A DNA stretch of 64,000 nt from NCBI RefSeq assembly GCF_024359545.1, contig NZ_JAKQZG010000003.1, positions 62,001 through 126,000 on the forward strand. Direction: 5' to 3'. This DNA is from Jiella marina. GTDB lineage: Bacteria; Pseudomonadota; Alphaproteobacteria; Rhizobiales; Rhizobiaceae. Numbering within the stretch: position 1 is the stretch's first letter; each line of letters begins with the position of its first letter. The translations under genes and the position numbers were made by a program. Positions 1 to 64,000 of the stretch are shown in pieces. A model generated the notes under the pieces. The model was not told the origin of the DNA and ran no database searches. It saw nothing but the letters and a program-made list of their open reading frames with translations.

Positions 1-667
1 ACTGGATGAGTTCGATCAGTCGGTTGCGAAACACCACCTTGCCCGGCGTCGCCGCAAGATCCTCGCCCACGGTGTAAATGTCCGGCTCGGCCGGCTTGCC
101 GCTGAGCGCCTCGGAGAAGTCGGTGGCGAAATTGGTGGCGCCGTCGATGAAGTTGGCGCCCATCGTCGCGACGGTCGCGTCGATTACCTCCGGGTTGAGC
201 CAGGGATAATTCGTCGGTGAGGCCGTGTCCGCCAGCTGGCGTGCCGTGAAGGCGACGATCCGCTGGTTGCGCTTGGCGAGACCGGGCAGTTCGGCCGTCG
301 CCTCGGCCCACCAGTTCTCTCCGAGGAGAAATGCCTGGCGGTACAAAGAGAAGGGAAAGCTGTTCCACGCGGGATTGGCGAAGCGCCGATCCCCCTTTGC
401 CGGTTCCACCACCTCTTCGCCAAGGCAGGCCATGAAGAATTTCTGCCAGTTGAGCGCCCCGCGCTCGATGAGCGCGGCACGACGCCATGGGGAGTTGGCG
501 AGGTGAAGCGCCCAGTCGGACAGCGCCATGCTCAGCCCCGAGGGCGAGAGCCCACCGGTGAAGCGGCCTTCGAAAGCGTGAAGCAGGCTGTCGTAGTCGA
601 CGGGCCTTCCGGATGTTTCGGCGTTTTCGCTGACGCGGAGGTCCTTGGCGGTCACGGGCTGGTTCAT
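1..667 (-). CDS. phaC: Class I poly(3-hydroxyalkanoate) synthase, N-terminal part (runs off the window)
   Basis: Polymerises (R)-3-hydroxyacyl-CoA into storage polyester at the granule surface. The first 222 residues are visible. The segment matches the PhaC N-terminal domain: DWALHLANSPWRR near residues 51-63, FANPAWNSFPFSLYRQ near 96-111, and the hallmark SPTNYPWLNPEVI near 150-162. The lipase-box cysteine and the rest of the alpha/beta-hydrolase fold lie outside the window. The ATG is preceded by AGGAG at an 8-base spacing. A FixK2-type TTGC-N6-TCAA box lies about 60 bases upstream, and the universal stress and acyl-CoA synthetase genes lie divergently, suggesting polymer synthesis tied to low oxygen. 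Family assignment rests on recognised motifs; the substrate chain length is not visible. Confidence 0.85.
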   Translation of the reverse strand, partial: MNQPVTAKDLRVSENAETSGRPVDYDSLLHAFEGRFTGGLSPSGLSMALSDWALHLANSPWRRAALIERGALNWQKFFMACLGEEVVEPAKGDRRFANPAWNSFPFSLYRQAFLLGENWWAEATAELPGLAKRNQRIVAFTARQLADTASPTNYPWLNPEVIDATVATMGANFIDGATNFATDFSEALSGKPAEPDIYTVGEDLAATPGKVVFRNRLIELIQ

Positions 668-725
668 GGGGGAACTCCTGATCTCGTTCTCAAGGCTCCG
701 ACTAGCACCGTGACGCACCGCAGCA

Positions 726-739
726 TTGCGCTGGATCAA
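726..739 (-). promoter_or_regulatory. FixK/FNR-type box upstream of the PHA synthase gene
   Basis: The sequence TTGCGCTGGATCAA fits TTG(A/C)-N6-(T/G)CAA. On the minus strand its centre lies about 38 bases upstream of a plausible start point, and a -10-like GCTAGT sits at 701-706. This is the class II activator arrangement. It is a consensus match only. Confidence 0.45.
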
Positions 740-983
740 AAATAGGGATCCGAATTGCGATGTCGCAGAATCTTCATCGATTGAGCGGCCGGAGCATCGA
801 TCTCGAGGGCGTGACGCGGGCCATTGAACGGGCGGGGGCGTGCGGCGCGACCGGGCGGGCTGCGATCGCGGCCGCGACCTGCTAGACTGTAGTGGTGTTT
901 TCGATGGAACTGGGGGCATGTTCGACGACGAAGCCGCTCCTGGTCGGAGCGTCCGCCATCGTCGGGCGTCCGGCGGGCGGTCG

Positions 984-997
984 TTGATGTCGATCAA
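984..997 (+). promoter_or_regulatory. Perfect FNR/FixK box upstream of the universal stress protein gene
   Basis: TTGATGTCGATCAA is a perfect TTGAT-N4-ATCAA dyad. A -10-like TATCAC lies at 1021-1026, which puts the box centre near -41 for a start around 1032. That favours translation from the ATG at 1060 rather than the ATG at 1027. The rest of the 668-1059 gap shows nothing else I can name. Confidence 0.7.
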
Positions 998-1059
998 CGC
1001 CAGACCTGCTCGAACCGTCCTATCACATGATCGTCTTCGAACCGGGAAAGGTCAGCACG

Positions 1060-1956
1060 ATGAATTCCGAGTCTCCTTCATCAACGGGCAATGCCGTCGA
1101 TCCCGTCACGGCGACGCGCCATGGCGGCCTGGCCGATCTGACCGTCATCGTGTCCGGCGCGAAAAAGGATCGGGGCGCCGTGGCCTATGCGGAGGCGATC
1201 GCCACCGCTTTCGACGCTCATCTCGACGTCCTCTACACCAACCATGTTCCGACCCCGATCCTGCCGTCGGCTCCGGGCGCAGAGGTCTTGGCCGCCGAAC
1301 TCGCCAGGAACAGCCACGAGACCGGCGACAAGACCGAGGCGGCCCTGCGTGATGCCTTCGGCGCGCTGAGCGCTTCCTGGGAGTTGCGGCGCGTCGACGG
1401 GGCCGTGGCTGCCCTGCGCCAGGCGATCGTCCGGCAGGCCGCGATTTCCGACCTCGTCATCGAGAGCAAGGCCGCCGTGGTCGAGGCGGGCGACATGGAA
1501 CTGTTCGAGGCGGTGATCTTCGAGGCGGGGGCGGCGATCGTGCTGGTGCCCGACAGTCAGAGCGCCAAGTCTCAGTTGCCCTCGAATGTCCTCGTCGCCT
1601 ATCGGGAAACCCCGGAATGCGCCCATGCCATCGCGGCAGCCCTGCCGCTTCTGCGGCGGGCGGACACCGTCTATCTCGTCAGCGTCGCCGAGTCGGGGTC
1701 GAGCGAGCAGCGGCACATCGACCCGATGGCGGACATGGCACGGCATCTCGCCCGTCACGGCGTCTCGGTGGAGGCCCGCGAACTGCCGAACTGGAAGGAT
1801 CCGGCCGAAGGTCTTCTGAACGAGGCCAGGCAGATTGGCGCCGATCTCGTCGTCGCCGGCGCCTACGGCCATTCCCGACTGCGGGAATATCTTCTGGGCG
1901 GGGTGACGCGTGGACTCGTGCGCCATTGCGAGGTTCCGCTGCTCATGGCCCATTGA
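1060..1956 (+). CDS. Universal stress protein, tandem-domain type
   Basis: A 298-residue protein with two UspA-like halves. The first begins LTVIVSGAKKDRGAVAYAEA; the second begins SNVLVAYRETPECAHAIAAA and ends with the nucleotide-binding pattern G-x2-G-x9-G as GAYGHSRLREYLLGG near residues 267-281. The usual Ser/Thr after the last glycine is replaced by glycine. Such tandem proteins are cytoplasmic and commonly induced by hypoxia or stasis. The ATG at 1060 is chosen because GGGAAAGG precedes it and the likely transcription start lies downstream of the ATG at 1027. The perfect FNR/FixK dyad upstream fits hypoxic induction. It reads in the same direction as the acyl-CoA synthetase gene. Confidence 0.85.
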   Translation: MNSESPSSTGNAVDPVTATRHGGLADLTVIVSGAKKDRGAVAYAEAIATAFDAHLDVLYTNHVPTPILPSAPGAEVLAAELARNSHETGDKTEAALRDAFGALSASWELRRVDGAVAALRQAIVRQAAISDLVIESKAAVVEAGDMELFEAVIFEAGAAIVLVPDSQSAKSQLPSNVLVAYRETPECAHAIAAALPLLRRADTVYLVSVAESGSSEQRHIDPMADMARHLARHGVSVEARELPNWKDPAEGLLNEARQIGADLVVAGAYGHSRLREYLLGGVTRGLVRHCEVPLLMAH

Positions 1957-2154
1957 GACGGCGCGCCGGCCCTCTTTGGGCCGGCGGTCATGGTCTCGAC
2001 ATGGCTCGCGCACTATTCTCCGGCAGCCTCGAGCCTGCCGCGAGACCGCATGGCGAAAGGGAGATATTCGCCGGCACGAACGGGAGGGCGGGCGTCTGGC
2101 AAACGCTCGCGGTTGATCCATTCCTGACGCCGTCGACGCTCGAGGAGGCGAGCG

Positions 2155-4908
2155 GTGGCGGTGCCGGGCATCGTTCCCAGCAGCGAGAAAAGCATCTCCA
2201 TGAGCATTCGCAATTTCGGCTCCCTGTTTCGGCCCCGATCCATCGCGCTGGTCGGCGCCAGCAACACGCCCCATTCCGTGGGCAACGTGGTTGCCCGCAA
2301 TCTCAAGGCCGGCGGCTTTTCGGGGCCGATCATGGCGGTCAACCCGCATGAGCGGGAGGTGGAAGGCCTGCCCTGCTTCCATTCGGTGCGCGATCTGCCG
2401 CAATGTCCCGACCTCGCCGTGATCGCGACCCCGGCGCCGAGCGTGCCCGCCATCGTCGGCGAACTCGCCGAGCACGGCTGCCCGAGCGCGGTCGTCATCA
2501 CCGCCGGCCTCAATGCCGCGTCCGGCGAGACCACGCTGAAGCAGGAAATGCTCGATCTCGCCCGTCCGCACCTCGTGCGGATCGTCGGGCCGAATTGTCT
2601 GGGCCTGATCTCGACCCCGCTCGGGATCAATGCGAGCTTCGCGCATCTGATGCCCAAGAAGGGTGACATCGCGCTCGTCAGCCAATCCGGGGCGATCGTC
2701 ACGGCCGTCCTCGACTGGGCGGAGGCGCGAGGCATCGGCTTTTCCCACATTGTTTCGCTCGGCGACATGGGCGATGTGGATTTCGGCGATCTGCTCGACT
2801 TCCTCTCCACAGACCGGGATACGCGTTCGATCCTGCTCTATGTGGAGAACATCACCTTCGCCAAAAAGTTCATGTCGGCCGCCCGGGTCGCGGCCCGTGC
2901 CAAGCCGGTGCTGGTGATCAAGTCCGGTCGCAGCGCCGAGGGAGCCAAAGCTGCTCACTCGCATACCGGCGCCCTGGCGGGCTCGGACATCGTCTATGAC
3001 GCCGCCTTCCGCCGCGCCGGTGTCCTGCGGGTCTCGACGCTGGAGGAACTGTTCGAGGCCGCCGCGATGCTGGCGACCGGCATCCGGATCGGCGGTGATC
3101 GGCTCGCGATCCTCACCAATGGCGGCGGCGCCGGGGTTCTCGCCGTCGACGCGCTCGATGCGCACGGCGGCCATCTTGCCGAACTCGGCGACGACACGCG
3201 CCAGGCGCTCGACGCCGTGCTGCCGTCCACCTGGTCGCATGGCAATCCCGTCGACATCATCGGCGATGCGACCGGCGATCGCTACAGCGCGGCGCTGGAC
3301 ATTCTTCTCAAGAGCCGCGAGAGCGACGCCATCCTCGTCATCAACTGCCCGACCGCCGTCGCCGACAACATGGAGGCGGGCAAGGCGGTGGTTGGATCTG
3401 CCAGAGCGCGGCCGCGCTTTCCGGTTCTGACCAACTGGCTGGGGGGAAGCACGGCTGGGCCGGTGCGTTCCTATTTCTCCGAACAGCGGCTCCCAACCTT
3501 TGAAAGCCCCGACGACGCAGTGCGGGCCTTCACCCATCTGGTCGAATACCGGCGCAACCAGGCCCAGTTGATGGAGACGCCGTCGGCCGGCGTGATGATC
3601 CCGCCGGAAAACGTCGACAAGGCGCGGGCGATCATCAAGAAGGCCGCTTCCGAGGGGCGCCAGATCCTCAGCGAGTGGGAAGCCAAGGACGTCCTGCATC
3701 TCTTCGGGATTCCCGCGGTGCCGACGGCCTTCGTCGAAACGGCCGAAGAGGCCGCCGCCCGCTTTGCTGAAATCGGATCGCCGGCGGTGCTCAAGATCGT
3801 TTCGCCGGAAATCACCCACAAGTCCGATGTCGGTGGCGTCCGCCTGAACATCGAGACGCGCGGCCAGATGCTCGATGCGGTGACGGAAATGACCGAGGCC
3901 GTCACCGCCGCGCGACCCGGTGCCCATATCACCGGCTTCACGGTCCAGCCGATGATCGAGCGCGGCGAGGGCCACGAACTGATCGTGGGCATCGCGCATG
4001 ACGTCACCTTCGGTCCGATCGTCCTCTTCGGCCGCGGTGGCAAGGAGGCGGAAATCGTCGGCGACCGGACGGTGGGCCTCCCGCCGCTGAATTCGGCGCT
4101 CGCCAGGCGGATGATCGACAACACGGCGATCGCAAAGCTCCTGCGCGGCTTCCGCGACGTGCCGCCGGTGGATTTTGATCGGCTTTCGGACATTCTCGTG
4201 CGGCTTTCGGAACTCGCCGTGCTCCTGCCCGAGGTCCGCGAACTGGACATCAACCCCCTGATGGCCGATGCGAGCGGGGTGGTGGCCCTCGATGCCCGAA
4301 TTGCGCTGGCGGCCCATTCCGAGCAGGCGACACTGGAGGTCCAGGGGCCGGCGATCCAGCCCTATCCCCGTGGCCTGGAGCACGAAATCAGCCTCCGCGA
4401 CGGCGAGCGCTGGCTGCTGCGGCCAATCCGGCCGGAGGACGAAGATGCGCTGGCGGCGATGGTCCTCGCCTGCGATCCGGAGGATTTGCGGCTGCGCTTC
4501 ATGGCGCCAATGAAGGCCTTCCCACACCAGACGGCCGCCCGCTACACCCAGATCGACTATGATCGCGAGATGGCCTTCATCGCCGTCCCGCCGACGAGCG
4601 GCTTCGGCGAAGGGCCGATCTCCGGGGTGGTCCGCATCGTCGCCGATCCGGAAAACGAGGAGGCCGAGTTCGCCGTCCTCGTGCGCTCCGACATGAAGGG
4701 GCGCGGCCTTGGTTTCCAACTGATGTCGGCGATTCTCGACCACGCGCGCCGGCGCGGGCTTTCTCGCGTCTTCGGCGAGATCCTTCGCGAGAATGTGGGG
4801 ATGCTCAAACTGGCCCGGGACCTCGGCTTCCACCCCGAGTCCTCGGCGGAGTTCTCCGACGTTGCCCATGTGGTGATCGAACTGGACGGTACCGGCGGAG
4901 AAAAGTGA
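2155..4908 (+). CDS. Fused ADP-forming acyl-CoA synthetase / GNAT N-acetyltransferase (PatZ-like architecture)
   Basis: A 917-residue protein with, in order, a CoA-binding Rossmann domain (about 15-115), succinyl-CoA-ligase-like domains (about 150-470) with SHTGALAG near 268-275, an ATP-grasp domain (about 500-720; HKSDVGG, GRGGKEAE) and a C-terminal GNAT domain (about 745-905; MKGRGLG near 848). This layout is shared by the protein lysine acetyltransferases Pat/PatZ and by bacterial ADP-forming acetyl-CoA synthetases. The phosphohistidine candidate His270 is present, so the synthetase half may be catalytically active. The GTG at 2155 has GAGGAGG six bases upstream; an ATG at 2200 is the alternative and matches the usual family start, but has a weak ribosome-binding site. 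Neighbouring PHA synthase and malate synthase fit a role in acetate/acetyl-CoA control. Confidence 0.9.
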   Translation: MAVPGIVPSSEKSISMSIRNFGSLFRPRSIALVGASNTPHSVGNVVARNLKAGGFSGPIMAVNPHEREVEGLPCFHSVRDLPQCPDLAVIATPAPSVPAIVGELAEHGCPSAVVITAGLNAASGETTLKQEMLDLARPHLVRIVGPNCLGLISTPLGINASFAHLMPKKGDIALVSQSGAIVTAVLDWAEARGIGFSHIVSLGDMGDVDFGDLLDFLSTDRDTRSILLYVENITFAKKFMSAARVAARAKPVLVIKSGRSAEGAKAAHSHTGALAGSDIVYDAAFRRAGVLRVSTLEELFEAAAMLATGIRIGGDRLAILTNGGGAGVLAVDALDAHGGHLAELGDDTRQALDAVLPSTWSHGNPVDIIGDATGDRYSAALDILLKSRESDAILVINCPTAVADNMEAGKAVVGSARARPRFPVLTNWLGGSTAGPVRSYFSEQRLPTFESPDDAVRAFTHLVEYRRNQAQLMETPSAGVMIPPENVDKARAIIKKAASEGRQILSEWEAKDVLHLFGIPAVPTAFVETAEEAAARFAEIGSPAVLKIVSPEITHKSDVGGVRLNIETRGQMLDAVTEMTEAVTAARPGAHITGFTVQPMIERGEGHELIVGIAHDVTFGPIVLFGRGGKEAEIVGDRTVGLPPLNSALARRMIDNTAIAKLLRGFRDVPPVDFDRLSDILVRLSELAVLLPEVRELDINPLMADASGVVALDARIALAAHSEQATLEVQGPAIQPYPRGLEHEISLRDGERWLLRPIRPEDEDALAAMVLACDPEDLRLRFMAPMKAFPHQTAARYTQIDYDREMAFIAVPPTSGFGEGPISGVVRIVADPENEEAEFAVLVRSDMKGRGLGFQLMSAILDHARRRGLSRVFGEILRENVGMLKLARDLGFHPESSAEFSDVAHVVIELDGTGGEK

Positions 4909-5220
4909 CCGGCTTCTGTCCGTCGTGCCCCCGCATCGGTGCCGCCGCCTCTTGTCTCATGGGGCGGCGGCCTCGCTTTGTTTCCACGCAACGGCCGGGA
5001 TGGCCCCCTCGCCATTCTGGAGTCCAGACCGTCATTCGCCCGACCCGGCAGGGTCGTGAAGGCGTCATCTGCGACCTTCGAATGGCCTTTTCCAAGCCTT
5101 TTCCTGCGGGTATGGAAGGGGTGATGTCGGTATGCTGCCAGTGCGCAGGCCGACTGCACAGAGGAACGTCCTCATGAAGAAGCGGCAGAAGGGCGTGTAC
5201 GGCATGGTGCGGAGGGGCGA
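4909..5220. other. 312-base intergenic region before the Crp/Fnr gene
   Basis: No gene is supported. It holds a short direct repeat of CCTTTTCC in the 5090s-5100s and a weak TTG-N8-CAA match at 4978-4991. GGAGG ends a few bases before the GTG at 5221. No terminator for the upstream gene is evident. Confidence 0.4.
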
Positions 5221-5985
5221 GTGGACACAATCGCGCATGAGCGGCTTCTCAAGCGGTTGAGGCTGATCGCGGAGATCGATCCGGAAGACGAGGAAGAACT
5301 CCTCAAGCTGCCTGTCACCCTGCGGGACGTCGATTCCGGCGTGGACATCGTCTCGGAAGGTCAGACCGTCCAGCATTGTTGCGTTCTGGTGGACGGGTTC
5401 ACCTATCGCTACCGCCACACGATCGACGGCAAGCGACAGATCATCGCCTTTCATGTTCCAGGCGACATTCCCGACCTTCACAGCCTTCATGTGCCTTACA
5501 TGGACCACAGCTTCGCCGCGACCTCCCAGTGCCGCATCGGTTTCATCTCGCACGAGGCGATCTGGGATCTGTGTGTGCGGCGGCCGAAGATCGCCGCCGC
5601 ACTGTGGCGGGAAACCCTGATCGACGGGGCGATCTTCCGTGAATGGATCGTGGGCCTCGGGCGCCTTTCGGGTGCCAGCCGCACCGCCCATCTGTTGTGC
5701 GAACTGGCGATGCGCATGCGCGCCGTCGATCTCGGCCCACACCACGTCTACCGACTGCCCCTGACCCAGCACGAACTGGCCGACGCGCTGGGCCTGACCG
5801 TGGTGACGGTCAACCGGGTCCTGAAACAGTTGCGCGAGGACGGGCTTCTGGTCCGCGAGCGCTCGCGCATGGAGATCAGGGATTGGCGCGGGCTGGCCCG
5901 GCTCGGCGAGTTCGATCCGCGCTACCTCTATTTCCGCGCACGGATCTCCATGACGGACGAGCAGAATGGCGACGACCCCGCCTGA
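5221..5985 (+). CDS. Crp/Fnr-family transcriptional regulator
   Basis: A 254-residue regulator with an N-terminal cyclic-nucleotide-type beta-roll domain (about 25-130) and a C-terminal Crp-type winged helix (about 165-235; LTQHELADALGLTVVTVNR). There is no N-terminal cysteine cluster, so it cannot hold an FNR-type iron-sulfur oxygen sensor. In FNR/FixK proteins the recognition helix carries E..SR; here the equivalent stretch reads VTVNR, so the glutamate and serine are replaced and only the arginine remains. Recognition of the nearby TTGAT-N4-ATCAA box by this protein is therefore doubtful. The GTG start follows GGAGG closely. The gene lies between the acyl-CoA synthetase and a response-regulator gene, all on the plus strand. 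Confidence 0.85.
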   Translation: MDTIAHERLLKRLRLIAEIDPEDEEELLKLPVTLRDVDSGVDIVSEGQTVQHCCVLVDGFTYRYRHTIDGKRQIIAFHVPGDIPDLHSLHVPYMDHSFAATSQCRIGFISHEAIWDLCVRRPKIAAALWRETLIDGAIFREWIVGLGRLSGASRTAHLLCELAMRMRAVDLGPHHVYRLPLTQHELADALGLTVVTVNRVLKQLREDGLLVRERSRMEIRDWRGLARLGEFDPRYLYFRARISMTDEQNGDDPA

Positions 5986-6243
5986 CGGGGCAGTCGATTT
6001 CGTCCTGACCTTTCCCGTTGTGGCGCGACGTTCGCTTTGTCCTCCCGCCAGCATCGAGGCCCGTGGTTTCCGGTGGGAGAAGCGAGTAGGCTCTTGCTTC
6101 TGCCGGCAAATGGGAGGAACAACCCATAAGGTGACAATTCGTCCACAGAACGGACGCTCGATGAATGCGCTATCGCGGGGAGGCGGGCGCAGGGCGACGT
6201 CGTGACAGGACAGGCGTGACCGCAGCGGCGAGGGGAGGAGCCA

Positions 6244-6903
6244 ATGCAACCCGTGTTCATCGTAGCCGACGATCATCCCTTGTTTCGCGGCGCGCTGAAG
6301 GAGATTCTGACGTCGCTTCCCGAGGGAGCGGACATTGTCGAGGCTGCCGATTTCGACGAGGCCGCGGACGCTCTGGCGCGAACGCCGGATGCCGACCTCC
6401 TGCTCCTCGACCTGTCGATGCCCGGGACCAGCGGCCTGTCGGGGCTTGCGCTCCTGCGCGCCGAGCATCCCTCGATCCCGATCGCGATCGTCTCGGCCAG
6501 CGAGGACGCGCAGATCATCGCGCGGGCTCTCGATCTCGGAGCCTCGGGCTTCATCCCGAAATCCGCCGGCTTCGAAGAGATCAAGGCGGCGATCAGGACA
6601 CTCCTTGAGGGCGACGTCTGGCTTCCGCCCGATTTCTCCATCGAGGCGACGGGTGATCCGGAGGTGACCGATCTGATCGCCCGCATGAAGACGCTGACAC
6701 CGCAGCAGACGCGGGTGCTTTCGATGCTGGGTCGCGGACTTCTCAACAAGCAGATCGCCTATGAGCTCGGCGTCTCGGAACCGACGATCAAGGCGCATGT
6801 CTCCGCCGTCCTTCTGAAGCTTGGTGTCGACAGCCGGACCCAGGCGGTCATCCGCCTGGCCAAGCTCGGCATCGATCCCGAGCGGGGCCTCGCCTCTTCC
6901 TGA
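6244..6903 (+). CDS. LuxR-family two-component response regulator
   Basis: A 219-residue protein with a receiver domain (about 3-120) bearing the acidic pair in VADDH, phosphoacceptor Asp56 in LLLLDLSMPG and the conserved lysine in IPKSAG, followed by a LuxR-type helix-turn-helix (about 150-212; LTPQQTRVLSMLGRGLLNKQ). GGGGAGGAG lies directly upstream of the ATG. Its stop is only 10 bases from the stop of the convergent hybrid sensor kinase gene, which makes the two a likely cognate pair. Similar symporter-kinase/LuxR pairs are known to control uptake of acetate and other monocarboxylates; whether that applies here is an inference. Confidence 0.9.
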   Translation: MQPVFIVADDHPLFRGALKEILTSLPEGADIVEAADFDEAADALARTPDADLLLLDLSMPGTSGLSGLALLRAEHPSIPIAIVSASEDAQIIARALDLGASGFIPKSAGFEEIKAAIRTLLEGDVWLPPDFSIEATGDPEVTDLIARMKTLTPQQTRVLSMLGRGLLNKQIAYELGVSEPTIKAHVSAVLLKLGVDSRTQAVIRLAKLGIDPERGLASS

Positions 6904-6913
6904 AGTGATGGCA

Positions 6914-9900
6914 TCACTCCGCCGCTTCCCGCCGCTGCAGGGCGCTGGCCATTGCTGCCCTGAGTGAAGCCGGCTTCAGCGGTTTCGTGAGCATCTGCAC
7001 GCCCATCGCCACCGCCTCGTCGCGCACGCTGAGCGAACGGTCGGCCGTGACGAGAATGGCGGCAAGACCCGGGTCGACACGCGCCCGCAGCGCCCGGATC
7101 GCGTCGAGCCCGTTGGTGCCCCGATCGAGGTGATAGTCCACCAGAGCGATGTCGGGGCGCTGTCCGGCGCGCTCGACCGAGGCGATCGCCTCTTCGGCGG
7201 AGGCATGGGTCTCCACCGCGCAGCCCCAGCCGGACAGAAGGACCTGCATGCCGTCGCGGATCGCGGCCTCGTTGTCGATGCAAAGGACCCGGGTGCCCGC
7301 CATCGCGAGCCCGATCTGGCCGGGCCTCGCCGACTTCGCCGAAAACTCCGCCACCGCCCCGCTCGCGGGCGACAGGCCGACCCGGAACGAGGTGCCGCGC
7401 CCATGGCGCGAACTGGCGGTGATCGGGTGGTCGAGCACGCGCGCGATGCGGTCGACGATGGAAAGACCGAGGCCGAGACCGCTGGCGGCACGGCTGCCTT
7501 CATCGAGACGGACGAATTCCTGATAGATCATCTGGAGCTGGTCGGCCGGAATGCCGATGCCGGAATCCGCCACTTCGAGGTCGATCAGCCCGCCCTTGCG
7601 GTGGCGGACGCCCACGACGATCTTGCCCTGCCGGGTGTATTTCACCGCATTGGAGACGAGATTCTGGATCAGCCGCCGCAGCAGATTGCGGTCGGAGCGC
7701 ACATGCACGCTCGTCTTGACGAAACGCAGCGACAATCCCTTCTCCTGGGCGAGAGGCTGAAGATCGGTCTCGATCTGCCGCAAGAGTGGGTCGAGAGGAA
7801 ACTCGGAGAATTTCGCCTGCATGGCGCCGGCATCGAGGCGGGAGATGTCGAGCACGGCACCGATGATCGCTTCCACCGCTTCGAGCGACGAGCCAATATT
7901 GCCCGCAAGCTCGGCCCCCGGCGCGCTGCCCTGCCGCTCCTCCAGCGCGGAGACATAGAGCCGTGCGGCGTTGAGCGGTTGCAGAATGTCGTGGCCGGCG
8001 GCCGCGAGAAACCGCGTCTTGCCGATATTCGCGGCTTCGGCGGCGCGGCGGGCTTCGGCGAGCTTTTCGTTGGCGGCGGTCAGTTCGGAGGTGCGCTGAC
8101 GCACCCGCTCTTCCAGGCTTTCGTTCATTTCGCGAAGAGCCGCGGCCCGGCGCACGCGCTCGGTCATGTCGGAGACGGTCGCCACGAGACCGCCATCCGG
8201 CATCCGGTTGACCCGCATTTCCAGCGTCCGGCCCGACCGGGCGAGCGCGATCTGGCGCTGCGCCGGCGGCTGGGTCAGCGCTTCGAAGCTCTGGCCGTAT
8301 TCGTTGCTGTCGATCTCTCCGGCGCTCAGGAGTTGGTCGAAGACGGTCGTGAGAGGCGTGCCAACCTGTCCGAATTCGGATGTCAGGCCGATCAGGTCCC
8401 GGAACTGACGGTTCCAGAAGGTGAGGCAGTAGTCGCCGTCGAAAATCGCCAGGCCCTGATCGACCTGGTCGAGCGCGATGCGCAGGAGATCCCGGTTGTA
8501 CTGGAGCGCTTCGGACGCGTCGTCGAGGAGCTGCAGCGCCATGCGGCTCGAATCGGCGTGGCGCTGGAACAGGAGCGACAGGACGAGGCGCGAGGACGCC
8601 GAGCCGATGGCCGAGGCGAGTAGCTGTTCGGAAAAGGTAATGGTGGCGCCGTCGGCCGGCCCGTCGTCGTCGAGCGACCCGTCATGGGTCTCCGCGAAGG
8701 CCCCGAAGGCACGGTCGGTTCGTTCCGGCCCGAGATAACGACCGATCGTCTCCTTGAGGTCGGCGACGCGGACATTCACACGGGCGCGGCTTCCGGTCGT
8801 CACAGGTTGGTTGTCGCGATTGGAGAAGACCGCGGCCTGGATGCGCTCCAGGGGCTTCGACGGACGGCTCAGCGAACCAAGGACGAGACCGGCGATATTG
8901 ACGGTCAGGCTTACCACGCAGCCGAACAGCAGCGGGTCCATGGCCGGGGCGATGGCACTCGCAACGGAAGGCTCGATGCCGAATGTCGGCGCCAAAAGGG
9001 TGACCGCCCAGGCCAGGATGCCGGCCGAAAGGCCGGTCATGGCACCGCGCGCGTTGGCCCGCTTCCAGTAGAGCCCGGCCAGGAGCGGAGGGGCCAGCTG
9101 CGCGATCGCGGCGAAGGACAGAAGCCCGATCGAGGCAAGCCCGCTGCCATTGCCGGCGAAGCGGTAGTAGACATAGCCGAAGAAGACGATGAGCAGAATC
9201 GCCGAGCGGCGGATGTTGAGGATCAGCCGCGTGGCATCCTCGCGGGGCTCCGCCACCCGGCCCCTTCGCTTCAGGAGAAACGGCAGGACGAGGTCGTTGG
9301 AGATCATGATCGCCAGCGCCACGCTCGCCACGATGACCATGGCGGTCGCCGCCGAAAGCCCGCCGATGAAGGCGACCACGGCCAGAAGATCGGCGCTCGC
9401 CGAAAGCGGCAGGGCGAGAACGTAAAGATCGGCGTCGAATTGCGGGCCGAGGCGCAACAGACCCGCCGCGGCGATCGGCGCGACGAAGAGATTGATCGTC
9501 ACGAGATAGAGCGGAAACAGCCAGCGTGCCCGGCGGATCTCGGCCTGGGTGCGGTTTTCCACCACCGTCATGTGGAACTGGCGGGGCAGGAGCAGGATCG
9601 CCACCGCACTGAGGCCGAGGCCGGCGAGGAAGGATCCGCCCAGCGGCGTCTCGAAGGCCTGGCTCACCATCGCGCTCTCGCGCGCCGCCTGCCACAGCTC
9701 GCCCGGCGTGAACAGGACGAAGGTGGTCCACAGCCCGACCGCCAGAAAGGCGGCGAGCTTGATGATCGATTCCATCGCGACCGCAAGGACAAGCCCGTCC
9801 TGATGCTCGGTCGCGTCGGCATGGCGCGTGCCGAACAGGATGGCGAAGACGCCGAGCCCGATCGCGATCGGCAGCGCCAGATCGCCGAACAGCGGTGGCA

Positions 9901-10363
9901 CGTCGAGATTGGGTCGGTAGTGAAAGACCAGCGTCGCCACGCTCGTCGAAATCGCCTTCAGCTGCAGCGAGATGTAGGGGACCGTGCCGACCAGCGCGAT
10001 CACCGTCGCAAGCGCCGCGACGGCCGAACTCTTCCCGTAGCGCGACCCGATGAAGTCGGCGACCGTGGTGATGCGCTCGGCCTTGGCGTGGCGGACGATC
10101 CGCTCGATGAAACTCGGTGCCAGAAGGAAGACGAGGATCGGTCCGAGATAGATCGCCAGGAACGAGAATCCGTCCCGCGCCGCGACTCCCACCGAGCCGA
10201 GAAAGGTCCAGGAGGTGCAGTAGACCGCGAGGCTGAGCGAATAGACGACCGGCCGGCTCGCGCTGGCCGAGCGGGTCGCACTGCCCTTGTCGCCCCAATA
10301 GGCGACGGCGAACAAGAGCAGAAGATAGGCGATCGCCACGATGGCGATAAGACCGCTGTGCAA
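6914..10363 (-). CDS. Hybrid sensor histidine kinase with Na+/solute symporter N-terminal domain, PAS and receiver
   Basis: About 1149 residues. The first ~500 form a multi-span sodium:solute-symporter-like domain starting GLIAIVAIAYLLLLFAVAYW. A PAS domain (about 625-740; LDQVDQGLAIFDGDY), a coiled coil, a HisKA domain with phospho-His near 790 in AAGHDILQPL, an ATPase domain (NLVSNAVKYT near 904; GLGLGLSIV) and a C-terminal receiver (about 1024-1140; LVDYHLD) follow. It resembles CbrA-type sensors that may couple substrate transport to signalling. The TTG at 10363 is chosen because AGGGAGGA precedes it and the membrane domain starts at once; the open frame extends to 10444 with no better site. 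It is divergent from malate synthase G and convergent with its probable regulator. Confidence 0.9.
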   Translation of the reverse strand: MHSGLIAIVAIAYLLLLFAVAYWGDKGSATRSASASRPVVYSLSLAVYCTSWTFLGSVGVAARDGFSFLAIYLGPILVFLLAPSFIERIVRHAKAERITTVADFIGSRYGKSSAVAALATVIALVGTVPYISLQLKAISTSVATLVFHYRPNLDVPPLFGDLALPIAIGLGVFAILFGTRHADATEHQDGLVLAVAMESIIKLAAFLAVGLWTTFVLFTPGELWQAARESAMVSQAFETPLGGSFLAGLGLSAVAILLLPRQFHMTVVENRTQAEIRRARWLFPLYLVTINLFVAPIAAAGLLRLGPQFDADLYVLALPLSASADLLAVVAFIGGLSAATAMVIVASVALAIMISNDLVLPFLLKRRGRVAEPREDATRLILNIRRSAILLIVFFGYVYYRFAGNGSGLASIGLLSFAAIAQLAPPLLAGLYWKRANARGAMTGLSAGILAWAVTLLAPTFGIEPSVASAIAPAMDPLLFGCVVSLTVNIAGLVLGSLSRPSKPLERIQAAVFSNRDNQPVTTGSRARVNVRVADLKETIGRYLGPERTDRAFGAFAETHDGSLDDDGPADGATITFSEQLLASAIGSASSRLVLSLLFQRHADSSRMALQLLDDASEALQYNRDLLRIALDQVDQGLAIFDGDYCLTFWNRQFRDLIGLTSEFGQVGTPLTTVFDQLLSAGEIDSNEYGQSFEALTQPPAQRQIALARSGRTLEMRVNRMPDGGLVATVSDMTERVRRAAALREMNESLEERVRQRTSELTAANEKLAEARRAAEAANIGKTRFLAAAGHDILQPLNAARLYVSALEERQGSAPGAELAGNIGSSLEAVEAIIGAVLDISRLDAGAMQAKFSEFPLDPLLRQIETDLQPLAQEKGLSLRFVKTSVHVRSDRNLLRRLIQNLVSNAVKYTRQGKIVVGVRHRKGGLIDLEVADSGIGIPADQLQMIYQEFVRLDEGSRAASGLGLGLSIVDRIARVLDHPITASSRHGRGTSFRVGLSPASGAVAEFSAKSARPGQIGLAMAGTRVLCIDNEAAIRDGMQVLLSGWGCAVETHASAEEAIASVERAGQRPDIALVDYHLDRGTNGLDAIRALRARVDPGLAAILVTADRSLSVRDEAVAMGVQMLTKPLKPASLRAAMASALQRREAAE

Positions 10364-10461
10364 GCGTCGTTCCTCCCTGAACCGCGACCGAGTTCGCCAT
10401 AGCCGACCGTCTCGCGCAAGATCGGGATATGCACCCCCGTCCACGACCTAAGCCGAATTGA

Positions 10462-10477
10462 CATCGGCCGGCCGATG
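10462..10477. promoter_or_regulatory. 16-bp perfect palindrome at the malate synthase promoter
   Basis: CATCGGCCGGCCGATG is a perfect inverted repeat overlapping a -35-like TTGACA at 10458-10463, 38 bases before the malate synthase start and about 100 bases from the divergent kinase start. Its position suits a repressor or response-regulator operator. The binding protein is unknown. Confidence 0.4.
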
Positions 10478-10514
10478 GCCAATGTCCCGACTGTTGCACC
10501 GTTGGAGGAAATGA

Positions 10515-12692
10515 ATGCCGGAAATGATCGCCGTGGACGACCTCAAGGTCGCCGATAACCTCAAGCGTTTCATCGACGAAGAGGCGTTGCCCGGGACTGG
10601 CGTCGAACCGGCGGCCTTCTGGTCTTCCTTTTCGACGATCTTGAACGAACTGGCCCCGAAGAACCGCGAATTCCTGGAAATCCGTGAAAAGCTCCAGGGT
10701 GAGATCGACGACTGGCATCGCGCCCGGCGCGGCAAGACGATCGACATGGCCGAATATCAGGCTTTCCTGAAGGAGATCGGCTATCTCGTGCCCGAGGGCG
10801 GCGACTTCAGGATCGAGACGGAGAATGTCGACCCGGAGATCGCGCTGGTGCCGGGGCCGCAGCTCGTCGTCCCGCTGATGAATGCGCGTTACACGCTGAA
10901 CGCGGCCAACGCGCGCTGGGGCTCGCTCTATGACGCGCTCTATGGCACGGACGCCATGGGCGACGCCCCGGAAGGCGGCGGCTACGATCGCGCCCGAGGC
11001 GCCCGCGTCGTGTCCTGGGCGAAGAGCTTCCTCGACGGCGTCGCGCCCCTCGACCGCATTTCGCATATCGACGTCGAGGCCTATTCGGTCGGCGGCGGCA
11101 CCGTGGTCGCCCAATATGGCGACGGCAAGAAGGCGCGGCTGAAGAATCCGCTGGCCTTCGCTGGCTATCGCGGCGATCCGGATTCCCCCTCCGCCATCCT
11201 GTTCAAGCACAATGGCCTGCATGTGGAAGTCGTCATCGACCCGACCCACCGCATCGGCAAGAACGACCGCGCCAAGGTCGCGGACGTGCTGATGGAATCG
11301 GCGGTCTCGACCATCTGCGACTGCGAGGATTCGATCGCGGCCGTGGATGCCGACGACAAGACCGCGGTCTATCGCAACTGGCTTGGCCTGATGAAGGGCG
11401 ACCTGTCGGACTCCTTCGAAAAGGGCGGCGAGACCGTCACCCGCCGCCTGAACCCCGATCGCGAATACGTTTCGCCTGCCGGGGCAGGTTTCACGCTGCC
11501 GGGGCGTTCGCTGCTTCTCATCCGCAATGTCGGTCACCTGATGACCAATCCGGCGATCCGTCTGAAAGACGGTTCGGAAGCCCCGGAAGGGATCATGGAC
11601 GCGATGATCACCTCGATGATCGCGATCCACGATCTCAAGAAGACCGGCGGCATGCGCAATTCCCGCTCCCGTTCGATCTACATCGTCAAGCCAAAGATGC
11701 ACGGCCCCGACGAGGTGGCGTTCTCCGATCAGATCTTCGGCATGGTCGAGGATGCGCTCGGCTTGGACCGTTACACCCTGAAGATGGGCATCATGGACGA
11801 GGAGCGCCGCACGACGGTGAACCTCAAGGAGTGCATCCGGGCCGCCAAGCACCGGGTGTTCTTCATCAATACCGGCTTCCTTGACCGCACCGGCGACGAG
11901 ATTCACACCTCGATGGAAGCTGGACCCATGGTCCGCAAGACGGTCATGAAGGAGCGGACCTGGATCAACGCCTATGAGGACTGGAACGTCGATGTGGGGC
12001 TCGCCTGCGGTCTGCGCGGCAAGGCGCAGATCGGCAAGGGCATGTGGGCGGCGCCCGCCAAGATGAACGACATGCTGACCCAGAAGGTCGGCCACCCGCA
12101 GGCCGGCGCCAACTGCGCCTGGGTGCCCAGCCCGACGGCCGCGACGCTGCATGCGACGCACTATCACCGCGTCGATGTCCTGGCCTGGCAGGAATCGATT
12201 GCTGCCAAGGGGCGCCGCGCGCTCCTGACCGACATCCTGACCATTCCGCTCGCCAACCGCGCCAACTGGCCGGAGGAACAGATCAAGGCGGAACTGCGCA
12301 ACAATGCGCAGGGCATCCTCGGCTATGTCGTGCGTTGGGTCGACCAGGGCATCGGCTGCTCCACCGTGCCCGACATCAACGATGTCGGCCTGATGGAGGA
12401 TCGCGCCACCTGCCGCATTTCCTCCCAGCACATCGCCAACTGGCTTCATCACGGCGTTGTCTCCGAGGACGAGGTGATGGAGGCGATGAAGGAAATGGCC
12501 GCGAAGGTCGACGCCCAGAACGCAGGCGATCCGAAATACGAGAAGATGGCCGGCCGGTTCGACGAATCCATCGCCTTCAAGGCGGCGTGCGACCTCGTCT
12601 TCGAGGGCCGCGTCCAGCCGTCCGGTTACACCGAACCGATTCTGCACCGGCGCCGCCTTGAGAAGAAGGCGCAGGCGACCGGCACGAACTGA
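10515..12692 (+). CDS. glcB: Malate synthase G
   Basis: Condenses glyoxylate with acetyl-CoA to malate in the cytoplasm (glyoxylate bypass and glycolate use). The 725-residue length is typical of the monomeric G form. Visible family motifs are [51 protein letters not shown], and the catalytic-base region [15 protein letters not shown], where Asp629 corresponds to the family's general base. GGAGGAA precedes the ATG at 10515; another in-frame ATG lies three codons on. A GC-rich hairpin terminator follows. Placement beside a symporter-type sensor kinase, PHA synthase and an acyl-CoA synthetase suggests common handling of two-carbon substrates. Confidence 0.97.
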
Positions 12693-12721
12693 CGCCAGTA
12701 AAAGGTTGCAAAATGAAACCA

Positions 12722-12750
12722 CCTCGGGCTCCTCCGCCCGGGGTGTTTGC
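12722..12750 (+). terminator. Probable intrinsic terminator after glcB
   Basis: An 8-bp stem CCTCGGGC/GCCCGGGG (one G-U pair) encloses TCCTCC and is followed by TGTTTGCTTG. Confidence 0.6.
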
Positions 12751-12859
12751 TTGTTGTCTACTTAACAGCTACGGCTCCTCTGCTGCGCTGCAAAAAGCCC
12801 ATTGGGCCTCCCGGTTCAAAATATACCTTTCTGCATCAAGTTTATTTGAGGTTATTCTA

Positions 12860-12876
12860 TGTGTCAAAGTGACGCA
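12860..12876. promoter_or_regulatory. Inverted repeat in an AT-rich island upstream of the MarR gene
   Basis: TGTGTCA-AAG-TGACGCA is a 7-bp inverted repeat with one mismatch. It sits in an unusually AT-rich stretch (about 12820-12925) within the 12693-13019 gap, about 145 bases before the MarR-family gene. The size suits a MarR or similar dimer. Nothing else in the gap is interpretable apart from the glcB terminator. Confidence 0.35.
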
Positions 12877-13019
12877 TATTAAACTATATTCCCATCCGTT
12901 GATGTGTGTCGCTATGCGCTGACATGATAGTTCGCGTATGAGGTTTCGCTCCTGCACAGGAGTTTCGCCCGTTTCATTTGGTGTCGTTTGAAGTCCTGCG
13001 ACATTTCCAAGGTTAGGAC

Positions 13020-13523
13020 ATGCCCCAATTCATGCCCAGCAATACTCTCGGCTTTCTCCTGGTAGACGTGGCTCGCCTGTTTCGGCAGGAGTTTGAACGA
13101 TCGGTCGTCGAGGCGGGACTCTCGCTGACGCCCGGAGAACTGCGCGCTCTTGCGTATGTCTCTCGTTTCGAAGGGTCGCGTCAGGCTGTCCTTGCCGAGC
13201 GTATGGGCGTCGAACCCATGACCATGTCAGCCTATCTCGACCGGCTGGAGGGCAGGGGGCTGATCGTCAGGACCGTCGATGCGAACGATCGCCGGGCCAA
13301 GGTCGTGAAGACGACAGAGGCAGCGGTCGCAATCTTCGACGAGACGCGACCCGTGGCGCTCGCCGTCTATGAGAGGATGCTTTCGGGCTTCGACGAGAAC
13401 GAGCGCGAGATGGTCGACGACCTTCTGGCTCGGATACGGGCCAATCTGACGAACGATCCGCAGCTCCTCGGACAGACTGAGGGAGCCGAAGAAGAGCGCG
13501 TGAGGGCCCGCGGCGCGGCTTGA
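13020..13523 (+). CDS. MarR-family transcriptional regulator
   Basis: A 167-residue winged-helix protein. The core (about 25-115) contains LTPGELRALAYVSRFEGSRQ, the recognition segment QAVLAERMGVEPMTMSAYLD and the wing GLIVRTVDANDRRAKVVKTT, which are typical of MarR repressors. A MFS exporter gene of the Bcr/CflA type lies 154 bases downstream on the same strand, so it probably controls that exporter, itself, or both. The ATG at 13020 is preceded by an AAGGTTAGG-like site. The ligand is unknown. Confidence 0.9.
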   Translation: MPQFMPSNTLGFLLVDVARLFRQEFERSVVEAGLSLTPGELRALAYVSRFEGSRQAVLAERMGVEPMTMSAYLDRLEGRGLIVRTVDANDRRAKVVKTTEAAVAIFDETRPVALAVYERMLSGFDENEREMVDDLLARIRANLTNDPQLLGQTEGAEEERVRARGAA

Positions 13524-13677
13524 AGGCGTTCAGTCGTCGGACGATCTGACACTTTCAGGCAGCTGCGTCTTGGCGTCGCCCTTTCGACATGGTTGAGAGG
13601 TCATAAGTGTCGTTGACGATTCTCATCGCTGTCTGACGGATCCCTCCTTGCCCGCATTGTCTACTCCTGGCCGCCCC

Positions 13678-14910
13678 ATGTCCGAGCGGCGGACCAGTCT
13701 CATCGGCGGTTGCCTGGTGGCGATCGGACCGGTCTCGATGGCCCTCTATACCCCCGCAATGCCTACGCTCGTGGCCGAATTCGCGACCACCGAGGCGATG
13801 ATCAAGCTGTCGCTCGCGGTCTATTTCGCCGGGTTCGCATTCGCCCAGCTCGTATGTGGTCCCCTTTCCGACGCATTCGGGCGCCGTATCACGACGATCG
13901 GCTTCATGGGGCTCTATCTCCTCGGCGCATTCCTCGCGGTTTTTGCACCGACAGTCGAATTCCTGATCGCGGCGCGTATCCTGCAGGGCGTCGGGGCCTC
14001 GGTCGGGATCGCCACCGCGCGGGCGATCGTGCGCGACCAGTTCACCGGTGAGGTTTCGTCGCGGATCATGAACACGATCGGGCTGATCCTCGCGATCGGC
14101 CCGGCGGTCTCGCCCACCATCGGGGGGTTCACCCTCGAACTGGCCGGCTGGAACGCGATCTTCGTCGTCATGGCGTTCTTCGGGCTCATCGTCATCGGCG
14201 TGACGCTCGGCTTCATGCGCGAGACCGTGACGCCCGATCCGTCGCGCATCCGCCCGCGCGCGATCATGCGCAGCTACGGCCGGCTGATCACCAATCGCCA
14301 CTTCCTCGCCACCAGCCTGACGGTCGGCGGCTCGGTCGGAGCGCTCTACACGCTGGCGACGGTGCTGCCCTTCGTCCTGATCGAAGTCGCCGGCCTGACG
14401 CCGACCGAATACGGCATCGGCATGCTTGCCCAATCCGGCAGCTTCTTCACCGGTTCGCTGGCGGCCCGCTTCCTGATGGCGCGGATCGGCGCCTATCGGC
14501 TGGTTCCGATCGGCCTCGGGCTGATCGGGATCGGCGGCGCGGCGGTGGCGCTATCCATCGCCGTTCTGCCGATCTCCTACATCTCGATCATGGTGCCGGT
14601 CGGCTTCTACGCCTTCGGCATCGCCTTCGTGATGCCGGCCATGACCACCGCCTCACTCGCCCCTTTTCCGCACATGGCGGGCGCGGCCTCGGCAATGACC
14701 GGTTTCATCCAGATGGGATCGGGGCTCCTCGGCGGGGCGCTGTGCGCTGCGATCGGCGAGCCGGTGCTCGCCACCCAGATCGTCATTCCCGGCCTCGGCG
14801 TGATGGCGATTTCGGCCTATCTCGTCTATCGCGCCCACCCCCATCTCGCGGAGCCCGAGCCGCTGCCCGAAGTGCCGGCACCGCCCATGCCACGCAAGGG
14901 ACTGGGATAA
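13678..14910 (+). CDS. MFS drug-resistance transporter, Bcr/CflA (DHA1) type
   Basis: A 410-residue, 12-span inner-membrane proton antiporter. The N-terminal half has the loop 2-3 signature GPLSDAFGRRITTIGF and the helix-4/5 sequence ARILQGVGASVGIATARAIV typical of the Bcr/CflA group. The ATG at 13678 is preferred over a TTG at 13648 because the first membrane segment follows shortly; neither has a clear ribosome-binding site. The C-terminal tail is proline-rich. The MarR gene upstream implies inducible efflux of a small toxic compound; the substrate cannot be told from sequence. Confidence 0.88.
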   Translation: MSERRTSLIGGCLVAIGPVSMALYTPAMPTLVAEFATTEAMIKLSLAVYFAGFAFAQLVCGPLSDAFGRRITTIGFMGLYLLGAFLAVFAPTVEFLIAARILQGVGASVGIATARAIVRDQFTGEVSSRIMNTIGLILAIGPAVSPTIGGFTLELAGWNAIFVVMAFFGLIVIGVTLGFMRETVTPDPSRIRPRAIMRSYGRLITNRHFLATSLTVGGSVGALYTLATVLPFVLIEVAGLTPTEYGIGMLAQSGSFFTGSLAARFLMARIGAYRLVPIGLGLIGIGGAAVALSIAVLPISYISIMVPVGFYAFGIAFVMPAMTTASLAPFPHMAGAASAMTGFIQMGSGLLGGALCAAIGEPVLATQIVIPGLGVMAISAYLVYRAHPHLAEPEPLPEVPAPPMPRKGLG

Positions 14911-14925
14911 TAGCCGCGTCGCTTC

Positions 14926-15513
14926 TCAGTAGATGCCGGGGATGAGCCGCGCGGACCGGCGGCGATAGTCTCGATAGGCTTCACCGAACGTCTCCTCCAT
15001 CATCGCCTCTTCCGGGCCAATTCGTGAGAAATAGAGCGTTCCGAAGCCGACGAGGCCGGCCAGGCCTGCCACCACGTTCGGCAGGAGCAGCGCCTGGGCG
15101 AGCGCCATCGTCCAGAAGGCGGTGTACATGGGATGGCGGATCTTGCCGTAGATGCCCCTGGTCACCAGCTCGTGCTTCTCGCGAATGTCGAGCGAGACCG
15201 ACCACATCTTGCCCAGCGCCTTGTGGGTCAGCCGGAAGAGGACGAGGGCGAGGACCATCAAGGCCAGTCCGAGGCCCGTCTGCAGGGGCGAGGGGCCGTA
15301 GGTCGCGAATTTCGGAAAGCCCGTGGCGACGAAGAGACCGGGAATGATGCCGAGACCGGAAAAGGAGATCAGCATCCGGATCGTCTCGGCGTGGCCGCGT
15401 CGCGAGCGTTCCACCCGTCGGCGTTTCGCCCGCCGCTCGAACGGATAGCGGATCACGTACCAGCCGACGACCATCGCGACCCAGGCAATCTGACCGATTA
15501 GCGCAGCCGTCAT
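14926..15513 (-). CDS. Isoprenylcysteine carboxyl methyltransferase-family membrane protein
   Basis: A 195-residue integral membrane protein with about five spans. The C-terminal motif LVTRGIYGKIRHPMYTAFW, followed by EEAMMEETFGEAYRDYRRR, is the signature of the ICMT/phospholipid methyltransferase-like family, where it binds S-adenosylmethionine. Bacterial members act on varied and mostly unknown small acceptors. Its ATG overlaps the stop of the upstream hydrolase-like gene by 4 bases (ATGA), so the two are translationally coupled and probably work together. Confidence 0.8.
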   Translation of the reverse strand: MTAALIGQIAWVAMVVGWYVIRYPFERRAKRRRVERSRRGHAETIRMLISFSGLGIIPGLFVATGFPKFATYGPSPLQTGLGLALMVLALVLFRLTHKALGKMWSVSLDIREKHELVTRGIYGKIRHPMYTAFWTMALAQALLLPNVVAGLAGLVGFGTLYFSRIGPEEAMMEETFGEAYRDYRRRSARLIPGIY

Positions 15514-16763
15514 CGTCCGGCCTCCGAAACCTGTTTCACGTCGGAGACTTCCTTCGGCGCGTCGGGCAAGGGCTTCAGCGGCGGCTGGTCGACGCTCTTC
15601 TCATAGGCGAAATCGGCCACGCGGTTCGGGCCGAGAAGGAGCATATGAAACGAGTAGACCCCGCGCCGCTCGACCGGCAGGACGAACTGCCGATGCAGGC
15701 GGAAGAAGTCCCGCTTGATGCGCTTGTAGGTCTCCGGCTTCACCATCCGCTTAAAGGAGAGCTTCAGAACGCGGGGCGTGCGGCCATTGTCGATCCCGAG
15801 CGAGGTGGCGGGGTTGGACTTGTAGAAATTGATCGGGTCCGAAAGGCCCTGACAGTCGGTCCAGGGCAGGGCCTGTTCCACGACCAGCGTGCGGACCGCG
15901 GCGCGTTCGTCCCGCGCTGCCGGGTGCAGCGCCGTCTTCAACAGGCTGGAGCCGACGGTCAGGATGTGCAGCCGGGGCGGTTTGGCGTTGATTCCGATGT
16001 CCTGGGGACGAGCAAACGTCTCGGCCAGGGCCATGACGGCCATGACCGCGCCGAGACTGTGGGCCGCAACGACGACCTCCGTCTTCGGCTTGGTCCCGAC
16101 GGCTGAGAAACGGCGCGCGAGTTCCTGCGCCTGGAGCGCGATGCGGGTTCGGATGACCGGATTGCTGCCATGACAGATGTCGCGCGCCATCGCCCAGTCG
16201 TCGAGCGCCGTCAGCAGGTGCACGCGTTTCGTCGCCAGAAACATGAGTCCGGCAAAGATCGCGATGCCAAGGACGAGGCCGAGAAGAGCGCCGAGGAGCC
16301 CACCGATCTGCCCCACAAGCGCGCCGGCGAGCGCAGCAAGCGCGATCGCGCCCAGGAGGAGGACGACGGGGAACAGGTAGAACAACCCGTAACGCCAGCT
16401 CACCTTGAAATAGCGAAAGACCGTTCCGGTGAACAGGAAATCGGCCAGGCCATGATACCCGTCGACGAAGCGGCGCCAGGCGGGCCGAGCCGCATAGGCG
16501 AGAATCAGGTCCCCCCAGTCGAACAGCACGATCTCGGTATCGGTCTTCCAGTGATCACCGTCACCAGCCTCGCCACCGAGCCGGATCTTCATCTCGCGAA
16601 AGAGCTCGGCTTCGCCCGGCGCGACGGGCGGCTCCTCGATGCCGATGGTCAGCCCCCAGAGCGCGGCGGCACTCTCCGCCCCGCGCCGAAAGCGGCGCAG
16701 ATGCGCGTCACCACGCATCGGCTCGAAGCCGGGAAACAGGCAGACGAGCCGCCGGTTGATCAT
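15510..16763 (-). CDS. Membrane-anchored alpha/beta-hydrolase-like protein of unknown function
   Basis: A 417-residue protein. After about 120 residues come two hydrophobic segments (YGLFYLFPVVLLLGAIALAA and GLLGALLGLVLGIAIFAGLM), then a soluble domain with the nucleophile-elbow-like sequence VVVAAHSLGAVMAVMALAET. The serine sits in A-H-S-L-G rather than a strict G-x-S-x-G. This suggests a serine hydrolase or lipase-like enzyme tethered at the inner membrane, but other catalytic residues cannot be placed. It overlaps the downstream methyltransferase gene by 4 bases. AGGAG precedes the ATG with short spacing. Confidence 0.65.
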   Translation of the reverse strand: MINRRLVCLFPGFEPMRGDAHLRRFRRGAESAAALWGLTIGIEEPPVAPGEAELFREMKIRLGGEAGDGDHWKTDTEIVLFDWGDLILAYAARPAWRRFVDGYHGLADFLFTGTVFRYFKVSWRYGLFYLFPVVLLLGAIALAALAGALVGQIGGLLGALLGLVLGIAIFAGLMFLATKRVHLLTALDDWAMARDICHGSNPVIRTRIALQAQELARRFSAVGTKPKTEVVVAAHSLGAVMAVMALAETFARPQDIGINAKPPRLHILTVGSSLLKTALHPAARDERAAVRTLVVEQALPWTDCQGLSDPINFYKSNPATSLGIDNGRTPRVLKLSFKRMVKPETYKRIKRDFFRLHRQFVLPVERRGVYSFHMLLLGPNRVADFAYEKSVDQPPLKPLPDAPKEVSDVKQVSEAGR

Positions 16764-16835
16764 CGCTCCTCGCTTTCCTCGCTCATCCCGATCGCGGGTG
16801 GCTGTAGCGCAGGCCGCGCCGAATGAGAAGGAGGC

Positions 16836-17648
16836 TCAGAGGTTTGTCGGATCGCCCGAGCCACTTCTCGGGTGGCGGCAATCTTCCGGCGCAGCGACGC
16901 AGGCGCGGGCGCCGGCCCCGGCGCCCGCCGGAACGAGCACCGGCTTCGACACACGGCGCTCGCGGGCGGCGGTGGCGACCGGGATGCCGCGGTGCAGCTG
17001 CTTGATCGCCTCGATGATGACGACGCCGGCGAAGATCGGCCAGGAAGTGCGTCCGATGCGCTCCAGCGCCGGGGCGATGCTGACGAGCGAGCGCCGGCGG
17101 AAGGGCGGAAACAACAGGGCCTCGCCCCAGGCGGACGGCGTGAAGGTCGCGGACCTCAAAAGCCGGGTCAGTTGGCCTCGCGACCACGGCCGGCCCGAAC
17201 CGAAGGGCGTGTGCTCGAAGCGCGCCCACACCCCCCGACGATGCGGCACCACGATGACGAGGCTGCCCCCAGGGGCGAGCACCCGCCAGGCTTCGGCGAT
17301 GAGCGCCTCCGGGCTCTCGGCGAATTCGAGCGCATGCACCATCAGGATACGGTCGATCGTGGCGTCGCCGAGCGGCAGATCCTCGATCCCCACCAGCGCG
17401 GTCTTCAGCCGGGCGCCCTGGGGCCAGCGTTCGGCGCCCTGGCCGGCGGGCATGAAGGCCAGCGAACGTTCGCAGTCGCCCTCGAAACGCGAAAGATAGG
17501 GCGTCGCATAGCCGAGCCCGACAAGACGCTCGTCCGAGATCGGCCGCCACAGGGGCGTGAGGGCGAGGCCGATGGACCGCGCTGCAGCCATACCCAGGGG
17601 CGAGGCGTAGAAATTGCACAGATCGATGATGTCGGCATTGGTCGACAG
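16836..17648 (-). CDS. Class I SAM-dependent methyltransferase (start codon unclear)
   Basis: About 270 residues. The N-terminus (DIIDLCNFYASPLG) and core (LVGLGYATPYLSRF; LPLGDATIDRILMVHALEF; EAWRVLAPGGSLVIVVPHR) mark a Methyltransf_11-type protein that is common next to glyoxalase II in rhizobia. The SAM-binding glycine motif is LVGLGYATPYL. No in-frame ATG, GTG or TTG lies just before the conserved N-terminus. A CTG at 17648, preceded by GGGAGA, is the nearest candidate. The ATG eight bases further in is out of frame, so either a rare start or a small indel is possible. The gene is divergent from gloB. Confidence 0.75.
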   Translation of the reverse strand: MSTNADIIDLCNFYASPLGMAAARSIGLALTPLWRPISDERLVGLGYATPYLSRFEGDCERSLAFMPAGQGAERWPQGARLKTALVGIEDLPLGDATIDRILMVHALEFAESPEALIAEAWRVLAPGGSLVIVVPHRRGVWARFEHTPFGSGRPWSRGQLTRLLRSATFTPSAWGEALLFPPFRRRSLVSIAPALERIGRTSWPIFAGVVIIEAIKQLHRGIPVATAARERRVSKPVLVPAGAGAGARACVAAPEDCRHPRSGSGDPTNL

Positions 17649-17855
17649 GGCGCGATCTCCCGGGTTTCTGACGGCGTCTTTCTTCCCATATAAGACGAGC
17701 GCGGGCCGGCTCGAAACCTTCAGGGTCCAAATCGACGGTTCAGCCGCCGAAGAAGCGGACGTCCGCAAGCCGCGACGGGGGATTCCCGTCCGTTCGTTTT
17801 CAGTGTGGCGGTCGCCTGGGAGCATCGCCATCAGTTCCGGCAGAGGGTCGCAAGC

Positions 17856-18626
17856 ATGCCATCCTTCGAGATCAGGCAGTTCGGCTGCCGCAGCGACAAT
17901 TTCGGCGTTCTCGTTCATGAGTGCGAATCGGGAACGACGATTTCGATCGACGCTCCCATGGAGGAGCCGATCCTTGCCACCCTCGAGGCCGAGGGTTGGA
18001 CTCTGACGCATATTCTGACGACGCATCACCATGGCGATCACGTGACCGCAAACGAGGCGTTGAAGGCGCGTTTTCGCGCCGAAATCATCGGCCCCGAGAA
18101 GGAGCGGATGAAGATCCCCGGCCTCGACCGGACCGTTTCCGGCGGCGACACGATCGATGTGGGCGGTGTCGCGGTGGAGGTCATCGATACGCCGGGACAC
18201 ACGCTCGGCGAGGTCTCCTATCATCTCCCGGAAGCCAAGGCGCTGTTTGCCGGCGATGCGCTGTTCTCGCTCGGCTGCGGCCGGCTTTTCGAGGGGGACG
18301 CCGCGATGATGTGGGAGTCGCTCAAGCGGCTGCGCGCCCTCCCGGACGCCACGATGCTCTATTGCGGCCACGAATACACCGCCACCAACGCGAAATGCGC
18401 GCTGTCTGTCGATCCCGACAACATTGCCCTTCAGGAACGTGCGCGGGAAGTGGATGAATTGCGCCTGAACGGCAAGCCGACCTTGCCAGTTCTTCTTGAG
18501 CGGGAGAAGAAGACCAACCCGTTCCTCAGGGCCGACGATCCGGATCTGATGGACGCGATGGGCATGCCGGATGCCGATCCGGCCGACGTGTTTGCTGCGA
18601 TAAGAAAGAAAAGGGATCAATACTGA
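17856..18626 (+). CDS. gloB: Hydroxyacylglutathione hydrolase (glyoxalase II)
   Basis: Hydrolyses S-lactoylglutathione to lactate and glutathione in methylglyoxal detoxification. The 256-residue protein is a metallo-beta-lactamase fold enzyme with THHHGDH near residues 56-62 binding the dinuclear metal site, DTPGHTLG, and FAGDALF supplying the bridging aspartate. The C-terminal domain includes the family's CGHEYT and KTNPFLR motifs. The ATG at 17856 follows AGAGGG; the longer frame from 17805 adds an unconserved extension. Its stop overlaps the start of the DUF985 gene by one base. Confidence 0.95.
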   Translation: MPSFEIRQFGCRSDNFGVLVHECESGTTISIDAPMEEPILATLEAEGWTLTHILTTHHHGDHVTANEALKARFRAEIIGPEKERMKIPGLDRTVSGGDTIDVGGVAVEVIDTPGHTLGEVSYHLPEAKALFAGDALFSLGCGRLFEGDAAMMWESLKRLRALPDATMLYCGHEYTATNAKCALSVDPDNIALQERAREVDELRLNGKPTLPVLLEREKKTNPFLRADDPDLMDAMGMPDADPADVFAAIRKKRDQY

Positions 18627-19069
18627 TGAGTTCTGCCGCGCTCAAGATCGTCAAGAGTTTGGAGCTGAAGCCCCATCCGGAAGGCGGTTGGTATCGTGAG
18701 ACATTCCGCGACGAGCGCGTGGACAAGGATGGGCGATCCCGATCGACGGCGATCTACTACATGCTCGAGGCGGGCGAGACGTCCGAATGGCATCGCGTCA
18801 CGGACGCTACCGAAGTCTGGCACTGGTATGCCGGCGCGCCGCTGGTGATCACCGTCTCCGAAAACGGCCACGATGCCTCGGCCCATCGTCTGGGACCGAA
18901 CATCGAGGCGGGCGAGAAGCCGCAATTCGTCGTCCCGGCCGGCTGGTGGCAGACGGCGACCTCGCTCGGGGAATACACGCTGGTCGGCTGCACCGTTTCG
19001 CCGGCCTTCGATTTTCAGAGCTTCGAGATGGCGCAGAAGGACTGGCGCCCGACGCCGCGCAAGAGCTGA
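18626..19069 (+). CDS. Cupin-fold DUF985 protein
   Basis: A 147-residue protein of the DUF985 (cupin_5) family, recognised from PHPEGGWYRETF, STAIYYMLEAGETSEWHRV, WHWYAGAPL and PAGWWQTATSLGEYTLVGCT. The fold is a small beta-barrel often with a metal or small-ligand pocket; no reaction is firmly established for the family. It is translationally coupled to gloB (the TGATG overlap) and ends at a strong terminator, so the two form an operon. Confidence 0.88.
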   Translation: MSSAALKIVKSLELKPHPEGGWYRETFRDERVDKDGRSRSTAIYYMLEAGETSEWHRVTDATEVWHWYAGAPLVITVSENGHDASAHRLGPNIEAGEKPQFVVPAGWWQTATSLGEYTLVGCTVSPAFDFQSFEMAQKDWRPTPRKS

Positions 19070-19094
19070 ATTAACTCCGGCATGACGCTTCGCG

Positions 19095-19127
19095 CGCCCG
19101 CCTAAGTGGCGGGCGTTTTCTGTTTCT
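19095..19127 (+). terminator. Intrinsic terminator after the gloB-DUF985 operon
   Basis: A perfect 8-bp stem CGCCCGCC/GGCGGGCG encloses TAAGT and is followed by TTTTCTGTTTCTT. Confidence 0.9.
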
Positions 19128-19133
19128 TAAGAC

Positions 19134-20006
19134 TCAGGCGGCGCGCCGCGATAGCCGGCTAAACAGCGGCAGCGCGGCCAGACAGGCGCCGATGGTGATC
19201 AGGATGGCCGCCCCCGCAATTTCGAAGCGCATGGACGTTTCGCCCACCGCGATCAGGATCAGGGTCGAGAGGAGTGGTGCCGCATAGCTCGCCGCGCCGA
19301 TCACCTGAATGTCTCCATGCTTGACCCCATGGTCCCAGACATAGAAGGCGCCGCCCACCGGCAGGAGGCCGAGCAGGAACACGGCCAGCCATTCGCCAGC
19401 GCCCTGCGGCCAGATGGTCGTCTCGAAGGCGAGATGGGCCAGAAGCGCCAGACAGGCCGTCGCCAGGCAGAAGCCGGTGACGACGTCGGTCGGCACCTTG
19501 CCGAAGCGGCGCGAGAGCAGTGAATAGCTCGACCAGGTCAGTGCGCAGAGCCCGGCGAGAGCGTATCCGAGCGCAAAACGTGGATCGAGCGAGAAGGAGC
19601 CGCCATCGGTGACGATGAGCGCAGCACCCGTAAGGCCGAGCAGCGCGCCCAGCACATGGAACCAGCGCAGCCTCTCGCCCGGCAGCAGGGCCGAGCCGAG
19701 GACGATCAGCAGCGGCCAGAGATAGGCGATCAGGCTTGCCTCGGCGGCAGGCGCATTGCGCAAGGCGGCGAAATAGAGCGCGTGGTAGCCAAAGAGCCCG
19801 ACTATGCCGAGGAGCCAGACCGGAAGCGGCTGCCGCAGGACGCTGAAGCCGACGCCGCGGACCTTCAGCATGACCAGGCCGATGACGCTTGCGATGGCAA
19901 AGCTCATGGCCGCGAGCTGGAACGGCGGGACGTCGCCGCTCCAGGCCGTCAGAAGCGCCAGCAGCGCCCACATCAGGACCGCAGAAAACCCGGAGAGCGT
20001 GCCCAC
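19134..20006 (-). CDS. DMT-superfamily (EamA) permease
   Basis: A 290-residue, ten-span inner-membrane protein with two EamA repeats: the first starts GFSAVLMWALLALLTAW, the second near RFALGYALAGLCALTWSSYS. The opening resembles YddG-type exporters of aromatic amino acids, but substrate prediction in this family is weak. The start is a GTG at 20006 with GAGGGGCAGG upstream. It stands alone, convergent with the gloB operon. Confidence 0.8.
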   Translation of the reverse strand: MGTLSGFSAVLMWALLALLTAWSGDVPPFQLAAMSFAIASVIGLVMLKVRGVGFSVLRQPLPVWLLGIVGLFGYHALYFAALRNAPAAEASLIAYLWPLLIVLGSALLPGERLRWFHVLGALLGLTGAALIVTDGGSFSLDPRFALGYALAGLCALTWSSYSLLSRRFGKVPTDVVTGFCLATACLALLAHLAFETTIWPQGAGEWLAVFLLGLLPVGGAFYVWDHGVKHGDIQVIGAASYAAPLLSTLILIAVGETSMRFEIAGAAILITIGACLAALPLFSRLSRRAA

Positions 20007-20132
20007 GATCCTGCCCCTCGTTGCGTTCGGCCTTGGGCGGTATCGCCGCGGGGGAGAGGGGTCAATCGGAAAAGCGGCCGGCTTGCCTGAGCGAAGCAGG
20101 ACAGCCGGCCGCCTGTCCTCGTGGCGAAGGTG

Positions 20133-21080
20133 CTATCGCACCCGCATTCCGGCCGCTTCGTCGAAATGCAGGGGCTTGTCGGATTTCGGCAGCGGCGCGT
20201 CGTCGGGGCCGATGGTGACGCCGTACTGCCAGTCCGGCGGGCAGATGCCGACGTAGCGGGCATAGCCGCCGAGACCGCCGCCGAATTTCGGGTAGCCGAT
20301 CGACACGAGGCAGCCCGTCGCCGGCACCTTGTCGAGATTGGCGACGCCTTCGGCCTGGGCGTAGCCATTGTGCATCAGCCAGTATTCGCCTTCGAGCGTT
20401 GGGGTGGAATCCGTGTCCAGCGGCTCATGGCCGTGGAAGAGGATGTTCCGCTCTTCATGCAGGAACTTGAGCGCGTCGAGACCGACCTGCGGAAACTCCT
20501 TCAGGCTCGCGAGTTCGGGATCGGGCCAGCGTTTCGACCAGTCGGAGCGAACGAAGACGACGGACCCCTCGGGGATCCGGCCGTTCTCGTTCTCCCAGGC
20601 CTCGATATCGGAGACCTGGAGCGCATAGTTCGGATTTTCCTCCACCTGGTCGACGATGGAGATCACCACCAGTGGCCGCACCGCGTAGGTCGCCGGCAGT
20701 TCGTCGATGGCCGGGTATTCGGGCGCCCAATGGGCCGGCGGATCGAGCTGCGTGCCGAGTTGGTCCGTCGGCAGATGATAGTCGGTGGCACCGAAGCCGT
20801 GCTTGTCGAACTCGAACGTGTCGCCCTTGGCGGCGTAGCCTTCGAGGTCCTTCCCGGCCTTGGCGGGCGCGAAACGGGGAGAGGCGAAGCCCGCCCAGAC
20901 AGGGATGTCCGGCGTGATCGTATGGGTCAGATCGACATATTTCGCGCCCGTCAGCGCCTCGTTATAGACCGACCAGAGTCCTGTCTCGTCGCTCGACTGG
21001 GCCATCGCGGGCGCCGACGCGAGACAGGCTATCGCGGCTATGACGCCTCCGGCCAGGCGATGTCTCAGGCTGATATGCAT
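20133..21080 (-). CDS. Secreted cyclase-family (kynurenine-formamidase-like) protein
   Basis: A 315-residue protein with a clear signal peptide (hydrophobic segment to about residue 27, cleavage after APAMA). The mature domain is PF04199-like: VDLTHTITPDIPVWAGF, then HLPTDQLGTQLDPPAHW, the metal-binding region in which the histidine of the usual HxGTHxDxPxH is Gln within GTQLD. This GTQLDPPAH variant recurs in a subfamily, so activity is plausible, but the substrate is unknown. Export to the periplasm is inferred from the signal peptide. A perfect CRP-like palindrome lies about 110 bases upstream in the divergent intergenic region. Confidence 0.82.
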   Translation of the reverse strand: MHISLRHRLAGGVIAAIACLASAPAMAQSSDETGLWSVYNEALTGAKYVDLTHTITPDIPVWAGFASPRFAPAKAGKDLEGYAAKGDTFEFDKHGFGATDYHLPTDQLGTQLDPPAHWAPEYPAIDELPATYAVRPLVVISIVDQVEENPNYALQVSDIEAWENENGRIPEGSVVFVRSDWSKRWPDPELASLKEFPQVGLDALKFLHEERNILFHGHEPLDTDSTPTLEGEYWLMHNGYAQAEGVANLDKVPATGCLVSIGYPKFGGGLGGYARYVGICPPDWQYGVTIGPDDAPLPKSDKPLHFDEAAGMRVR

Positions 21081-21191
21081 GATCCTGAACTCCCTCCAGT
21101 GGATGATTAGGCAAGCTTATCAATTCGGCATTCCCGCTTCCAGAGCCGGAAGTCGGGAAAGTCTGCGGGGGGCAATGACGCCTGTTCGCTT

Positions 21192-21207
21192 TGTGACGGG
21201 CGTCACA
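21192..21207. promoter_or_regulatory. Perfect CRP-like palindrome
   Basis: TGTGACGGGCGTCACA matches TGTGA-N6-TCACA exactly. It lies between the divergent secreted-cyclase gene and a small exported-protein gene. Its effect on either promoter cannot be read. Confidence 0.5.
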
Positions 21208-21321
21208 GCGATCGGCGGAGCGGATCGGTAGGGTCTTCTCATCGGCGGACGGAACGAGCCGCCAGAAAGCAGAAAGAGACTGACCCCCGCAGCAACTCAA
21301 CCGATCAGAAGGAAGCACCCC

Positions 21322-21630
21322 ATGTTCAAGAAGACCATCCTCTCCACCGTCGCCGCCGCCATCCTCGCCACCTCGGCGGTCTCCGTCTCCACCACCACCG
21401 CGTCTGCCCGCGACCGGGATCGCGACCGCGCTGTCATCGGTGCCGTGATCGGCCTCGTCGGCGCCATTGCCGGGGTCAAGACCGAACGCCCCCGCGGCCA
21501 CGGCTATCCCCGCGGCGGCCACCACATCGACCGCCACGACGATGCCGAATGCTTCGAAAGCCCGATCAAGCGCTACAGCCGCCGCCACGGCCACCGCATC
21601 ATCGTCGGCTACAAGACCATCTGCCGCTGA
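21322..21630 (+). CDS. Small exported basic protein of unknown function
   Basis: A 102-residue protein with a signal peptide (MFKKTILSTVAAAILATSA..., likely cleavage near TASA-RD). A short hydrophobic, glycine-rich stretch AVIGAVIGLVGAIAGV follows, then a His/Arg/Gly-rich tail (RGHGYPRGGHHIDRHDD) with two cysteines, CFESP and TICR, that could form a disulfide. AGAAGGAAG precedes the ATG, and a strong hairpin terminator follows, so it is probably a real monocistronic gene. I do not recognise a function. Confidence 0.7.
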   Translation: MFKKTILSTVAAAILATSAVSVSTTTASARDRDRDRAVIGAVIGLVGAIAGVKTERPRGHGYPRGGHHIDRHDDAECFESPIKRYSRRHGHRIIVGYKTICR

Positions 21631-21654
21631 CCGCTTCCTCCAGCGGCAGAGGAC

Positions 21655-21688
21655 GAAAACCCCCGGCTCGCCCCGACCGGGGGTTTTC
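21655..21688 (+). terminator. Intrinsic terminator after the small exported protein
   Basis: A perfect 12-bp stem GAAAACCCCCGG/CCGGGGGTTTTC encloses a 10-base loop; the T-run is inside the descending arm. Confidence 0.85.
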
Positions 21689-21861
21689 GCGTTCGCATAT
21701 TAGGGGAACGCGATCTTCCCCTTCATCCTCCGTCGTGGAGCAGCGGGACGATGTGTGATGCGAGATGTCCGACCTCTCGGCCCTATGCTTGGGTCGGCTC
21801 GCGATACGGCCTTGCGCACCACAGGCGGAGGGTCGAGCCGAAAGAGATCAGGGAGAGGGCG

Positions 21862-22311
21862 ATGACCATCTGGCGGCCGCCACAGCGAATCCGGGTTCTG
21901 GTCATCGGTCTTGTCTGGCGAGGCGGTCACCTTCTCGCCGCCGAGGTCCTGGCCGATTCCGGGGAACTGAAAGGCTTTCGGCCACTCGGAGGCGGCGTGG
22001 AGTTCGGCGAGCGGCGGGAGGAAGCCCTCATCCGCGAATTCCGGGAAGAACTCGGCTGCGCCATCCATATCGCCGGTCCATGGATGATGTTCGAGAACAT
22101 CTTCCGGCATGAAGGCCATGTGGGCCATGAAATGGTTTTCGCGGCCGACACGCGGATCGACGATCCCACCCTCTACGAACGCGAGGAGATCGACTTCAGC
22201 GAGGAAGATGGCCCACCCTTGCGGGCCCGCTGGGTCGATCCCTTTGCCTGCCCGGCCGGGCTTCCGCTCTATCCGCCTGGCCTTGCAGGCGAGCTTGCGA
22301 AACTCCGGTGA
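21862..22311 (+). CDS. Nudix hydrolase
   Basis: A 149-residue enzyme with a complete Nudix box (G-x5-E-x7-REU-x-EE-x-GU) reading GGVEFGERREEALIREFREE followed by LG, near residues 44-65. Such enzymes cleave nucleoside diphosphates linked to another moiety with Mg2+; this group is broad and the substrate is unknown. The ATG at 21862 follows GGGAGAGGG and starts the conserved domain; the open frame upstream to 21751 is not conserved-looking. Confidence 0.88.
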   Translation: MTIWRPPQRIRVLVIGLVWRGGHLLAAEVLADSGELKGFRPLGGGVEFGERREEALIREFREELGCAIHIAGPWMMFENIFRHEGHVGHEMVFAADTRIDDPTLYEREEIDFSEEDGPPLRARWVDPFACPAGLPLYPPGLAGELAKLR

Positions 22312-22381
22312 CGTTCGGTTCACACGTTGCTCGGGCGCCGGCGACGTCCCTCGGGTGCCGGTAATGCCCGCCTCCGCCCGA

Positions 22382-23176
22382 CTACTCCGCCGAAACAGAG
22401 GTTGCCTTGAGAATCAGCGGGCCGATCGTGGTCGGGATCTGCGCATAGACCGGCACGAAGACGTCCGGCTGGGCGATGGGCGCGAACCAGAGCGAGATCG
22501 TCTGATTCTGCAGGAACTTCAGCCCTTTCGACTTCTTGTCGTAGCCGCTGACGGGGCGTATCCGGACATTGCAGTTCACCGCCGTGCCTTCGAAGCCTCG
22601 AAGCGAAATCTCACGCGAGCCAGCCGGCGCCAGCAGGAGATCGAGCCGCGACCAGCCGTCATAGACCGGCAGGGTCCGGCGGCAGACGCTACCGGCATCC
22701 CGGGTGCGGATCATCAGGCCGCTCAGCGGATCGACAACGGACGCCAGTTGCGACTTTTGAACCGGCACATAGCTCGGCTTGTCGCGGTTCGTGCGCTTCG
22801 GACTGACATCGGAGGAGGCGACACGGCCGCGCCGGAACCTCACGTCGCTGGCCCAGCGCTTTCCGTCGGAGGTGTAGTCGAGACCGTAGCGATCGGCGGT
22901 GAAGCCGTTCCGCGTCACCTGTCCGGAAACCCGGCTGGTGCCCCTTGTGTCGGAGACCAGGCTGCCCAGACCCGCCGAGGAGAGCTTGCCGTTCACGCTG
23001 AACTGCGAATCGTCGATCACCGTGTCGAATGTGGCCTTTCCGACGATCAGCCCCAGGAGCGCCATCCCGTATTCTGTCGTCACGGTTCTGCGCTCGGCGA
23101 GGGCGCCGGACAGGCTGGTGAGCAAAACGGCGGCGACAGACGCCGAAACGAGCGCGATCTTCTTCAACCGCATCAT
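22382..23176 (-). CDS. DUF3108 periplasmic/envelope protein
   Basis: A 264-residue protein with a signal peptide (KKIALVSASVAAVLLTSLSG, cleavage near ALA-ER). The rest is a predicted beta-rich domain of the DUF3108 family, with YGMALLGLIVGKATFDTVID near the start. Two cysteines, SVCRRTL and VNCNV, could pair. A DUF3108 gene divergent from rpmB is a recurring arrangement in Rhizobiales. No function is established. Confidence 0.75.
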   Translation of the reverse strand: MMRLKKIALVSASVAAVLLTSLSGALAERRTVTTEYGMALLGLIVGKATFDTVIDDSQFSVNGKLSSAGLGSLVSDTRGTSRVSGQVTRNGFTADRYGLDYTSDGKRWASDVRFRRGRVASSDVSPKRTNRDKPSYVPVQKSQLASVVDPLSGLMIRTRDAGSVCRRTLPVYDGWSRLDLLLAPAGSREISLRGFEGTAVNCNVRIRPVSGYDKKSKGLKFLQNQTISLWFAPIAQPDVFVPVYAQIPTTIGPLILKATSVSAE

Positions 23177-23330
23177 GTCTCAAAATCCTGCTGGCTGGAT
23201 TTGTCCACTCTCGCGCGTCCTATAGCATTGCGGACGCACGCGTATTGGAAAATAACAGTGATCGGTGCGTTGCAATGCGGGCATCCACTGACGCTCGCGT
23301 GAACCGATGATTTCGGCACGACGCTTCGCC

Positions 23331-23359
23331 TTGACGCTTGGGCCGATCGCGCATATAGA
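23331..23359 (+). promoter_or_regulatory. Sigma-70 promoter of rpmB
   Basis: A -35 TTGACG at 23331-23336 and a -10 TATAGA at 23354-23359 are separated by exactly 17 bases. They lie about 95 bases before the rpmB start. Confidence 0.75.
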
Positions 23360-23454
23360 GCACGCGATTTCCGATCATGCCCTGTCGCGATGATCGCGTC
23401 GTTGCTTCGGCGGCGCGGGCCCGAGGGTTTGACGCATTTTCGAAAGGTGAACCG

Positions 23455-23757
23455 ATGTCACGCGCTTGCGAACTGACCGGCAAGGCCGTCCAGACCGGGA
23501 ACAACGTGTCCCACGCCAACAACAAGACGCGCCGGCGTTTTCTGCCGAATCTGTGCAACGTCACGCTGATCTCCGACGCGCTCGGTCAGCGCTTCCGGCT
23601 GCGGGTCTCCGCCCACGCCCTGCGTTCGGTGGAGCATCGCGGCGGGCTCGACGCGTTCCTGATGAGAGCCCGCGAGACCGAATTGTCGCAGCGCGCTCGG
23701 CTTCTGAAGCGCCAGGTCGCCAAGAAGCTCGCCGAGGCCGAGACGACCGCGGCCTGA
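23455..23757 (+). CDS. rpmB: 50S ribosomal protein L28
   Basis: A 100-residue large-subunit protein. The N-terminus [20 protein letters not shown] and the following [17 protein letters not shown] are L28 signatures. The ATG at 23455 follows AAAGGTGA; the longer frame from 23377 is not part of the gene. It is transcribed from a strong sigma-70 promoter in the gap shared with the divergent DUF3108 gene. The C-terminal lysine/alanine-rich tail fits the alphaproteobacterial form. Confidence 0.97.
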
Positions 23758-23839
23758 ACTGCCGCGATTTCCATCCTTCACTCGCATGTCTTGGGGGCAT
23801 GGAATGTCGCGTTTTCTCAGGCTCGCGTCAGCCGAGACC

Positions 23840-24241
23840 ATGAACTCGTTGAAAACCTCCCGATTGCGATGCGTGGTGATCGGGATCGTTTGTATTTCGG
23901 TTACCGGCTGCGCTGGTCCGAGAGAGTTCCTTCGACCTGGCACGTCCGCAGCGGAAGCGGATGCTCAATACGCGCAGTGTCGCGACGTGGCCGAGGAGCG
24001 ATATAGCAACCCCGTCTACGCCGGCGCGCCAGGCAATATTGCTACGGGTGTCGGAACGGGCATGATGAAGGGCGCGTCCGAGGTCATCGCCAAGTATCGC
24101 ATGACGGGCGAATGCATGAGCGAAAGAGGCTTTGTGCTCGCCGACGTGTCGCCTGAAGAAGAAGAAATCCTCGAAGGCCCGGATACCCCGGAACGAGAGG
24201 CTCTGGTCGCGGAACTCTACGCCCGCGGCGACTCCGAATAA
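23840..24241 (+). CDS. Small predicted lipoprotein of unknown function
   Basis: A 133-residue protein. From the ATG at 23840 the signal peptide ends in a lipobox, ISVTGC, placing the lipidated cysteine at residue 24. An ATG at 23804 preceded by a G-rich site is the alternative and would lengthen the signal. Conserved-looking features are QYAQCRDVAEERYSNPVYAG, a glycine-rich GVGTGMMKGA stretch and a C-terminal acidic region (SPEEEEILEGPDTPE). It sits just upstream of the queuosine-precursor transporter, with 36 bases between. Confidence 0.65.
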   Translation: MNSLKTSRLRCVVIGIVCISVTGCAGPREFLRPGTSAAEADAQYAQCRDVAEERYSNPVYAGAPGNIATGVGTGMMKGASEVIAKYRMTGECMSERGFVLADVSPEEEEILEGPDTPEREALVAELYARGDSE

Positions 24242-24251
24242 CCTGCCACCA

Positions 24252-24280
24252 CTGGTTCCATCACCCAGGATAAAAAAATG
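24252..24280 (+). promoter_or_regulatory. Probable preQ1-I riboswitch overlapping the start codon of the queuosine-precursor transporter
   Basis: The 36-base gap holds a compact pattern like the preQ1-I aptamer. A P1 stem CTGG (24252-24255) pairs with CCAG (24265-24268), the loop starts TTC, a C at 24264 sits in the ligand-pairing position just before the P1 3' strand, and an ATAAAAAA tail follows. CAT at 24259-24261 in the loop can pair with the ATG at 24278-24280 to form P2. The only Shine-Dalgarno candidate, AGGA at 24267-24270, is partly inside P1, so ligand binding would block translation. The loop is shorter than in well-studied examples, which is the main doubt. Confidence 0.55.
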
Positions 24281-24961
24281 TCTTCGTTCAAGACTTATAT
24301 GCTCCCCGTCGCGGCGATGGCGCTCATTGTGCTCGCTTCGAATATCGCCGTCCAGTTTCCGGTTTTCGCCGAGATCGGCGGGCTGCAACTGGCCGATATC
24401 CTGACCTGGGGCGCCTTCACCTATCCTTTCGCCTTTCTGGTCACCGATCTCACCAATCGCCGCTTCGGGCCGGCGATTGCGCGGCGGGTGGTCTATGCGG
24501 GTTTTGCCACCGCCATCGTCTGCTCGATGGTCGTGCCGCCGGTTCTCTTCGATCTCGGCCTTCTGGAGTATTCCACGACCGCCGATCGGCTCTTCCGCAT
24601 CGCGATCGGTTCGGGCTCGGCATTCCTGGCCGCGCAGCTCCTCGACATCGCAGTATTCAACCGTCTGCGGCAGGGAAGCTGGTGGCGCGCGCCGGCGGCG
24701 TCCTCGATCTGCGGCTCCGTATTGGACACCGCCATCTTCTTTACGGTCGCCTTCGCGCCGTTCTTCGTCTTCTTGGGCGCGAACGATGCTTTCGCTCTCG
24801 AAGGCGCCAAGTTCTTCGGTCTATTCGCGTGGGAAGCGCCGCGCTGGGTCTCCTGGGCCATGGGCGACCTTCTGGTGAAGCTGACGATCGCCGCCGTGGC
24901 GCTGATTCCCTACCGGGTTATCATGCAGCACTTCATGCCCTATCGGCCGCAGACCGCCTGA
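24278..24961 (+). CDS. yhhQ: Queuosine precursor transporter (YhhQ/VUT family, COG1738)
   Basis: A 227-residue inner-membrane protein with about six spans. Family features are LASNIAVQFPVF, QLADILTWGAFTYPFAFLVT, DLTNRRFG and GSVLDTAIFFTVAFAP. Members import preQ0/preQ1 for tRNA queuosine modification. The upstream preQ1-I-like element, formed right on the start codon, supports the assignment. It ends at a bidirectional terminator shared with the convergent SOUL-protein gene. Confidence 0.9.
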   Translation: MSSFKTYMLPVAAMALIVLASNIAVQFPVFAEIGGLQLADILTWGAFTYPFAFLVTDLTNRRFGPAIARRVVYAGFATAIVCSMVVPPVLFDLGLLEYSTTADRLFRIAIGSGSAFLAAQLLDIAVFNRLRQGSWWRAPAASSICGSVLDTAIFFTVAFAPFFVFLGANDAFALEGAKFFGLFAWEAPRWVSWAMGDLLVKLTIAAVALIPYRVIMQHFMPYRPQTA

Positions 24962-24986
24962 TCTGCCGGCAGGGCAGTTACACATG

Positions 24987-25018
24987 AAAAAACCGGCGGG
25001 CTGGCGCTCGCCGGTTTT
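24987..25018. terminator. Bidirectional intrinsic terminator
   Basis: A 10-bp stem AAAACCGGCG/CGCCGGTTTT has A-rich and T-rich flanks. It separates the transporter gene (plus) from the SOUL gene (minus). Confidence 0.9.
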
Positions 25019-25053
25019 CCGTTTCGGTCTGTGTGGTGAAGGCTTTGCGCCCC

Positions 25054-26067
25054 TTACCGTTCGATCTCGATCAGGATCTCGTTGCGCTTCATCATGCCCG
25101 GGGTCCAGGGCGGATTGTAGAAGGCATATTCCGGATCGCCCTTCTGCTTCAGATTGTTGTCCGCCAGATAGTTGTACAGCGTCATGAGGTGCTTGCTGGC
25201 GAGCGTCGCATTGAAGTTGCCGGAGAAGCGGATCGCCGCAACGCGACGGGCCGGCACTTCCTTCAGCTTTACCTCGCTGCTGCCGGGCTCGGGCAGGCTG
25301 GCGAGCGTGAACTTCTTCGGCATCACGAATCGCACGGCCCATCCCTTGGTCCGGCCGTCGCCTTCCGCCAGTTGCTGGAGGACGGGCGTCGTCATCTTGA
25401 TCTTCTTGCCCGAGCGGCTCTTGGCGAAGATGTAGTCTGCGAGGGTCTGGAAACCGACGCGCCGCGCCTTTTCGTGGTAGCCGCTCTTGACGGTCTCGGC
25501 GACGATCATCGCCTCGTAGTCGCGGATCTCCACCGAGCCGTCATGCCGGACGGTCTCGTAGTCCGGCTCCTCCGTGCTCTCCTGCACCTTCTTCGTGACG
25601 TAATAGGCGGTCCCCAGAGCGGCGATCGCTCCGCCGGCGACCAGCAGGGCCGTCAGTTCCGGATTGTCGCGCAGGCCGCGGCTTCGGGATACGCGGCGCC
25701 CCCGCAAGGAGGCCAGCGCCGGCGCTGCAAAGGCGGAAACACGGTGGCGGGCGCGGTCCGCGTAACCATGGGCCTCATCCGACAACTCGCCGGCCGAATG
25801 CTGCAGGGCTCGCAGTTGATGGCGGGCCTCCCGCGAGGCTGAACTTGGCCAGTAGTGCGAGAAATCAGGCAGATAGCGCGACAGTCCGGTCTCTTCGGGG
25901 GCGACCCCCGGGATATAACGGCCCAGCGCCCGCCGCGCGCGTTCGGTTCGCGACGGTGTGGGGTCAAACCGCTCGACGATCTGGTGCTCCAGATCGCCGA
26001 TCCGCTCGTTCAGCGCGCCGAGCGCGTCCGAGATGCGGTCATAGGTCGTCGGTTTGTCGCGAAACAT
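25054..26067 (-). CDS. SOUL haem-binding family protein with N-terminal membrane-associated region
   Basis: A 337-residue protein. The N-terminal ~100 residues contain a short coiled-coil-like start (ISDALGALNERIGDLEHQIV) and charged sequence. A single hydrophobic span, ELTALLVAGGAIAALGTAYYV, near 140-165 follows. The C-terminal ~170 residues are a SOUL domain: YETVRHDGSVEIRDYEAMIV, GKKIKMTTPVLQQ, FVMPKKFTLASLPEPGS and VAAIRFSGNFN. Family members bind haem or related tetrapyrroles; the biological role in bacteria is unclear. The ATG at 26067 is preceded by AGGAG at 8 bases. Confidence 0.83.
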   Translation of the reverse strand: MFRDKPTTYDRISDALGALNERIGDLEHQIVERFDPTPSRTERARRALGRYIPGVAPEETGLSRYLPDFSHYWPSSASREARHQLRALQHSAGELSDEAHGYADRARHRVSAFAAPALASLRGRRVSRSRGLRDNPELTALLVAGGAIAALGTAYYVTKKVQESTEEPDYETVRHDGSVEIRDYEAMIVAETVKSGYHEKARRVGFQTLADYIFAKSRSGKKIKMTTPVLQQLAEGDGRTKGWAVRFVMPKKFTLASLPEPGSSEVKLKEVPARRVAAIRFSGNFNATLASKHLMTLYNYLADNNLKQKGDPEYAFYNPPWTPGMMKRNEILIEIER

Positions 26068-26179
26068 GCGTGAACTCCTGCCTTTCGCATTTGCCGCTGC
26101 CGGAGGGGGAAGAGCCGTCATCTCCAGCACTGATAACGTTGTTGCAATAACGCCTGCTCGGCGCATTAGTTGCGGCGTT

Positions 26180-26387
26180 TTGCCTGCTTCCACCGGCCTT
26201 GCATCGCTTCCGCCGGCAGACCCGGGAAAGCCCGGCTTGTGGGTGGAAAACTGGGTCGGCAGCGCAGGAAAAAAAGACTGTCGCCCAACTGCAACCATGT
26301 TTCAGTCGCAGCGTTGTGGGCATATCGGGTTTTCCATGACCTGATACTCCAGCCAAACTTCAGGCGGCCTCAGGCCGCCATTTTTTT
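26180..26387 (+). ncRNA. Candidate small RNA ending at an orphan terminator
   Basis: No plausible ORF precedes the strong plus-strand terminator at 26363-26387 in the 26068-26601 gap. The stretch before it contains a hairpin CCGGG-AAAG-CCCGG around 26222-26235 and an A-rich patch at 26269-26275. A weak promoter match (TTGCAA, 17-base spacer, ATTAGT) lies near 26142-26170. The 5' end is a guess. Confidence 0.35.
26363..26387 (+). terminator. Orphan intrinsic terminator
   Basis: A perfect 7-bp stem GGCGGCC/GGCCGCC encloses TCA and is followed by A and seven T residues. No plus-strand gene is visible upstream. Confidence 0.85.
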
Positions 26388-26601
26388 GTCCCGAGCTATA
26401 GCAGCTTCGAAGAATCCGCATTTCGAAAGTTGTTTGAGCCGTTCGAGCCATGGCGCTTCCCGAAATGGCGGAAAAGACCGTTGCGGAAGGTTTTCTCTGC
26501 TCGTGGATTGCGGGACCGGCAAAATTCGCTAGCTTCCTCCGCCGGGCACGTCAAAAGAACGAATGCCGATCATGGGGTCGGCTGCCAAGGGAGGGAAATC
26601 C

Positions 26602-27087
26602 ATGAAACGATTTTGCATGAGCGCCGGGATCGCCGTCGCGGCGGCACTCGTTGCCTCGCCGGCCTTTGCCATTGATGTCTCCAAGAGCGTCGAGACGTCC
26701 GCCGCACCCGCCGATGTGTGGTCCACGATTGGTGATTTCTGCGGGATCAAGGAGTGGCACCCGGCCGTGCAGGAGTGCGAACTGGAGGAGAGGGACGGCG
26801 CCAGCGTACGCACGCTCACGCTGCCGGACGGAGCCGAACTCGTCGAGGAACTCGTTTCACGCGACGACGACGCCATGGCCTACACCTACAGGATCCTCGA
26901 AGGTCCCTTGCCGGTGGCGAACTATGAATCGACGATCAGTGTCTCGGCTTCGGGAGACGGGTCGACGATCGGCTGGAGCGGCACCTTCGACGCCGAAGGC
27001 GCCAGCGACGCGGAAGCGACGGACGTCATCGGCGGAATCTACGATGCAGGCCTCGCTTCGCTGAAGGACAAGACCGGCGGCATGTGA
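26602..27087 (+). CDS. Exported SRPBCC (polyketide-cyclase-like) family protein
   Basis: A 161-residue protein with a signal peptide ending near ASPAFA-ID. The mature part is an SRPBCC ligand-binding fold: SVETSAAPADVWSTIGDFCG, IKEWHPAVQECELEERDG, then EELVSRDDDAMAYTYRILEG and SGTFDAEGASDAEATDVIGG. Such proteins bind hydrophobic ligands in a deep cavity; the ligand is unknown. GGGAGGGAAA precedes the ATG at 26602. The start at 26563 would place the signal peptide internally and is rejected. Confidence 0.8.
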   Translation: MKRFCMSAGIAVAAALVASPAFAIDVSKSVETSAAPADVWSTIGDFCGIKEWHPAVQECELEERDGASVRTLTLPDGAELVEELVSRDDDAMAYTYRILEGPLPVANYESTISVSASGDGSTIGWSGTFDAEGASDAEATDVIGGIYDAGLASLKDKTGGM

Positions 27088-27137
27088 CGGTCGCGAGAGG
27101 CGGTAGGCAGTTCTGCCGCCTTATCTATCGGGAAGAG

Positions 27138-27178
27138 AAATCCGGAAGGGCAAGGGCTCTTCCGGATTTGTATCTTTT
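27138..27178. terminator. Intrinsic terminator between convergent genes
   Basis: A perfect 11-bp stem AAATCCGGAAG/CTTCCGGATTT encloses 10 bases and is followed by GTATCTTTT. A shorter AGGCGG/CCGCCT hairpin precedes it. Confidence 0.8.
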
Positions 27179-27224
27179 GGACAGTCAAAGGGCCCCGGCG
27201 GATCCGCGGGTTTTCGCAAGAGAC

Positions 27225-28013
27225 TCAGCCGTCCGAGCCTTCCGCGACAGTTCCCAGGCCTCGATCCACGCGCACCGGTTTCACCATGTGGATAGCCTGA
27301 TCGTGGCTGACTTGGAGATAGCGGATCGTTCCCTTCGCGCGGTCGATCCAGGCCGCGCTCAGACACCCCGTGAAGACTGCGCCGGTATCGAGTGAAATGC
27401 GGTTTTCCGTCACCGCGGGCAGACCGCCTTTCTGCGGCGTATGACCGTGGAGGACCACGTGGCTGAGGTGCCCGACATGGTTCATGAAGGGCCCGCGGAT
27501 CCAGACGCAATCATGCGGCCGCTGGTCGGTAAGAGGCCGGGCGGGATCGACGCCGGCATGGACGAAGGCATAGTTGCCATGAAGTTCGATGGCGGACGCC
27601 TCCTTCAGCATGCGAAGATGGTGGGGCCATTGCCGCCGGATCGATTGGCGGATGTCATCAAGATCGTCGCCCAGTGAGTGCCCATAGGAGACGAGGGTCT
27701 CGGCGCCACCCTGATCGAGCCAGTTGAAGGTTTCCTCCAGGCTCATCTCGTCGTCCAGAAACGCCAGGAACCATTCGTCGTGATTGCCGAGGAGGAGTTT
27801 CGATCCGGGCCGCTCTGCGAGGATGGATGCCGCGATCTCCATCGCACCGCAACTGTCGTCGCCGCGATCGACGAGATCACCCAGAAGGAAGATCGCCGGC
27901 TTTTCGTCCTGGCTTGCGGTGAGACGGTCGAGACCGTCGAGAAAGCGTTGCAGCAACCCGCTTTCGCCATGGACGTCGCCGATGGCGACGATCTGATTCG
28001 GCTTGGCTTCCAT
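27225..28013 (-). CDS. Serine/threonine-protein-phosphatase-like metallophosphoesterase
   Basis: A 262-residue PPP-type enzyme with the full metal-site set: AIGDVHGE, LGDLVDRGDDS, LLGNHDEW, and the later histidines in YAFVHAGVDP and LHGHTPQK. Bacterial members act as protein phosphatases or on ApppA-like nucleotides; which one applies is unclear. The ATG at 28013 begins the conserved domain with a GGACGGGA-like site upstream. It lies downstream of lsrB on the same strand, about 100 bases away. Confidence 0.85.
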   Translation of the reverse strand: MEAKPNQIVAIGDVHGESGLLQRFLDGLDRLTASQDEKPAIFLLGDLVDRGDDSCGAMEIAASILAERPGSKLLLGNHDEWFLAFLDDEMSLEETFNWLDQGGAETLVSYGHSLGDDLDDIRQSIRRQWPHHLRMLKEASAIELHGNYAFVHAGVDPARPLTDQRPHDCVWIRGPFMNHVGHLSHVVLHGHTPQKGGLPAVTENRISLDTGAVFTGCLSAAWIDRAKGTIRYLQVSHDQAIHMVKPVRVDRGLGTVAEGSDG

Positions 28014-28117
28014 TCCCGTCCGCTTTTCTGGTTGGCTCAAGGAAATGGTCAATGATGGGCCGAGGGAAGACGTTCCCCAGGGGCGCCGAACGAGGCGCAC
28101 CGGCCGAACCTTTCGGC

Positions 28118-29014
28118 TTAGTAGGCCCAGGTGCGTGCCTTGGAAATGAGGAAGTCGCGGAAGACCTTGAGCTTGGCGGCGCTGCGCATCTGTTCGGTGT
28201 AGCACAGATAGGTGTCGAAGGTGGGCAGCTCCATCTCAGGCAGCACCTGAACGAGCTTGGCCCGCTTGTCGACCATGTAGTCGGGCAGAAGGGCCAGCCC
28301 GATGCCGCTCTCGATGGCCGAGCGGATTGCCATCAGATTGTTGATCTGGAGGATCGGGCTGCGGGATTTGCCCTCCGGCAGGCCGACGGTCTCCAGCGTG
28401 TTCAGATTGCGCAGATAGTTCGGCGCCGGCTCGCCGAAGGTGATGATGCGGTGATGGTCGAGGTCCTCGACCGTCTCCGGCGTGCCGAAGCGAGCAAGAT
28501 AGGTTGGCGAGGCGTAGACATGGAGATGCACCGTGAACAGCCGGCGCTGGATCAGGTCCGGCTGCTGCGGCTGGCGCAGACGGATCGCGGCGTCCGCCTT
28601 GCGCATGGTGAGGTCGATCTCCTCATTGTCGAACATCAGCTGCAGTTCGAGGTCGGGATAGAGTTCCAGGAACTCGCGCGCACGCTCCGTCAGCCAGCCG
28701 GAGCCGAGGCCCACCGTCGTCGTCACGCGCAATTTGCCGGTCGGCTTCTCCTTCGTCTCGGTGAGCTGCATGCGCACCGTTTCGAGACGTTTGAGAACGT
28801 CGTTCGCCGTCTGGAACAACAGCTCGCCCTGTTCCGAGAGAACGAGGCCGCGGGCGTGCCGGTGAAAGAGGGGGACGCCGATCTCGTTCTCGAGCGCCGC
28901 GACCTGCCGGCTGATCGCCGACTGGCTGAGATTCAAGGCGTCGGCGGCATGGGTGAACGACCCGGCTTCGGCCGCCGCGTGAAAAATCCGTAGCTTGTCC
29001 CAGTCAAGGGCCAT
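28118..29014 (-). CDS. lsrB: LysR-family regulator LsrB/VtlR
   Basis: A 298-residue LysR regulator with an N-terminal winged helix (LDWDKLRIFHAAAEAGSFTH, LNLSQSAISRQVAALENEI) and a C-terminal co-inducer domain. Sequence and position directly after trxB match rhizobial LsrB and Brucella/Agrobacterium VtlR, which influence redox response, envelope composition and small-RNA genes. Only one cysteine is visible (YLCYTEQM, near residue 270), whereas published work on the Sinorhizobium protein invoked several for redox sensing. It is probably co-transcribed with trxB, 56 bases upstream. Confidence 0.85.
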   Translation of the reverse strand: MALDWDKLRIFHAAAEAGSFTHAADALNLSQSAISRQVAALENEIGVPLFHRHARGLVLSEQGELLFQTANDVLKRLETVRMQLTETKEKPTGKLRVTTTVGLGSGWLTERAREFLELYPDLELQLMFDNEEIDLTMRKADAAIRLRQPQQPDLIQRRLFTVHLHVYASPTYLARFGTPETVEDLDHHRIITFGEPAPNYLRNLNTLETVGLPEGKSRSPILQINNLMAIRSAIESGIGLALLPDYMVDKRAKLVQVLPEMELPTFDTYLCYTEQMRSAAKLKVFRDFLISKARTWAY

Positions 29015-29070
29015 TTCCTATGGTCCTTCCAACGAGGAGGCGCGGTTCCAGTACCGCGCTGTAGGACGGA

Positions 29071-30042
29071 TTATTCCGCAGCTTCGCGCGTCTCGGACAA
29101 GGCCTCGGCCGCCAGCCATTTCTCGGCTTCGAGCGCGGCCATGCAGCCCATTCCTGCAGCGGTCACCGCCTGGCGATAGACGTCATCCGCCACGTCGCCG
29201 GCCGCAAACACGCCGTCCACGGAGGTGCGTGTCGTGCCCGGCTCGATCCAGAGATAGCCGGAAGGCTTCTGCTTCAGCTGGCCGACGAAGAGCTCCACCG
29301 CCGGCGCGTGACCGATCGCGACGAAGACGCCATCGACGGGTTTTTCGGTGATCTCTCCGGTCTTGGTGTTCTTCAGGCGGATGCCATTGACCGATTTCAG
29401 CGGCTTCTCGATCCCGACGATCTCCTCGACCGCCGTGTCCCAGAGAAATTCGACATTCCCCGCGGCAAACAGCCGCTCCTGCAGGATCCGTTCGGCCCGC
29501 AATTCGTCGCGCCGATGAACCAGCGTCACGGATTTGGCGATATGCGAGAGATAGAGCGCTTCCTCGACGGCAGTGTTGCCGCCGCCCACCACCACCACGT
29601 CCTTGCCGCGGTAGAAGAAGCCGTCGCAGGTGGCACAGGCCGAGACGCCGAAGCCCTGGAACTTGTCCTCGCTCGGCAGTCCGAGCCATTTTGCCTGCGC
29701 GCCCGTCGCGATGACCAGCGCGTCGCAGGTATAGACGGTCCCTGAGTCGCCGGTCAGGCGGAAGGGTCGCTGGCCCAGGTCGGCCTCGACGATGATGTCG
29801 TTTGCGATCTCCGCGCCGACATTGAGGGCCTGGGCCTTCATCTGCTCCATCATCCACGGCCCCTGAACGGGCTCAGCATAGCCGGGATAGTTCTCGACAT
29901 CGGTGGTGATGGTCAGCTGGCCGCCTTCCTGCAGGCCGGCCACGATCAGCGGCTTCATCATGGCGCGCGCGGCATAGATTGCAGCGGTATAGCCGGCAGG
30001 GCCGGAGCCGAGGATCAGAATATTCACGTGACGTTCGGACAT
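29071..30042 (-). CDS. trxB: Thioredoxin-disulfide reductase
   Basis: A 323-residue flavoprotein that passes electrons from NADPH to thioredoxin. It shows the FAD-binding ILGSGPAGYTAAIYAARA near the start, the redox CATCDG motif in the middle, the NADPH-binding VVGGGNTAVEEALYLS, and the C-terminal FAD motif GVFAAGDVADDVYRQ. GAGG lies 6 bases before the ATG. Linkage to lsrB is conserved in Rhizobiales. Confidence 0.97.
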   Translation of the reverse strand: MSERHVNILILGSGPAGYTAAIYAARAMMKPLIVAGLQEGGQLTITTDVENYPGYAEPVQGPWMMEQMKAQALNVGAEIANDIIVEADLGQRPFRLTGDSGTVYTCDALVIATGAQAKWLGLPSEDKFQGFGVSACATCDGFFYRGKDVVVVGGGNTAVEEALYLSHIAKSVTLVHRRDELRAERILQERLFAAGNVEFLWDTAVEEIVGIEKPLKSVNGIRLKNTKTGEITEKPVDGVFVAIGHAPAVELFVGQLKQKPSGYLWIEPGTTRTSVDGVFAAGDVADDVYRQAVTAAGMGCMAALEAEKWLAAEALSETREAAE

Positions 30043-30145
30043 GGCGGCCTCGCGCGATTGGCGTATGGCAGATGGCGACAGGAGCGGCCCCGTTCAATAG
30101 ACGAGGGGGTGCCGGGCTGCAACATCGCGCAAGGAAGCAATCGCC

Positions 30146-31696
30146 GTGGACCGGCGGACGGCTTGGACGAATTGCTGTTGCCCGTGCAACGGGCTAGAAG
30201 CCGAGATTGCGTGGCACCACTGGCAAGCCCGCGGAATCGGAACGGAGCCGGCCATTTTCAGGACGATCGCCCACGTCACGTCGATCTTCGGGCTGGCCCT
30301 GGCGTTCGCCATGCTGATACCGGCCGTCGTCGATATCGCCGACCAGAACGAGGATTGGCGGATCTTCGTCGGCTCGAGTTTCCTCGTCGGGATGGTCGCA
30401 GCCCTGGTTGCGGTCGCCACCCGCGGAGAGCGCCCGGTATTTACCCAGAAGCTTGGATTCCTCCTGGTGACGACGGTGTGGATCGTCGCGACGGTGATCG
30501 GCTCGCTGCCGCTCTATTTCTCGTCCGTGAACGTCACCTACGCCGGCGCCTTCTTCGAATCGATGTCCGGGCTGACGACCACCGGATCGACGGTTATCTC
30601 CGGTCTCGACGCGCTGCCCCGAGGCATTCTGATGTGGCGTTCGCTGCTGCAGTGGCTCGGCGGCATCGGTATCATCGGCATGGTGCTCCTGATCCTGCCC
30701 TCGCTCAGCGCGGGCGGCCTGGCGCTGTTCCACATGGAAAGCTCCGACAAGTCGGACAAGGTGCTGCCGCGGGTGAACCAGCTCACCGGTGGCCTGATCG
30801 CCGCCTATGTCACGCTGACGCTACTCTGCTTCATCGTCTACACCTCGCTGGGCATGTCCTTCTTCGATGCGATGAACCATGCGATGACGACGCTTTCGAC
30901 CGCCGGCTATTCCACCCATGACGCGTCCATGGGCTATTTCGACGACAACCGCATCCTGCTCGCGGCGACGGTGTTCATGATCCTCGCCGCCTTGCCCTTC
31001 GTCGTCTATGTTCGCGCCTTCCTTCCCCGGCGCTTCCAGCTCTGGCGTGATCCGCAGATCATCGTGTTCCTGGTGATCTGTCTGGTCTTGAGCTTTTCGA
31101 TCGCCGTGACCCGACGCATCATCAACGATACCCCCTTCGGTGAGGCGCTGATCTCCTCGACCTTCAATCTCGTCTCGATCATTACGACGACGGGCTATGC
31201 GTCGGAGGACTATACGCTGTGGTCGAACGCCGCGATCGGCATCTTCTTCCTGGCGTCCTTCCTCGGCGGCTGCGCCGGTTCGACGGCAGGCGGCATCAAG
31301 GCCAACCGCCTCGTGATCCTCTTCCTGGTCGTGCGCGCGAGCTTCCGGCGCCTGATCCGGCCGCATGCGATCGTCCGCCTGAAATACGGCAATGACGAAA
31401 TCAGCGCCCAGACCATCCAGACGGTGACGATCTTCTTCTTTCTCTTTTTCGGCAGCCTGCTGATGGGGACCGTGTTCCTGACGATCTTCGGACTCGACCT
31501 GATCACGGCGTTTTCAGGAACCCTGACGGCGCTTGCCAATGTCGGCCCCGGCTTCGGTCAGGTGATCGGCCCGGCGGGCAATTTCGCGACCCTGCCGGAT
31601 TCCGCGCTCTGGCTCCTGTCCGGCGCGATGCTGCTCGGCCGGCTGGAACTGGTCACCGTGCTGATCCTGCTCTTCCCCTCGGTCTGGGTGGACTGA
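30146..31696 (+). CDS. trkH: TrkH-family potassium uptake protein
   Basis: A ~516-residue K+-translocating subunit with four pore loops, recognisable from SMSGLTTTGSTV, AMTTLSTAGYSTHD, SIITTTGYASEDY and ALANVGPGFG, each with the selectivity-filter glycine. First membrane helix: FGLALAFAMLIPAVVDI. The start is uncertain. The GTG at 30146 has AAGGAAG upstream but gives a short cysteine-rich leader (NCCCPC) that is unusual for the family, and no other in-frame ATG, GTG or TTG lies before the first helix. It works with a cytosolic TrkA, not in this window. Confidence 0.9.
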   Translation: MDRRTAWTNCCCPCNGLEAEIAWHHWQARGIGTEPAIFRTIAHVTSIFGLALAFAMLIPAVVDIADQNEDWRIFVGSSFLVGMVAALVAVATRGERPVFTQKLGFLLVTTVWIVATVIGSLPLYFSSVNVTYAGAFFESMSGLTTTGSTVISGLDALPRGILMWRSLLQWLGGIGIIGMVLLILPSLSAGGLALFHMESSDKSDKVLPRVNQLTGGLIAAYVTLTLLCFIVYTSLGMSFFDAMNHAMTTLSTAGYSTHDASMGYFDDNRILLAATVFMILAALPFVVYVRAFLPRRFQLWRDPQIIVFLVICLVLSFSIAVTRRIINDTPFGEALISSTFNLVSIITTTGYASEDYTLWSNAAIGIFFLASFLGGCAGSTAGGIKANRLVILFLVVRASFRRLIRPHAIVRLKYGNDEISAQTIQTVTIFFFLFFGSLLMGTVFLTIFGLDLITAFSGTLTALANVGPGFGQVIGPAGNFATLPDSALWLLSGAMLLGRLELVTVLILLFPSVWVD

Positions 31697-31699
31697 GCC

Positions 31700-32593
31700 T
31701 TGGACGAGGGTAGGGGCGCAGCGAGCAAAGGCGGTGGCCGGGTCCCCTGCGTGTTCATCAATCTTGATCGTGCCGTGGAGCGCCGCCGTTTCGTCGAAGG
31801 GCAGGCCGAGAGGCTTGGGCTCGCGGTCGAACGCTTTGCGGCCCTGCGGTCCGAAGACGTCGACGACTCGACGTTCGAACTCTTGTCGCGGCAGTGGGAA
31901 CGTCCTCTGACGCGGGTCGAACTCGCTGTGTTCCTTTCGCACAAGGCGCTTTGGGCGCGCGCGGCACGCTCGCGGGCGGGTCTCGTCATCCTCGAAGACG
32001 ACGTGGTGCTCTCCTCGGCAATCACGGATTTCCTGGCCGAAGCGCCAACGGGTTTCGATCTCGTCAATCTGGAGAATTTCGATCGCCGGAAATTCTTTCG
32101 GCGCCGGGGCGGCTACCAGCATCGCGGGGTCGAAGTGACGCCGATCGCCCGGGACAAGGCCGGCGCCGCAGCCTATTATCTTTCTCCGGGTGGTGCTCGG
32201 AAGCTCCTTGCCGCAGCCGAGACGGCAGCCGCACCGGCCGACGCCTTTCTTTATCGCAGCGGCCGGCTGTCGGTCGCGCAGGCCGAGCCGGCGCTGGCCA
32301 TGCAGGCGCATATCCTCGCGGGATGCGGCGTCGAACCCGGCATCGCGACGATGACGCAAATCCATGTCCCGCGAAAGAAATTGCCCTGGACGCGCAAGAA
32401 CATGGGTTTCCTGGTGCGCCGGTTGGCGACGCAACTCGACCTGTTGCGCTTCCAGATTCTTCGCGGCCTTGGCCTGGTCGAGTTTCGAAGACCCCGGGTT
32501 GACCTCGGGGCGTTTGGACGGAGCAGTTCGTTCCGGGAAGATCCGCAGAAGCGTGCTCAGGCCACGGGCCGGCCGGCCCAGACATCCTCATAG
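31700..32593 (+). CDS. Glycosyltransferase family 25 (LPS biosynthesis type)
   Basis: A 297-residue enzyme of the GT25 family, usually adding galactose or related sugars to lipooligosaccharide. It shows CVFINLDRAVERRRFVEGQA near the start, LTRVELAVFLSHKALWARA, the metal-binding VILEDDVVLS, and GAAAYYLSPGGARKLL. The TTG start at 31700 lacks an evident ribosome-binding site; a GTG at 31750 lies too close to the domain. It starts 3 bases after the trkH stop, and its 3' end overlaps the convergent lpsB-like gene by 37 bases. Confidence 0.82.
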   Translation: MDEGRGAASKGGGRVPCVFINLDRAVERRRFVEGQAERLGLAVERFAALRSEDVDDSTFELLSRQWERPLTRVELAVFLSHKALWARAARSRAGLVILEDDVVLSSAITDFLAEAPTGFDLVNLENFDRRKFFRRRGGYQHRGVEVTPIARDKAGAAAYYLSPGGARKLLAAAETAAAPADAFLYRSGRLSVAQAEPALAMQAHILAGCGVEPGIATMTQIHVPRKKLPWTRKNMGFLVRRLATQLDLLRFQILRGLGLVEFRRPRVDLGAFGRSSSFREDPQKRAQATGRPAQTSS

Positions 32594-33618
32594 ACGGCGA
32601 TCAGGGCCGCAGCCTCGCGTTCGAGGGCGAAATGCTCCCGGACATGGGCAAGCGCCCTTTCGCCGCTCTGCCGAAGCAGGTCGGGATCGTCGAGATACGG
32701 GGACGCGGCGGCTGCAAGTGCGGAGGCTTCGCCGTCCGCGACCACGCGCCCCGTCTCGCCATCGCGAATCAGTTCGGAAAAGGCGCCGACATCGGCGGCG
32801 ACCACCGGCACGCCGCTCGCCATCGCTTCCAGCGGCGTCAGGCCGAAGCCCTCCCAGCGCTGGGGCGCGATGAACAGGTCGAGCGCCCGATACCAGGGCG
32901 CAATCGGAGCGTGCTCGCCGACGAAGAGGATGCGCTCGGAGAGACCGGCGCGGTCGACCCGTTCTTCGAGTTCGACCAGGAATTCCCGGTGTTCGGCCGT
33001 GGTTCTGCCGGCGATCACGGCATTCCAGCCCGGGCGGTCGGGGAGGAGGGCGATCATCGCCTCGACGAAGAGATCCGTCCCCTTCTGTCGACGGATGCGG
33101 CCGAAACAGCCGATCGTGCGCATGGCAGGGTCGAGGCCGAGCGACCGCTTCGCTTCGGCCTTGTCCGCCGGCAGGTGAAACCGCTCCAGATCGATCCCGT
33201 GCATGACGACGCGATTGGGCACCCGGAGATATCTCGCCGTGCGCCGGCTCGTGGCGATGACGGCGTCCATTCGCGAGATCAGGAAGCGGGTCCAGCGTGT
33301 ATGCTTGCGCTGGGAGGCGGACGTGAAGACGAGGCGAAGCGGCATGCGCAGCACCTCCCGCATGATCACGCCTGCCAGCATTTCGACATTGCGGCGGGCG
33401 TGCCAGATGCGGAAGGGACGGCCCTCGGGGGCTTTCCAGAGCCGGGGAAGGTCGCGCAACCGCAGGTGCGGCAGGCTCTCCGGCAGTCCCGGCCCCAGCG
33501 TCGCGATCGGAATGTGCCGGGCCTGAAGCGGCACAAGCTGCACGATGGTCGAAGTGACGCCGGACAGACGCCGCTTGAAGTTCGGCGCGACGACCTGGAT
33601 TTGCCGAGGATCGGTCAA
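32557..33618 (-). CDS. lpsB: Glycosyltransferase family 4, LpsB/LpcC-type core mannosyltransferase
   Basis: A 353-residue GT-B enzyme. The start VVAPNFKRRLSGVTSTIVQL is characteristic of rhizobial LpsB/LpcC, which add mannose to the LPS inner core at the cytoplasmic face. The C-terminal nucleotide-sugar domain has GRIRRQKGTDLFVEAM, VIAGRT and the E-x7-E region EGFGLTPLEAMASGVPVV. Position upstream of greA on the other side of the operon matches rhizobial gene order. Together with the GT25 gene it forms an LPS-core pair in convergent layout. Confidence 0.85.
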   Translation of the reverse strand: MTDPRQIQVVAPNFKRRLSGVTSTIVQLVPLQARHIPIATLGPGLPESLPHLRLRDLPRLWKAPEGRPFRIWHARRNVEMLAGVIMREVLRMPLRLVFTSASQRKHTRWTRFLISRMDAVIATSRRTARYLRVPNRVVMHGIDLERFHLPADKAEAKRSLGLDPAMRTIGCFGRIRRQKGTDLFVEAMIALLPDRPGWNAVIAGRTTAEHREFLVELEERVDRAGLSERILFVGEHAPIAPWYRALDLFIAPQRWEGFGLTPLEAMASGVPVVAADVGAFSELIRDGETGRVVADGEASALAAAASPYLDDPDLLRQSGERALAHVREHFALEREAAALIAVYEDVWAGRPVA

Positions 33619-33759
33619 GCGGTGTCCCTATCAACGGCCATCGATCGTCGCGGGATGGTCCGGCGCCTTGGTGCCCAAGAACGAGCAATTTCTCGGATTT
33701 CGTATCGGCCTGGCCAGGTCTCTAGCATGGTCCCGGCCAGAGCCATGCGCATTCCGCCC

Positions 33760-34233
33760 CTACTGCCAGAGAACCTCGAGAATCTCATAGGAGCGGGCGC
33801 CGCCGGGCGCGGAGACCTCGACCGTGTCGCCTTCGGTCTTTCCGATCAGGGCGCGGGCGATTGGGGAGGAGATCGAGATCTTGCCCTCCTTCACGTCGGC
33901 TTCCTGGTCGCCGACGATCTGGAAGCGGCGTTCCTCCTCGGTGTCCTCGTCGACGAGCTTGACCGTCGCCCCGAACTTGACCTTGTCGCCGGACATCTTC
34001 GCCACGTCGATCACCTCGGCGCGGGCCGTCAGGTCCTCGAGTTCCGAGATGCGACCCTCATTGAGGCTCTGGGCCTCCTTGGCGGCGTGGTACTCGGCGT
34101 TTTCGGACAGGTCACCGTGAGCGCGCGCCTCGGAGATCGCCTGGATGATCCGGGGGCGCTCTTCCTGCTGCCGGCGGCGCAATTCCTCGCGCAGCGCCTC
34201 GAAACCGCGACTCGTCATCGGGACCTTTTCCAT
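33760..34233 (-). CDS. greA: Transcription elongation factor GreA
   Basis: A 157-residue protein that rescues backtracked RNA polymerase by stimulating transcript cleavage. It has the N-terminal coiled coil with the tip motif [16 protein letters not shown] and the C-terminal FKBP-like domain ([20 protein letters not shown]). The ATG at 34233 follows GGAGG and gives the family length; the frame extends nine codons further with no better site. It lies between lpsB and carB, all on the minus strand. Confidence 0.97.
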
Positions 34234-34310
34234 GGCCTCCACCTTTCCAGACCTCGCCAATGGCGAGAGTCAAAACTTCTGTGCGACAGCGACCGTCAGA
34301 GCCGCCGAAC

Positions 34311-34353
34311 GATAAACAAAAACCGGCCCCGAGCGGTGGCGCCGCTCCGAGCC
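34311..34353 (-). terminator. Intrinsic terminator after carB
   Basis: On the minus strand a 12-bp stem with one G-U pair and one mismatch encloses CGCCA and is followed by GGTTTTTGTTTATC. Confidence 0.85.
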
Positions 34354-34415
34354 AGCACGACTTGCGGACTTGAAGAAATCACCCGACGTGCCCGTCCGTC
34401 AGGCACTTTTTCAAA

Positions 34416-37400
34416 TCAGGCCGCGTTAAAATACGACTGCAGCGGTCGAACTTCAAGATTGCCTGTCTTGAGGGCGGCAATCGCGTCGGCTGCCGCCACC
34501 ATGCCGGCGAGCGTGGTGTAATACGGCACCTTGTGGATCAGCGCGGCGCGGCGCAGCGAGCGCGAATCCGACAGCGCCTTCGCACCTTCCGTCGTGTTCA
34601 GCACGAGCTGGACCTGGCGGTTGCGGATGGCGTCCTCGATATGCGGCCGGCCTTCCAGCACCTTGTTGATCTTGGTGGCGGGGATGCCGTTTTCGGCGAG
34701 GAAGCGCTGGGTGCCGCCGGTGGCCATGATGCCGAAGCCAAGTTCGGACAGGCGACGCGCCGGAGCCAGCATGCGCTCCTTGTCGGAATCCTTGACCGAC
34801 ACGAACACCGTACCTTCCCGGGGCAGGTCGACGCCGGCGCCGAGCTGCGCCTTGGCGAAGGCGACCGTATAGTCGGTGTCGAGACCCATGACCTCGCCGG
34901 TCGAGCGCATCTCCGGTCCAAGCAGCGTGTCGACGCCCGGGAAGCGGGCGAAGGGAAACACCGCTTCCTTCACCGCGATATGCTTGACGTTATGGGTGTC
35001 GGGCTTGCCGCCATAGGCGTTGAACGCGTCTTCCAGCTTTTCACCCGCCATGATCCGCGCCGCGACCTTGGCGATCGGGCGGCCGATGGTCTTGGCGACG
35101 AAGGGCACGGTGCGCGAAGCGCGCGGATTGACCTCCAGCACGTAGATCTCGCCGTCCTTGATCGCGAACTGGACGTTCATCAACCCGCCGACATTGAGCG
35201 AGCGGGCCAGAGCCTCCGCCTGCCGGGCAAGTTCGTCCGTCATCTCCTTGGAGAGCGTATGGACCGGCAGCGAGCAGGCCGAATCGCCGGAGTGGATGCC
35301 GGCTTCCTCGATATGCTCCATGATGCCCGCAACGAAGCTTTCCTTGCCGTCGGACAGGCAATCGACGTCGACCTCGATCGCATCGGTCAGATAGCTGTCG
35401 AAGAGGAGGGGGTTCTTGCCGAGCAGCGTGTTGATCTGCCCGGTCTTGTCGTTCGGATAGCGCTGCTTGATGTCCTCCGGCACGAGGCCGGGAACCGTGT
35501 CGAGAAGATAGGATTGCAGTGCCTGTTCGGTGTGGATGATCTGCATCGCCCGGCCGCCCAGGACATAGGACGGACGCACCACCAGCGGAAAGCCGATCTC
35601 GCCGGCGACGAGCCGCGCCTGTTCCACCGAGAAGGCGATGCCGTTGTTCGGCTGCTTGAGGTCGAGCTTCGTCAGAAGTCGCTGGAAGCGGTCGCGGTCC
35701 TCGGCAAGGTCGATCATGTCCGGCGCCGTTCCGAGGATCGGGATGCCGTTCTTTTCCAGCGCCTCGGCGAGCTTCAGCGGCGTCTGGCCGCCATACTGAA
35801 CGATGACGCCGACGAGTTCTCCGCTCTCCTGCTCGGCCTTCATGATCTCGATCACGTCCTCGGCCGTCAGCGGCTCGAAATAGAGCCGGTCGGAGGTGTC
35901 GTAATCGGTCGACACGGTCTCCGGATTGCAGTTGACCATGATCGCCTCGAAGCCCGCATCCTTCAGCGCGAAGGCGGCATGGCAGCAGCAATAGTCGAAC
36001 TCGATGCCCTGGCCGATCCGGTTCGGCCCGCCGCCGAGGATGACGACTTTCTTGGCGCTGGAGACCTCCGCTTCCGAGCGCAGGGCGCCGGCGAAGGGGC
36101 GCTCATAGGTCGAGTACATGTAAGGGGTGGGGGAGGCGAACTCGGCGGCACAGGTGTCGATGCGCTTGAACACCGGCTTGACGCCGAGCCGGTTACGTAG
36201 CTCCGCCACTTCCTTCGGTCGCTTGCCGGACAGGCCGGCGAGCCGCGCGTCGGAAAAGCCCATGGATTTCAGGAGACGCAGATTGTCAGCGTCCTGCGGC
36301 AATCCATGGGTCTGGATGCGCTTCTCCGTGTCGACGATCGCCTTGATCTGCGCGAGGAACCACGGATCGATCTTGCAGCCGGCATGGACGTCCTGCTCAC
36401 TCATGCCGAGACGCAGTGCCTGGGCGACCATACGCAGCCGGTCCGGCGTCGGCGTGCCGATCGCGGCGCGGATGGCGTTCTTGTCGTCGTCCTGGCCGAG
36501 GCCGGGGATCTCGATCTCGTCGAGACCGGTGAGACCCGTCTCCAGGCCGCGCAGGGCCTTCTGAAGCGACTCCGCGAAGGTGCGGCCGATCGCCATGACC
36601 TCGCCGACGGACTTCATCGCCGTCGTCAGGATTGGCTCGGCGCCGGGGAATTTCTCGAAGGCAAAGCGCGGGATCTTGGTGACGACATAGTCGATCGACG
36701 GCTCGAAGGAGGCCGGCGTCGCGCCGCCGGTGATGTCGTTTTCGAGTTCGTCCAGCGTATAGCCGACGGCAAGCTTCGCCGCGACCTTGGCGATCGGAAA
36801 GCCCGTCGCTTTCGAGGCCAGCGCCGAGGAGCGCGACACGCGTGGATTCATCTCGATGACCACCAGCCGGCCATTGTCCGGGTTCACCGCGAACTGCACG
36901 TTCGAGCCGCCGGTCTCGACCCCGATCTCGCGCAAGACCGCGATCGAGGCGTTGCGCATCAGCTGGTATTCCTTGTCCGTCAGCGTCAGCGCCGGGGCGA
37001 CAGTGATCGAATCGCCGGTGTGGACGCCCATCGGATCGACGTTCTCGATCGAGCAGACGATGATGCAGTTGTCCGCCTTGTCGCGGACGACCTCCATCTC
37101 GTACTCCTTCCAGCCGAGGACCGACTCCTCGATCAGCACCTCGGTCGTCGGCGAGGCGTCGAGGCCGCCCTCGACGATCTCGAAATATTCCGAACGGTTG
37201 TAGGCGATGCCGCCGCCGGTGCCGCCGAGGGTGAAGGAGGGGCGGATGATCGCCGGCAGGCCGATGAATTCGAGCGCTTCGGCGGCCGCTGCCAGCGCCC
37301 GGCCCATATAGCGCTGCTTGCGCTCCGGCTCGCCGAGCATCCATTCGTGCTCCAGCGCCGCAAGGGCCGCGTCCCGCGCATCTTCCTCGGTGATGTCGCG

Positions 37401-37910
37401 GAAGATCCTGGCGCGCTTTTCCTCGTGCGCCGCGCGGTCTGCGGATTTCGCCTCGCTCGCATTGGCGAGCATCGAACGCGGGGTCTCCAGCCCGATCTTC
37501 GCCATTGCCTCGCGGAAGAGCGAGCGATCCTCGGCCTTGTCGATCGCGTCGGCATTGGCGCCGATCATCTCGACGCCGTAGCGCTCCAGAACCCCCATGC
37601 GGCGCAGCGACAGCGCCGTGTTCAGCGCAGTCTGTCCGCCCATGGTCGGCAGAATCGCGTCCGGCCGCTCCTTGGCGATGATCTTGGCGACCACCTCCGG
37701 GGTGATCGGCTCGATATAGGTGGCGTCGGCGAGATCGGGATCGGTCATGATCGTCGCCGGGTTGGAATTGACCAGGATGATGCGGAAGCCTTCGGCCTTC
37801 AAAGCCTTGCAGGCCTGGGTGCCGGAATAGTCGAACTCGCAGGCCTGGCCGATGATGATCGGCCCCGCACCGATGATGAGGATCGACTTGAGATCGGCGC
37901 GTTTCGGCAT
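34416..37910 (-). CDS. carB: Carbamoyl-phosphate synthase large subunit
   Basis: A 1164-residue subunit that makes carbamoyl phosphate from bicarbonate, ammonia and two ATP for arginine and pyrimidine synthesis. Two homologous ATP-grasp halves are clear: the first opens [20 protein letters not shown], the second [20 protein letters not shown]. The C-terminal MGS-like allosteric domain contains [19 protein letters not shown]. The ATG at 37910 starts the conserved region with GGAAAGAG upstream. carA lies about 1.2 kb upstream on the same strand, separated by an XRE gene and a plus-strand regulatory unit. Confidence 0.98.
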
Positions 37911-38144
37911 TGTCGGCTCTTTCCAGTTTCCAAGCGTGACGAACCGCGCCGCGGGAAGGCGGCCGGATCGGCGGACATGCATGAGGCTGAGGCCGGCTTA
38001 TAGGGAAGGCGAGGGCGCGGCGAAAGGGGGCGCGGAAAAGGTTTGCGGACCCTCCGATGAACTTGCTGTCAGTGCCACTTTCGAGAGGTCTTGGCTCCCC
38101 ATCTCGATCGTACGGGTCCACAGGGTCGCGAGCAGGACTGCGGA

Positions 38145-38459
38145 TCACCCCTCGGCGTTTTCGCCTGCCCTGCCGGCTTGCAACGGAATCACACTCTCGG
38201 CGGGCGCTTCCTCGTCATCTGCCGCCTGATCATGCTTGGTACTGGCGCCGTTGATCGCTCGACCATCATAGCTTTCATAGCCCAGCGCCAGGGCGAGACA
38301 GGCGAGTTCGATGCTCTTCGGGATCTCGACCTTCTTCCCGTCGCGCGCGCCCTTTTCGTAGTATTGGATCACGCGTTTCTTCAAGCCGAGCTTCTCGGCG
38401 GCCTCTTTCTGTTTGAGGCCCAGGCCTTTTCGCCAATCCTTGAAGGTTTGCGGATCCAT
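38145..38459 (-). CDS. Small XRE-type DNA-binding protein
   Basis: A 104-residue protein with a helix-turn-helix in its first half (FKDWRKGLGLKQKEAAEKLG, LKKRVIQYYEKGARDGKKVE), followed by an acidic, probably flexible tail. It resembles XRE/Cro-like repressors. Three near-identical palindromes lie 230-300 bases upstream of its start and may be its operators, but this is inferred from proximity only. No partner toxin gene is visible. Confidence 0.72.
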   Translation of the reverse strand: MDPQTFKDWRKGLGLKQKEAAEKLGLKKRVIQYYEKGARDGKKVEIPKSIELACLALALGYESYDGRAINGASTKHDQAADDEEAPAESVIPLQAGRAGENAEG

Positions 38460-38691
38460 CTATTCACCGGCCTTCCAGCGTCATCATGGCGATCTTCGCC
38501 TGTCAGAAGAGCAATGCGCGTGCGAGCGACGGGTCGTCGCAACGCTCATATCCAATCTTTTCCCATGCGCAAGCGCAAGTCACACGGACTCAAGCTTCAA
38601 ATCGCCAATCGAATCAAGGCGCGCGCCACCTACGCGTTCCACCGGTAAACGAGTATTTTTCGGCCAGAAAGATAGCTGGCAAAACGGAAAA

Positions 38692-38761
38692 GCGCACTGA
38701 GTGCACGAAAACGTGCGCACATCGTGCATGTTTTCTGTTGACCGAAGCGCACAATGTGCAC
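38692..38761. promoter_or_regulatory. Array of three palindromic operators, consensus GCGCAC-N3-GTGCA(C/T)
   Basis: Copies at 38692-38706 (N3 = TGA), 38715-38729 (ATC; last base T) and 38747-38761 (AAT). Starts are spaced 23 and 32 bases, close to two and three helical turns, so all could face the same side. They lie in the gap between the XRE gene and the small ORF at 38861. A -35-like TTGACC at 38737-38742 abuts the third copy. Confidence 0.7.
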
Positions 38762-38860
38762 ATCTTGGTTCGCGTAGAGCAATCGCGAATTCATCTCCGG
38801 GCAGGTTTTGCCGCTTAAGATGAATTCTTGTTGAAACTGTAGCGGAAAGGGTGTGCTGCC

Positions 38861-38998
38861 ATGTTGGCTGATATTCTGGTCGGCCGCTCTTCTTACGGCG
38901 GTGACAAAGACCGCGACGATCTGCACCGTCACGCGACGTTCAGTTGCGGTATTCGGGCGTCGATCAAGAAGTGGCTGAAAATGTTCAGGCTTGCCTGA
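38861..38998 (+). CDS. Possible 45-residue protein with basic C-terminus
   Basis: A short ORF starting MLADILVGRSSYGG and ending ASIKKWLKMFRLA. GGAAAGG lies about 10 bases before the ATG. A 20-bp-stem terminator starts 12 bases after the stop, and an operator array lies about 100 bases upstream, which argues that the region is transcribed on the plus strand. The C-terminus could form an amphipathic helix. No homologue is recognised; it may instead be part of a non-coding RNA. Confidence 0.45.
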   Translation: MLADILVGRSSYGGDKDRDDLHRHATFSCGIRASIKKWLKMFRLA

Positions 38999-39010
38999 AC
39001 CGTTGTGAAG

Positions 39011-39059
39011 ACATGACGGCGCCGCCGAAGGGCAACTTCGGCGGCGCCGTCATGTTTTT
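39011..39059 (+). terminator. Very strong intrinsic terminator (20-bp stem)
   Basis: ATGACGGCGCCGCCGAAG pairs perfectly with its complement at 39036-39053 around GGCAA; two further pairs extend the stem and TTTTT follows. It faces the plus strand, ending just before the convergent carA stop. Confidence 0.93.
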
Positions 39060-39093
39060 CAGGATGCTTGTTTCGGCATGTGGGTGGCCGCCC

Positions 39094-40284
39094 TTAGGCA
39101 GCGGCCTTGTTCCCCTTCGTCTCCGCAATCAGATCGAAGAACCGCTTGAAGAGATAGTGCGAGTCCTGCGGGCCCGGCGAGGCCTCCGGATGGTGCTGGA
39201 CCGAAAAGACCGGCTTGTCCGAGAGCCGAAGACCGCAATTCGTCCCGTCGAACAGCGAGCGGTGCGTCTCCTCGACACCCTCGGGCAGGCTGTCGGCGGC
39301 GACCGCGAAGCCGTGGTTCATCGACACGATCTCGACCTTGCCGGTGGTGAAGTCCTTCACGGGGTGGTTTGCGCCGTGATGGCCCTGATGCATCTTCGCC
39401 GTCTGGCCACCCAGCGCCAGGGCGAGCATCTGATGACCGAGGCAGATGCCGAAGAGTGGCACGCCCTTCTCGATCAGCTTGCGGATCATCGGCACGGCAT
39501 ATTCCCCCGTCGCCGCGGGATCGCCCGGGCCGTTCGACAGGAACACGCCGTCCGGCTCATGGGCGAGGATCTCCTCGGCGCTCGCCGTCGGCGGCATGAC
39601 GATCACCTCGGCGCCGAGGCCGGCCATCAGGCGCAGGATGTTGCGCTTGGTGCCGTAGTCGACGGCGACGATCTTGTAATGCGGCTTGTCGAGATCGGCA
39701 TAGCCCTTGTCCCAGAGCCAGGGCGTTTCCTTCCAGACGGCCGTCTGGCCAACGGCGACATCCTTGGCGAGATCGAGCCCGATGAGGCCCGGCCAGGCCT
39801 TGGCGCGCTCTTTCAGGGCGTCGAGATCGAACTGGCCGCTCGGATCATGGGCGATCACCGCATTCGGCATGCCCTTCTCGCGGATGAGCGCGGTGAGCGC
39901 GCGCGTGTCGATGCCCGACAGCGCGATGACGCCGCGCGCTTTCAGCCATTCGTCGAGATGACCGGCCGAGCGATAATTCGAAGGCGCCGTGACGTCGGCC
40001 CGAAAGATCGCGCCGACGGCGCCGCATGAATTGGCCGGCGTCAGGTCTTCGTGGTCGTCGGCATTGGCGCCGACATTGCCGATATGGGGAAAGGTGAAGG
40101 TGACGATCTGCTTGGCATAGGACGGATCGGTCAGGATCTCCTGATATCCCGTCAGGGCCGTGTTGAAGCAGACCTCGCCCTCGACCGCGCCCTCGGCGCC
40201 GAGGCCGAAGCCTTCGATCACCGTGCCGTCGGCCAGAACGAGGACCGCCGTCGTCTTGCGTTCACTCCAGGCTTCGCCCGCCAT
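39094..40284 (-). CDS. carA: Carbamoyl-phosphate synthase small (glutaminase) subunit
   Basis: A 396-residue subunit that hydrolyses glutamine and channels ammonia to CarB. The N-terminal domain ([39 protein letters not shown]) is followed by a class I glutamine amidotransferase domain with nucleophile Cys281 in [11 protein letters not shown] and the later HPEASPGP. The ATG at 40284 follows AAAGGAG at good spacing; the open frame upstream to 40410 is not conserved-looking. It faces away from the YqeY gene. Confidence 0.98.
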
Positions 40285-40631
40285 GGTGGCTCCTTTCGCT
40301 GGTCGATCGGCTGTGGATATGTCCGGCGTCGTGTTGCCGCGCGCGATGTTGTGATCCCACCACATATCAGCGTCGTGGCAGGTGCAGGCAAGACATCTTG
40401 CGGATTTCAAAGCGTGTCTCTACATCCCCGGCATACCGACGAGCAAGAGCTTGTTCCACGGCGCATGTCGCTGGAGGCCGATGCAAACGGGCGACAACGC
40501 ACCCCGTTTTGCATGATATTTAGCCGCCTGCAGCGCAATTTGGCTTTACGTCGGCTCTCAACAAGTATGCATTACGAGATCAGGCGCGTCCCGACAGATG
40601 CGCCACCGATCGAAACCGGAAGTCAGGCATC
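40285..40631. other. Divergent carA-yqeY intergenic region
   Basis: A 347-base gap that must hold both promoters. I see no gene, terminator or convincing palindrome. GATATT near 40518 is a possible -10 for the plus strand. Confidence 0.4.
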
Positions 40632-41081
40632 ATGCGCGAGCATCTCTCCGACGCTCTGAACGCTGCAGTCAAGAATCAGGACAAGAGCCGGATCAGCACT
40701 CTCAGGCTGATCAACGCCGCGATCAAGGATCGGGACATCTCGAACCGCACCGCCGGGCGCGATCCCGTGTGCGAGGAGGACGTGCGACAGATCCTCTCCA
40801 AGATGATCAAGCAGCGGGAAGAATCGGCGCGGGTCTATGAGGAGAACGGGCGGCTGGAACTTGCCGAGCAGGAGCGTGAGGAAATTGCCGTCATTCGCGA
40901 GTTTCTCCCGGCCCAGCTGGACACCGGGGAAATCGAGCGCGCCTGTCGGCAGGCGGTGGAAGACACCGAATCGAAGAGCCTGCGTGACGTCGGCCGGTGC
41001 ATGAACAAGCTCAAGGAGCGCTATCAGGGCCAGATGGATTTCGGCAAGGCCTCCACCGTCGTGAAGGGTCTTCTGCGTTAA
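40632..41081 (+). CDS. yqeY: GatB/YqeY-domain protein
   Basis: A 149-residue protein of the YqeY family, related to the tail of the GatB amidotransferase subunit: ISTLRLINAAIKDRDISNR, IKQREESARVYEENGRLELA, EEIAVIREFLPAQLD and QGQMDFGKASTVVKGLL. It probably binds tRNA, but its role is not settled. In many Rhizobiales it sits between carA and dnaG; here it is followed by the rpsM operon instead. Confidence 0.9.
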   Translation: MREHLSDALNAAVKNQDKSRISTLRLINAAIKDRDISNRTAGRDPVCEEDVRQILSKMIKQREESARVYEENGRLELAEQEREEIAVIREFLPAQLDTGEIERACRQAVEDTESKSLRDVGRCMNKLKERYQGQMDFGKASTVVKGLLR

Positions 41082-41126
41082 GGGGCAGGGGGCACCAGTT
41101 CGATGGTCGCCAAGGTTTCGCTCCGG

Positions 41127-41155
41127 TTGACTTGCCGCAGCGATCTGCCTATAGG
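41127..41155 (+). promoter_or_regulatory. Sigma-70 promoter of the rpsM operon
   Basis: A -35 TTGACT at 41127-41132 and a -10 TATAGG at 41150-41155 are separated by 17 bases. They lie about 130 bases before rpsM, so the operon does not depend on a secY-adk promoter. Confidence 0.8.
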
Positions 41156-41285
41156 CACCACCATTCGCGATTTGTTGCGGCTGACGGGCTTCCATGGGCG
41201 AGGACCGGTCGGCCGTTTTTGGCCGTAAGGCCTCGCAAGGAATCATCGGGCCGCTGGTCCATACCGAATTTGTAGGAGAAGCGAC

Positions 41286-41654
41286 GTGGCACGTATCGCT
41301 GGCGTCAACATCCCCACCGGCAAGCGCGTCGTCGTCGCGCTCCAGTACATTCATGGCATCGGGCCGGCCTTCGCCAGCCAGATCATGCAGAAGGCGAATC
41401 TTTCGCAAGAGCGCCGGGTCAACGATCTGTCGGACGCCGAAGTCCTGCAGATCCGCGAGATCATCGACCGCGACTATCAGGTCGAGGGCGATCTGCGCCG
41501 CGAGACCGCGATGAACATCAAGCGTCTGATGGACCTCGGCTGCTATCGCGGCCTGCGTCATCGCCGCTCGCTGCCGGTGCGCGGTCAGCGCACGCACACC
41601 AACGCCCGCACCCGCAAGGGTCCGGCGAAGGCGATTGCCGGCAAGAAGAAGTAA
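41286..41654 (+). CDS. rpsM: 30S ribosomal protein S13
   Basis: A 122-residue small-subunit head protein: [32 protein letters not shown], then [20 protein letters not shown] and the basic tail [12 protein letters not shown]. The start is a GTG at 41286 with AGGAG seven bases upstream. It is the first gene of an rpsM-rpsK-rpoA-rplQ operon with its own promoter. Confidence 0.98.
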
Positions 41655-41819
41655 GAACGCTCGTTCGCCTGCACGTTGACCTGCTCGCCGATGCGAATCG
41701 GCGGGCGTCTTGCGTCTTTTGCGTACGGTCAGGTGTCGAGAGATGCGGGGCGGCATGATCGCCTTGCGGGTGGAGCCGCCGGAATTACGGCGGTGTCGAG
41801 ATCGAACAGGAACAAGTGA

Positions 41820-42209
41820 ATGGCCAAGGAAGCACAGCGCGTTCGCCGTCGCGAGCGTAAGAACATTTCGTCGGGCGTCGCCCATGTGAACTCGACGTTC
41901 AACAACACGCTGATCACCATCACCGACGCGCAGGGCAATGCGATCGCCTGGTCTTCGGCCGGCGCGCAGGGTTTCAAGGGCTCGCGCAAGTCGACACCTT
42001 TCGCCGCGCAGATCGCCGCCGAAGACGCCGCCAAGAAGGCGCAGGAACACGGCATGCGCACCCTCGAGGTCGAGGTGTGCGGGCCTGGGTCCGGTCGTGA
42101 GTCGGCGCTCAGGGCCTTGCAGTCGGCGGGCTTCACCATCACTTCCATTCGTGACGTGACGCCGATCCCGCACAATGGCGTGCGGCCGCGCAAGAAGCGC
42201 CGCGTTTGA
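41820..42209 (+). CDS. rpsK: 30S ribosomal protein S11
   Basis: A 129-residue protein of the 30S platform: [60 protein letters not shown] and the C-terminal [21 protein letters not shown] lies upstream of the ATG. It lies in the same operon as rpsM and rpoA. Confidence 0.98.
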
Positions 42210-42412
42210 TTTGATGCCGACGGTGTGCCTCTTTCAAGGCGCGCCGAACGGCTTTCTGACGGGCTGGTTTTCAGGCCGCCATCTGGCGGGGTGCGATGCG
42301 CCCCGCCGTCCGAGTTTCCGGGCCGGCACACAGGGTGTTACCCACCGCCGGGTCGGCATCAGACCTTTCGCCACGATTGGATGGTGGCGAGGAAACTGAG
42401 AGGCATCCACCC

Positions 42413-43450
42413 ATGATTTCCAGCAACTGGCAAGAGCTGACCAAGCCGAACCAGATTGTCTTCAAGAACGACGGTGCCCGGCACCGCGCGACGCTCGTCG
42501 CCGAGCCGCTCGAGCGCGGTTTCGGCCTGACGCTCGGCAACGCGCTTCGCCGGGTTCTCCTGTCGTCGCTGCGCGGCGCGTCCGTCACCGCCGTTCAGAT
42601 CGACGGCGTTCTGCACGAGTTCTCCTCGATTCCGGGCGTTCGGGAAGATGTTACCGACATCGTCCTCAACGTGAAGGAAATCTGCATCTCGATGCAGGGC
42701 GAGGGGCCGAAGCGCATGGTCGTGCGCAAGCAGGGCCCGGGCGTCGTGCGCGCCGGCGACATTCAGACCGTCGGCGACATCGAGGTTCTGAACCCCGAGC
42801 ACGAGATCTGCACCCTCGACGAGGGCGCGGAGATCCGCATGGAGTTCACGGTCAACACCGGCAAGGGCTACGTCCCGGCCGATCAGAACCGCGCCGAGGA
42901 CGCGCCGATCGGGCTGATCCCGGTCGACTCGCTGTTCTCGCCGGTGAAGAAGGTGTCCTACAAGGTTGAGAACACCCGTGAGGGTCAGGACCTGAACAAG
43001 GACAAGCTGACCATGACGATCGAGACCGACGGCTCGATCTCCGGCGAGGACGCGGTCGCCTATGCGGCGCGCATCCTGCAGGACCAGCTTTCGGTCTTCG
43101 TCAATTTCGAGGAGCCGCAGCGCGACCAGCGCACTGGCGGCGCTCCGGGCCAGGCGGACGAGCAGATCGCCGAACTCGCCTTCAACCCGGCGCTTCTCAA
43201 GAAGGTCGACGAGCTGGAGCTTTCGGTCCGCTCGGCGAACTGCCTGAAGAACGACAACATCGTCTATATCGGCGATCTCATCCAGAAGACCGAGGCGGAG
43301 ATGCTGCGCACTCCGAACTTCGGTCGCAAGTCCTTGAACGAGATCAAGGAAGTTCTGGCCTCCATGGGTCTCCATCTCGGTATGGAAGTGCCCTCCTGGC
43401 CGCCGGAGAACATCGACGATCTCGCCAAGCGCTACGAAGACCAGTACTAA
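42413..43450 (+). CDS. rpoA: DNA-directed RNA polymerase subunit alpha
   Basis: A 345-residue subunit. The N-terminal assembly domain has [20 protein letters not shown] and [20 protein letters not shown]; the C-terminal promoter- and activator-contacting domain has [20 protein letters not shown] and [20 protein letters not shown]. The ATG at 42413 follows GAGAGG and starts the family-typical N-terminus; an upstream in-frame ATG at 42296 only adds an unconserved leader. The leader holds a GC-rich hairpin GGCGGGG/CCCCGCC near 42287-42309. Confidence 0.98.
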
Positions 43451-43458
43451 GCGATCAG

Positions 43459-43506
43459 CCCCGGCCTCCTCTCGGCGGCCGGGGTCCTGACGTTCGATCG
43501 AACGTC
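43459..43506 (+). promoter_or_regulatory. Two hairpins between rpoA and rplQ
   Basis: An 8-bp stem CCCCGGCC/GGCCGGGG with a 10-base loop is followed by a perfect 18-bp palindrome GACGTTCGATCGAACGTC at 43489-43506. Neither has a T-run, so they look like leader or processing structures rather than terminators. Confidence 0.5.
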
Positions 43507-43609
43507 CAAAAAATCATTCAAAGGCACGGCGACCTGTCGACTGGTCCGGCAGGGACGCAAAGATACCGACTCCCGGCGAAAAGCCGGCTTCTTCACAAAG
43601 GAACACCCC

Positions 43610-44032
43610 ATGCGCCACGCCAGTCGCGGACGGAAGCTCAACCGCACCGCCAGCCACCGCAAGGCGATGTTCGCCAACATGGCGGCTTCGCTGATCGAAC
43701 ATGAGCAGATCGTCACCACGCTTCCCAAGGCCAAGGATCTTCGGCCGATCGTCGAAAAGCTGATCACGCTGGGCAAGCGCGGCGATCTGCACGCCCGCCG
43801 TCTGGCCGCTTCGCGCCTGCAGGACGATGCGGCCGTCGCCAAGCTCTTCGACACGCTCGCTTCGCGCTATGCCGAGCGCAATGGCGGCTATTGCCGCGTT
43901 CTCAAGGCCGGCTTCCGCCGCGGCGACAATGCGCCCCTCGCGGTCATCGAATTCGTCGATCGTGACCCGGATGCCCGCGGCGCTGCCGATCGGGCCCGTC
44001 TCGAAGCGGAAGAGACCGAAGAAGCCGCGTGA
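43610..44032 (+). CDS. rplQ: 50S ribosomal protein L17
   Basis: A 140-residue large-subunit protein: [20 protein letters not shown], the [20 protein letters not shown] segment and [29 protein letters not shown] precedes the ATG. It closes the operon; a strong terminator follows. The C-terminal acidic extension (EAEETEEAA) is typical of rhizobial L17. Confidence 0.98.
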
Positions 44033-44054
44033 GGCTTTCACGGCATCGGATTTG

Positions 44055-44080
44055 AAAAGGGAGCTTCGGCTCCCTTTTTT
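44055..44080 (+). terminator. Intrinsic terminator after rplQ
   Basis: AAAAGGGAGC/GCTCCCTTTT with a TTCG tetraloop and a T-run: a textbook terminator ending the ribosomal operon. Confidence 0.97.
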
Positions 44081-44156
44081 ATTGCGCGCATGCACGCATG
44101 TGCCGCCAGGTCGCTCGGAGCCGGGCTGACCCACAGAACTGAAATGGGAGATTTAA

Positions 44157-45179
44157 ATGAGCGAAGACCGAGTGCTGTTGACCGGAGCTTCCGGCTTCAT
44201 CGCCAAGCGCATTGCCCTTGATCTCCTCAACGCCGGCTATCGGGTGCGCGGAACGGTTCGCTCCGCGGCCAAGGGCGAGAAGCTCCGCGGCACGCTCTCC
44301 GAGGCTGGAGCCGATGTCGACCGGCTTGAACTCGCCGAACTCGATCTCCTGAAGGACGAGGGTTGGCGTGAGGCTGCGTCCGGCTGCCGGTTCGTCATGC
44401 ACACGGCCTCGCCCTTTCCCGCCCGCCAGTCCAGGGACAAATGGGCTCTTGTGCCGATCGCAAAGGGCGGGACGCTCCGGGTCCTCGATGCGGCTGTGAA
44501 GGCTGGCGCCGAGCGCTTCGTGATGACGTCCTCCGTCGTCGCGATCTATTACGGTCACGACAAATCGCATGGCGCCAGCTTCGACGAGAACGACTGGTCG
44601 AATGTCGAGGCGAAGAATATTTCCGATTACGCCGTCTCGAAGACCGAGGCCGAGCGCGCCGCCTGGGATGCGGCGAGGGCTGCGGGGCTCGACATGGTCG
44701 CCATCAATCCGGCTTTCGTGGTTGGGCCGATTCTCGACGACGATATCGGCACGTCGGCGCGGCTCGTTTCCATGATGATGCGGGGCAAGCTGCCGGCTGT
44801 CCCCAACGTCGCCTTCGGGATCGTCGACGTGCGGGACGTGGCGAAAGCCCATGTCGCCGCGCTCGGCGCACCTGAGGCGGTGGGGCATCGCTTCATCCTG
44901 TCCTCCGGGTCCCTGACGATGATGGAGATGGGCGAAGCAATCGCCGCCGCCGTGCCCGAATGCCGCGGGAAAGTCCCCCGCCGCACGCTGCCGGATTTCG
45001 TCGTGCGCTTCGCCGCGCTCTTCGCCTCAGAGGCGCGGGCGGCCGTCCCGGAACTCGGTCGTCGCAAGAATCTGGTAACCACGCCCGCGCAAAACACTCT
45101 GGGATTTTCACTATCCGATCCGCGAAAGGCGGTTGGCGCGATGGCCGTGAGCCTGAAGGATCACGGTTTCGCGACGTGA
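44157..45179 (+). CDS. Extended SDR NAD(P)-dependent reductase (aldehyde/dihydroflavonol-reductase type)
   Basis: A 340-residue extended short-chain dehydrogenase with the Rossmann motif LLTGASGFIAKRIALDLLNA, the MTSSVVAIYYG strand-serine, YAVSKTEAE as the Y-x3-K catalytic pair near 163-167, and INPAFVVGPIL. It resembles bacterial aldehyde reductases of the dihydroflavonol-4-reductase group; physiological substrate unknown. It stands alone between the rplQ terminator and a region with no obvious gene. Confidence 0.88.
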   Translation: MSEDRVLLTGASGFIAKRIALDLLNAGYRVRGTVRSAAKGEKLRGTLSEAGADVDRLELAELDLLKDEGWREAASGCRFVMHTASPFPARQSRDKWALVPIAKGGTLRVLDAAVKAGAERFVMTSSVVAIYYGHDKSHGASFDENDWSNVEAKNISDYAVSKTEAERAAWDAARAAGLDMVAINPAFVVGPILDDDIGTSARLVSMMMRGKLPAVPNVAFGIVDVRDVAKAHVAALGAPEAVGHRFILSSGSLTMMEMGEAIAAAVPECRGKVPRRTLPDFVVRFAALFASEARAAVPELGRRKNLVTTPAQNTLGFSLSDPRKAVGAMAVSLKDHGFAT

Positions 45180-45425
45180 TGGACGGCTTCACACCGAAGC
45201 AGTATATGACCATGCGTAAAGTGTGATGCAGATTCCATACGGTCGCGAAATTCACCTGTGTGGCCAAAATGATATCGCTCGAGCAGAGACCGCATGGCAT
45301 AGGCCGGGCGGCTGGAGTTTTTTGGTCGATTCGACGCAACCAATCGCCGCGTTAAGCCTTTGACTAGGCAATTAAGGCACACGCCACATGATTGTGGCAG
45401 AGTTTACGTGGAAGAAACAAATCTC

Positions 45426-45599
45426 ATGAATGATGCGAGCACCATGGAAGTCACGGGCCGGAGTCTCATGCGTCGAACCATCCTCACCCTTTTGGGCGCC
45501 ATCGCCGCTTTCGGCGTGTTGACGGCAAGCTATGCGACGGCGGAACTGCCGGGCGCGGCTCCGACCACACCTGCAGCAACATCGGCCGTGATGAACTGA
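45426..45599 (+). CDS. Small membrane or exported peptide of unknown function
   Basis: A 57-residue product with one hydrophobic stretch (TILTLLGAIAAFGVLTASYA) and a short Pro/Ala/Thr-rich end. It could be a signal-peptide-bearing small protein or a single-span peptide. A second ATG at 45468 would start just before the hydrophobic part. A perfect terminator follows at once, which supports a real transcript. The gap before it (45180-45425) shows a -35-like TTGACT at 45360 and no gene. Confidence 0.55.
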   Translation: MNDASTMEVTGRSLMRRTILTLLGAIAAFGVLTASYATAELPGAAPTTPAATSAVMN

Positions 45600-45627
45600 C
45601 ACGCTCGCAGACGAGGAAAAGCTGTCG

Positions 45628-45649
45628 AGGGGCCCAAGGGCCCCTTTTT
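45628..45649 (+). terminator. Intrinsic terminator after the small peptide gene
   Basis: GGGGCCC/GGGCCCC with a two-base AA loop and a following run of five T residues. Confidence 0.9.
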
Positions 45650-45702
45650 CGTGCCAATCGTCTGGTCTATCCCGTCACGATCGTTTTTCGAGCGGGGGTG
45701 AC

Positions 45703-47271
45703 ATGAAGCTCAAACTTCTGGTTCTCGCGACAACCTTGCTTCTCGGCACCGTCGTCGCGATTCCGGCGGCACTGTCGGGAAACGCGGCCTTCGATCGCCT
45801 GATCACGGTGTTCCTCGATACTGATCATCCGCCAGGCGATACGGGCGGGAAAACCGGCCCCGGTATCGCTGTTCCGCAGCCGGATGCCCCGGACGATGCG
45901 GAGGCACGCATCGAGCCGCTGCGTTTTGCGCAAAGCGGGCAATCCGATGCCAAGACTGTTCCCTCGACCCGAGCTGAAATCTCCCTGAGCTTCGCTCCGC
46001 TGGTGCGCCAGACGGCACCGGCGGTCGTCAATGTCTATGCGGCCCGGCAGGTCACGGCGCGCCGTTCGCCATTTGCCGACGATCCCTTCTTCGGCCAGTT
46101 CTTCGGTCGGCAGTTCGACAATCCGCCGCGCATGGAATCCTCGCTCGGTTCGGGCGTGATCGTCGACTCCTCCGGTCTCGTCGTCACCAACAATCATGTC
46201 GTCCAGGATGCGGACGAGGTGAAGATCGCCTTCGCGGACGGGCGCGAATTCGCCACCGAGGTGTTGTCGAAGGACGCGACCGTCGACCTGGCGGTTCTCA
46301 AGATCGAGGGGGAGGGGCCGTTTCCGGCCATCGCCATCGGCAATTCCGACGATCTCGAAATCGGCGATCTCGTCCTGGCGATCGGCAACCCGTTCGGCAT
46401 CGGCCAGACGGTCACCAACGGCATCGTCTCGGCGCTCGCCCGCAACCATATCGGCGTCAATGATTTCGGCTTCTTCATCCAGACCGACGCGGCGATCAAT
46501 CCAGGCAATTCCGGCGGCGCGCTGATCGACATGAAGGGCCGGCTCGTCGGCGTCAACACGGCCATTTTCTCGCGATCGGGCGGCTCGAACGGCATCGGCT
46601 TCGCGATACCCGGCAACATGGTTGCGGCCTTTGTGCGCTCGGCCAAAGAGGGTGGTCGCTTCGAGCGTCCCTTCGTCGGCGCGGACTTTGCCACGGTCAC
46701 GCCCGACATCGCCGAAGCGCTCGGCCTCGAGCGGCCGACGGGCGCCCTTGTGCGGTCGATTTTTGACGAAGGCCCGGCGGACAGTGCGGGTTTGCAGATT
46801 GGCGACGTGATCCTGAAGGCGAATGGCCGCCGCATCGACAATCCGGAGGCACTGACCTATCGCCTGGCCACGCTCGGCATTGGTGAAAGCGTGAAGCTCG
46901 ACGTCCTGTCCGGGGAAAGCACCGAAGAGCTGACGCTCGCGCTCGAAAGGGCCCCAGAGGTCCCGCCCCGGGACGAGCGCACGATCGCCGGCCGCAATCC
47001 CTTCGCCGGGGCCACCGTCTACAATCTCTCGCCGCGTATCGCCGGTGAGTTCGATCTGCCCGCGGATCGCACCGGCGTAGTCGTCGCGGCCATCGCTCCG
47101 CGCTCGATCGCCCAGCGCTTCGGTTTGCGGCCCGGGGACATCCTGCTCGACGTCAATGGCGAGGCGGTTGACTCAACCGAGACGCTGGAAACGCTGGCGC
47201 AGTCGCGCTTCCGCGCCTGGCAGTTCGACATCGAACGGGATGGTCGCCGCCTGACGCAGGTCGTGCGCTGA
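45703..47271 (+). CDS. degP: Do-family periplasmic serine endopeptidase
   Basis: A 522-residue envelope quality-control protease. An N-terminal signal/anchor (LKLLVLATTLLLGTVVAIPA) is followed by a trypsin-like domain with the triad His165 (VVTNNHVV), Asp195 (TVDLAVLKI) and Ser270 (NPGNSGGAL). Two PDZ domains follow: PFVGADFATVTPDIAEALGL, then a second containing VVAAIAPRSIAQRFGLRPGD. It ends one base before the rarA start, so the two are co-transcribed. A DegQ-type role is equally possible. Confidence 0.95.
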   Translation: MKLKLLVLATTLLLGTVVAIPAALSGNAAFDRLITVFLDTDHPPGDTGGKTGPGIAVPQPDAPDDAEARIEPLRFAQSGQSDAKTVPSTRAEISLSFAPLVRQTAPAVVNVYAARQVTARRSPFADDPFFGQFFGRQFDNPPRMESSLGSGVIVDSSGLVVTNNHVVQDADEVKIAFADGREFATEVLSKDATVDLAVLKIEGEGPFPAIAIGNSDDLEIGDLVLAIGNPFGIGQTVTNGIVSALARNHIGVNDFGFFIQTDAAINPGNSGGALIDMKGRLVGVNTAIFSRSGGSNGIGFAIPGNMVAAFVRSAKEGGRFERPFVGADFATVTPDIAEALGLERPTGALVRSIFDEGPADSAGLQIGDVILKANGRRIDNPEALTYRLATLGIGESVKLDVLSGESTEELTLALERAPEVPPRDERTIAGRNPFAGATVYNLSPRIAGEFDLPADRTGVVVAAIAPRSIAQRFGLRPGDILLDVNGEAVDSTETLETLAQSRFRAWQFDIERDGRRLTQVVR

Positions 47272-47272
47272 C

Positions 47273-48652
<1,380 letters not shown>

Positions 48653-48783
48653 TACGGCGCTCCAAATGCGGTGTCTGATAGGGAATCTGGATTTGTTTAG
48701 GGGTCTTCCAGTTTGGTCGAGACCCGATTCCTCCAGTGCAAGCCACTGTCCAATAACGACAATTGTAAAATAACGAGGCCCCC

Positions 48784-50394
48784 ATGGCGACAGAGACGAC
48801 CGAAATTCCTGACGTCTCCGTGACCAATTACGAGGTCGGTCAGGACAACATTCAGCGGTTCGGGCTCGATATCCACAATCCGGTCTTCCCGATCTCGGCA
48901 AGCATCATCATCGTGTTCGTCGGGTTCGCGCTGCTGTTCCCTGGCCTCGCTGACAGCTTCTTCGGCTGGCTGCGCCCCGCGATCACCTCGACCTTCGACT
49001 GGCTGTTTCTGATGGCCGGCAACATTTTCGTCCTGTTCTGCCTGTTCCTTGTCGTCTCGCCGCTCGGCAAGATCCGGCTGGGTGGCCAGGATGCCAAGCC
49101 GGAATTCGGTTATTTCGGCTGGTTCGCCATGCTGTTCGCCGCCGGCATGGGCATCGGCCTGATGTTCTACGGCGTGTCGGAGCCGATCACGCACTTCTCC
49201 ACCTCGATGGAAGGGGGCGCCTCCGCGCCGCTGATGGGCGTTGCCGGCGACGAGGACGCAGCACGGCGACTGGGCATGGCCGCGACGATCTATCACTGGG
49301 CGCTGCATCCCTGGGCGATATACGCCGTCGTGGCGCTGGCTCTGGCCTTCTTCAGCTACAATTGGGGCCTGCCGCTCACCATGCGTTCGGTGTTCTACCC
49401 GATGCTGGGCGACAAGGCCTGGGGTTGGCCCGGCCATTTCATCGACATTCTCGCGGTCTTCGCGACGCTCTTCGGTCTGGCGACCTCGCTCGGCTACGGC
49501 GCGGAGCAGGCCGTCGGTGGGTTGAACTATCTCTTCGGCGTTCCCGACACGATGTTCTCGAACATCGTGCTGATCGCCCTGATCACCGGTGCGGCGCTCG
49601 TCTCCGTCGTGGCTGGCCTCGATGCCGGCGTGCGGCGCCTGTCGGAAATCAACATGGTGCTGGCGTTCCTGCTCATGGTGTTCATCTTCGCCGTCGGTCC
49701 GACGATGGATCTGATCCAGGGCTTCGTCGGCAACACCGTGGCCTATTTCCGTGAACTGATCCCGCTGTCCAATCCGTTTGGTCGCGAGGATGACGGCTAT
49801 CGCCAGGGATGGACCAGCTTCTACTGGGCCTGGTGGATGAGCTGGTCGCCCTTCGTCGGCATGTTCATCGCCCGCGTCTCGCGTGGCCGCACGGTGCGCG
49901 AGTTCATCACCTGCGTCCTGATCATTCCGACGATCGTTTCGATCATCTGGATGACGATCTTTGGTGGGACGGCCCTGACCGAGACGATCGGCGGCTTCGA
50001 GGGTATCGTGAACGCCGCGCTGGAGGTGAAGCTCTTCGAGATGCTCGGTCAGCTTCCGCTGGCGCAGATCACCTCCTTCATCGGCATCGTGCTCGTGATC
50101 GTGTTCTTTGTGACCTCGTCGGACTCCGGTTCGCTGGTCATCGATACGATCACCGCCGGCGGGAAGATCGACGCCCCGGTTCCGCAGCGCGTGTTCTGGG
50201 CGACCTTCGAGGGTCTCGTGGCCCTGACCCTGCTGCTCGGCGGCGGACTGGCCGCACTCCAGGGTGCCGCGATCACGACGGGTTTCCCCTTCGCGATCCT
50301 GCTGCTCTTCCTCTGCTGGTCGACCTATCGTGGGCTCGCCGAGGAAAGGAAGGAGCCGTTCCTGCAGAAGATGAAGGCGAAGGGAAAGATCTGA
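48784..50394 (+). CDS. BCCT-family osmolyte (betaine/choline/carnitine) transporter
   Basis: A 536-residue, 12-span Na+- or H+-coupled transporter. The coupling-ion motif GMGIGLMFYGVSEP and the substrate-site tryptophan region FYWAWWMSWSPFVGMFIARV are clear, as is SLGYGAEQAVGGL. The C-terminal tail is short, unlike stress-sensing BetP. It lies between rarA and crcB, interrupting an order that is usually contiguous in relatives, so it may have been inserted. A near-repeat AATAACGA occurs twice just upstream. The substrate is probably glycine betaine or a similar methylamine. Confidence 0.93.
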   Translation: MATETTEIPDVSVTNYEVGQDNIQRFGLDIHNPVFPISASIIIVFVGFALLFPGLADSFFGWLRPAITSTFDWLFLMAGNIFVLFCLFLVVSPLGKIRLGGQDAKPEFGYFGWFAMLFAAGMGIGLMFYGVSEPITHFSTSMEGGASAPLMGVAGDEDAARRLGMAATIYHWALHPWAIYAVVALALAFFSYNWGLPLTMRSVFYPMLGDKAWGWPGHFIDILAVFATLFGLATSLGYGAEQAVGGLNYLFGVPDTMFSNIVLIALITGAALVSVVAGLDAGVRRLSEINMVLAFLLMVFIFAVGPTMDLIQGFVGNTVAYFRELIPLSNPFGREDDGYRQGWTSFYWAWWMSWSPFVGMFIARVSRGRTVREFITCVLIIPTIVSIIWMTIFGGTALTETIGGFEGIVNAALEVKLFEMLGQLPLAQITSFIGIVLVIVFFVTSSDSGSLVIDTITAGGKIDAPVPQRVFWATFEGLVALTLLLGGGLAALQGAAITTGFPFAILLLFLCWSTYRGLAEERKEPFLQKMKAKGKI

Positions 50395-50434
50395 CGCCTT
50401 CGCTCTCGCGAACTGCCATATCGGACGAACCTTC

Positions 50435-50466
50435 GAACCGGCCGGCGCCCAGGTGCCGGCCGGTTC
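50435..50466 (+). terminator. Intrinsic terminator after the BCCT gene
   Basis: A 12-bp stem GAACCGGCCGGC/GCCGGCCGGTTC with an 8-base loop; the following CTCCGTTG gives only a poor T-run. Confidence 0.6.
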
Positions 50467-50504
50467 TCCGTTGAGACATGCACCGCATCGGCATTGGGGC
50501 GCCC

Positions 50505-50882
50505 ATGTACCAAGTCTTGCTGGTCGCCCTGGGGGGCGGCATCGGAGCCGGGTTGAGACACCTGTCGGGTCTCCTTGCGCTGCGATTGCTGGGGCCGGGG
50601 TTTCCCTTCGGGACCGCCTTCGTGAACGTCGTCGGTTCCTTCGTCATGGGGGTCTTCGTCGAACTTCTCGCCCGTCGCCTTGGCGCCTCGCCGGAACTGC
50701 GGCTGTTCTTTGCCACCGGCGTGCTCGGCGGCTTCACGACCTTCTCGTCCTTTTCCCTCGACGCTGCCGTTCTCTACGAGCGCGGCGACCTGGCCCTGGC
50801 GGCGATCTACGTCTTCGGTTCGGTCGCGCTGGGGATCGCAGCCCTGTTTGCCGGTCTTTCCCTGGTGCGGGCGATCGGCTAA
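50505..50882 (+). CDS. crcB: Fluoride ion channel CrcB
   Basis: A 125-residue, four-span Fluc channel that exports fluoride as an antiparallel dimer. The opening VLLVALGGGIGAGLRHLSG, the asparagine in GTAFVNVVGSF and GVLGGFTTFSSFSLDA, with its conserved phenylalanines and TTFSS, are diagnostic. The ATG at 50505 gives the family length; one at 50478 adds nine residues. I see no fluoride riboswitch upstream. Confidence 0.95.
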   Translation: MYQVLLVALGGGIGAGLRHLSGLLALRLLGPGFPFGTAFVNVVGSFVMGVFVELLARRLGASPELRLFFATGVLGGFTTFSSFSLDAAVLYERGDLALAAIYVFGSVALGIAALFAGLSLVRAIG

Positions 50883-50923
50883 CCGAAGGGTCAAATCCCT
50901 TCCTGATCGTCGGACGCCTCGCC

Positions 50924-51886
50924 ATGCGTATTCTTCTGACGGGTTCCTCGGGCTGGCTCGGCCGGTTTCTCGCACCGCGGCTTTCCGGGCTTGGCCACCA
51001 GGTCGTCGGCCTCGACGTCGCCCCCGGTGCCGCCACCCAGGTCCTCGGCACTGTTGCCGACCGGGAACTGATCGACCGTGTCTTCGCCGAATACGGCATC
51101 GAGGCCGTCATCCACGCCGGCGCTCTGCACAAGCCGGACATCGCGCGCTATCCGCGTCAGACCTTCGTCGACGTCAACGTCACCGGCACGCTGAACCTCC
51201 TGGAGGCGGCCGTCGCCGCCGGCCATGACCGCTTCATCTTCACTTCCACCACCTCGCTGATGATCTCCCAGGCGATTCGAGTGGAGGCCGGGGAGGCGGC
51301 CATTTGGCTCGACGAGGACGCCGCTCCGCTGGCGCCGCGCAACATCTACGGCGTCACCAAGCTGGCGGCGGAAGGGCTCTGCCGGCTGTTTCACCTGGAC
51401 CACGGCCTCAACGCGATCGTCCTGCGCACGGCGCGCTTCTTCCCTGAGGATGACGACACGTTGCGCGGTCTTCCCGGGCCGAATCTCAAGGCCAACGAAT
51501 TCCTGAACCGGCGTCTGACGGTCGAGGATGCGGCCGAAGCGCATGTGGCGGCGCTGGAAAAGGCACCTGAAGTGGGCTTCGACGTCTTCGTCGTCTCGGC
51601 CCCGACGCCTTTCGACCGCGGGGACGTGGCGGAACTGAAGCGGGATGCGCCATCCGTCATCGCTCGGCATTTTCCCGAGGCGCCGGAACTCTACGCCAAG
51701 CGCGGCTGGACGCTGCCGCGCTCGATCGGGCGGGTCTATGACGCCTCCCGCATGAGGCGCGTCCTCGACTTTCGGTGCCGCACCGATTTCGCAAGCATCC
51801 TCGATGCGCTCCGTTGCGACGATCCGCTGCCCTTCGCCCATGACCCGGCCTATGTCTCGCCGCAGGAACTGGCGCGAGCGCGGTAG
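50924..51886 (+). CDS. NAD-dependent epimerase/dehydratase
   Basis: A 320-residue extended SDR. It has the N-terminal MRILLTGSSGWLGRFLAPRL, VIHAGALHKPDIARYPRQTF, the catalytic IYGVTKLAAE (Y-x3-K), and FTSTTSLMISQAI. It resembles nucleotide-sugar epimerases. The ribosome-binding site is weak. It lies 42 bases after crcB and before the pseudouridine synthase, on the same strand. The substrate is unknown. Confidence 0.87.
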   Translation: MRILLTGSSGWLGRFLAPRLSGLGHQVVGLDVAPGAATQVLGTVADRELIDRVFAEYGIEAVIHAGALHKPDIARYPRQTFVDVNVTGTLNLLEAAVAAGHDRFIFTSTTSLMISQAIRVEAGEAAIWLDEDAAPLAPRNIYGVTKLAAEGLCRLFHLDHGLNAIVLRTARFFPEDDDTLRGLPGPNLKANEFLNRRLTVEDAAEAHVAALEKAPEVGFDVFVVSAPTPFDRGDVAELKRDAPSVIARHFPEAPELYAKRGWTLPRSIGRVYDASRMRRVLDFRCRTDFASILDALRCDDPLPFAHDPAYVSPQELARAR

Positions 51887-51979
51887 AGGCGGGCTGCTTC
51901 CTTCGTTGCCGCTCGGCCCTCCTTTCTGTAGGAAAGCCGGAATTCACAGGGTGCGAGATCGAGGAGCAGCGCGAAGCCG

Positions 51980-52963
51980 ATGGCGAGCGTCGAACAAAGG
52001 CGGGTCGAGGACGACGAGGCGGGGCTGCGGCTCGACCGCTGGTTCAAGCTCCACTATCCCGGGCTCGGCTTCGGTCAGCTGCAGAAGCTTCTGCGCTCCG
52101 GCCAGATCCGCGTGGACGGCGGGCGGGCGAAGTCGGACACCCGAATCCAGCCGGGCCAGATGGTGCGCGTGCCGCCGCTGGCGACCGACGCCAAGGGTGA
52201 CGCGCGGCCTCTCACCGCCAACACCATGCGCGATCGCCATGATGGTGACGTTCTGGCGAAAATGCTGATCTACGAGGACGACAAGGTCTTCGTGTTCAAC
52301 AAGCCGGCCGGGCTCGCCGTCCAGGGCGGCTCGGGCGTCTCGCGGCACATGGACAAGATGCTCGAAGCCTGGCGCAACCGGAAGGGCGAGAAACCCCGCT
52401 TGGTGCATCGGCTGGACCGCGACACGTCGGGCATCCTCGTCGTCGCCCGCACGCGGGGCGCAGCGACCCATCTGACCAGGGCGTTTCGCGAGCGCGACAC
52501 CCAGAAGCACTATTGGGCGATCGTGAAGGGCGTGCCGGGGAAGCGGGAAGGGCGAATCTCCACCTATCTGAAGAAAGAGCAGACGCCGGACGGCGACCGC
52601 ATGCGGGTCGCGAAGCACGGCGAGGAGGGTGCCGACCACGCGGTTTCGCACTACCGGATCATCGATCAGGTGGCCCAGAACTTCGCCTGGTTGGAGATGC
52701 AGCCCCATACCGGGCGCACCCACCAGCTTCGCGTCCATGCCGCCCATCTGGGCCATCCGATCCTGGGCGATCCGAAATACTTCGAGCACGACACCAACTG
52801 GGAATTTCCCGGCGGCGTCCAGAAGCGGCTGCATCTTCATGCCCGGCGGATCGTCATTCCCCATCCTGCTGGTGGCGTCATCGACCAGGTCGCGCCGCTG
52901 TCCGAACACATGGTCCAGACCTTCAATCTCTTCGGCTTCGACGAGGCCGAGCTCGATGACTGA
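51980..52963 (+). CDS. rluC: RluC/RluA-family 23S rRNA pseudouridine synthase
   Basis: A 327-residue enzyme with an N-terminal S4 RNA-binding domain (LRLDRWFKLHYPGLGFGQLQ) and the catalytic core with the essential aspartate in VHRLDRDTSGILVVART. YWAIVKGVPGKREGRIS, QPHTGRTHQLRVHAAHLGHP and ILGDPKYF complete the family pattern. The 10-base gap to the HAD gene indicates an operon with HAD and ATP12. Confidence 0.95.
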   Translation: MASVEQRRVEDDEAGLRLDRWFKLHYPGLGFGQLQKLLRSGQIRVDGGRAKSDTRIQPGQMVRVPPLATDAKGDARPLTANTMRDRHDGDVLAKMLIYEDDKVFVFNKPAGLAVQGGSGVSRHMDKMLEAWRNRKGEKPRLVHRLDRDTSGILVVARTRGAATHLTRAFRERDTQKHYWAIVKGVPGKREGRISTYLKKEQTPDGDRMRVAKHGEEGADHAVSHYRIIDQVAQNFAWLEMQPHTGRTHQLRVHAAHLGHPILGDPKYFEHDTNWEFPGGVQKRLHLHARRIVIPHPAGGVIDQVAPLSEHMVQTFNLFGFDEAELDD

Positions 52964-52972
52964 GGTCAGGTC

Positions 52973-53638
52973 ATGAAAGCAATCCTTTTCGATTGCGACG
53001 GCACCATCGCCGATTCCGCCGGGCTGATCTCGGCCATCATGGAGCGGACCTTTCGCTGCCATGATCTGGAGCCGCCGCCGCCCGAAGCCACGCGCGCCAT
53101 TATCGGATTATCGCTCGACAAGGCGATCTCCGCGCTCCGGCCGTCGCTCGACGCCGCGATGGTCGCCCATCTGGTGGAAGGCTACCGGATCGAATACCGC
53201 GCCGAGCGCGCCCGGCCGGACTTCGCCGAGCATCTGTTCGCCGGCATGGGCGAGCTGGTCCGCAATCTGGCGGCGCAGCCCGACATCTTCGTCGGCATGG
53301 TCACCGGCAAGTCCCGTCGCGGCGTCGCCGCGCTCACGGCGCATCACGGCCTGACCGAGGCCTTTCATGTCGTGCGCACGGCCGACGATTGTCCCTCCAA
53401 GCCACATCCGGCCATGGTGCTCGAATGCTGCGACGAATTGGGCCTCGAACCGTCTGCGGCTCTTGTCGTCGGCGACACGACGTTCGACATGGAAATGGCG
53501 CGTTCGGCAGGGGCCGGCGCTGTCGGTGTCGCGTGGGGCAGTCATTCCCGCGCGCATCTCTTCAATGCCGGCGCCGCGGTCGTGTCCGGGAGCGTCGAGG
53601 AACTGGCCCGCCATCTGCAGCGCTTCGCCGCCGCCTGA
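52973..53638 (+). CDS. HAD-family phosphatase (phosphoglycolate-phosphatase-like)
   Basis: A 221-residue hydrolase of the beta-phosphoglucomutase/Gph group. Motif I is LFDCDGTIADSA (Asp nucleophile and acid/base), motif II GMVTGKS, motif III KPHP, and motif IV LVVGDTTFDMEMARSAG. It lies between rluC and the ATP12 gene, a conserved arrangement in Rhizobiales. The substrate is not predictable from sequence. Confidence 0.93.
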   Translation: MKAILFDCDGTIADSAGLISAIMERTFRCHDLEPPPPEATRAIIGLSLDKAISALRPSLDAAMVAHLVEGYRIEYRAERARPDFAEHLFAGMGELVRNLAAQPDIFVGMVTGKSRRGVAALTAHHGLTEAFHVVRTADDCPSKPHPAMVLECCDELGLEPSAALVVGDTTFDMEMARSAGAGAVGVAWGSHSRAHLFNAGAAVVSGSVEELARHLQRFAAA

Positions 53639-53691
53639 TCCAGCAGAGTCAATCGCTGTTTCACCCGCGTTCCGCCAAGAGGATTCGATCC

Positions 53692-54423
53692 ATGTCCCAG
53701 AACCCGGCTTTCGCCCGGCCCGAACTGCCGAAGCGCTTCTACAAGAGCGTGGCCATCGTCGAGATCGCGGGCGGATCGACGGTCGAACTCGACGGCCGTC
53801 CGATCAAGACGCCCGCCCGCAAGCCCGTGCGGGCCCCCTCGCGTGCCGTCGCCGAGGCGATCGCCGCCGAATGGGAGGCTCAGGGCGAGCGAATCGATCC
53901 GGGCACCATGCCGATGACCCGTCTGATCAACACGATCATCGACGGCGTCCTCGACGATCCGGAGCCGGTGCGCGCGGAGATCGCGCGGTTCGCCGAGACC
54001 GACATGCTGTTTTATCGCGCCGGCGACCCGGAGCGCCTCGTCGCGCGCCAGCGCGAGCGCTGGGACCCGATTCTCGACTGGGCGCATGACCGGCTCGCCG
54101 CCCGTTTCGTGCTGGTTGAAGGGGTGATGCACGTCGCCCAGCCGGAAGCTTCGCTCGCGGCCGTGCGGCAGCATCTTGCCGGTTTTTCCTCGGGATTCGA
54201 GGTGGCCGCACTGCATCAGGCGACGACGCTGACCGGATCGGCGTTGATTGCGCTTGCGCTCGCCGATGGACGCCTGTCGGCCGAAAAGGCCTGGTCGCTG
54301 GCTCATCTCGACGAGGACTGGAACATCGAACAGTGGGGCGCCGACGAAGAGGCGATGGCGTTGCGCGAAAAGCGCTGGCAGGAGATGCGCGCCGCCGCGA
54401 TCCTCCTCGGTCGACGACCCTGA
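53692..54423 (+). CDS. ATP12-family F1-ATPase assembly chaperone
   Basis: A 243-residue homologue of mitochondrial ATP12, which helps F1 alpha-subunit assembly. Family motifs: PKRFYKSVAIVEIAGGSTVE, VELDGRPIKTPARKPVRAPS, AIAAEWEAQGERIDPGTMPM, TRLINTIIDGV and TDMLFYRAGDPERLVARQRE. AAGAGG precedes the ATG at 53692; the frame extending upstream overlaps the HAD gene and is not part of it. It ends the rluC-HAD-ATP12 operon. Confidence 0.95.
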   Translation: MSQNPAFARPELPKRFYKSVAIVEIAGGSTVELDGRPIKTPARKPVRAPSRAVAEAIAAEWEAQGERIDPGTMPMTRLINTIIDGVLDDPEPVRAEIARFAETDMLFYRAGDPERLVARQRERWDPILDWAHDRLAARFVLVEGVMHVAQPEASLAAVRQHLAGFSSGFEVAALHQATTLTGSALIALALADGRLSAEKAWSLAHLDEDWNIEQWGADEEAMALREKRWQEMRAAAILLGRRP

Positions 54424-54598
54424 GTTCCGTATGCAGAAGTTGTGGCCTGGTCGCCACAGTGGATCTTCCGAGTGCGACATGGATGAATTAAGTCTTTGAT
54501 TTGATGGAGGTTCGAATTCTGGCAAATTGCAACTGCGAATGTTCTCGGTCTATCCAGCCGGCTCAGATGATCTGCGTCGCACCGAAGGAAAGAAAGAG

Positions 54599-55210
54599 AT
54601 GCGCCTCCTCCTGCAATGTTGTTTTCTGCTAGGGCTTGTTGGGCTGACGGGGTGCCTGCCCGCCGTCGTCGACGAAACAGGGCCGTTGAATGTCACGAGT
54701 GTAACGGTCACGACCGCGCCGGATATTGGATCGGTGACAGATATCGGCCCGGCCATGCAGGCTGCCGCATCCGGCGCCGTCGTCGGTGTCGATCCGAGGG
54801 GCACGCCGTCGACGGTCCATATCGACGTTGAAGCGGTACTCTACAAGAATGCTGTGTTGTCAGCCTTGGTCGGAAGCGGGAGCGCCATTGAGAGTCAGGT
54901 CACGGTTGCCGATGCCTCGGGGCAGGTCTTGGAATCGCGTCCGGTAGTCGTGGTCCATCGCGATGCCGCGATCAACGGTGTTTTGGGGGCAGCGGTCGCT
55001 CTCCTTCAGGATCGCGAACTGGTCGACCAGCAACTCGTTGACGCCTATGCGAAGGAATTGCGCAAGCAGATTTACGGTCCGGAGGGACATGTTCCTGCCG
55101 TCAAGACCAGGCCGGCCAAGCAGAAACGGCCCTCGGAGACGCTTGTTCGCGGATCGCAGGGAGATACGACAGACGGCGGTTCGAGCACAGGGGCCGTACC
55201 CGTATCCTGA
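54599..55210 (+). CDS. Predicted lipoprotein of unknown function
   Basis: A 203-residue protein with a lipoprotein signal peptide (MRLLLQCCFLLGLVGLTGC, lipidated Cys19). The middle contains DIGSVTDIGPAMQAAASGAV and a likely beta-rich stretch (STVHIDVEAVLYKNAVLSAL). The C-terminal third is charged and then Gly/Ser/Thr-rich and probably disordered. AAGGAAAG precedes the ATG at 54599. I do not recognise the family. The upstream gap (54424-54598) is AT-richer than average. Confidence 0.75.
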   Translation: MRLLLQCCFLLGLVGLTGCLPAVVDETGPLNVTSVTVTTAPDIGSVTDIGPAMQAAASGAVVGVDPRGTPSTVHIDVEAVLYKNAVLSALVGSGSAIESQVTVADASGQVLESRPVVVVHRDAAINGVLGAAVALLQDRELVDQQLVDAYAKELRKQIYGPEGHVPAVKTRPAKQKRPSETLVRGSQGDTTDGGSSTGAVPVS

Positions 55211-55385
55211 TCCGACCTGTTCGGGGGAATTTCTCGAAGACCACCAATATCGGGGCGCGGACTGCCCTGTGCCTGCACGTGGTGGCGTCTCAAATGATCG
55301 CGTAGTTCTCGGGGAATACGAAGAGTATTCCGTCAAGCGCGGGAACGCCGCGCTGCGCCCTTCGCGCTGCCGGCATCACCTGCCG

Positions 55386-56378
55386 TCAGGCGGCGATCTG
55401 AGGTGCCGCGGCGCGCACGCATGAGCGGCCGGCCTGTTTGGCCGCATAGAGGGCCGTGTCGGCATCGGCGAGAAGGTCGGCGCAGGACTCCTGATCCTCT
55501 TGCCAGGACGCAACGCCGACGCTCAATGTGATGCGACCTGCTTTCCCGATGCCGGGGTTGGGGATACGGGCCGCGCGGATGGCTGCGATGATCCGTTCCG
55601 AGACCTTCACTGCGCCTTCCCTGTTGGTGCGAGGCAGGATCACGGCGAACTCCTCGCCGCCATAGCGGGCACACAGGTCGCCCTCGCGTCGGATCTCGGC
55701 AGAAATGATGCCGGCGATCCGTTTCAGGCAGACGTCGCCGGCCAGATGGCCGAGAGTGTCATTGTACGGCTTGAAGTGGTCGATATCGATCATCAGTAGC
55801 GACAGGGCTTGCTCTGTGCCGGCTGCGAGTTGCCATTCTGCGACCAGATGCTCGTCGAAGAGCCGGCGGTTCGCCAGACCTGTCAAACTGTCCTGGCGCG
55901 CGAGGATCTCGAGCTTCTCCTGAGCTTCCTTCTGCTCGGTGATATCACGCAGGGTTTCGACCACGGCGATGAGCTGTCCGTTGTCGTCGAATATGGGACC
56001 GGCATCGATCGCGAGATAACGCTCGGCGTCCGTCTTCGGAAAGCGGCACCAGTTCTCCGCGGAAACGATTCCATTATTGGCAGCGGTGCTGAGATTGACG
56101 GCGTAGAATTCGTCGATGCTGGAGAGGTCGCTGTGCAATACGAGGTCCGCAAGACACACGCGTTCTTCCTTGTAGAACCCCATCCAGTGGAGGCTTGTGC
56201 CGATGACCGTATCGGCCGGCACACCCGTCAGCCGCTCGCAGGCCTTGTTCCAGATGATCACTTTGCCGGTGTGGTCGAGAACGAAAGTCGGAACGACGAG
56301 GTGCTCCATCAACCTCACCGCAAATCCTCGATTTTGCCCTTTGAGTTTCATCTCACGGTCCGCTACGGCCCCTATCAT
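55386..56378 (-). CDS. PAS-domain diguanylate cyclase
   Basis: A 330-residue signalling protein with an N-terminal PAS/PAC sensor (VVPTFVLDHTGKVIIWNKAC, then LRDITEQKEAQEKLEILA) and a C-terminal GGDEF domain with active-site GGEEFAVILPRT. It makes cyclic di-GMP when the PAS ligand or partner allows; no membrane span is seen, so it is cytoplasmic. RxxD of the inhibitory site is not evident before GGEEF. The start is uncertain between 56378 and the ATG at 56351; neither has a strong ribosome-binding site. Confidence 0.92.
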   Translation of the reverse strand: MIGAVADREMKLKGQNRGFAVRLMEHLVVPTFVLDHTGKVIIWNKACERLTGVPADTVIGTSLHWMGFYKEERVCLADLVLHSDLSSIDEFYAVNLSTAANNGIVSAENWCRFPKTDAERYLAIDAGPIFDDNGQLIAVVETLRDITEQKEAQEKLEILARQDSLTGLANRRLFDEHLVAEWQLAAGTEQALSLLMIDIDHFKPYNDTLGHLAGDVCLKRIAGIISAEIRREGDLCARYGGEEFAVILPRTNREGAVKVSERIIAAIRAARIPNPGIGKAGRITLSVGVASWQEDQESCADLLADADTALYAAKQAGRSCVRAAAPQIAA

Positions 56379-56597
56379 GCCGATAGCAAAGCGGAGAGAC
56401 TATAAGATTCAATTAATACTGGGCGGCATATTGGCTGATTCGTCTTCAGGTGGGGATTTTCTCGCTTTCAGATGGGGGAGTCTCATGCATTGCCGGCAAT
56501 TCATCTGGGTCACGAATAAAGTAGAAATTTAAGTATTCGCCGATTCTTGGCGGCGCTGTCGATAGCCTTGGCACGTTTGATTGCTGCGGCGAGAGGC

Positions 56598-57380
56598 TCA
56601 GATTCCCGCAAACCACTCATAGCCCCGGTCTTCCCAATATCCGCCACCGCCCTGACCGAAGCCCTCGAGAGTCTCGGTGACGGTGATCGCCCGGATGTAT
56701 TTCGCCATCTTGTAGCCGAGTTGACGCTCGACACGCACCCGCAACGGCGCGCCGTTCGAGATGGGAAGCGACTGGTCGTTCAGGCCGTAGGCCAGGATCG
56801 TCTGGGGATGGCGAGCGTCCGCCATGTCGATCGATTCGTAGTATTTGATCGCGCCGAGCGCGTTCCTCTGCATGGTGTCGAAGCAGTCGAACACCACGAA
56901 GCGCGCCGCCGGTTTGGGCGACACGTGATCGAGCACGGTGGAGAGCGGCACGCCCGTCCATTTGGCGATACAGCTCCAGCCCTCCACACAGTCGTGGCGG
57001 GTGATCTGCGTGCGGGACGGCATGGCCTGCAATTCGCCGAGGGAGAGTTCGGTGGGCTTGTCCACGAGCCCGCCCACTTTCAACCGGTAGTCCGAAAAAC
57101 CACCGCGAGCGAGCGCCACATAAGCGCGATCGGAAGGATTGGTGGAGCCGTTCGGGCGTTGTGGCTGGCGGATTTCGCTTTCCGAATACTCGCGTGCGAG
57201 ATCGTCGCTGCCGAGCAGCAGGCGTTGGGCGTGGTAGGTCAGCGAGTTCGCCGTTTCGAGCGCGCCGCGCACCTCGCCAGAGCGGTCGCCGAGAAAGTCG
57301 AAACAGCCTGCGAGAGGGGCCGTCGAGGCGATGGTCGCGCCGGTGAGAAAGCGGCGGCGGGAGAGGAAGATCGGGCTCAT
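56598..57380 (-). CDS. Sulfite-oxidase-fold molybdopterin oxidoreductase, Tat-exported
   Basis: A 260-residue periplasmic enzyme with a twin-arginine signal (SRRRFLTGATIAS) and a lipobox-like LAGC. The domain carries the Mo-ligand cysteine in HDCVEGWSCIAKW, plus the FVVFDCFDTM and ISNGAPLRVRVERQLGYKMA segments of the sulfite-oxidase/YedY fold. Its start overlaps the upstream cytochrome stop by 4 bases, so electrons probably pass to or from that membrane cytochrome. The cytochrome is b561-type, unlike MsrQ, so this is not a standard MsrPQ pair. The substrate is unknown. Confidence 0.88.
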   Translation of the reverse strand: MSPIFLSRRRFLTGATIASTAPLAGCFDFLGDRSGEVRGALETANSLTYHAQRLLLGSDDLAREYSESEIRQPQRPNGSTNPSDRAYVALARGGFSDYRLKVGGLVDKPTELSLGELQAMPSRTQITRHDCVEGWSCIAKWTGVPLSTVLDHVSPKPAARFVVFDCFDTMQRNALGAIKYYESIDMADARHPQTILAYGLNDQSLPISNGAPLRVRVERQLGYKMAKYIRAITVTETLEGFGQGGGGYWEDRGYEWFAGI

Positions 57381-58219
57381 GTCCGAGACTCCGTGTCGGT
57401 GCGGTACCAGCCGGTGATGATCGAACGCAGTTCGTTCAGCGGTCCGGCCAGGAGAACCATGGCGAGATGGACGATGAAGAACAGAACGAGCGCGAGCATC
57501 ACGACGAAGTGGATCGTGCGCGCCGTCTGGCGACCGCCGAACAGGTCCAGAAGGAAGGGCGCCTCGGCCACGACACCGGGCGACATGGTGAGGCCGGTGA
57601 GGATCATGACAGGTAGGGCCACGAACAGAACGCCCGCATAGGAGAGCTTCTGCAGAACGTTATATCGCCCGTGATGGGGAAAGCGCAGTCGCAGATGGTC
57701 GGCGACATCGCCCGGAAGCCGCTTCAGATCGCTCAAGGTTGGAATCAGGTCCCGCAAATGCCGGTTGGCGAGACTGGCGACCAGCCAGACCAGAAGCGTC
57801 GCGACGAGAACCCAGGCGAAGAAGAAATGCACCACCCGACCCGTTGCGAGGTCGCGGTTTCCCGGAACCGTCATCCAGCCAGGAAAGGCCTTGCGCGCCA
57901 TCTGGTCGCCCTGCGGGACCAGTCCGAGCCAGCCGGTGGTGTCGAAGCTCTCGCCGAACAGCGTGGTGCGACCTTGCCATTCCCCCTCGATACGCACCGA
58001 ACCGATGGACAGCACCGTGTTGTCGAAGCCGAAACCCGACTGCTGGCCGATGTAGAGATCCGGCCGCGCCATGAAGATCTGCAGACCCGACAGGAGCATG
58101 AAGAACAGGCTGATCACCCAGAGCCAGTGGGTGAGGCGGGTCGTGAGCTTCTGCCGGTAGATCAGGGACCCGGCCTTTCTCCCTGCCTCTGCTTCGACGT
58201 GCTCGGTCTCGGTCGTCAT
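57377..58219 (-). CDS. b-type cytochrome membrane subunit (Ni-hydrogenase/b561 type)
   Basis: A 280-residue protein with about four membrane spans: LTHWLWVISLFFMLLSGLQI, GRVVHFFFAWVLVATLLVWL, YNVLQKLSYAGVLFVALPVM and IHFVVMLALVLFFIVHLAMV. The intramembrane histidines (LTHW, RVVHFFFAW, TIHFVV, FIVHLAMV) can ligate two haems. It is translationally coupled to the molybdopterin gene through ATGA and should exchange electrons between that periplasmic enzyme and the quinone pool. Confidence 0.88.
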   Translation of the reverse strand: MTTETEHVEAEAGRKAGSLIYRQKLTTRLTHWLWVISLFFMLLSGLQIFMARPDLYIGQQSGFGFDNTVLSIGSVRIEGEWQGRTTLFGESFDTTGWLGLVPQGDQMARKAFPGWMTVPGNRDLATGRVVHFFFAWVLVATLLVWLVASLANRHLRDLIPTLSDLKRLPGDVADHLRLRFPHHGRYNVLQKLSYAGVLFVALPVMILTGLTMSPGVVAEAPFLLDLFGGRQTARTIHFVVMLALVLFFIVHLAMVLLAGPLNELRSIITGWYRTDTESRT

Positions 58220-58367
58220 GGCCTCTCCGTTTCGCTGATGGCTTGATGACGTCCCTGTAGCCCGCTTGGACGCGGATCACGGCGCTCGGTCGCCTCCTAC
58301 TTCATTCGTAGAAGGGCAGGGGAGAGTTTCGCCCACCTCTCCCGATCGTGAACGGCCGCGAGGCCCG

Positions 58368-58814
58368 TCACGCGGAGCGCGCAAGAATGCGGTCGAGCGC
58401 CTGCAGAAAGCGCGAGCGGTCCGCAGCGGAAAAGGCGGCATTGTAGCCCTTCGATTCCCCGGTCTCCCGCAGATGCTGATTGAAGGCGCGCATGGAGAGA
58501 GCCGCACCGATGGTTTCCGCGGTGAACTCCCGGCCCGTCGGTCCCAGCGCCGCCGCGCCCTTTTCCAAAGCCCGCGATGCAAGCGGAATGTCCGCTGTCA
58601 CTACGACATCGCCCACGCGGCATTGATCGGCGATCCAGTCGTCGGCGACGTCCGGGCCATCCGGCACGACGACGATCCGCGCCTCCGGAAAGCGCGAGGG
58701 GCGCATGCCGCCATTCGAGACGAGCACGACGGCCGCCCCCTTCCGGGTCGCGACGTCGATCGCCTCGTCCTTCACCGGGCAGGCGTCGGCGTCGACATAG
58801 ACGGTTCGTTCCAT
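58368..58814 (-). CDS. DUF188 (YaiI/YqxD) family protein
   Basis: A 148-residue protein of the DUF188/YaiI family, related to NYN/PIN-like nucleases. Signatures: TVYVDADACPVKDEAIDVAT, VVPDGPDVADDWIADQCRVG, VVVTADIPLASRALEKGAA and FNQHLRETGE. Conserved acidic residues could bind metal, but no activity is established. The ATG at 58814 has GGAG at 7 bases; ATGs at 58829 and 58820 are alternatives. Confidence 0.9.
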   Translation of the reverse strand: MERTVYVDADACPVKDEAIDVATRKGAAVVLVSNGGMRPSRFPEARIVVVPDGPDVADDWIADQCRVGDVVVTADIPLASRALEKGAAALGPTGREFTAETIGAALSMRAFNQHLRETGESKGYNAAFSAADRSRFLQALDRILARSA

Positions 58815-58890
58815 GGACATCTCCGGCATCGCCTATCGTTTGCTTCGTCTGCCTTATGGCGCAGCGTCACCATCCGTGCCATGAAGCGCC

Positions 58891-59850
58891 ATGGCCAGGA
58901 TCGTCGAGAGTTTCGAGAACACCCCCAGCGAGATGCTGCGTGGCATTGCGATCATGGTCCTGGCGGCCGGTGTCATCCCGCTTCTCGACGTCTGCGGCAA
59001 GATGCTGGTGACGGACCACGACATATCCCCGGGTGAAGTCGCCTTGTCGCGGCAATTCCTCCAGACAGTGATGATCCTGCCGGTCATCCTGGCGACGGAG
59101 GGCGTTGTCGGGCTGCGCACGACCCGGCCGGGTCTCAACATGCTTCGCGGCCTCCTGCTTTCGGTCGCGGCGGTGGCCTTCTTCGGCGCCCTGCGGTTCA
59201 TGCCGCTTGCGGATGCGGTCGCCGTGTTCATGGTCGAGCCGCTGATCGTCACCGTGCTTTCGGCCGTGTTTCTCAAGGAGACGATCGGCTTTCGCCGGAT
59301 CGCGGCGGTCTGCGTCGGATTTGTCGGGGCCATCATCATCATCCGGCCGAGCTATGCGGTTTTCGGTGCGGCGTCCTTGCTCCCCCTGTTCACCGCTCTC
59401 CTCGTGGCGGCCTATTTCATCCTCAGCCGCAAGGTCTCGCGAGGCACGAGTCCCTCGGCGATGATGGTGCATGCGGGAGCGGCGGGAACCGTGGCGCTGG
59501 TCATCGCGATGGCGATCGGCCATCCGCTCGGCATGGAGGAACTGCGCTTCACCTGGCCGGACAGCGGCGCCACCTGGGTGCTGATCCTTCTCGCGGGCGG
59601 TATCGGCACCCTTGGTCATCTGTTCTTCGTGATGGCCTACCGGCTGGCGCCCGCTTCGGTGCTTGCGCCCTTCGGCTATCTGGAAATCGTCTCGGCGATC
59701 GGTTTCGGTTATCTGTTCTTCGGCGACCTGCCGGACATGCTGAAATTCGTCGGCATCGCGATCATCGTCGGCTCCGGCCTATTCGTCTATCTGCGCGAGC
59801 GCCGCGCCCGGCTGAGCTTGGACCGCGCGACCGTCGCACCGCCGAACTGA
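58891..59850 (+). CDS. DMT-superfamily (EamA) permease
   Basis: A 319-residue, ten-span membrane protein with two EamA repeats (IAIMVLAAGVIPLLDVCGKM; SLLPLFTALLVAAYFILSRK). It has the family's ...AVFMVEPLIVTVLSAVFLKE in the first and YLEIVSAIGFGYLFFGDLPD in the second. The N-terminal 15 residues are polar. The substrate is unknown. It is divergent from the DUF188 gene. Confidence 0.85.
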   Translation: MARIVESFENTPSEMLRGIAIMVLAAGVIPLLDVCGKMLVTDHDISPGEVALSRQFLQTVMILPVILATEGVVGLRTTRPGLNMLRGLLLSVAAVAFFGALRFMPLADAVAVFMVEPLIVTVLSAVFLKETIGFRRIAAVCVGFVGAIIIIRPSYAVFGAASLLPLFTALLVAAYFILSRKVSRGTSPSAMMVHAGAAGTVALVIAMAIGHPLGMEELRFTWPDSGATWVLILLAGGIGTLGHLFFVMAYRLAPASVLAPFGYLEIVSAIGFGYLFFGDLPDMLKFVGIAIIVGSGLFVYLRERRARLSLDRATVAPPN

Positions 59851-59856
59851 GGCGTG

Positions 59857-60216
59857 TCATTCGCTGCTCGATGCCTTGAGCACCTCCAGTTTCTGGATCT
59901 CGTCGTCGATGGCCGCCCGGCGTTCGCGCAGGAGGGCGATCTTCGCTTCGATGGCGGCCGGTTCGACCAGTTCGGCGTCCCGCGTCTCGCCGACACCACC
60001 CATCAGCCAGGCCGGGCTGACGCCGAGAACGCCCGCGAGTTCGACCAGTTTCGCGCTTTTCGGCTCGGCCCGGTCACGCTCCCAGCCCCGCATGGTTTCC
60101 GGCCGCACGCCGATGCGGCGGGCCAGCGCTCCGGTGGACAGGCCGAGCGCGTCCCGGGTCTTCTGGATTCGCCCGCCCAGCGTGTCGGTGTCCTGCGGAC
60201 CTGGCATCATGCCCAT
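59857..60216 (-). CDS. XRE-family transcriptional regulator
   Basis: A 119-residue protein with a Cro/CI-type helix-turn-helix (IQKTRDALGLSTGALARRIG, VRPETMRGWERDRAEPKSAK, LAGVLGVSPAWLMGGVGE) and a C-terminal coiled coil (IEAKIALLRERRAAIDDEIQ) probably for oligomerisation. GAGGAGAGGAA lies upstream of the ATG. It is convergent with the DMT permease. Targets are unknown. Confidence 0.88.
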   Translation of the reverse strand: MGMMPGPQDTDTLGGRIQKTRDALGLSTGALARRIGVRPETMRGWERDRAEPKSAKLVELAGVLGVSPAWLMGGVGETRDAELVEPAAIEAKIALLRERRAAIDDEIQKLEVLKASSSE

Positions 60217-60511
60217 GGATGATTCCTCTCCTCCCGTCTCTTCTCGTTGCGCCCGGAGGCGGCCTTCGGCAGGCCCGTCGCGGGAAATCCCGCAAGGGCC
60301 GGCCTCGGCAATGTCGCGTCAAAGCCCGGAACCTCAAGCCGCGGCGGCGATCCGTGTTCGACTTCACGCTCGATACCGCGCCAGCGCGGAAGGCCAAACC
60401 CCATTGCCCGCACGATTTTTCCGAAAGAACGCGGGATCGGATTCGAATCGTCAGCCGGCCACACTACTCTGATGGCTGGGAGGCGTTTTTCTCTCGAAGA
60501 CGGAGTGTCAG

Positions 60512-60790
60512 ATGACCAAGAGCGTCCATGTCGAAATTTCCGGGCGGGTGCAGGGCGTCGGCTACCGCGCCTGGTGCGAGGGTGAGGCGAAACGTCTCAA
60601 CCTGTCCGGCTGGGTGCGTAATCGCCGCTCCGGCGCCGTCGAGGCCGTGTTCAGCGGGGAAGAGGACGCAGTCGACGAAATGCTGAAGCTCGCCGGCGAG
60701 GGCCCGCCCTGCGGCCTGGTGCAGAAGGTCGAGGTGATCGGCGAGGTGGAATCCTATGACGGAGAATTCGAGGTCCATCCGACGGAATGA
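60512..60790 (+). CDS. acyP: Acylphosphatase
   Basis: A 92-residue enzyme that hydrolyses acyl phosphates. The phosphate-binding loop with catalytic arginine is GRVQGVGYRAWCE near 9-21, and the catalytic asparagine is in LSGWVRNRRSGAVEAVFSG. CGLVQKVEVIGEVE gives the last strand. The ATG at 60512 has a GGAG site upstream. Confidence 0.95.
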   Translation: MTKSVHVEISGRVQGVGYRAWCEGEAKRLNLSGWVRNRRSGAVEAVFSGEEDAVDEMLKLAGEGPPCGLVQKVEVIGEVESYDGEFEVHPTE

Positions 60791-61129
60791 GCGGGGTGCC
60801 ACTCGCTGTTTCAACACGCATACGGCACCTCCAACGCCATCCCGGCCTTGCGCGGGGATTCATGCCAAACCATTGGGACGAAGGAAGTTTGCGGGGTGGT
60901 GTCTCTGGCACCCGGCCGACCAAGAAGCAGGCAGAGCCATGGACACCGGCTCAAAGCCGGGAAACGAAGCGGGAAAGGGCGGCGCGAGACGTAAAACGCG
61001 ACGGGCGGGCGCGAAAGAAAAGCGGCATGAAGCCGTGTCGAAAACCCGCATCAACTGCTTGTGGGACGCACGCCGATTCGCGTCAGAGCGCCGCTTCGAG
61101 ACTGGCTGGCGGCCGAAAGATCCCGCGGG

Positions 61130-61145
61130 TTAACGCCTTCTTAAC
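61130..61145 (+). promoter_or_regulatory. CtrA-type box TTAA-N7-TTAAC
   Basis: TTAACGCCTTCTTAAC matches the cell-cycle regulator CtrA full site. It lies in the long gap 60791-61566, 340 bases after acylphosphatase and 420 bases before the outer-membrane protein gene. I see nothing interpretable between 60791 and 61129. Confidence 0.6.
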
Positions 61146-61334
61146 AAAATGCCTTCAATTTGGACGTCATAGGGGACCGGTACCGCAACATTTTCGCGAC
61201 CAATGATCGATTTTTGGTCACGATCATGCGATAGGCCGATACCGGTTAAGGGGATGACCGAACCTCGAAAGAGGAGCGGGGGACATGCGGAAGGGCGCGG
61301 CATCGGGGGATCGCCGCGCCCTTCCTGCGTTTTG
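61146..61334 (+). ncRNA. Candidate structured small RNA behind a CtrA box
   Basis: The interval starts after the CtrA box and ends at an intrinsic terminator. ACCGGTA (61176-61182) pairs with TACCGGT (61240-61246), enclosing an inner hairpin GACCAA/TTGGTC. No convincing ORF with a ribosome-binding site is present. Neither the -10 element nor the transcript start is certain. Confidence 0.4.
61289..61334 (+). terminator. Intrinsic terminator upstream of the MipA-like gene
   Basis: A perfect 13-bp stem whose arms are 61289-61301 and 61313-61325 (core GAAGGGCGCGGC) is followed by TGCGTTTTGG. It lies 240 bases before the next gene, so it ends an upstream transcript. Confidence 0.8.
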
Positions 61335-61566
61335 GGCGTTGACCCCAACGCCATTCCCATTCCACCCGCAACCGTCTGTGCCCATCCTGCAACGCTTTGA
61401 TCCGAATGGGCTCCCGGCGGTCGATTTCGCGGGGTGTGTGAATTGCGTTCGAAGGTCTTGCGCGCCAAAACATGGGCCTAGCATGCCCGACGGGGCGGGG
61501 CGCCGAGAGGTGGTCTCGCACCGGGACAGTCAGAACGAGGCGTGCAAACGGCTGGAGTATCAGACC

Positions 61567-62397
61567 ATGGCTTTGCGCTTTGCCTCGACGGTTTTCGCCG
61601 CATTCCTGGGCTCGACCGTCCTGGCGAGCGCGGCCGATGTCACCGGCCCCTACGACCCGGCGCCGCAGGCGCCGATGCCGGCGACCGTCGACTATGGCGG
61701 CGATGATTTCGTCTTCGAACTCGGCATCAAGGGTCTCGTCGAGCCGGACTTCCTCGGTTCCGACGACTACCGAATCGTGCCGGCGGCGATCTTCAGCGTC
61801 GAATATCTGAACCTGCCCGGCATCGGCTCCTTCGGCGGACCGGACGGCCTCGGCTTCTCCATCGGCCCGTCCTTCAATTATATCGGCGAGCGCACTTCGA
61901 ACGACTATCCGGTGCTCAACGGCCTCGACGACGTCGATGCCACCTACGAGGCGGGCATCAAGGTCAGCTACGAGTGGGAATATGCCGAAGTCTATGGCGC
62001 CGTGCGTTATGCGTTCGGCGGTGCGGAAGGCGTCGTCGGCGATGCCGGTGCGAACCTGATCGCGCGGCCGACCGACTATCTGACCTTCAAGCTCGGACCG
62101 ACGGTCAGCTTCGCCTCCGAAAGCTACATGGACGATTATTTCTCCGTCAGCCCGGCGGAATCGATCGCCAGCGGCGGACGCTTCGGCACCTATGATGCCG
62201 GCGGCGGCTTCAAGTCGGTCGGCGTGGCGGCATCCGCCCGTTACGAATTCTACACCGACTGGTTCCTCAACGCCGACGCATCCTGGGACAAGCTGGTGGG
62301 CGACGCGGCCGACTCGCCGATCGTCGAGGCTGGCGACGACGACCAGTACACTTTCAGCCTCGGCATCTCGAAGCGCTTCTCGCTCGACCTCTTCTGA
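61567..62397 (+). CDS. MipA/OmpV-family outer-membrane protein
   Basis: A 276-residue protein with a signal peptide (FASTVFAAFLGSTVLASA, cleavage near ASA-AD). The mature sequence is beta-barrel-like, with alternating hydrophobic strands and aromatic ends: VFELGIKGLVEPDFLGSDDY, IGPSFNYIGERTSNDYP, VSYEWEYAEVYGAVRYAFGG and a C-terminal FSLGISKRFSLDLF ending in phenylalanine, as outer-membrane proteins do. GGAG lies 9 bases before the ATG. Its function is probably porin-like or scaffold; unknown in detail. Confidence 0.87.
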   Translation: MALRFASTVFAAFLGSTVLASAADVTGPYDPAPQAPMPATVDYGGDDFVFELGIKGLVEPDFLGSDDYRIVPAAIFSVEYLNLPGIGSFGGPDGLGFSIGPSFNYIGERTSNDYPVLNGLDDVDATYEAGIKVSYEWEYAEVYGAVRYAFGGAEGVVGDAGANLIARPTDYLTFKLGPTVSFASESYMDDYFSVSPAESIASGGRFGTYDAGGGFKSVGVAASARYEFYTDWFLNADASWDKLVGDAADSPIVEAGDDDQYTFSLGISKRFSLDLF

Positions 62398-62445
62398 TCA
62401 GCGTCGGCGCGGGCGGCGACCACTTCGCCGCCCCTGACGTTCTGC

Positions 62446-63243
62446 TCACGGCACGATCGAATCGACCACCCCGCCATCGACGCGCAGCGCGCCGCCGGTG
62501 GTGGCGGATGCCTCCTTCGAACAGGCATAAACGATCATGTTCGCGACCTCCTCGACGGTCGCGGGGCGCTGCAGGATCGAGCTCGGGCGCTCGGACTGCA
62601 CGAAGGCCTTGCCGGCCTCCTCGATCGAGACGCCCTGTTCCTCCGCCATCTCCTTCAGCATCCCCTTGACGCCTTCCGACATTGTCGGTCCGGGCAGCAC
62701 GGAATTCACCGTCACGCCGGTTCCCGCCGCCAGCTTGGCGAGGCCGCGGGAGAGCGACAGGACGGCGGTCTTGGTGAAGCCGTAATGGATCATGTCGGCC
62801 GGAATGTTGAGCGCCGATTCCGACGACAGGAACACGACGCGTCCGAAACCGCGCTCCATCATTCCCTTCATCGTCGCGCGGGCCAGCCGCACGCCTGACA
62901 TCACATTGAGCTGGAAGAACTTTTCCCAGGTTTCGTCGTCCACCTCGAAAAAGGGCTTTGGCCCGAAGATCCCGACATTGTTGACGAGAATGTCCGGTTC
63001 GGGAACCGCCTGGAGCAGCTTGTCGCAGCCTTCGGCCGTGGCGAGGTCGCTCGCCACACCGGAAACGTCGGAGCGCGGCACGGCGTCGAGAACGGCGCGG
63101 ATGGCGGTCTCCACGCGGTCGGAATCGCGGCCGTTGACGACGACGCGGGCGCCGGCTCGTGCGAGGCCGATGGCGGCCGCAAGGCCGATGCCGGCGGTCG
63201 AACCGGTGACGATGGCGGTCTTGCCGGAAAGATCGATCTGCAT
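62446..63243 (-). CDS. Classical SDR oxidoreductase
   Basis: A 265-residue short-chain dehydrogenase with the cofactor motif TGSTAGIGLAAAIGLA, NNVG, the serine in VVFLSSESALN and the catalytic Y-x3-K in MIHYGFTKTAVLSLSR, and a C-terminal GGALRVDGGVVDSIV. The Arg in VVNGRD favours NADP(H). The substrate is unknown. It is divergent from the penicillin-binding protein gene, with a CtrA box between. Confidence 0.92.
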   Translation of the reverse strand: MQIDLSGKTAIVTGSTAGIGLAAAIGLARAGARVVVNGRDSDRVETAIRAVLDAVPRSDVSGVASDLATAEGCDKLLQAVPEPDILVNNVGIFGPKPFFEVDDETWEKFFQLNVMSGVRLARATMKGMMERGFGRVVFLSSESALNIPADMIHYGFTKTAVLSLSRGLAKLAAGTGVTVNSVLPGPTMSEGVKGMLKEMAEEQGVSIEEAGKAFVQSERPSSILQRPATVEEVANMIVYACSKEASATTGGALRVDGGVVDSIVP

Positions 63244-63589
63244 GTCCTGTCTCGTTCGTTGTTTCGATGTTGAGCACGAGACGTAAGGACCGATCGGCGC
63301 CGAGACAGGGGCGAGGCTTGCAACGGCGCGTTCACGAGGGCGTCGACCCCGCCGACATTCCTTAACGCCCCGTTAAATCGCCGCATTTAAGTTCGACATT
63401 CCAGCCTGCCGAAGCCGGCTTGGCATGATCCGAGCCGGCCCGGCGGCGTCTTTGTGGGGACAGGCGCTTGGAGGAGTCGATCGGCCTTGCGGTCACGGCT
63501 CCGGCATTGTGGGGAAAATCGAGGGGGACCCGGCCGCGGCTTCGCTAGCCTTGTGGCCCGTCGCCCCGATGCGATGATGGAAGTCTGGC
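63244..63589. other. Divergent SDR-PBP1A intergenic region
   Basis: A 346-base gap with a CtrA box near its middle. A GAGTC (GANTC) methylation site lies near 63475. No gene is supported. Confidence 0.4.
63362..63376. promoter_or_regulatory. CtrA-type box, perfectly palindromic
   Basis: TTAACGCCCCGTTAA matches TTAA-N7-TTAA and is also a perfect TTAACG-CCC-CGTTAA inverted repeat. It lies 213 bases before the penicillin-binding protein gene and 119 bases before the divergent SDR gene. Confidence 0.6.
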
Positions 63590-64000
63590 ATGGCGGCACG
63601 GCGGCAAGAGCGGATCGAACCGAGCTTCGAGCGCCCCGAAGAGGTGAGGGCGGACGAGTTCTCGATCAGCCCGGATGATCGGGCGGTGCCGTCCGCTGCG
63701 AACGATGCGCGTCGCAAGTCGAAGAAGTCGAAGCCCGCCGCAAAGCCTTCCCGTGCCTCGTCGAAGTCCTCGGCCAGCCGTCGCTCCGGTCGAGGCTCAG
63801 GGGCCTCGGGAGGCGGCAATGGCGGAGGTTCCGGGCGCCGTCGGCGGCGCCGCAGCTTCCTTGGTCATATCTTCCGGCTGGGATTTGCCGGTGCTCTCTG
63901 GGGCGGCCTCGCGGTCGCGGCCGTCATCGGCTATTTCGCGATCAAGCTGCCGCAGGAGGCCTGGGCGATCCCGGATCGTCCGCCCAACGTCAAGATCGTT
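63590..64000 (+). CDS. Class A penicillin-binding protein (PBP1A), N-terminal part (runs off the window)
   Basis: The first 137 residues are visible. A long cytoplasmic region rich in Lys, Ser and Gly (KSKKSKPAAKPSRASSKSSA; SGGGNGGGSGRRRRRR) precedes one membrane span, LGFAGALWGGLAVAAVIGYF, then KLPQEAWAIPDRPPNVKI, which matches the start of bifunctional transglycosylase/transpeptidase enzymes of Rhizobiales. GGAAG precedes the ATG at 63590. A CtrA box upstream suggests cell-cycle timing of wall synthesis. The catalytic domains are outside the window. Confidence 0.8.
   Translation, partial: MAARRQERIEPSFERPEEVRADEFSISPDDRAVPSAANDARRKSKKSKPAAKPSRASSKSSASRRSGRGSGASGGGNGGGSGRRRRRRSFLGHIFRLGFAGALWGGLAVAAVIGYFAIKLPQEAWAIPDRPPNVKIV

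Follow-up and report, generated by a model that had tools for sequence, protein, structure and literature searches.

What is controlled by the palindromes that lie between carA and an XRE gene in Jiella marina (Aurantimonadaceae, Hyphomicrobiales, Alphaproteobacteria), and which protein would bind them? The window, i.e. the whole stretch of 64,000 nucleotides that was analysed, carries carB (34416-37982) and carA (39094-40410). Between them lie a gene for a 104-residue XRE protein on the minus strand (38145..38459) and, on the plus strand, three palindromes followed by a short ORF and a hairpin. The original prediction saw here an operator array driving a small ORF or RNA, with the XRE protein as a candidate binder. 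We propose that this is very probably a repressor-controlled gene for a small protein, in which a predicted Aca1-like XRE repressor, seated on the palindromes, would silence the formation of a 45-residue protein.

Operators and predicted promoter in the window

The three exact GCGCAC-N3-GTGCAY sites announced by the original prediction were recovered by a pattern scan, starting at 38692, 38715 and 38747 of the plus strand, at intervals of 23 and 32 bases. The idea that these intervals represent whole helical turns holds for 32 bp (3.05 turns of 10.5) and fails for 23 bp (2.2 turns). Operator 1, the distal one (GCGCACTGAGTGCAC, 38692..38706, +), is kept in an alignment of nine sequences (the window and eight close relatives). 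Operator 2 (GCGCACATCGTGCAT, 38715..38729, +), immediately 5' of the -35 hexamer, is present in most, not all, rows of this alignment, and operator 3 (GCGCACAATGTGCAC, 38747..38761, +), found by both the scan and the alignment, fills the 17-bp spacer of the predicted promoter. The latter reads TTGACC-17-CATCTT, with TTGACC at 38738..38743 (TTGAC being invariant in 9/9 rows) and CATCTT at 38761..38766 (CATATT or CATTCT in relatives), both on the plus strand. The elements that stand out in the alignment are TTGAC, operator 3, the CAT of the -10 hexamer, the ribosome-binding site and the ORF. A simple consensus scan of the window listed neither this promoter nor the terminal hairpin, and the promoter call therefore rests on conservation and on the likeness to the promoter of phage JBD30 described below. 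From the predicted promoter we infer a transcription start near 38773 (+).

When two mismatches were allowed, the number of sites in the window was at chance level (21 found versus 19.07 expected), so that weight is given to the exact sites and to the way they cluster. Of four copies of the core GCAC-N3-GTGC in the 64-kb window, three belong to the operator array, and two core sites within 35 bp were observed in 0 of 200 windows simulated with a first-order Markov model. The fourth core site stands isolated at position 2568. The sole other match to YGCGCAC-N3-GTGCR in the same genome was considered as a second target and put down to chance, as it lies inside an open frame, which we take to be lysC. 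On the minus strand, a promoter-like match (38682-38655; 9/12, 0.3 expected) is found ten bases from operator 1. It is a candidate promoter for the XRE gene, of which autoregulation is possible.

Coding signature of the 45-codon ORF

The 45-codon ORF claimed downstream of the operators was found at 38861-38998 (+). Its ribosome-binding site (GGAAAGGG, 38844..38851, +), of which GAAAGGGTG is invariant among the aligned relatives, sits nine bases 5' of the ATG. The ORF is followed by a terminator-like hairpin that runs into a T-run (39008..39058, +; -46.4 kcal/mol, z -10.3); the 20-bp stem ascribed to it agrees with the 20 Watson-Crick pairs that we counted, the fold reaching 23 pairs (one G-U) once part of the T-run pairs.

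Codon-level conservation, proposed initially as a check on the ORF, disclosed purifying selection. Over codons 1-30, pN/pS was 0.147 for the window versus eight relatives and 0.103 for all pairs, the other two frames giving 3.9 and 1.4 (all pairs). Constraint is weak over codons 31-45 (pN/pS 0.72), and the value for all 45 codons is 0.37. Of the variable columns, 5 fell on the first codon position, 4 on the second and 20 on the third. By this signature the ORF is a conserved protein-coding gene.

We considered the possibility that the transcript acts as a small RNA and that the ORF is incidental. The transcript would be short and end in a strong hairpin, part of its 5' UTR (38793-38821) is conserved in eight sequences, and the whole predicted transcript folds with a z of -6.4, largely from the terminal hairpin. 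Yet the 5' UTR folds no better than shuffles (z -0.93), no match reached the gathering score in a search of 38400-39200 against Rfam (best E 0.029), and the distribution of variable columns, together with a pN/pS of 0.10-0.15 over codons 1-30, indicates a coding sequence. On the latter grounds we rejected the small RNA, which we hold to be extremely improbable; of the initial alternative between a small ORF and an RNA, it is the protein gene that stood.

The encoded 45-residue protein belongs to a family, designated A (MLaDllvgRs...DLHrhAtFsC and a basic tail). In 58 distinct family A proteins, counted after removal of three spurious matches, the H of the core D-[LVM]-H-x-x-A-x-x-x-C is present in 56/58 and its C in 56/58. 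Beyond the core, the proteins have basic tails with a mean net charge of +3.7; in 42 of the 58 these tails appear amphipathic, with a helical moment exceeding that of more than 90% of their own shuffles. Searches of Pfam and NCBIfam with 16 members yielded nothing beyond one chance-level NCBIfam match (E 0.075, 1/16). The protein of the window gave no match in PHROGs and PADLOC scans, nor did a tblastn search of plasmids and phages with a limit of E 1 find one, and its structure model was too weak for use (mean pLDDT 63).

Relatedness of the XRE protein to Aca1

The model of the XRE protein is confident for residues 1 to about 66, which comprise the HTH, and of low confidence for the tail. Among solved structures, its best single-sequence match by phmmer was Aca1 (E 0.0035), with which it shares 36% identity over 58 aa in BLASTP; hhalign of the two gave 96%. 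With the family profile (hmmsearch against the PDB), NE0471 (2auw) came first (E 6.1e-5) and Aca1 next (E 0.0011). NE0471 is an uncharacterised HTH protein of 170 residues, of which the match covers residues 92-141 only. Foldseek searches with the XRE model returned nothing below E 0.001 (best 0.015), many HTH folds scoring alike; Aca1 bound to DNA (7c0g) was second (E 0.018), and the matches included SinR complexed with its small partner SinI. These comparisons point to a relationship between the XRE protein and Aca1, though NE0471 outscores Aca1 with the profile. Three residues are invariant in the XRE family, R29, Q32 and Y33; aligned by eye, they resemble R30, Q33 and Y34, which serve in promoter recognition by Aca2 according to the accessible part of PMC9410881.

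Aca1 binds inverted repeats of the acrIF1-aca1 promoter and represses it, as stated in the portions available to us of PMC9410881, PMC9410906 and PMC8434428. In the acrIF1-aca1 promoter of JBD30, the palindromes GCACACTGTGC and GCACAATGTGC, whose bases were taken from the phage record, lie at a distance of 25 bp (0.03 expected for the stretch), and GCACAATGTGC is identical to the core of operator 3, the 11-mer at 38749-38759. As in the window, a GCAC-N3-GTGC copy occupies the 17-bp spacer (between TTGCGA and TAATCT, hexamers assigned by eye) and a second palindrome lies upstream. An inverted repeat inside the core promoter, the mark of Aca1-type control in JBD30, was therefore found here as well, and the promoter of the phage acr-aca1 operon provides a precedent for a layout of which the original prediction knew no described example.

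The same design, in which an HTH repressor acts on inverted repeats that overlap the core promoter, applies to Aca2, Aca10 and Aca-like regulators without acr genes in the sections of PMC9410906 at hand. The palindrome of Aca10 differs from GCAC-N3-GTGC in the available text of PMC9410881, and SrpA of Pseudomonas aeruginosa was set aside on account of a different palindrome (PMC5945682, in part). Relatives of the XRE protein were detected in 11 phage records, 5 plasmids and 1 viral contig, all of them distant, and the exact palindrome occurred in none of the five loci inspected among these 17.

Co-occurrence and arrangement of the XRE and small genes

Among 61 relatives, 24 had the XRE gene, and the 19 that had the small gene were all among these 24. 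In an order sample of 297 genomes, the small gene was present in 39, the XRE gene in 80 and both in 35, an overlap with a hypergeometric probability of 5e-19 if shared ancestry is ignored. Three of the four genomes of this sample with a small gene and no XRE gene had marginal small-gene matches (E above 1e-4); the fourth, G194, has a clear small gene (E 2.4e-7), no XRE match and no operator nearby. A single copy of the small gene was observed in 37 of the 39 genomes. Profile A1 found no small gene in 45 of the 80 XRE-positive genomes of the order sample. G059 and G053, which it missed, do carry one according to other searches; in the remaining genomes, the XRE protein may serve another purpose, or its partners may have diverged too far.

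The XRE and small genes were divergent at 32/32 named loci and at 29/30 loci of the order sample. The gene carB was on the XRE strand in 29/32 named loci, 23/30 order loci and 16/23 longer loci; some of the misses correspond to short loci or contig ends, which does not apply to L038, L043, L048, L092 and L095. The location at carA-carB, stressed from the outset, is thus a common synteny and not an essential one. The 32 named loci come from Jiella, Aurantimonas, Aureimonas, Fulvimarina, Antarcticirhabdus, Rhodobium orientis, Breoghania and bins labelled as Aurantimonadaceae, Devosiaceae, Cohaesibacteraceae and Rhizobiaceae. At L062 (G133), L064 (G096) and L111, one XRE gene stands next to a tandem pair of family A genes, and each gene of the pair has operators of its own; L111, from Rhodobium orientis, is the same sequence as L064.

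The likeness to acr-aca1 raised the possibility that the small protein is a resident anti-CRISPR protein (Acr), silenced by an Aca as in phages. An Aca1-like repressor and an acr-aca1-type promoter would be expected in this case, and the small proteins vary by lineage under one type of repressor (see below), as do Acrs with Acas in the available part of PMC9410906. Yet Cas1, the marker of the CRISPR types that the count covered, was found in 3/19 small-gene genomes compared with 13/61 relatives, and it is absent from the genome of the window. Its absence from 16 of the 19 small-gene genomes makes a resident anti-CRISPR very unlikely in our estimation. The lack of a plasmid or phage match for the protein of the window in the tblastn search and the constant chromosomal place beside carB in many loci point in the same direction, as does the size of the proteins, 40-45 aa being short for an Acr. 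A gene beside an Aca-like regulator is accordingly not automatically an anti-CRISPR gene. In the portion of PMC9410906 available, 386 of 2599 Aca-like homologues are tied to known or candidate Acrs, and in that of PMC7913775 Rhizobiales are named only for relatives of AcrIC8.

Operators accompany the small gene, also at unlinked sites

Searching related genomes next to the XRE gene, as had been suggested, showed that the operators are conserved there, which supports the XRE protein as their likely binder. A close operator pair was present in 14 of 15 family genomes searched, at the XRE/small-gene locus in 13 of them, and a control pattern in 0/15. The double site that G002 has away from this locus was taken as chance; its own locus contains two sites 56 bp apart, beyond the gap allowed in the pair search. 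A whole-genome search for two close operators was positive in 13/27 XRE-positive and 0/25 XRE-negative genomes, the reversed control pattern giving matches in 3/52. The pair was known beforehand in 10 of the 27 XRE-positive genomes, and the informative part of this result consists of the 25 negatives and of three new matches, in G053, in G448 (a tandem repeat) and in G557 (an unclear site).

We collected 65 promoters, including some from near-identical species. They contained no exact operator in 2 cases, one in 6, two in 34, three in 22 and four in 1. The 81 operator intervals measured 30-34 bp in 60 cases, 19-24 bp in 12 and other values in 9. A TTGxx hexamer preceded an operator by 3-9 bases in 45/65 promoters and was absent there in 20/65.

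XRE loci without the small gene, in G028, G032 and G053, had 0, 0 and 1 operator, respectively, and the pair was absent from all three (G014 and G035, which have weak XRE matches and no operators, were excluded from this count). These data suggest that the operators track the small gene and not the XRE gene. At L039, L042 and L046, which lack the small gene, the divergent neighbour of the XRE gene is an ORF starting with MRW[RK]GRRxS.

In G053, the unlinked pair precedes a 43-codon ORF missed by profiles A1 and A2, whose start, MLNELVLGRALYV, is like that of family A; its promoter comprises TTGAAC, an operator and CATATT, followed by AAGGAGG. G396 carries the gene of another small-protein family, B (see below), on a contig other than that of its XRE gene, with three operators, none being found at the XRE locus; this assembly is fragmented (68% complete), and one stop lies within its XRE match. 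The second small-gene copies of G096 and G133 have operators of their own. The simplest reading of the operators at the unlinked small genes of G053 and G396 is that the small-gene promoter is probably controlled in trans by the repressor. G053 also contains a second double operator (L209, C2:445047), 75 nt before the gene of a larger protein, presumably a secreted VWA protein, which is possibly another target.

We also considered that the small basic amphipathic protein might be toxin-like, i.e. harmful when made, with the XRE protein as its transcriptional guard. Three operators over one promoter would suit such a role, as would tails that are basic (+3.7 on average) and, in 42/58 proteins, amphipathic by the shuffle test. 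Yet the genes are divergent and do not form one operon, as those of type II toxin-antitoxin systems do, and they are unlinked in G053 and G396. The small gene is present as one copy in 37/39 genomes, often in the same place beside carB and with no plasmid or phage match, and constraint on its last 15 codons is weak (pN/pS 0.72). We therefore regard a toxin as unlikely.

Other small-protein families in other orders of the class

In a class sample, the XRE profile matched 25/289 genomes at E 1e-8, the genome of the window included. The other 24 genomes provided 25 XRE loci, of which 13 had an exact operator within 900 bp upstream and 12 had none. Twelve of the 13 operator loci were inspected closely, the 13th, L157, being a near-copy of L155. 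They comprised five with an ORF of about 80 aa (family B), three with one of about 50 aa (family C), two with one of 32 aa (family D), one with one of 85 aa (family E) and one with nothing clear. Judged from its alignment, family B is well supported. Family C is loose, and the ML-hydrophobic start that it has in common with family A may reflect distant kinship; families D and E, built from one or two sequences each, could be wrong. Profile B matched 6/289 genomes, all among the 25 XRE genomes (2e-7), a result to be read with the fact that five of the six supplied the profile and that only G396 was a new find. None of ten B to E proteins passed the cut-off in Pfam, the E protein having a sub-threshold match to EcoEI_R_C (E 0.014). 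In the samples searched, profile A did not pick up families B to E, nor did profile B find any member of A, C, D or E; in the other genomes of a 385-genome class sample, profile A gave four weak matches only (E 6e-4 to 9e-4). In other orders, XRE orthologues thus appear to face other small-protein genes under similar predicted promoters.

This observation bears on the possibility that the small protein is an antirepressor, which would bind the XRE protein and lift repression, creating a self-sustaining switch. The close pairing of the two genes and the occurrence of the SinR-SinI complex among the fold matches are consistent with it. Yet profiles A and B do not cross-find the other families while the HTH stays alike, and XRE genes are retained in genomes where no small gene was detected, which leads us to consider an antirepressor quite unlikely. 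Because other orders pair different small proteins with the same kind of repressor, the small protein probably acts on a target other than the repressor.

Proposed mechanism and relation to acr-aca systems

We propose that each GCAC-N3-GTGC palindrome would be occupied by the XRE protein, presumably in the form of a single dimer. Bound at operator 3, the protein would cover the spacer between the -35 and -10 hexamers, and at operator 2 it would abut the -35 hexamer; RNA polymerase would be kept out and the 45-residue protein would stay off. Removal of the repressor by some signal would open the promoter, yielding a short mRNA that would extend from about 38773 to the hairpin ending at 39058, and the protein would then act on a target. 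Both the binding and the repression of the small gene are inferred from the arrangement of the sites; repression is preferred to activation because an operator lies in the spacer, as in acr-aca1.

The conserved regulatory unit would thus work like acr-aca1, but without its operon and location features. The regulator gene is here divergent, chromosomal and often in the same place beside carB, whereas in acr-aca1 it forms an operon with acr on a mobile element. The promoters here have two operators in 34/65 cases and three in 22/65, and the protein under control does not belong to the known Acrs, 16/19 hosts being without Cas1. In our judgement, the unit represents the acr-aca design in a chromosomal form that comes with new families of small proteins. 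For these bacteria, the accessible portions of the open-licence literature describe neither the small protein nor a pairing of such a protein with an Aca1-like regulator, and those dealing with Aca regulators mention no small-protein partner family like A to E.

A wider reading, possible in our view though doubtful, is that of a class-wide cassette, in which an old Aca1-type repressor and its promoter-operator unit would be loaded with interchangeable small proteins (A to E) inhibiting a non-CRISPR process of host or phage. If this were true, the acr-aca1 unit of phages would be a captured version of a cellular cassette, which bears on the origin of Aca regulators. With this locus, the anti-CRISPR promoter of phages gains a chromosomal counterpart, and unannotated small-protein families come to light, the regulation of which becomes testable. 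The palindrome is specific enough for target prediction, as it led to the unlinked small gene of G053 that the profiles had missed.

Two further sites were noted in the whole-genome search. At L205 (G448, C81:3811), the operator core is part of a 22-bp tandem repeat. L198 (G557, C162:27657) and position C18:27709 of G454, from one genus, have a similar double GCAC-N3-GTGC site, with no clear small gene.
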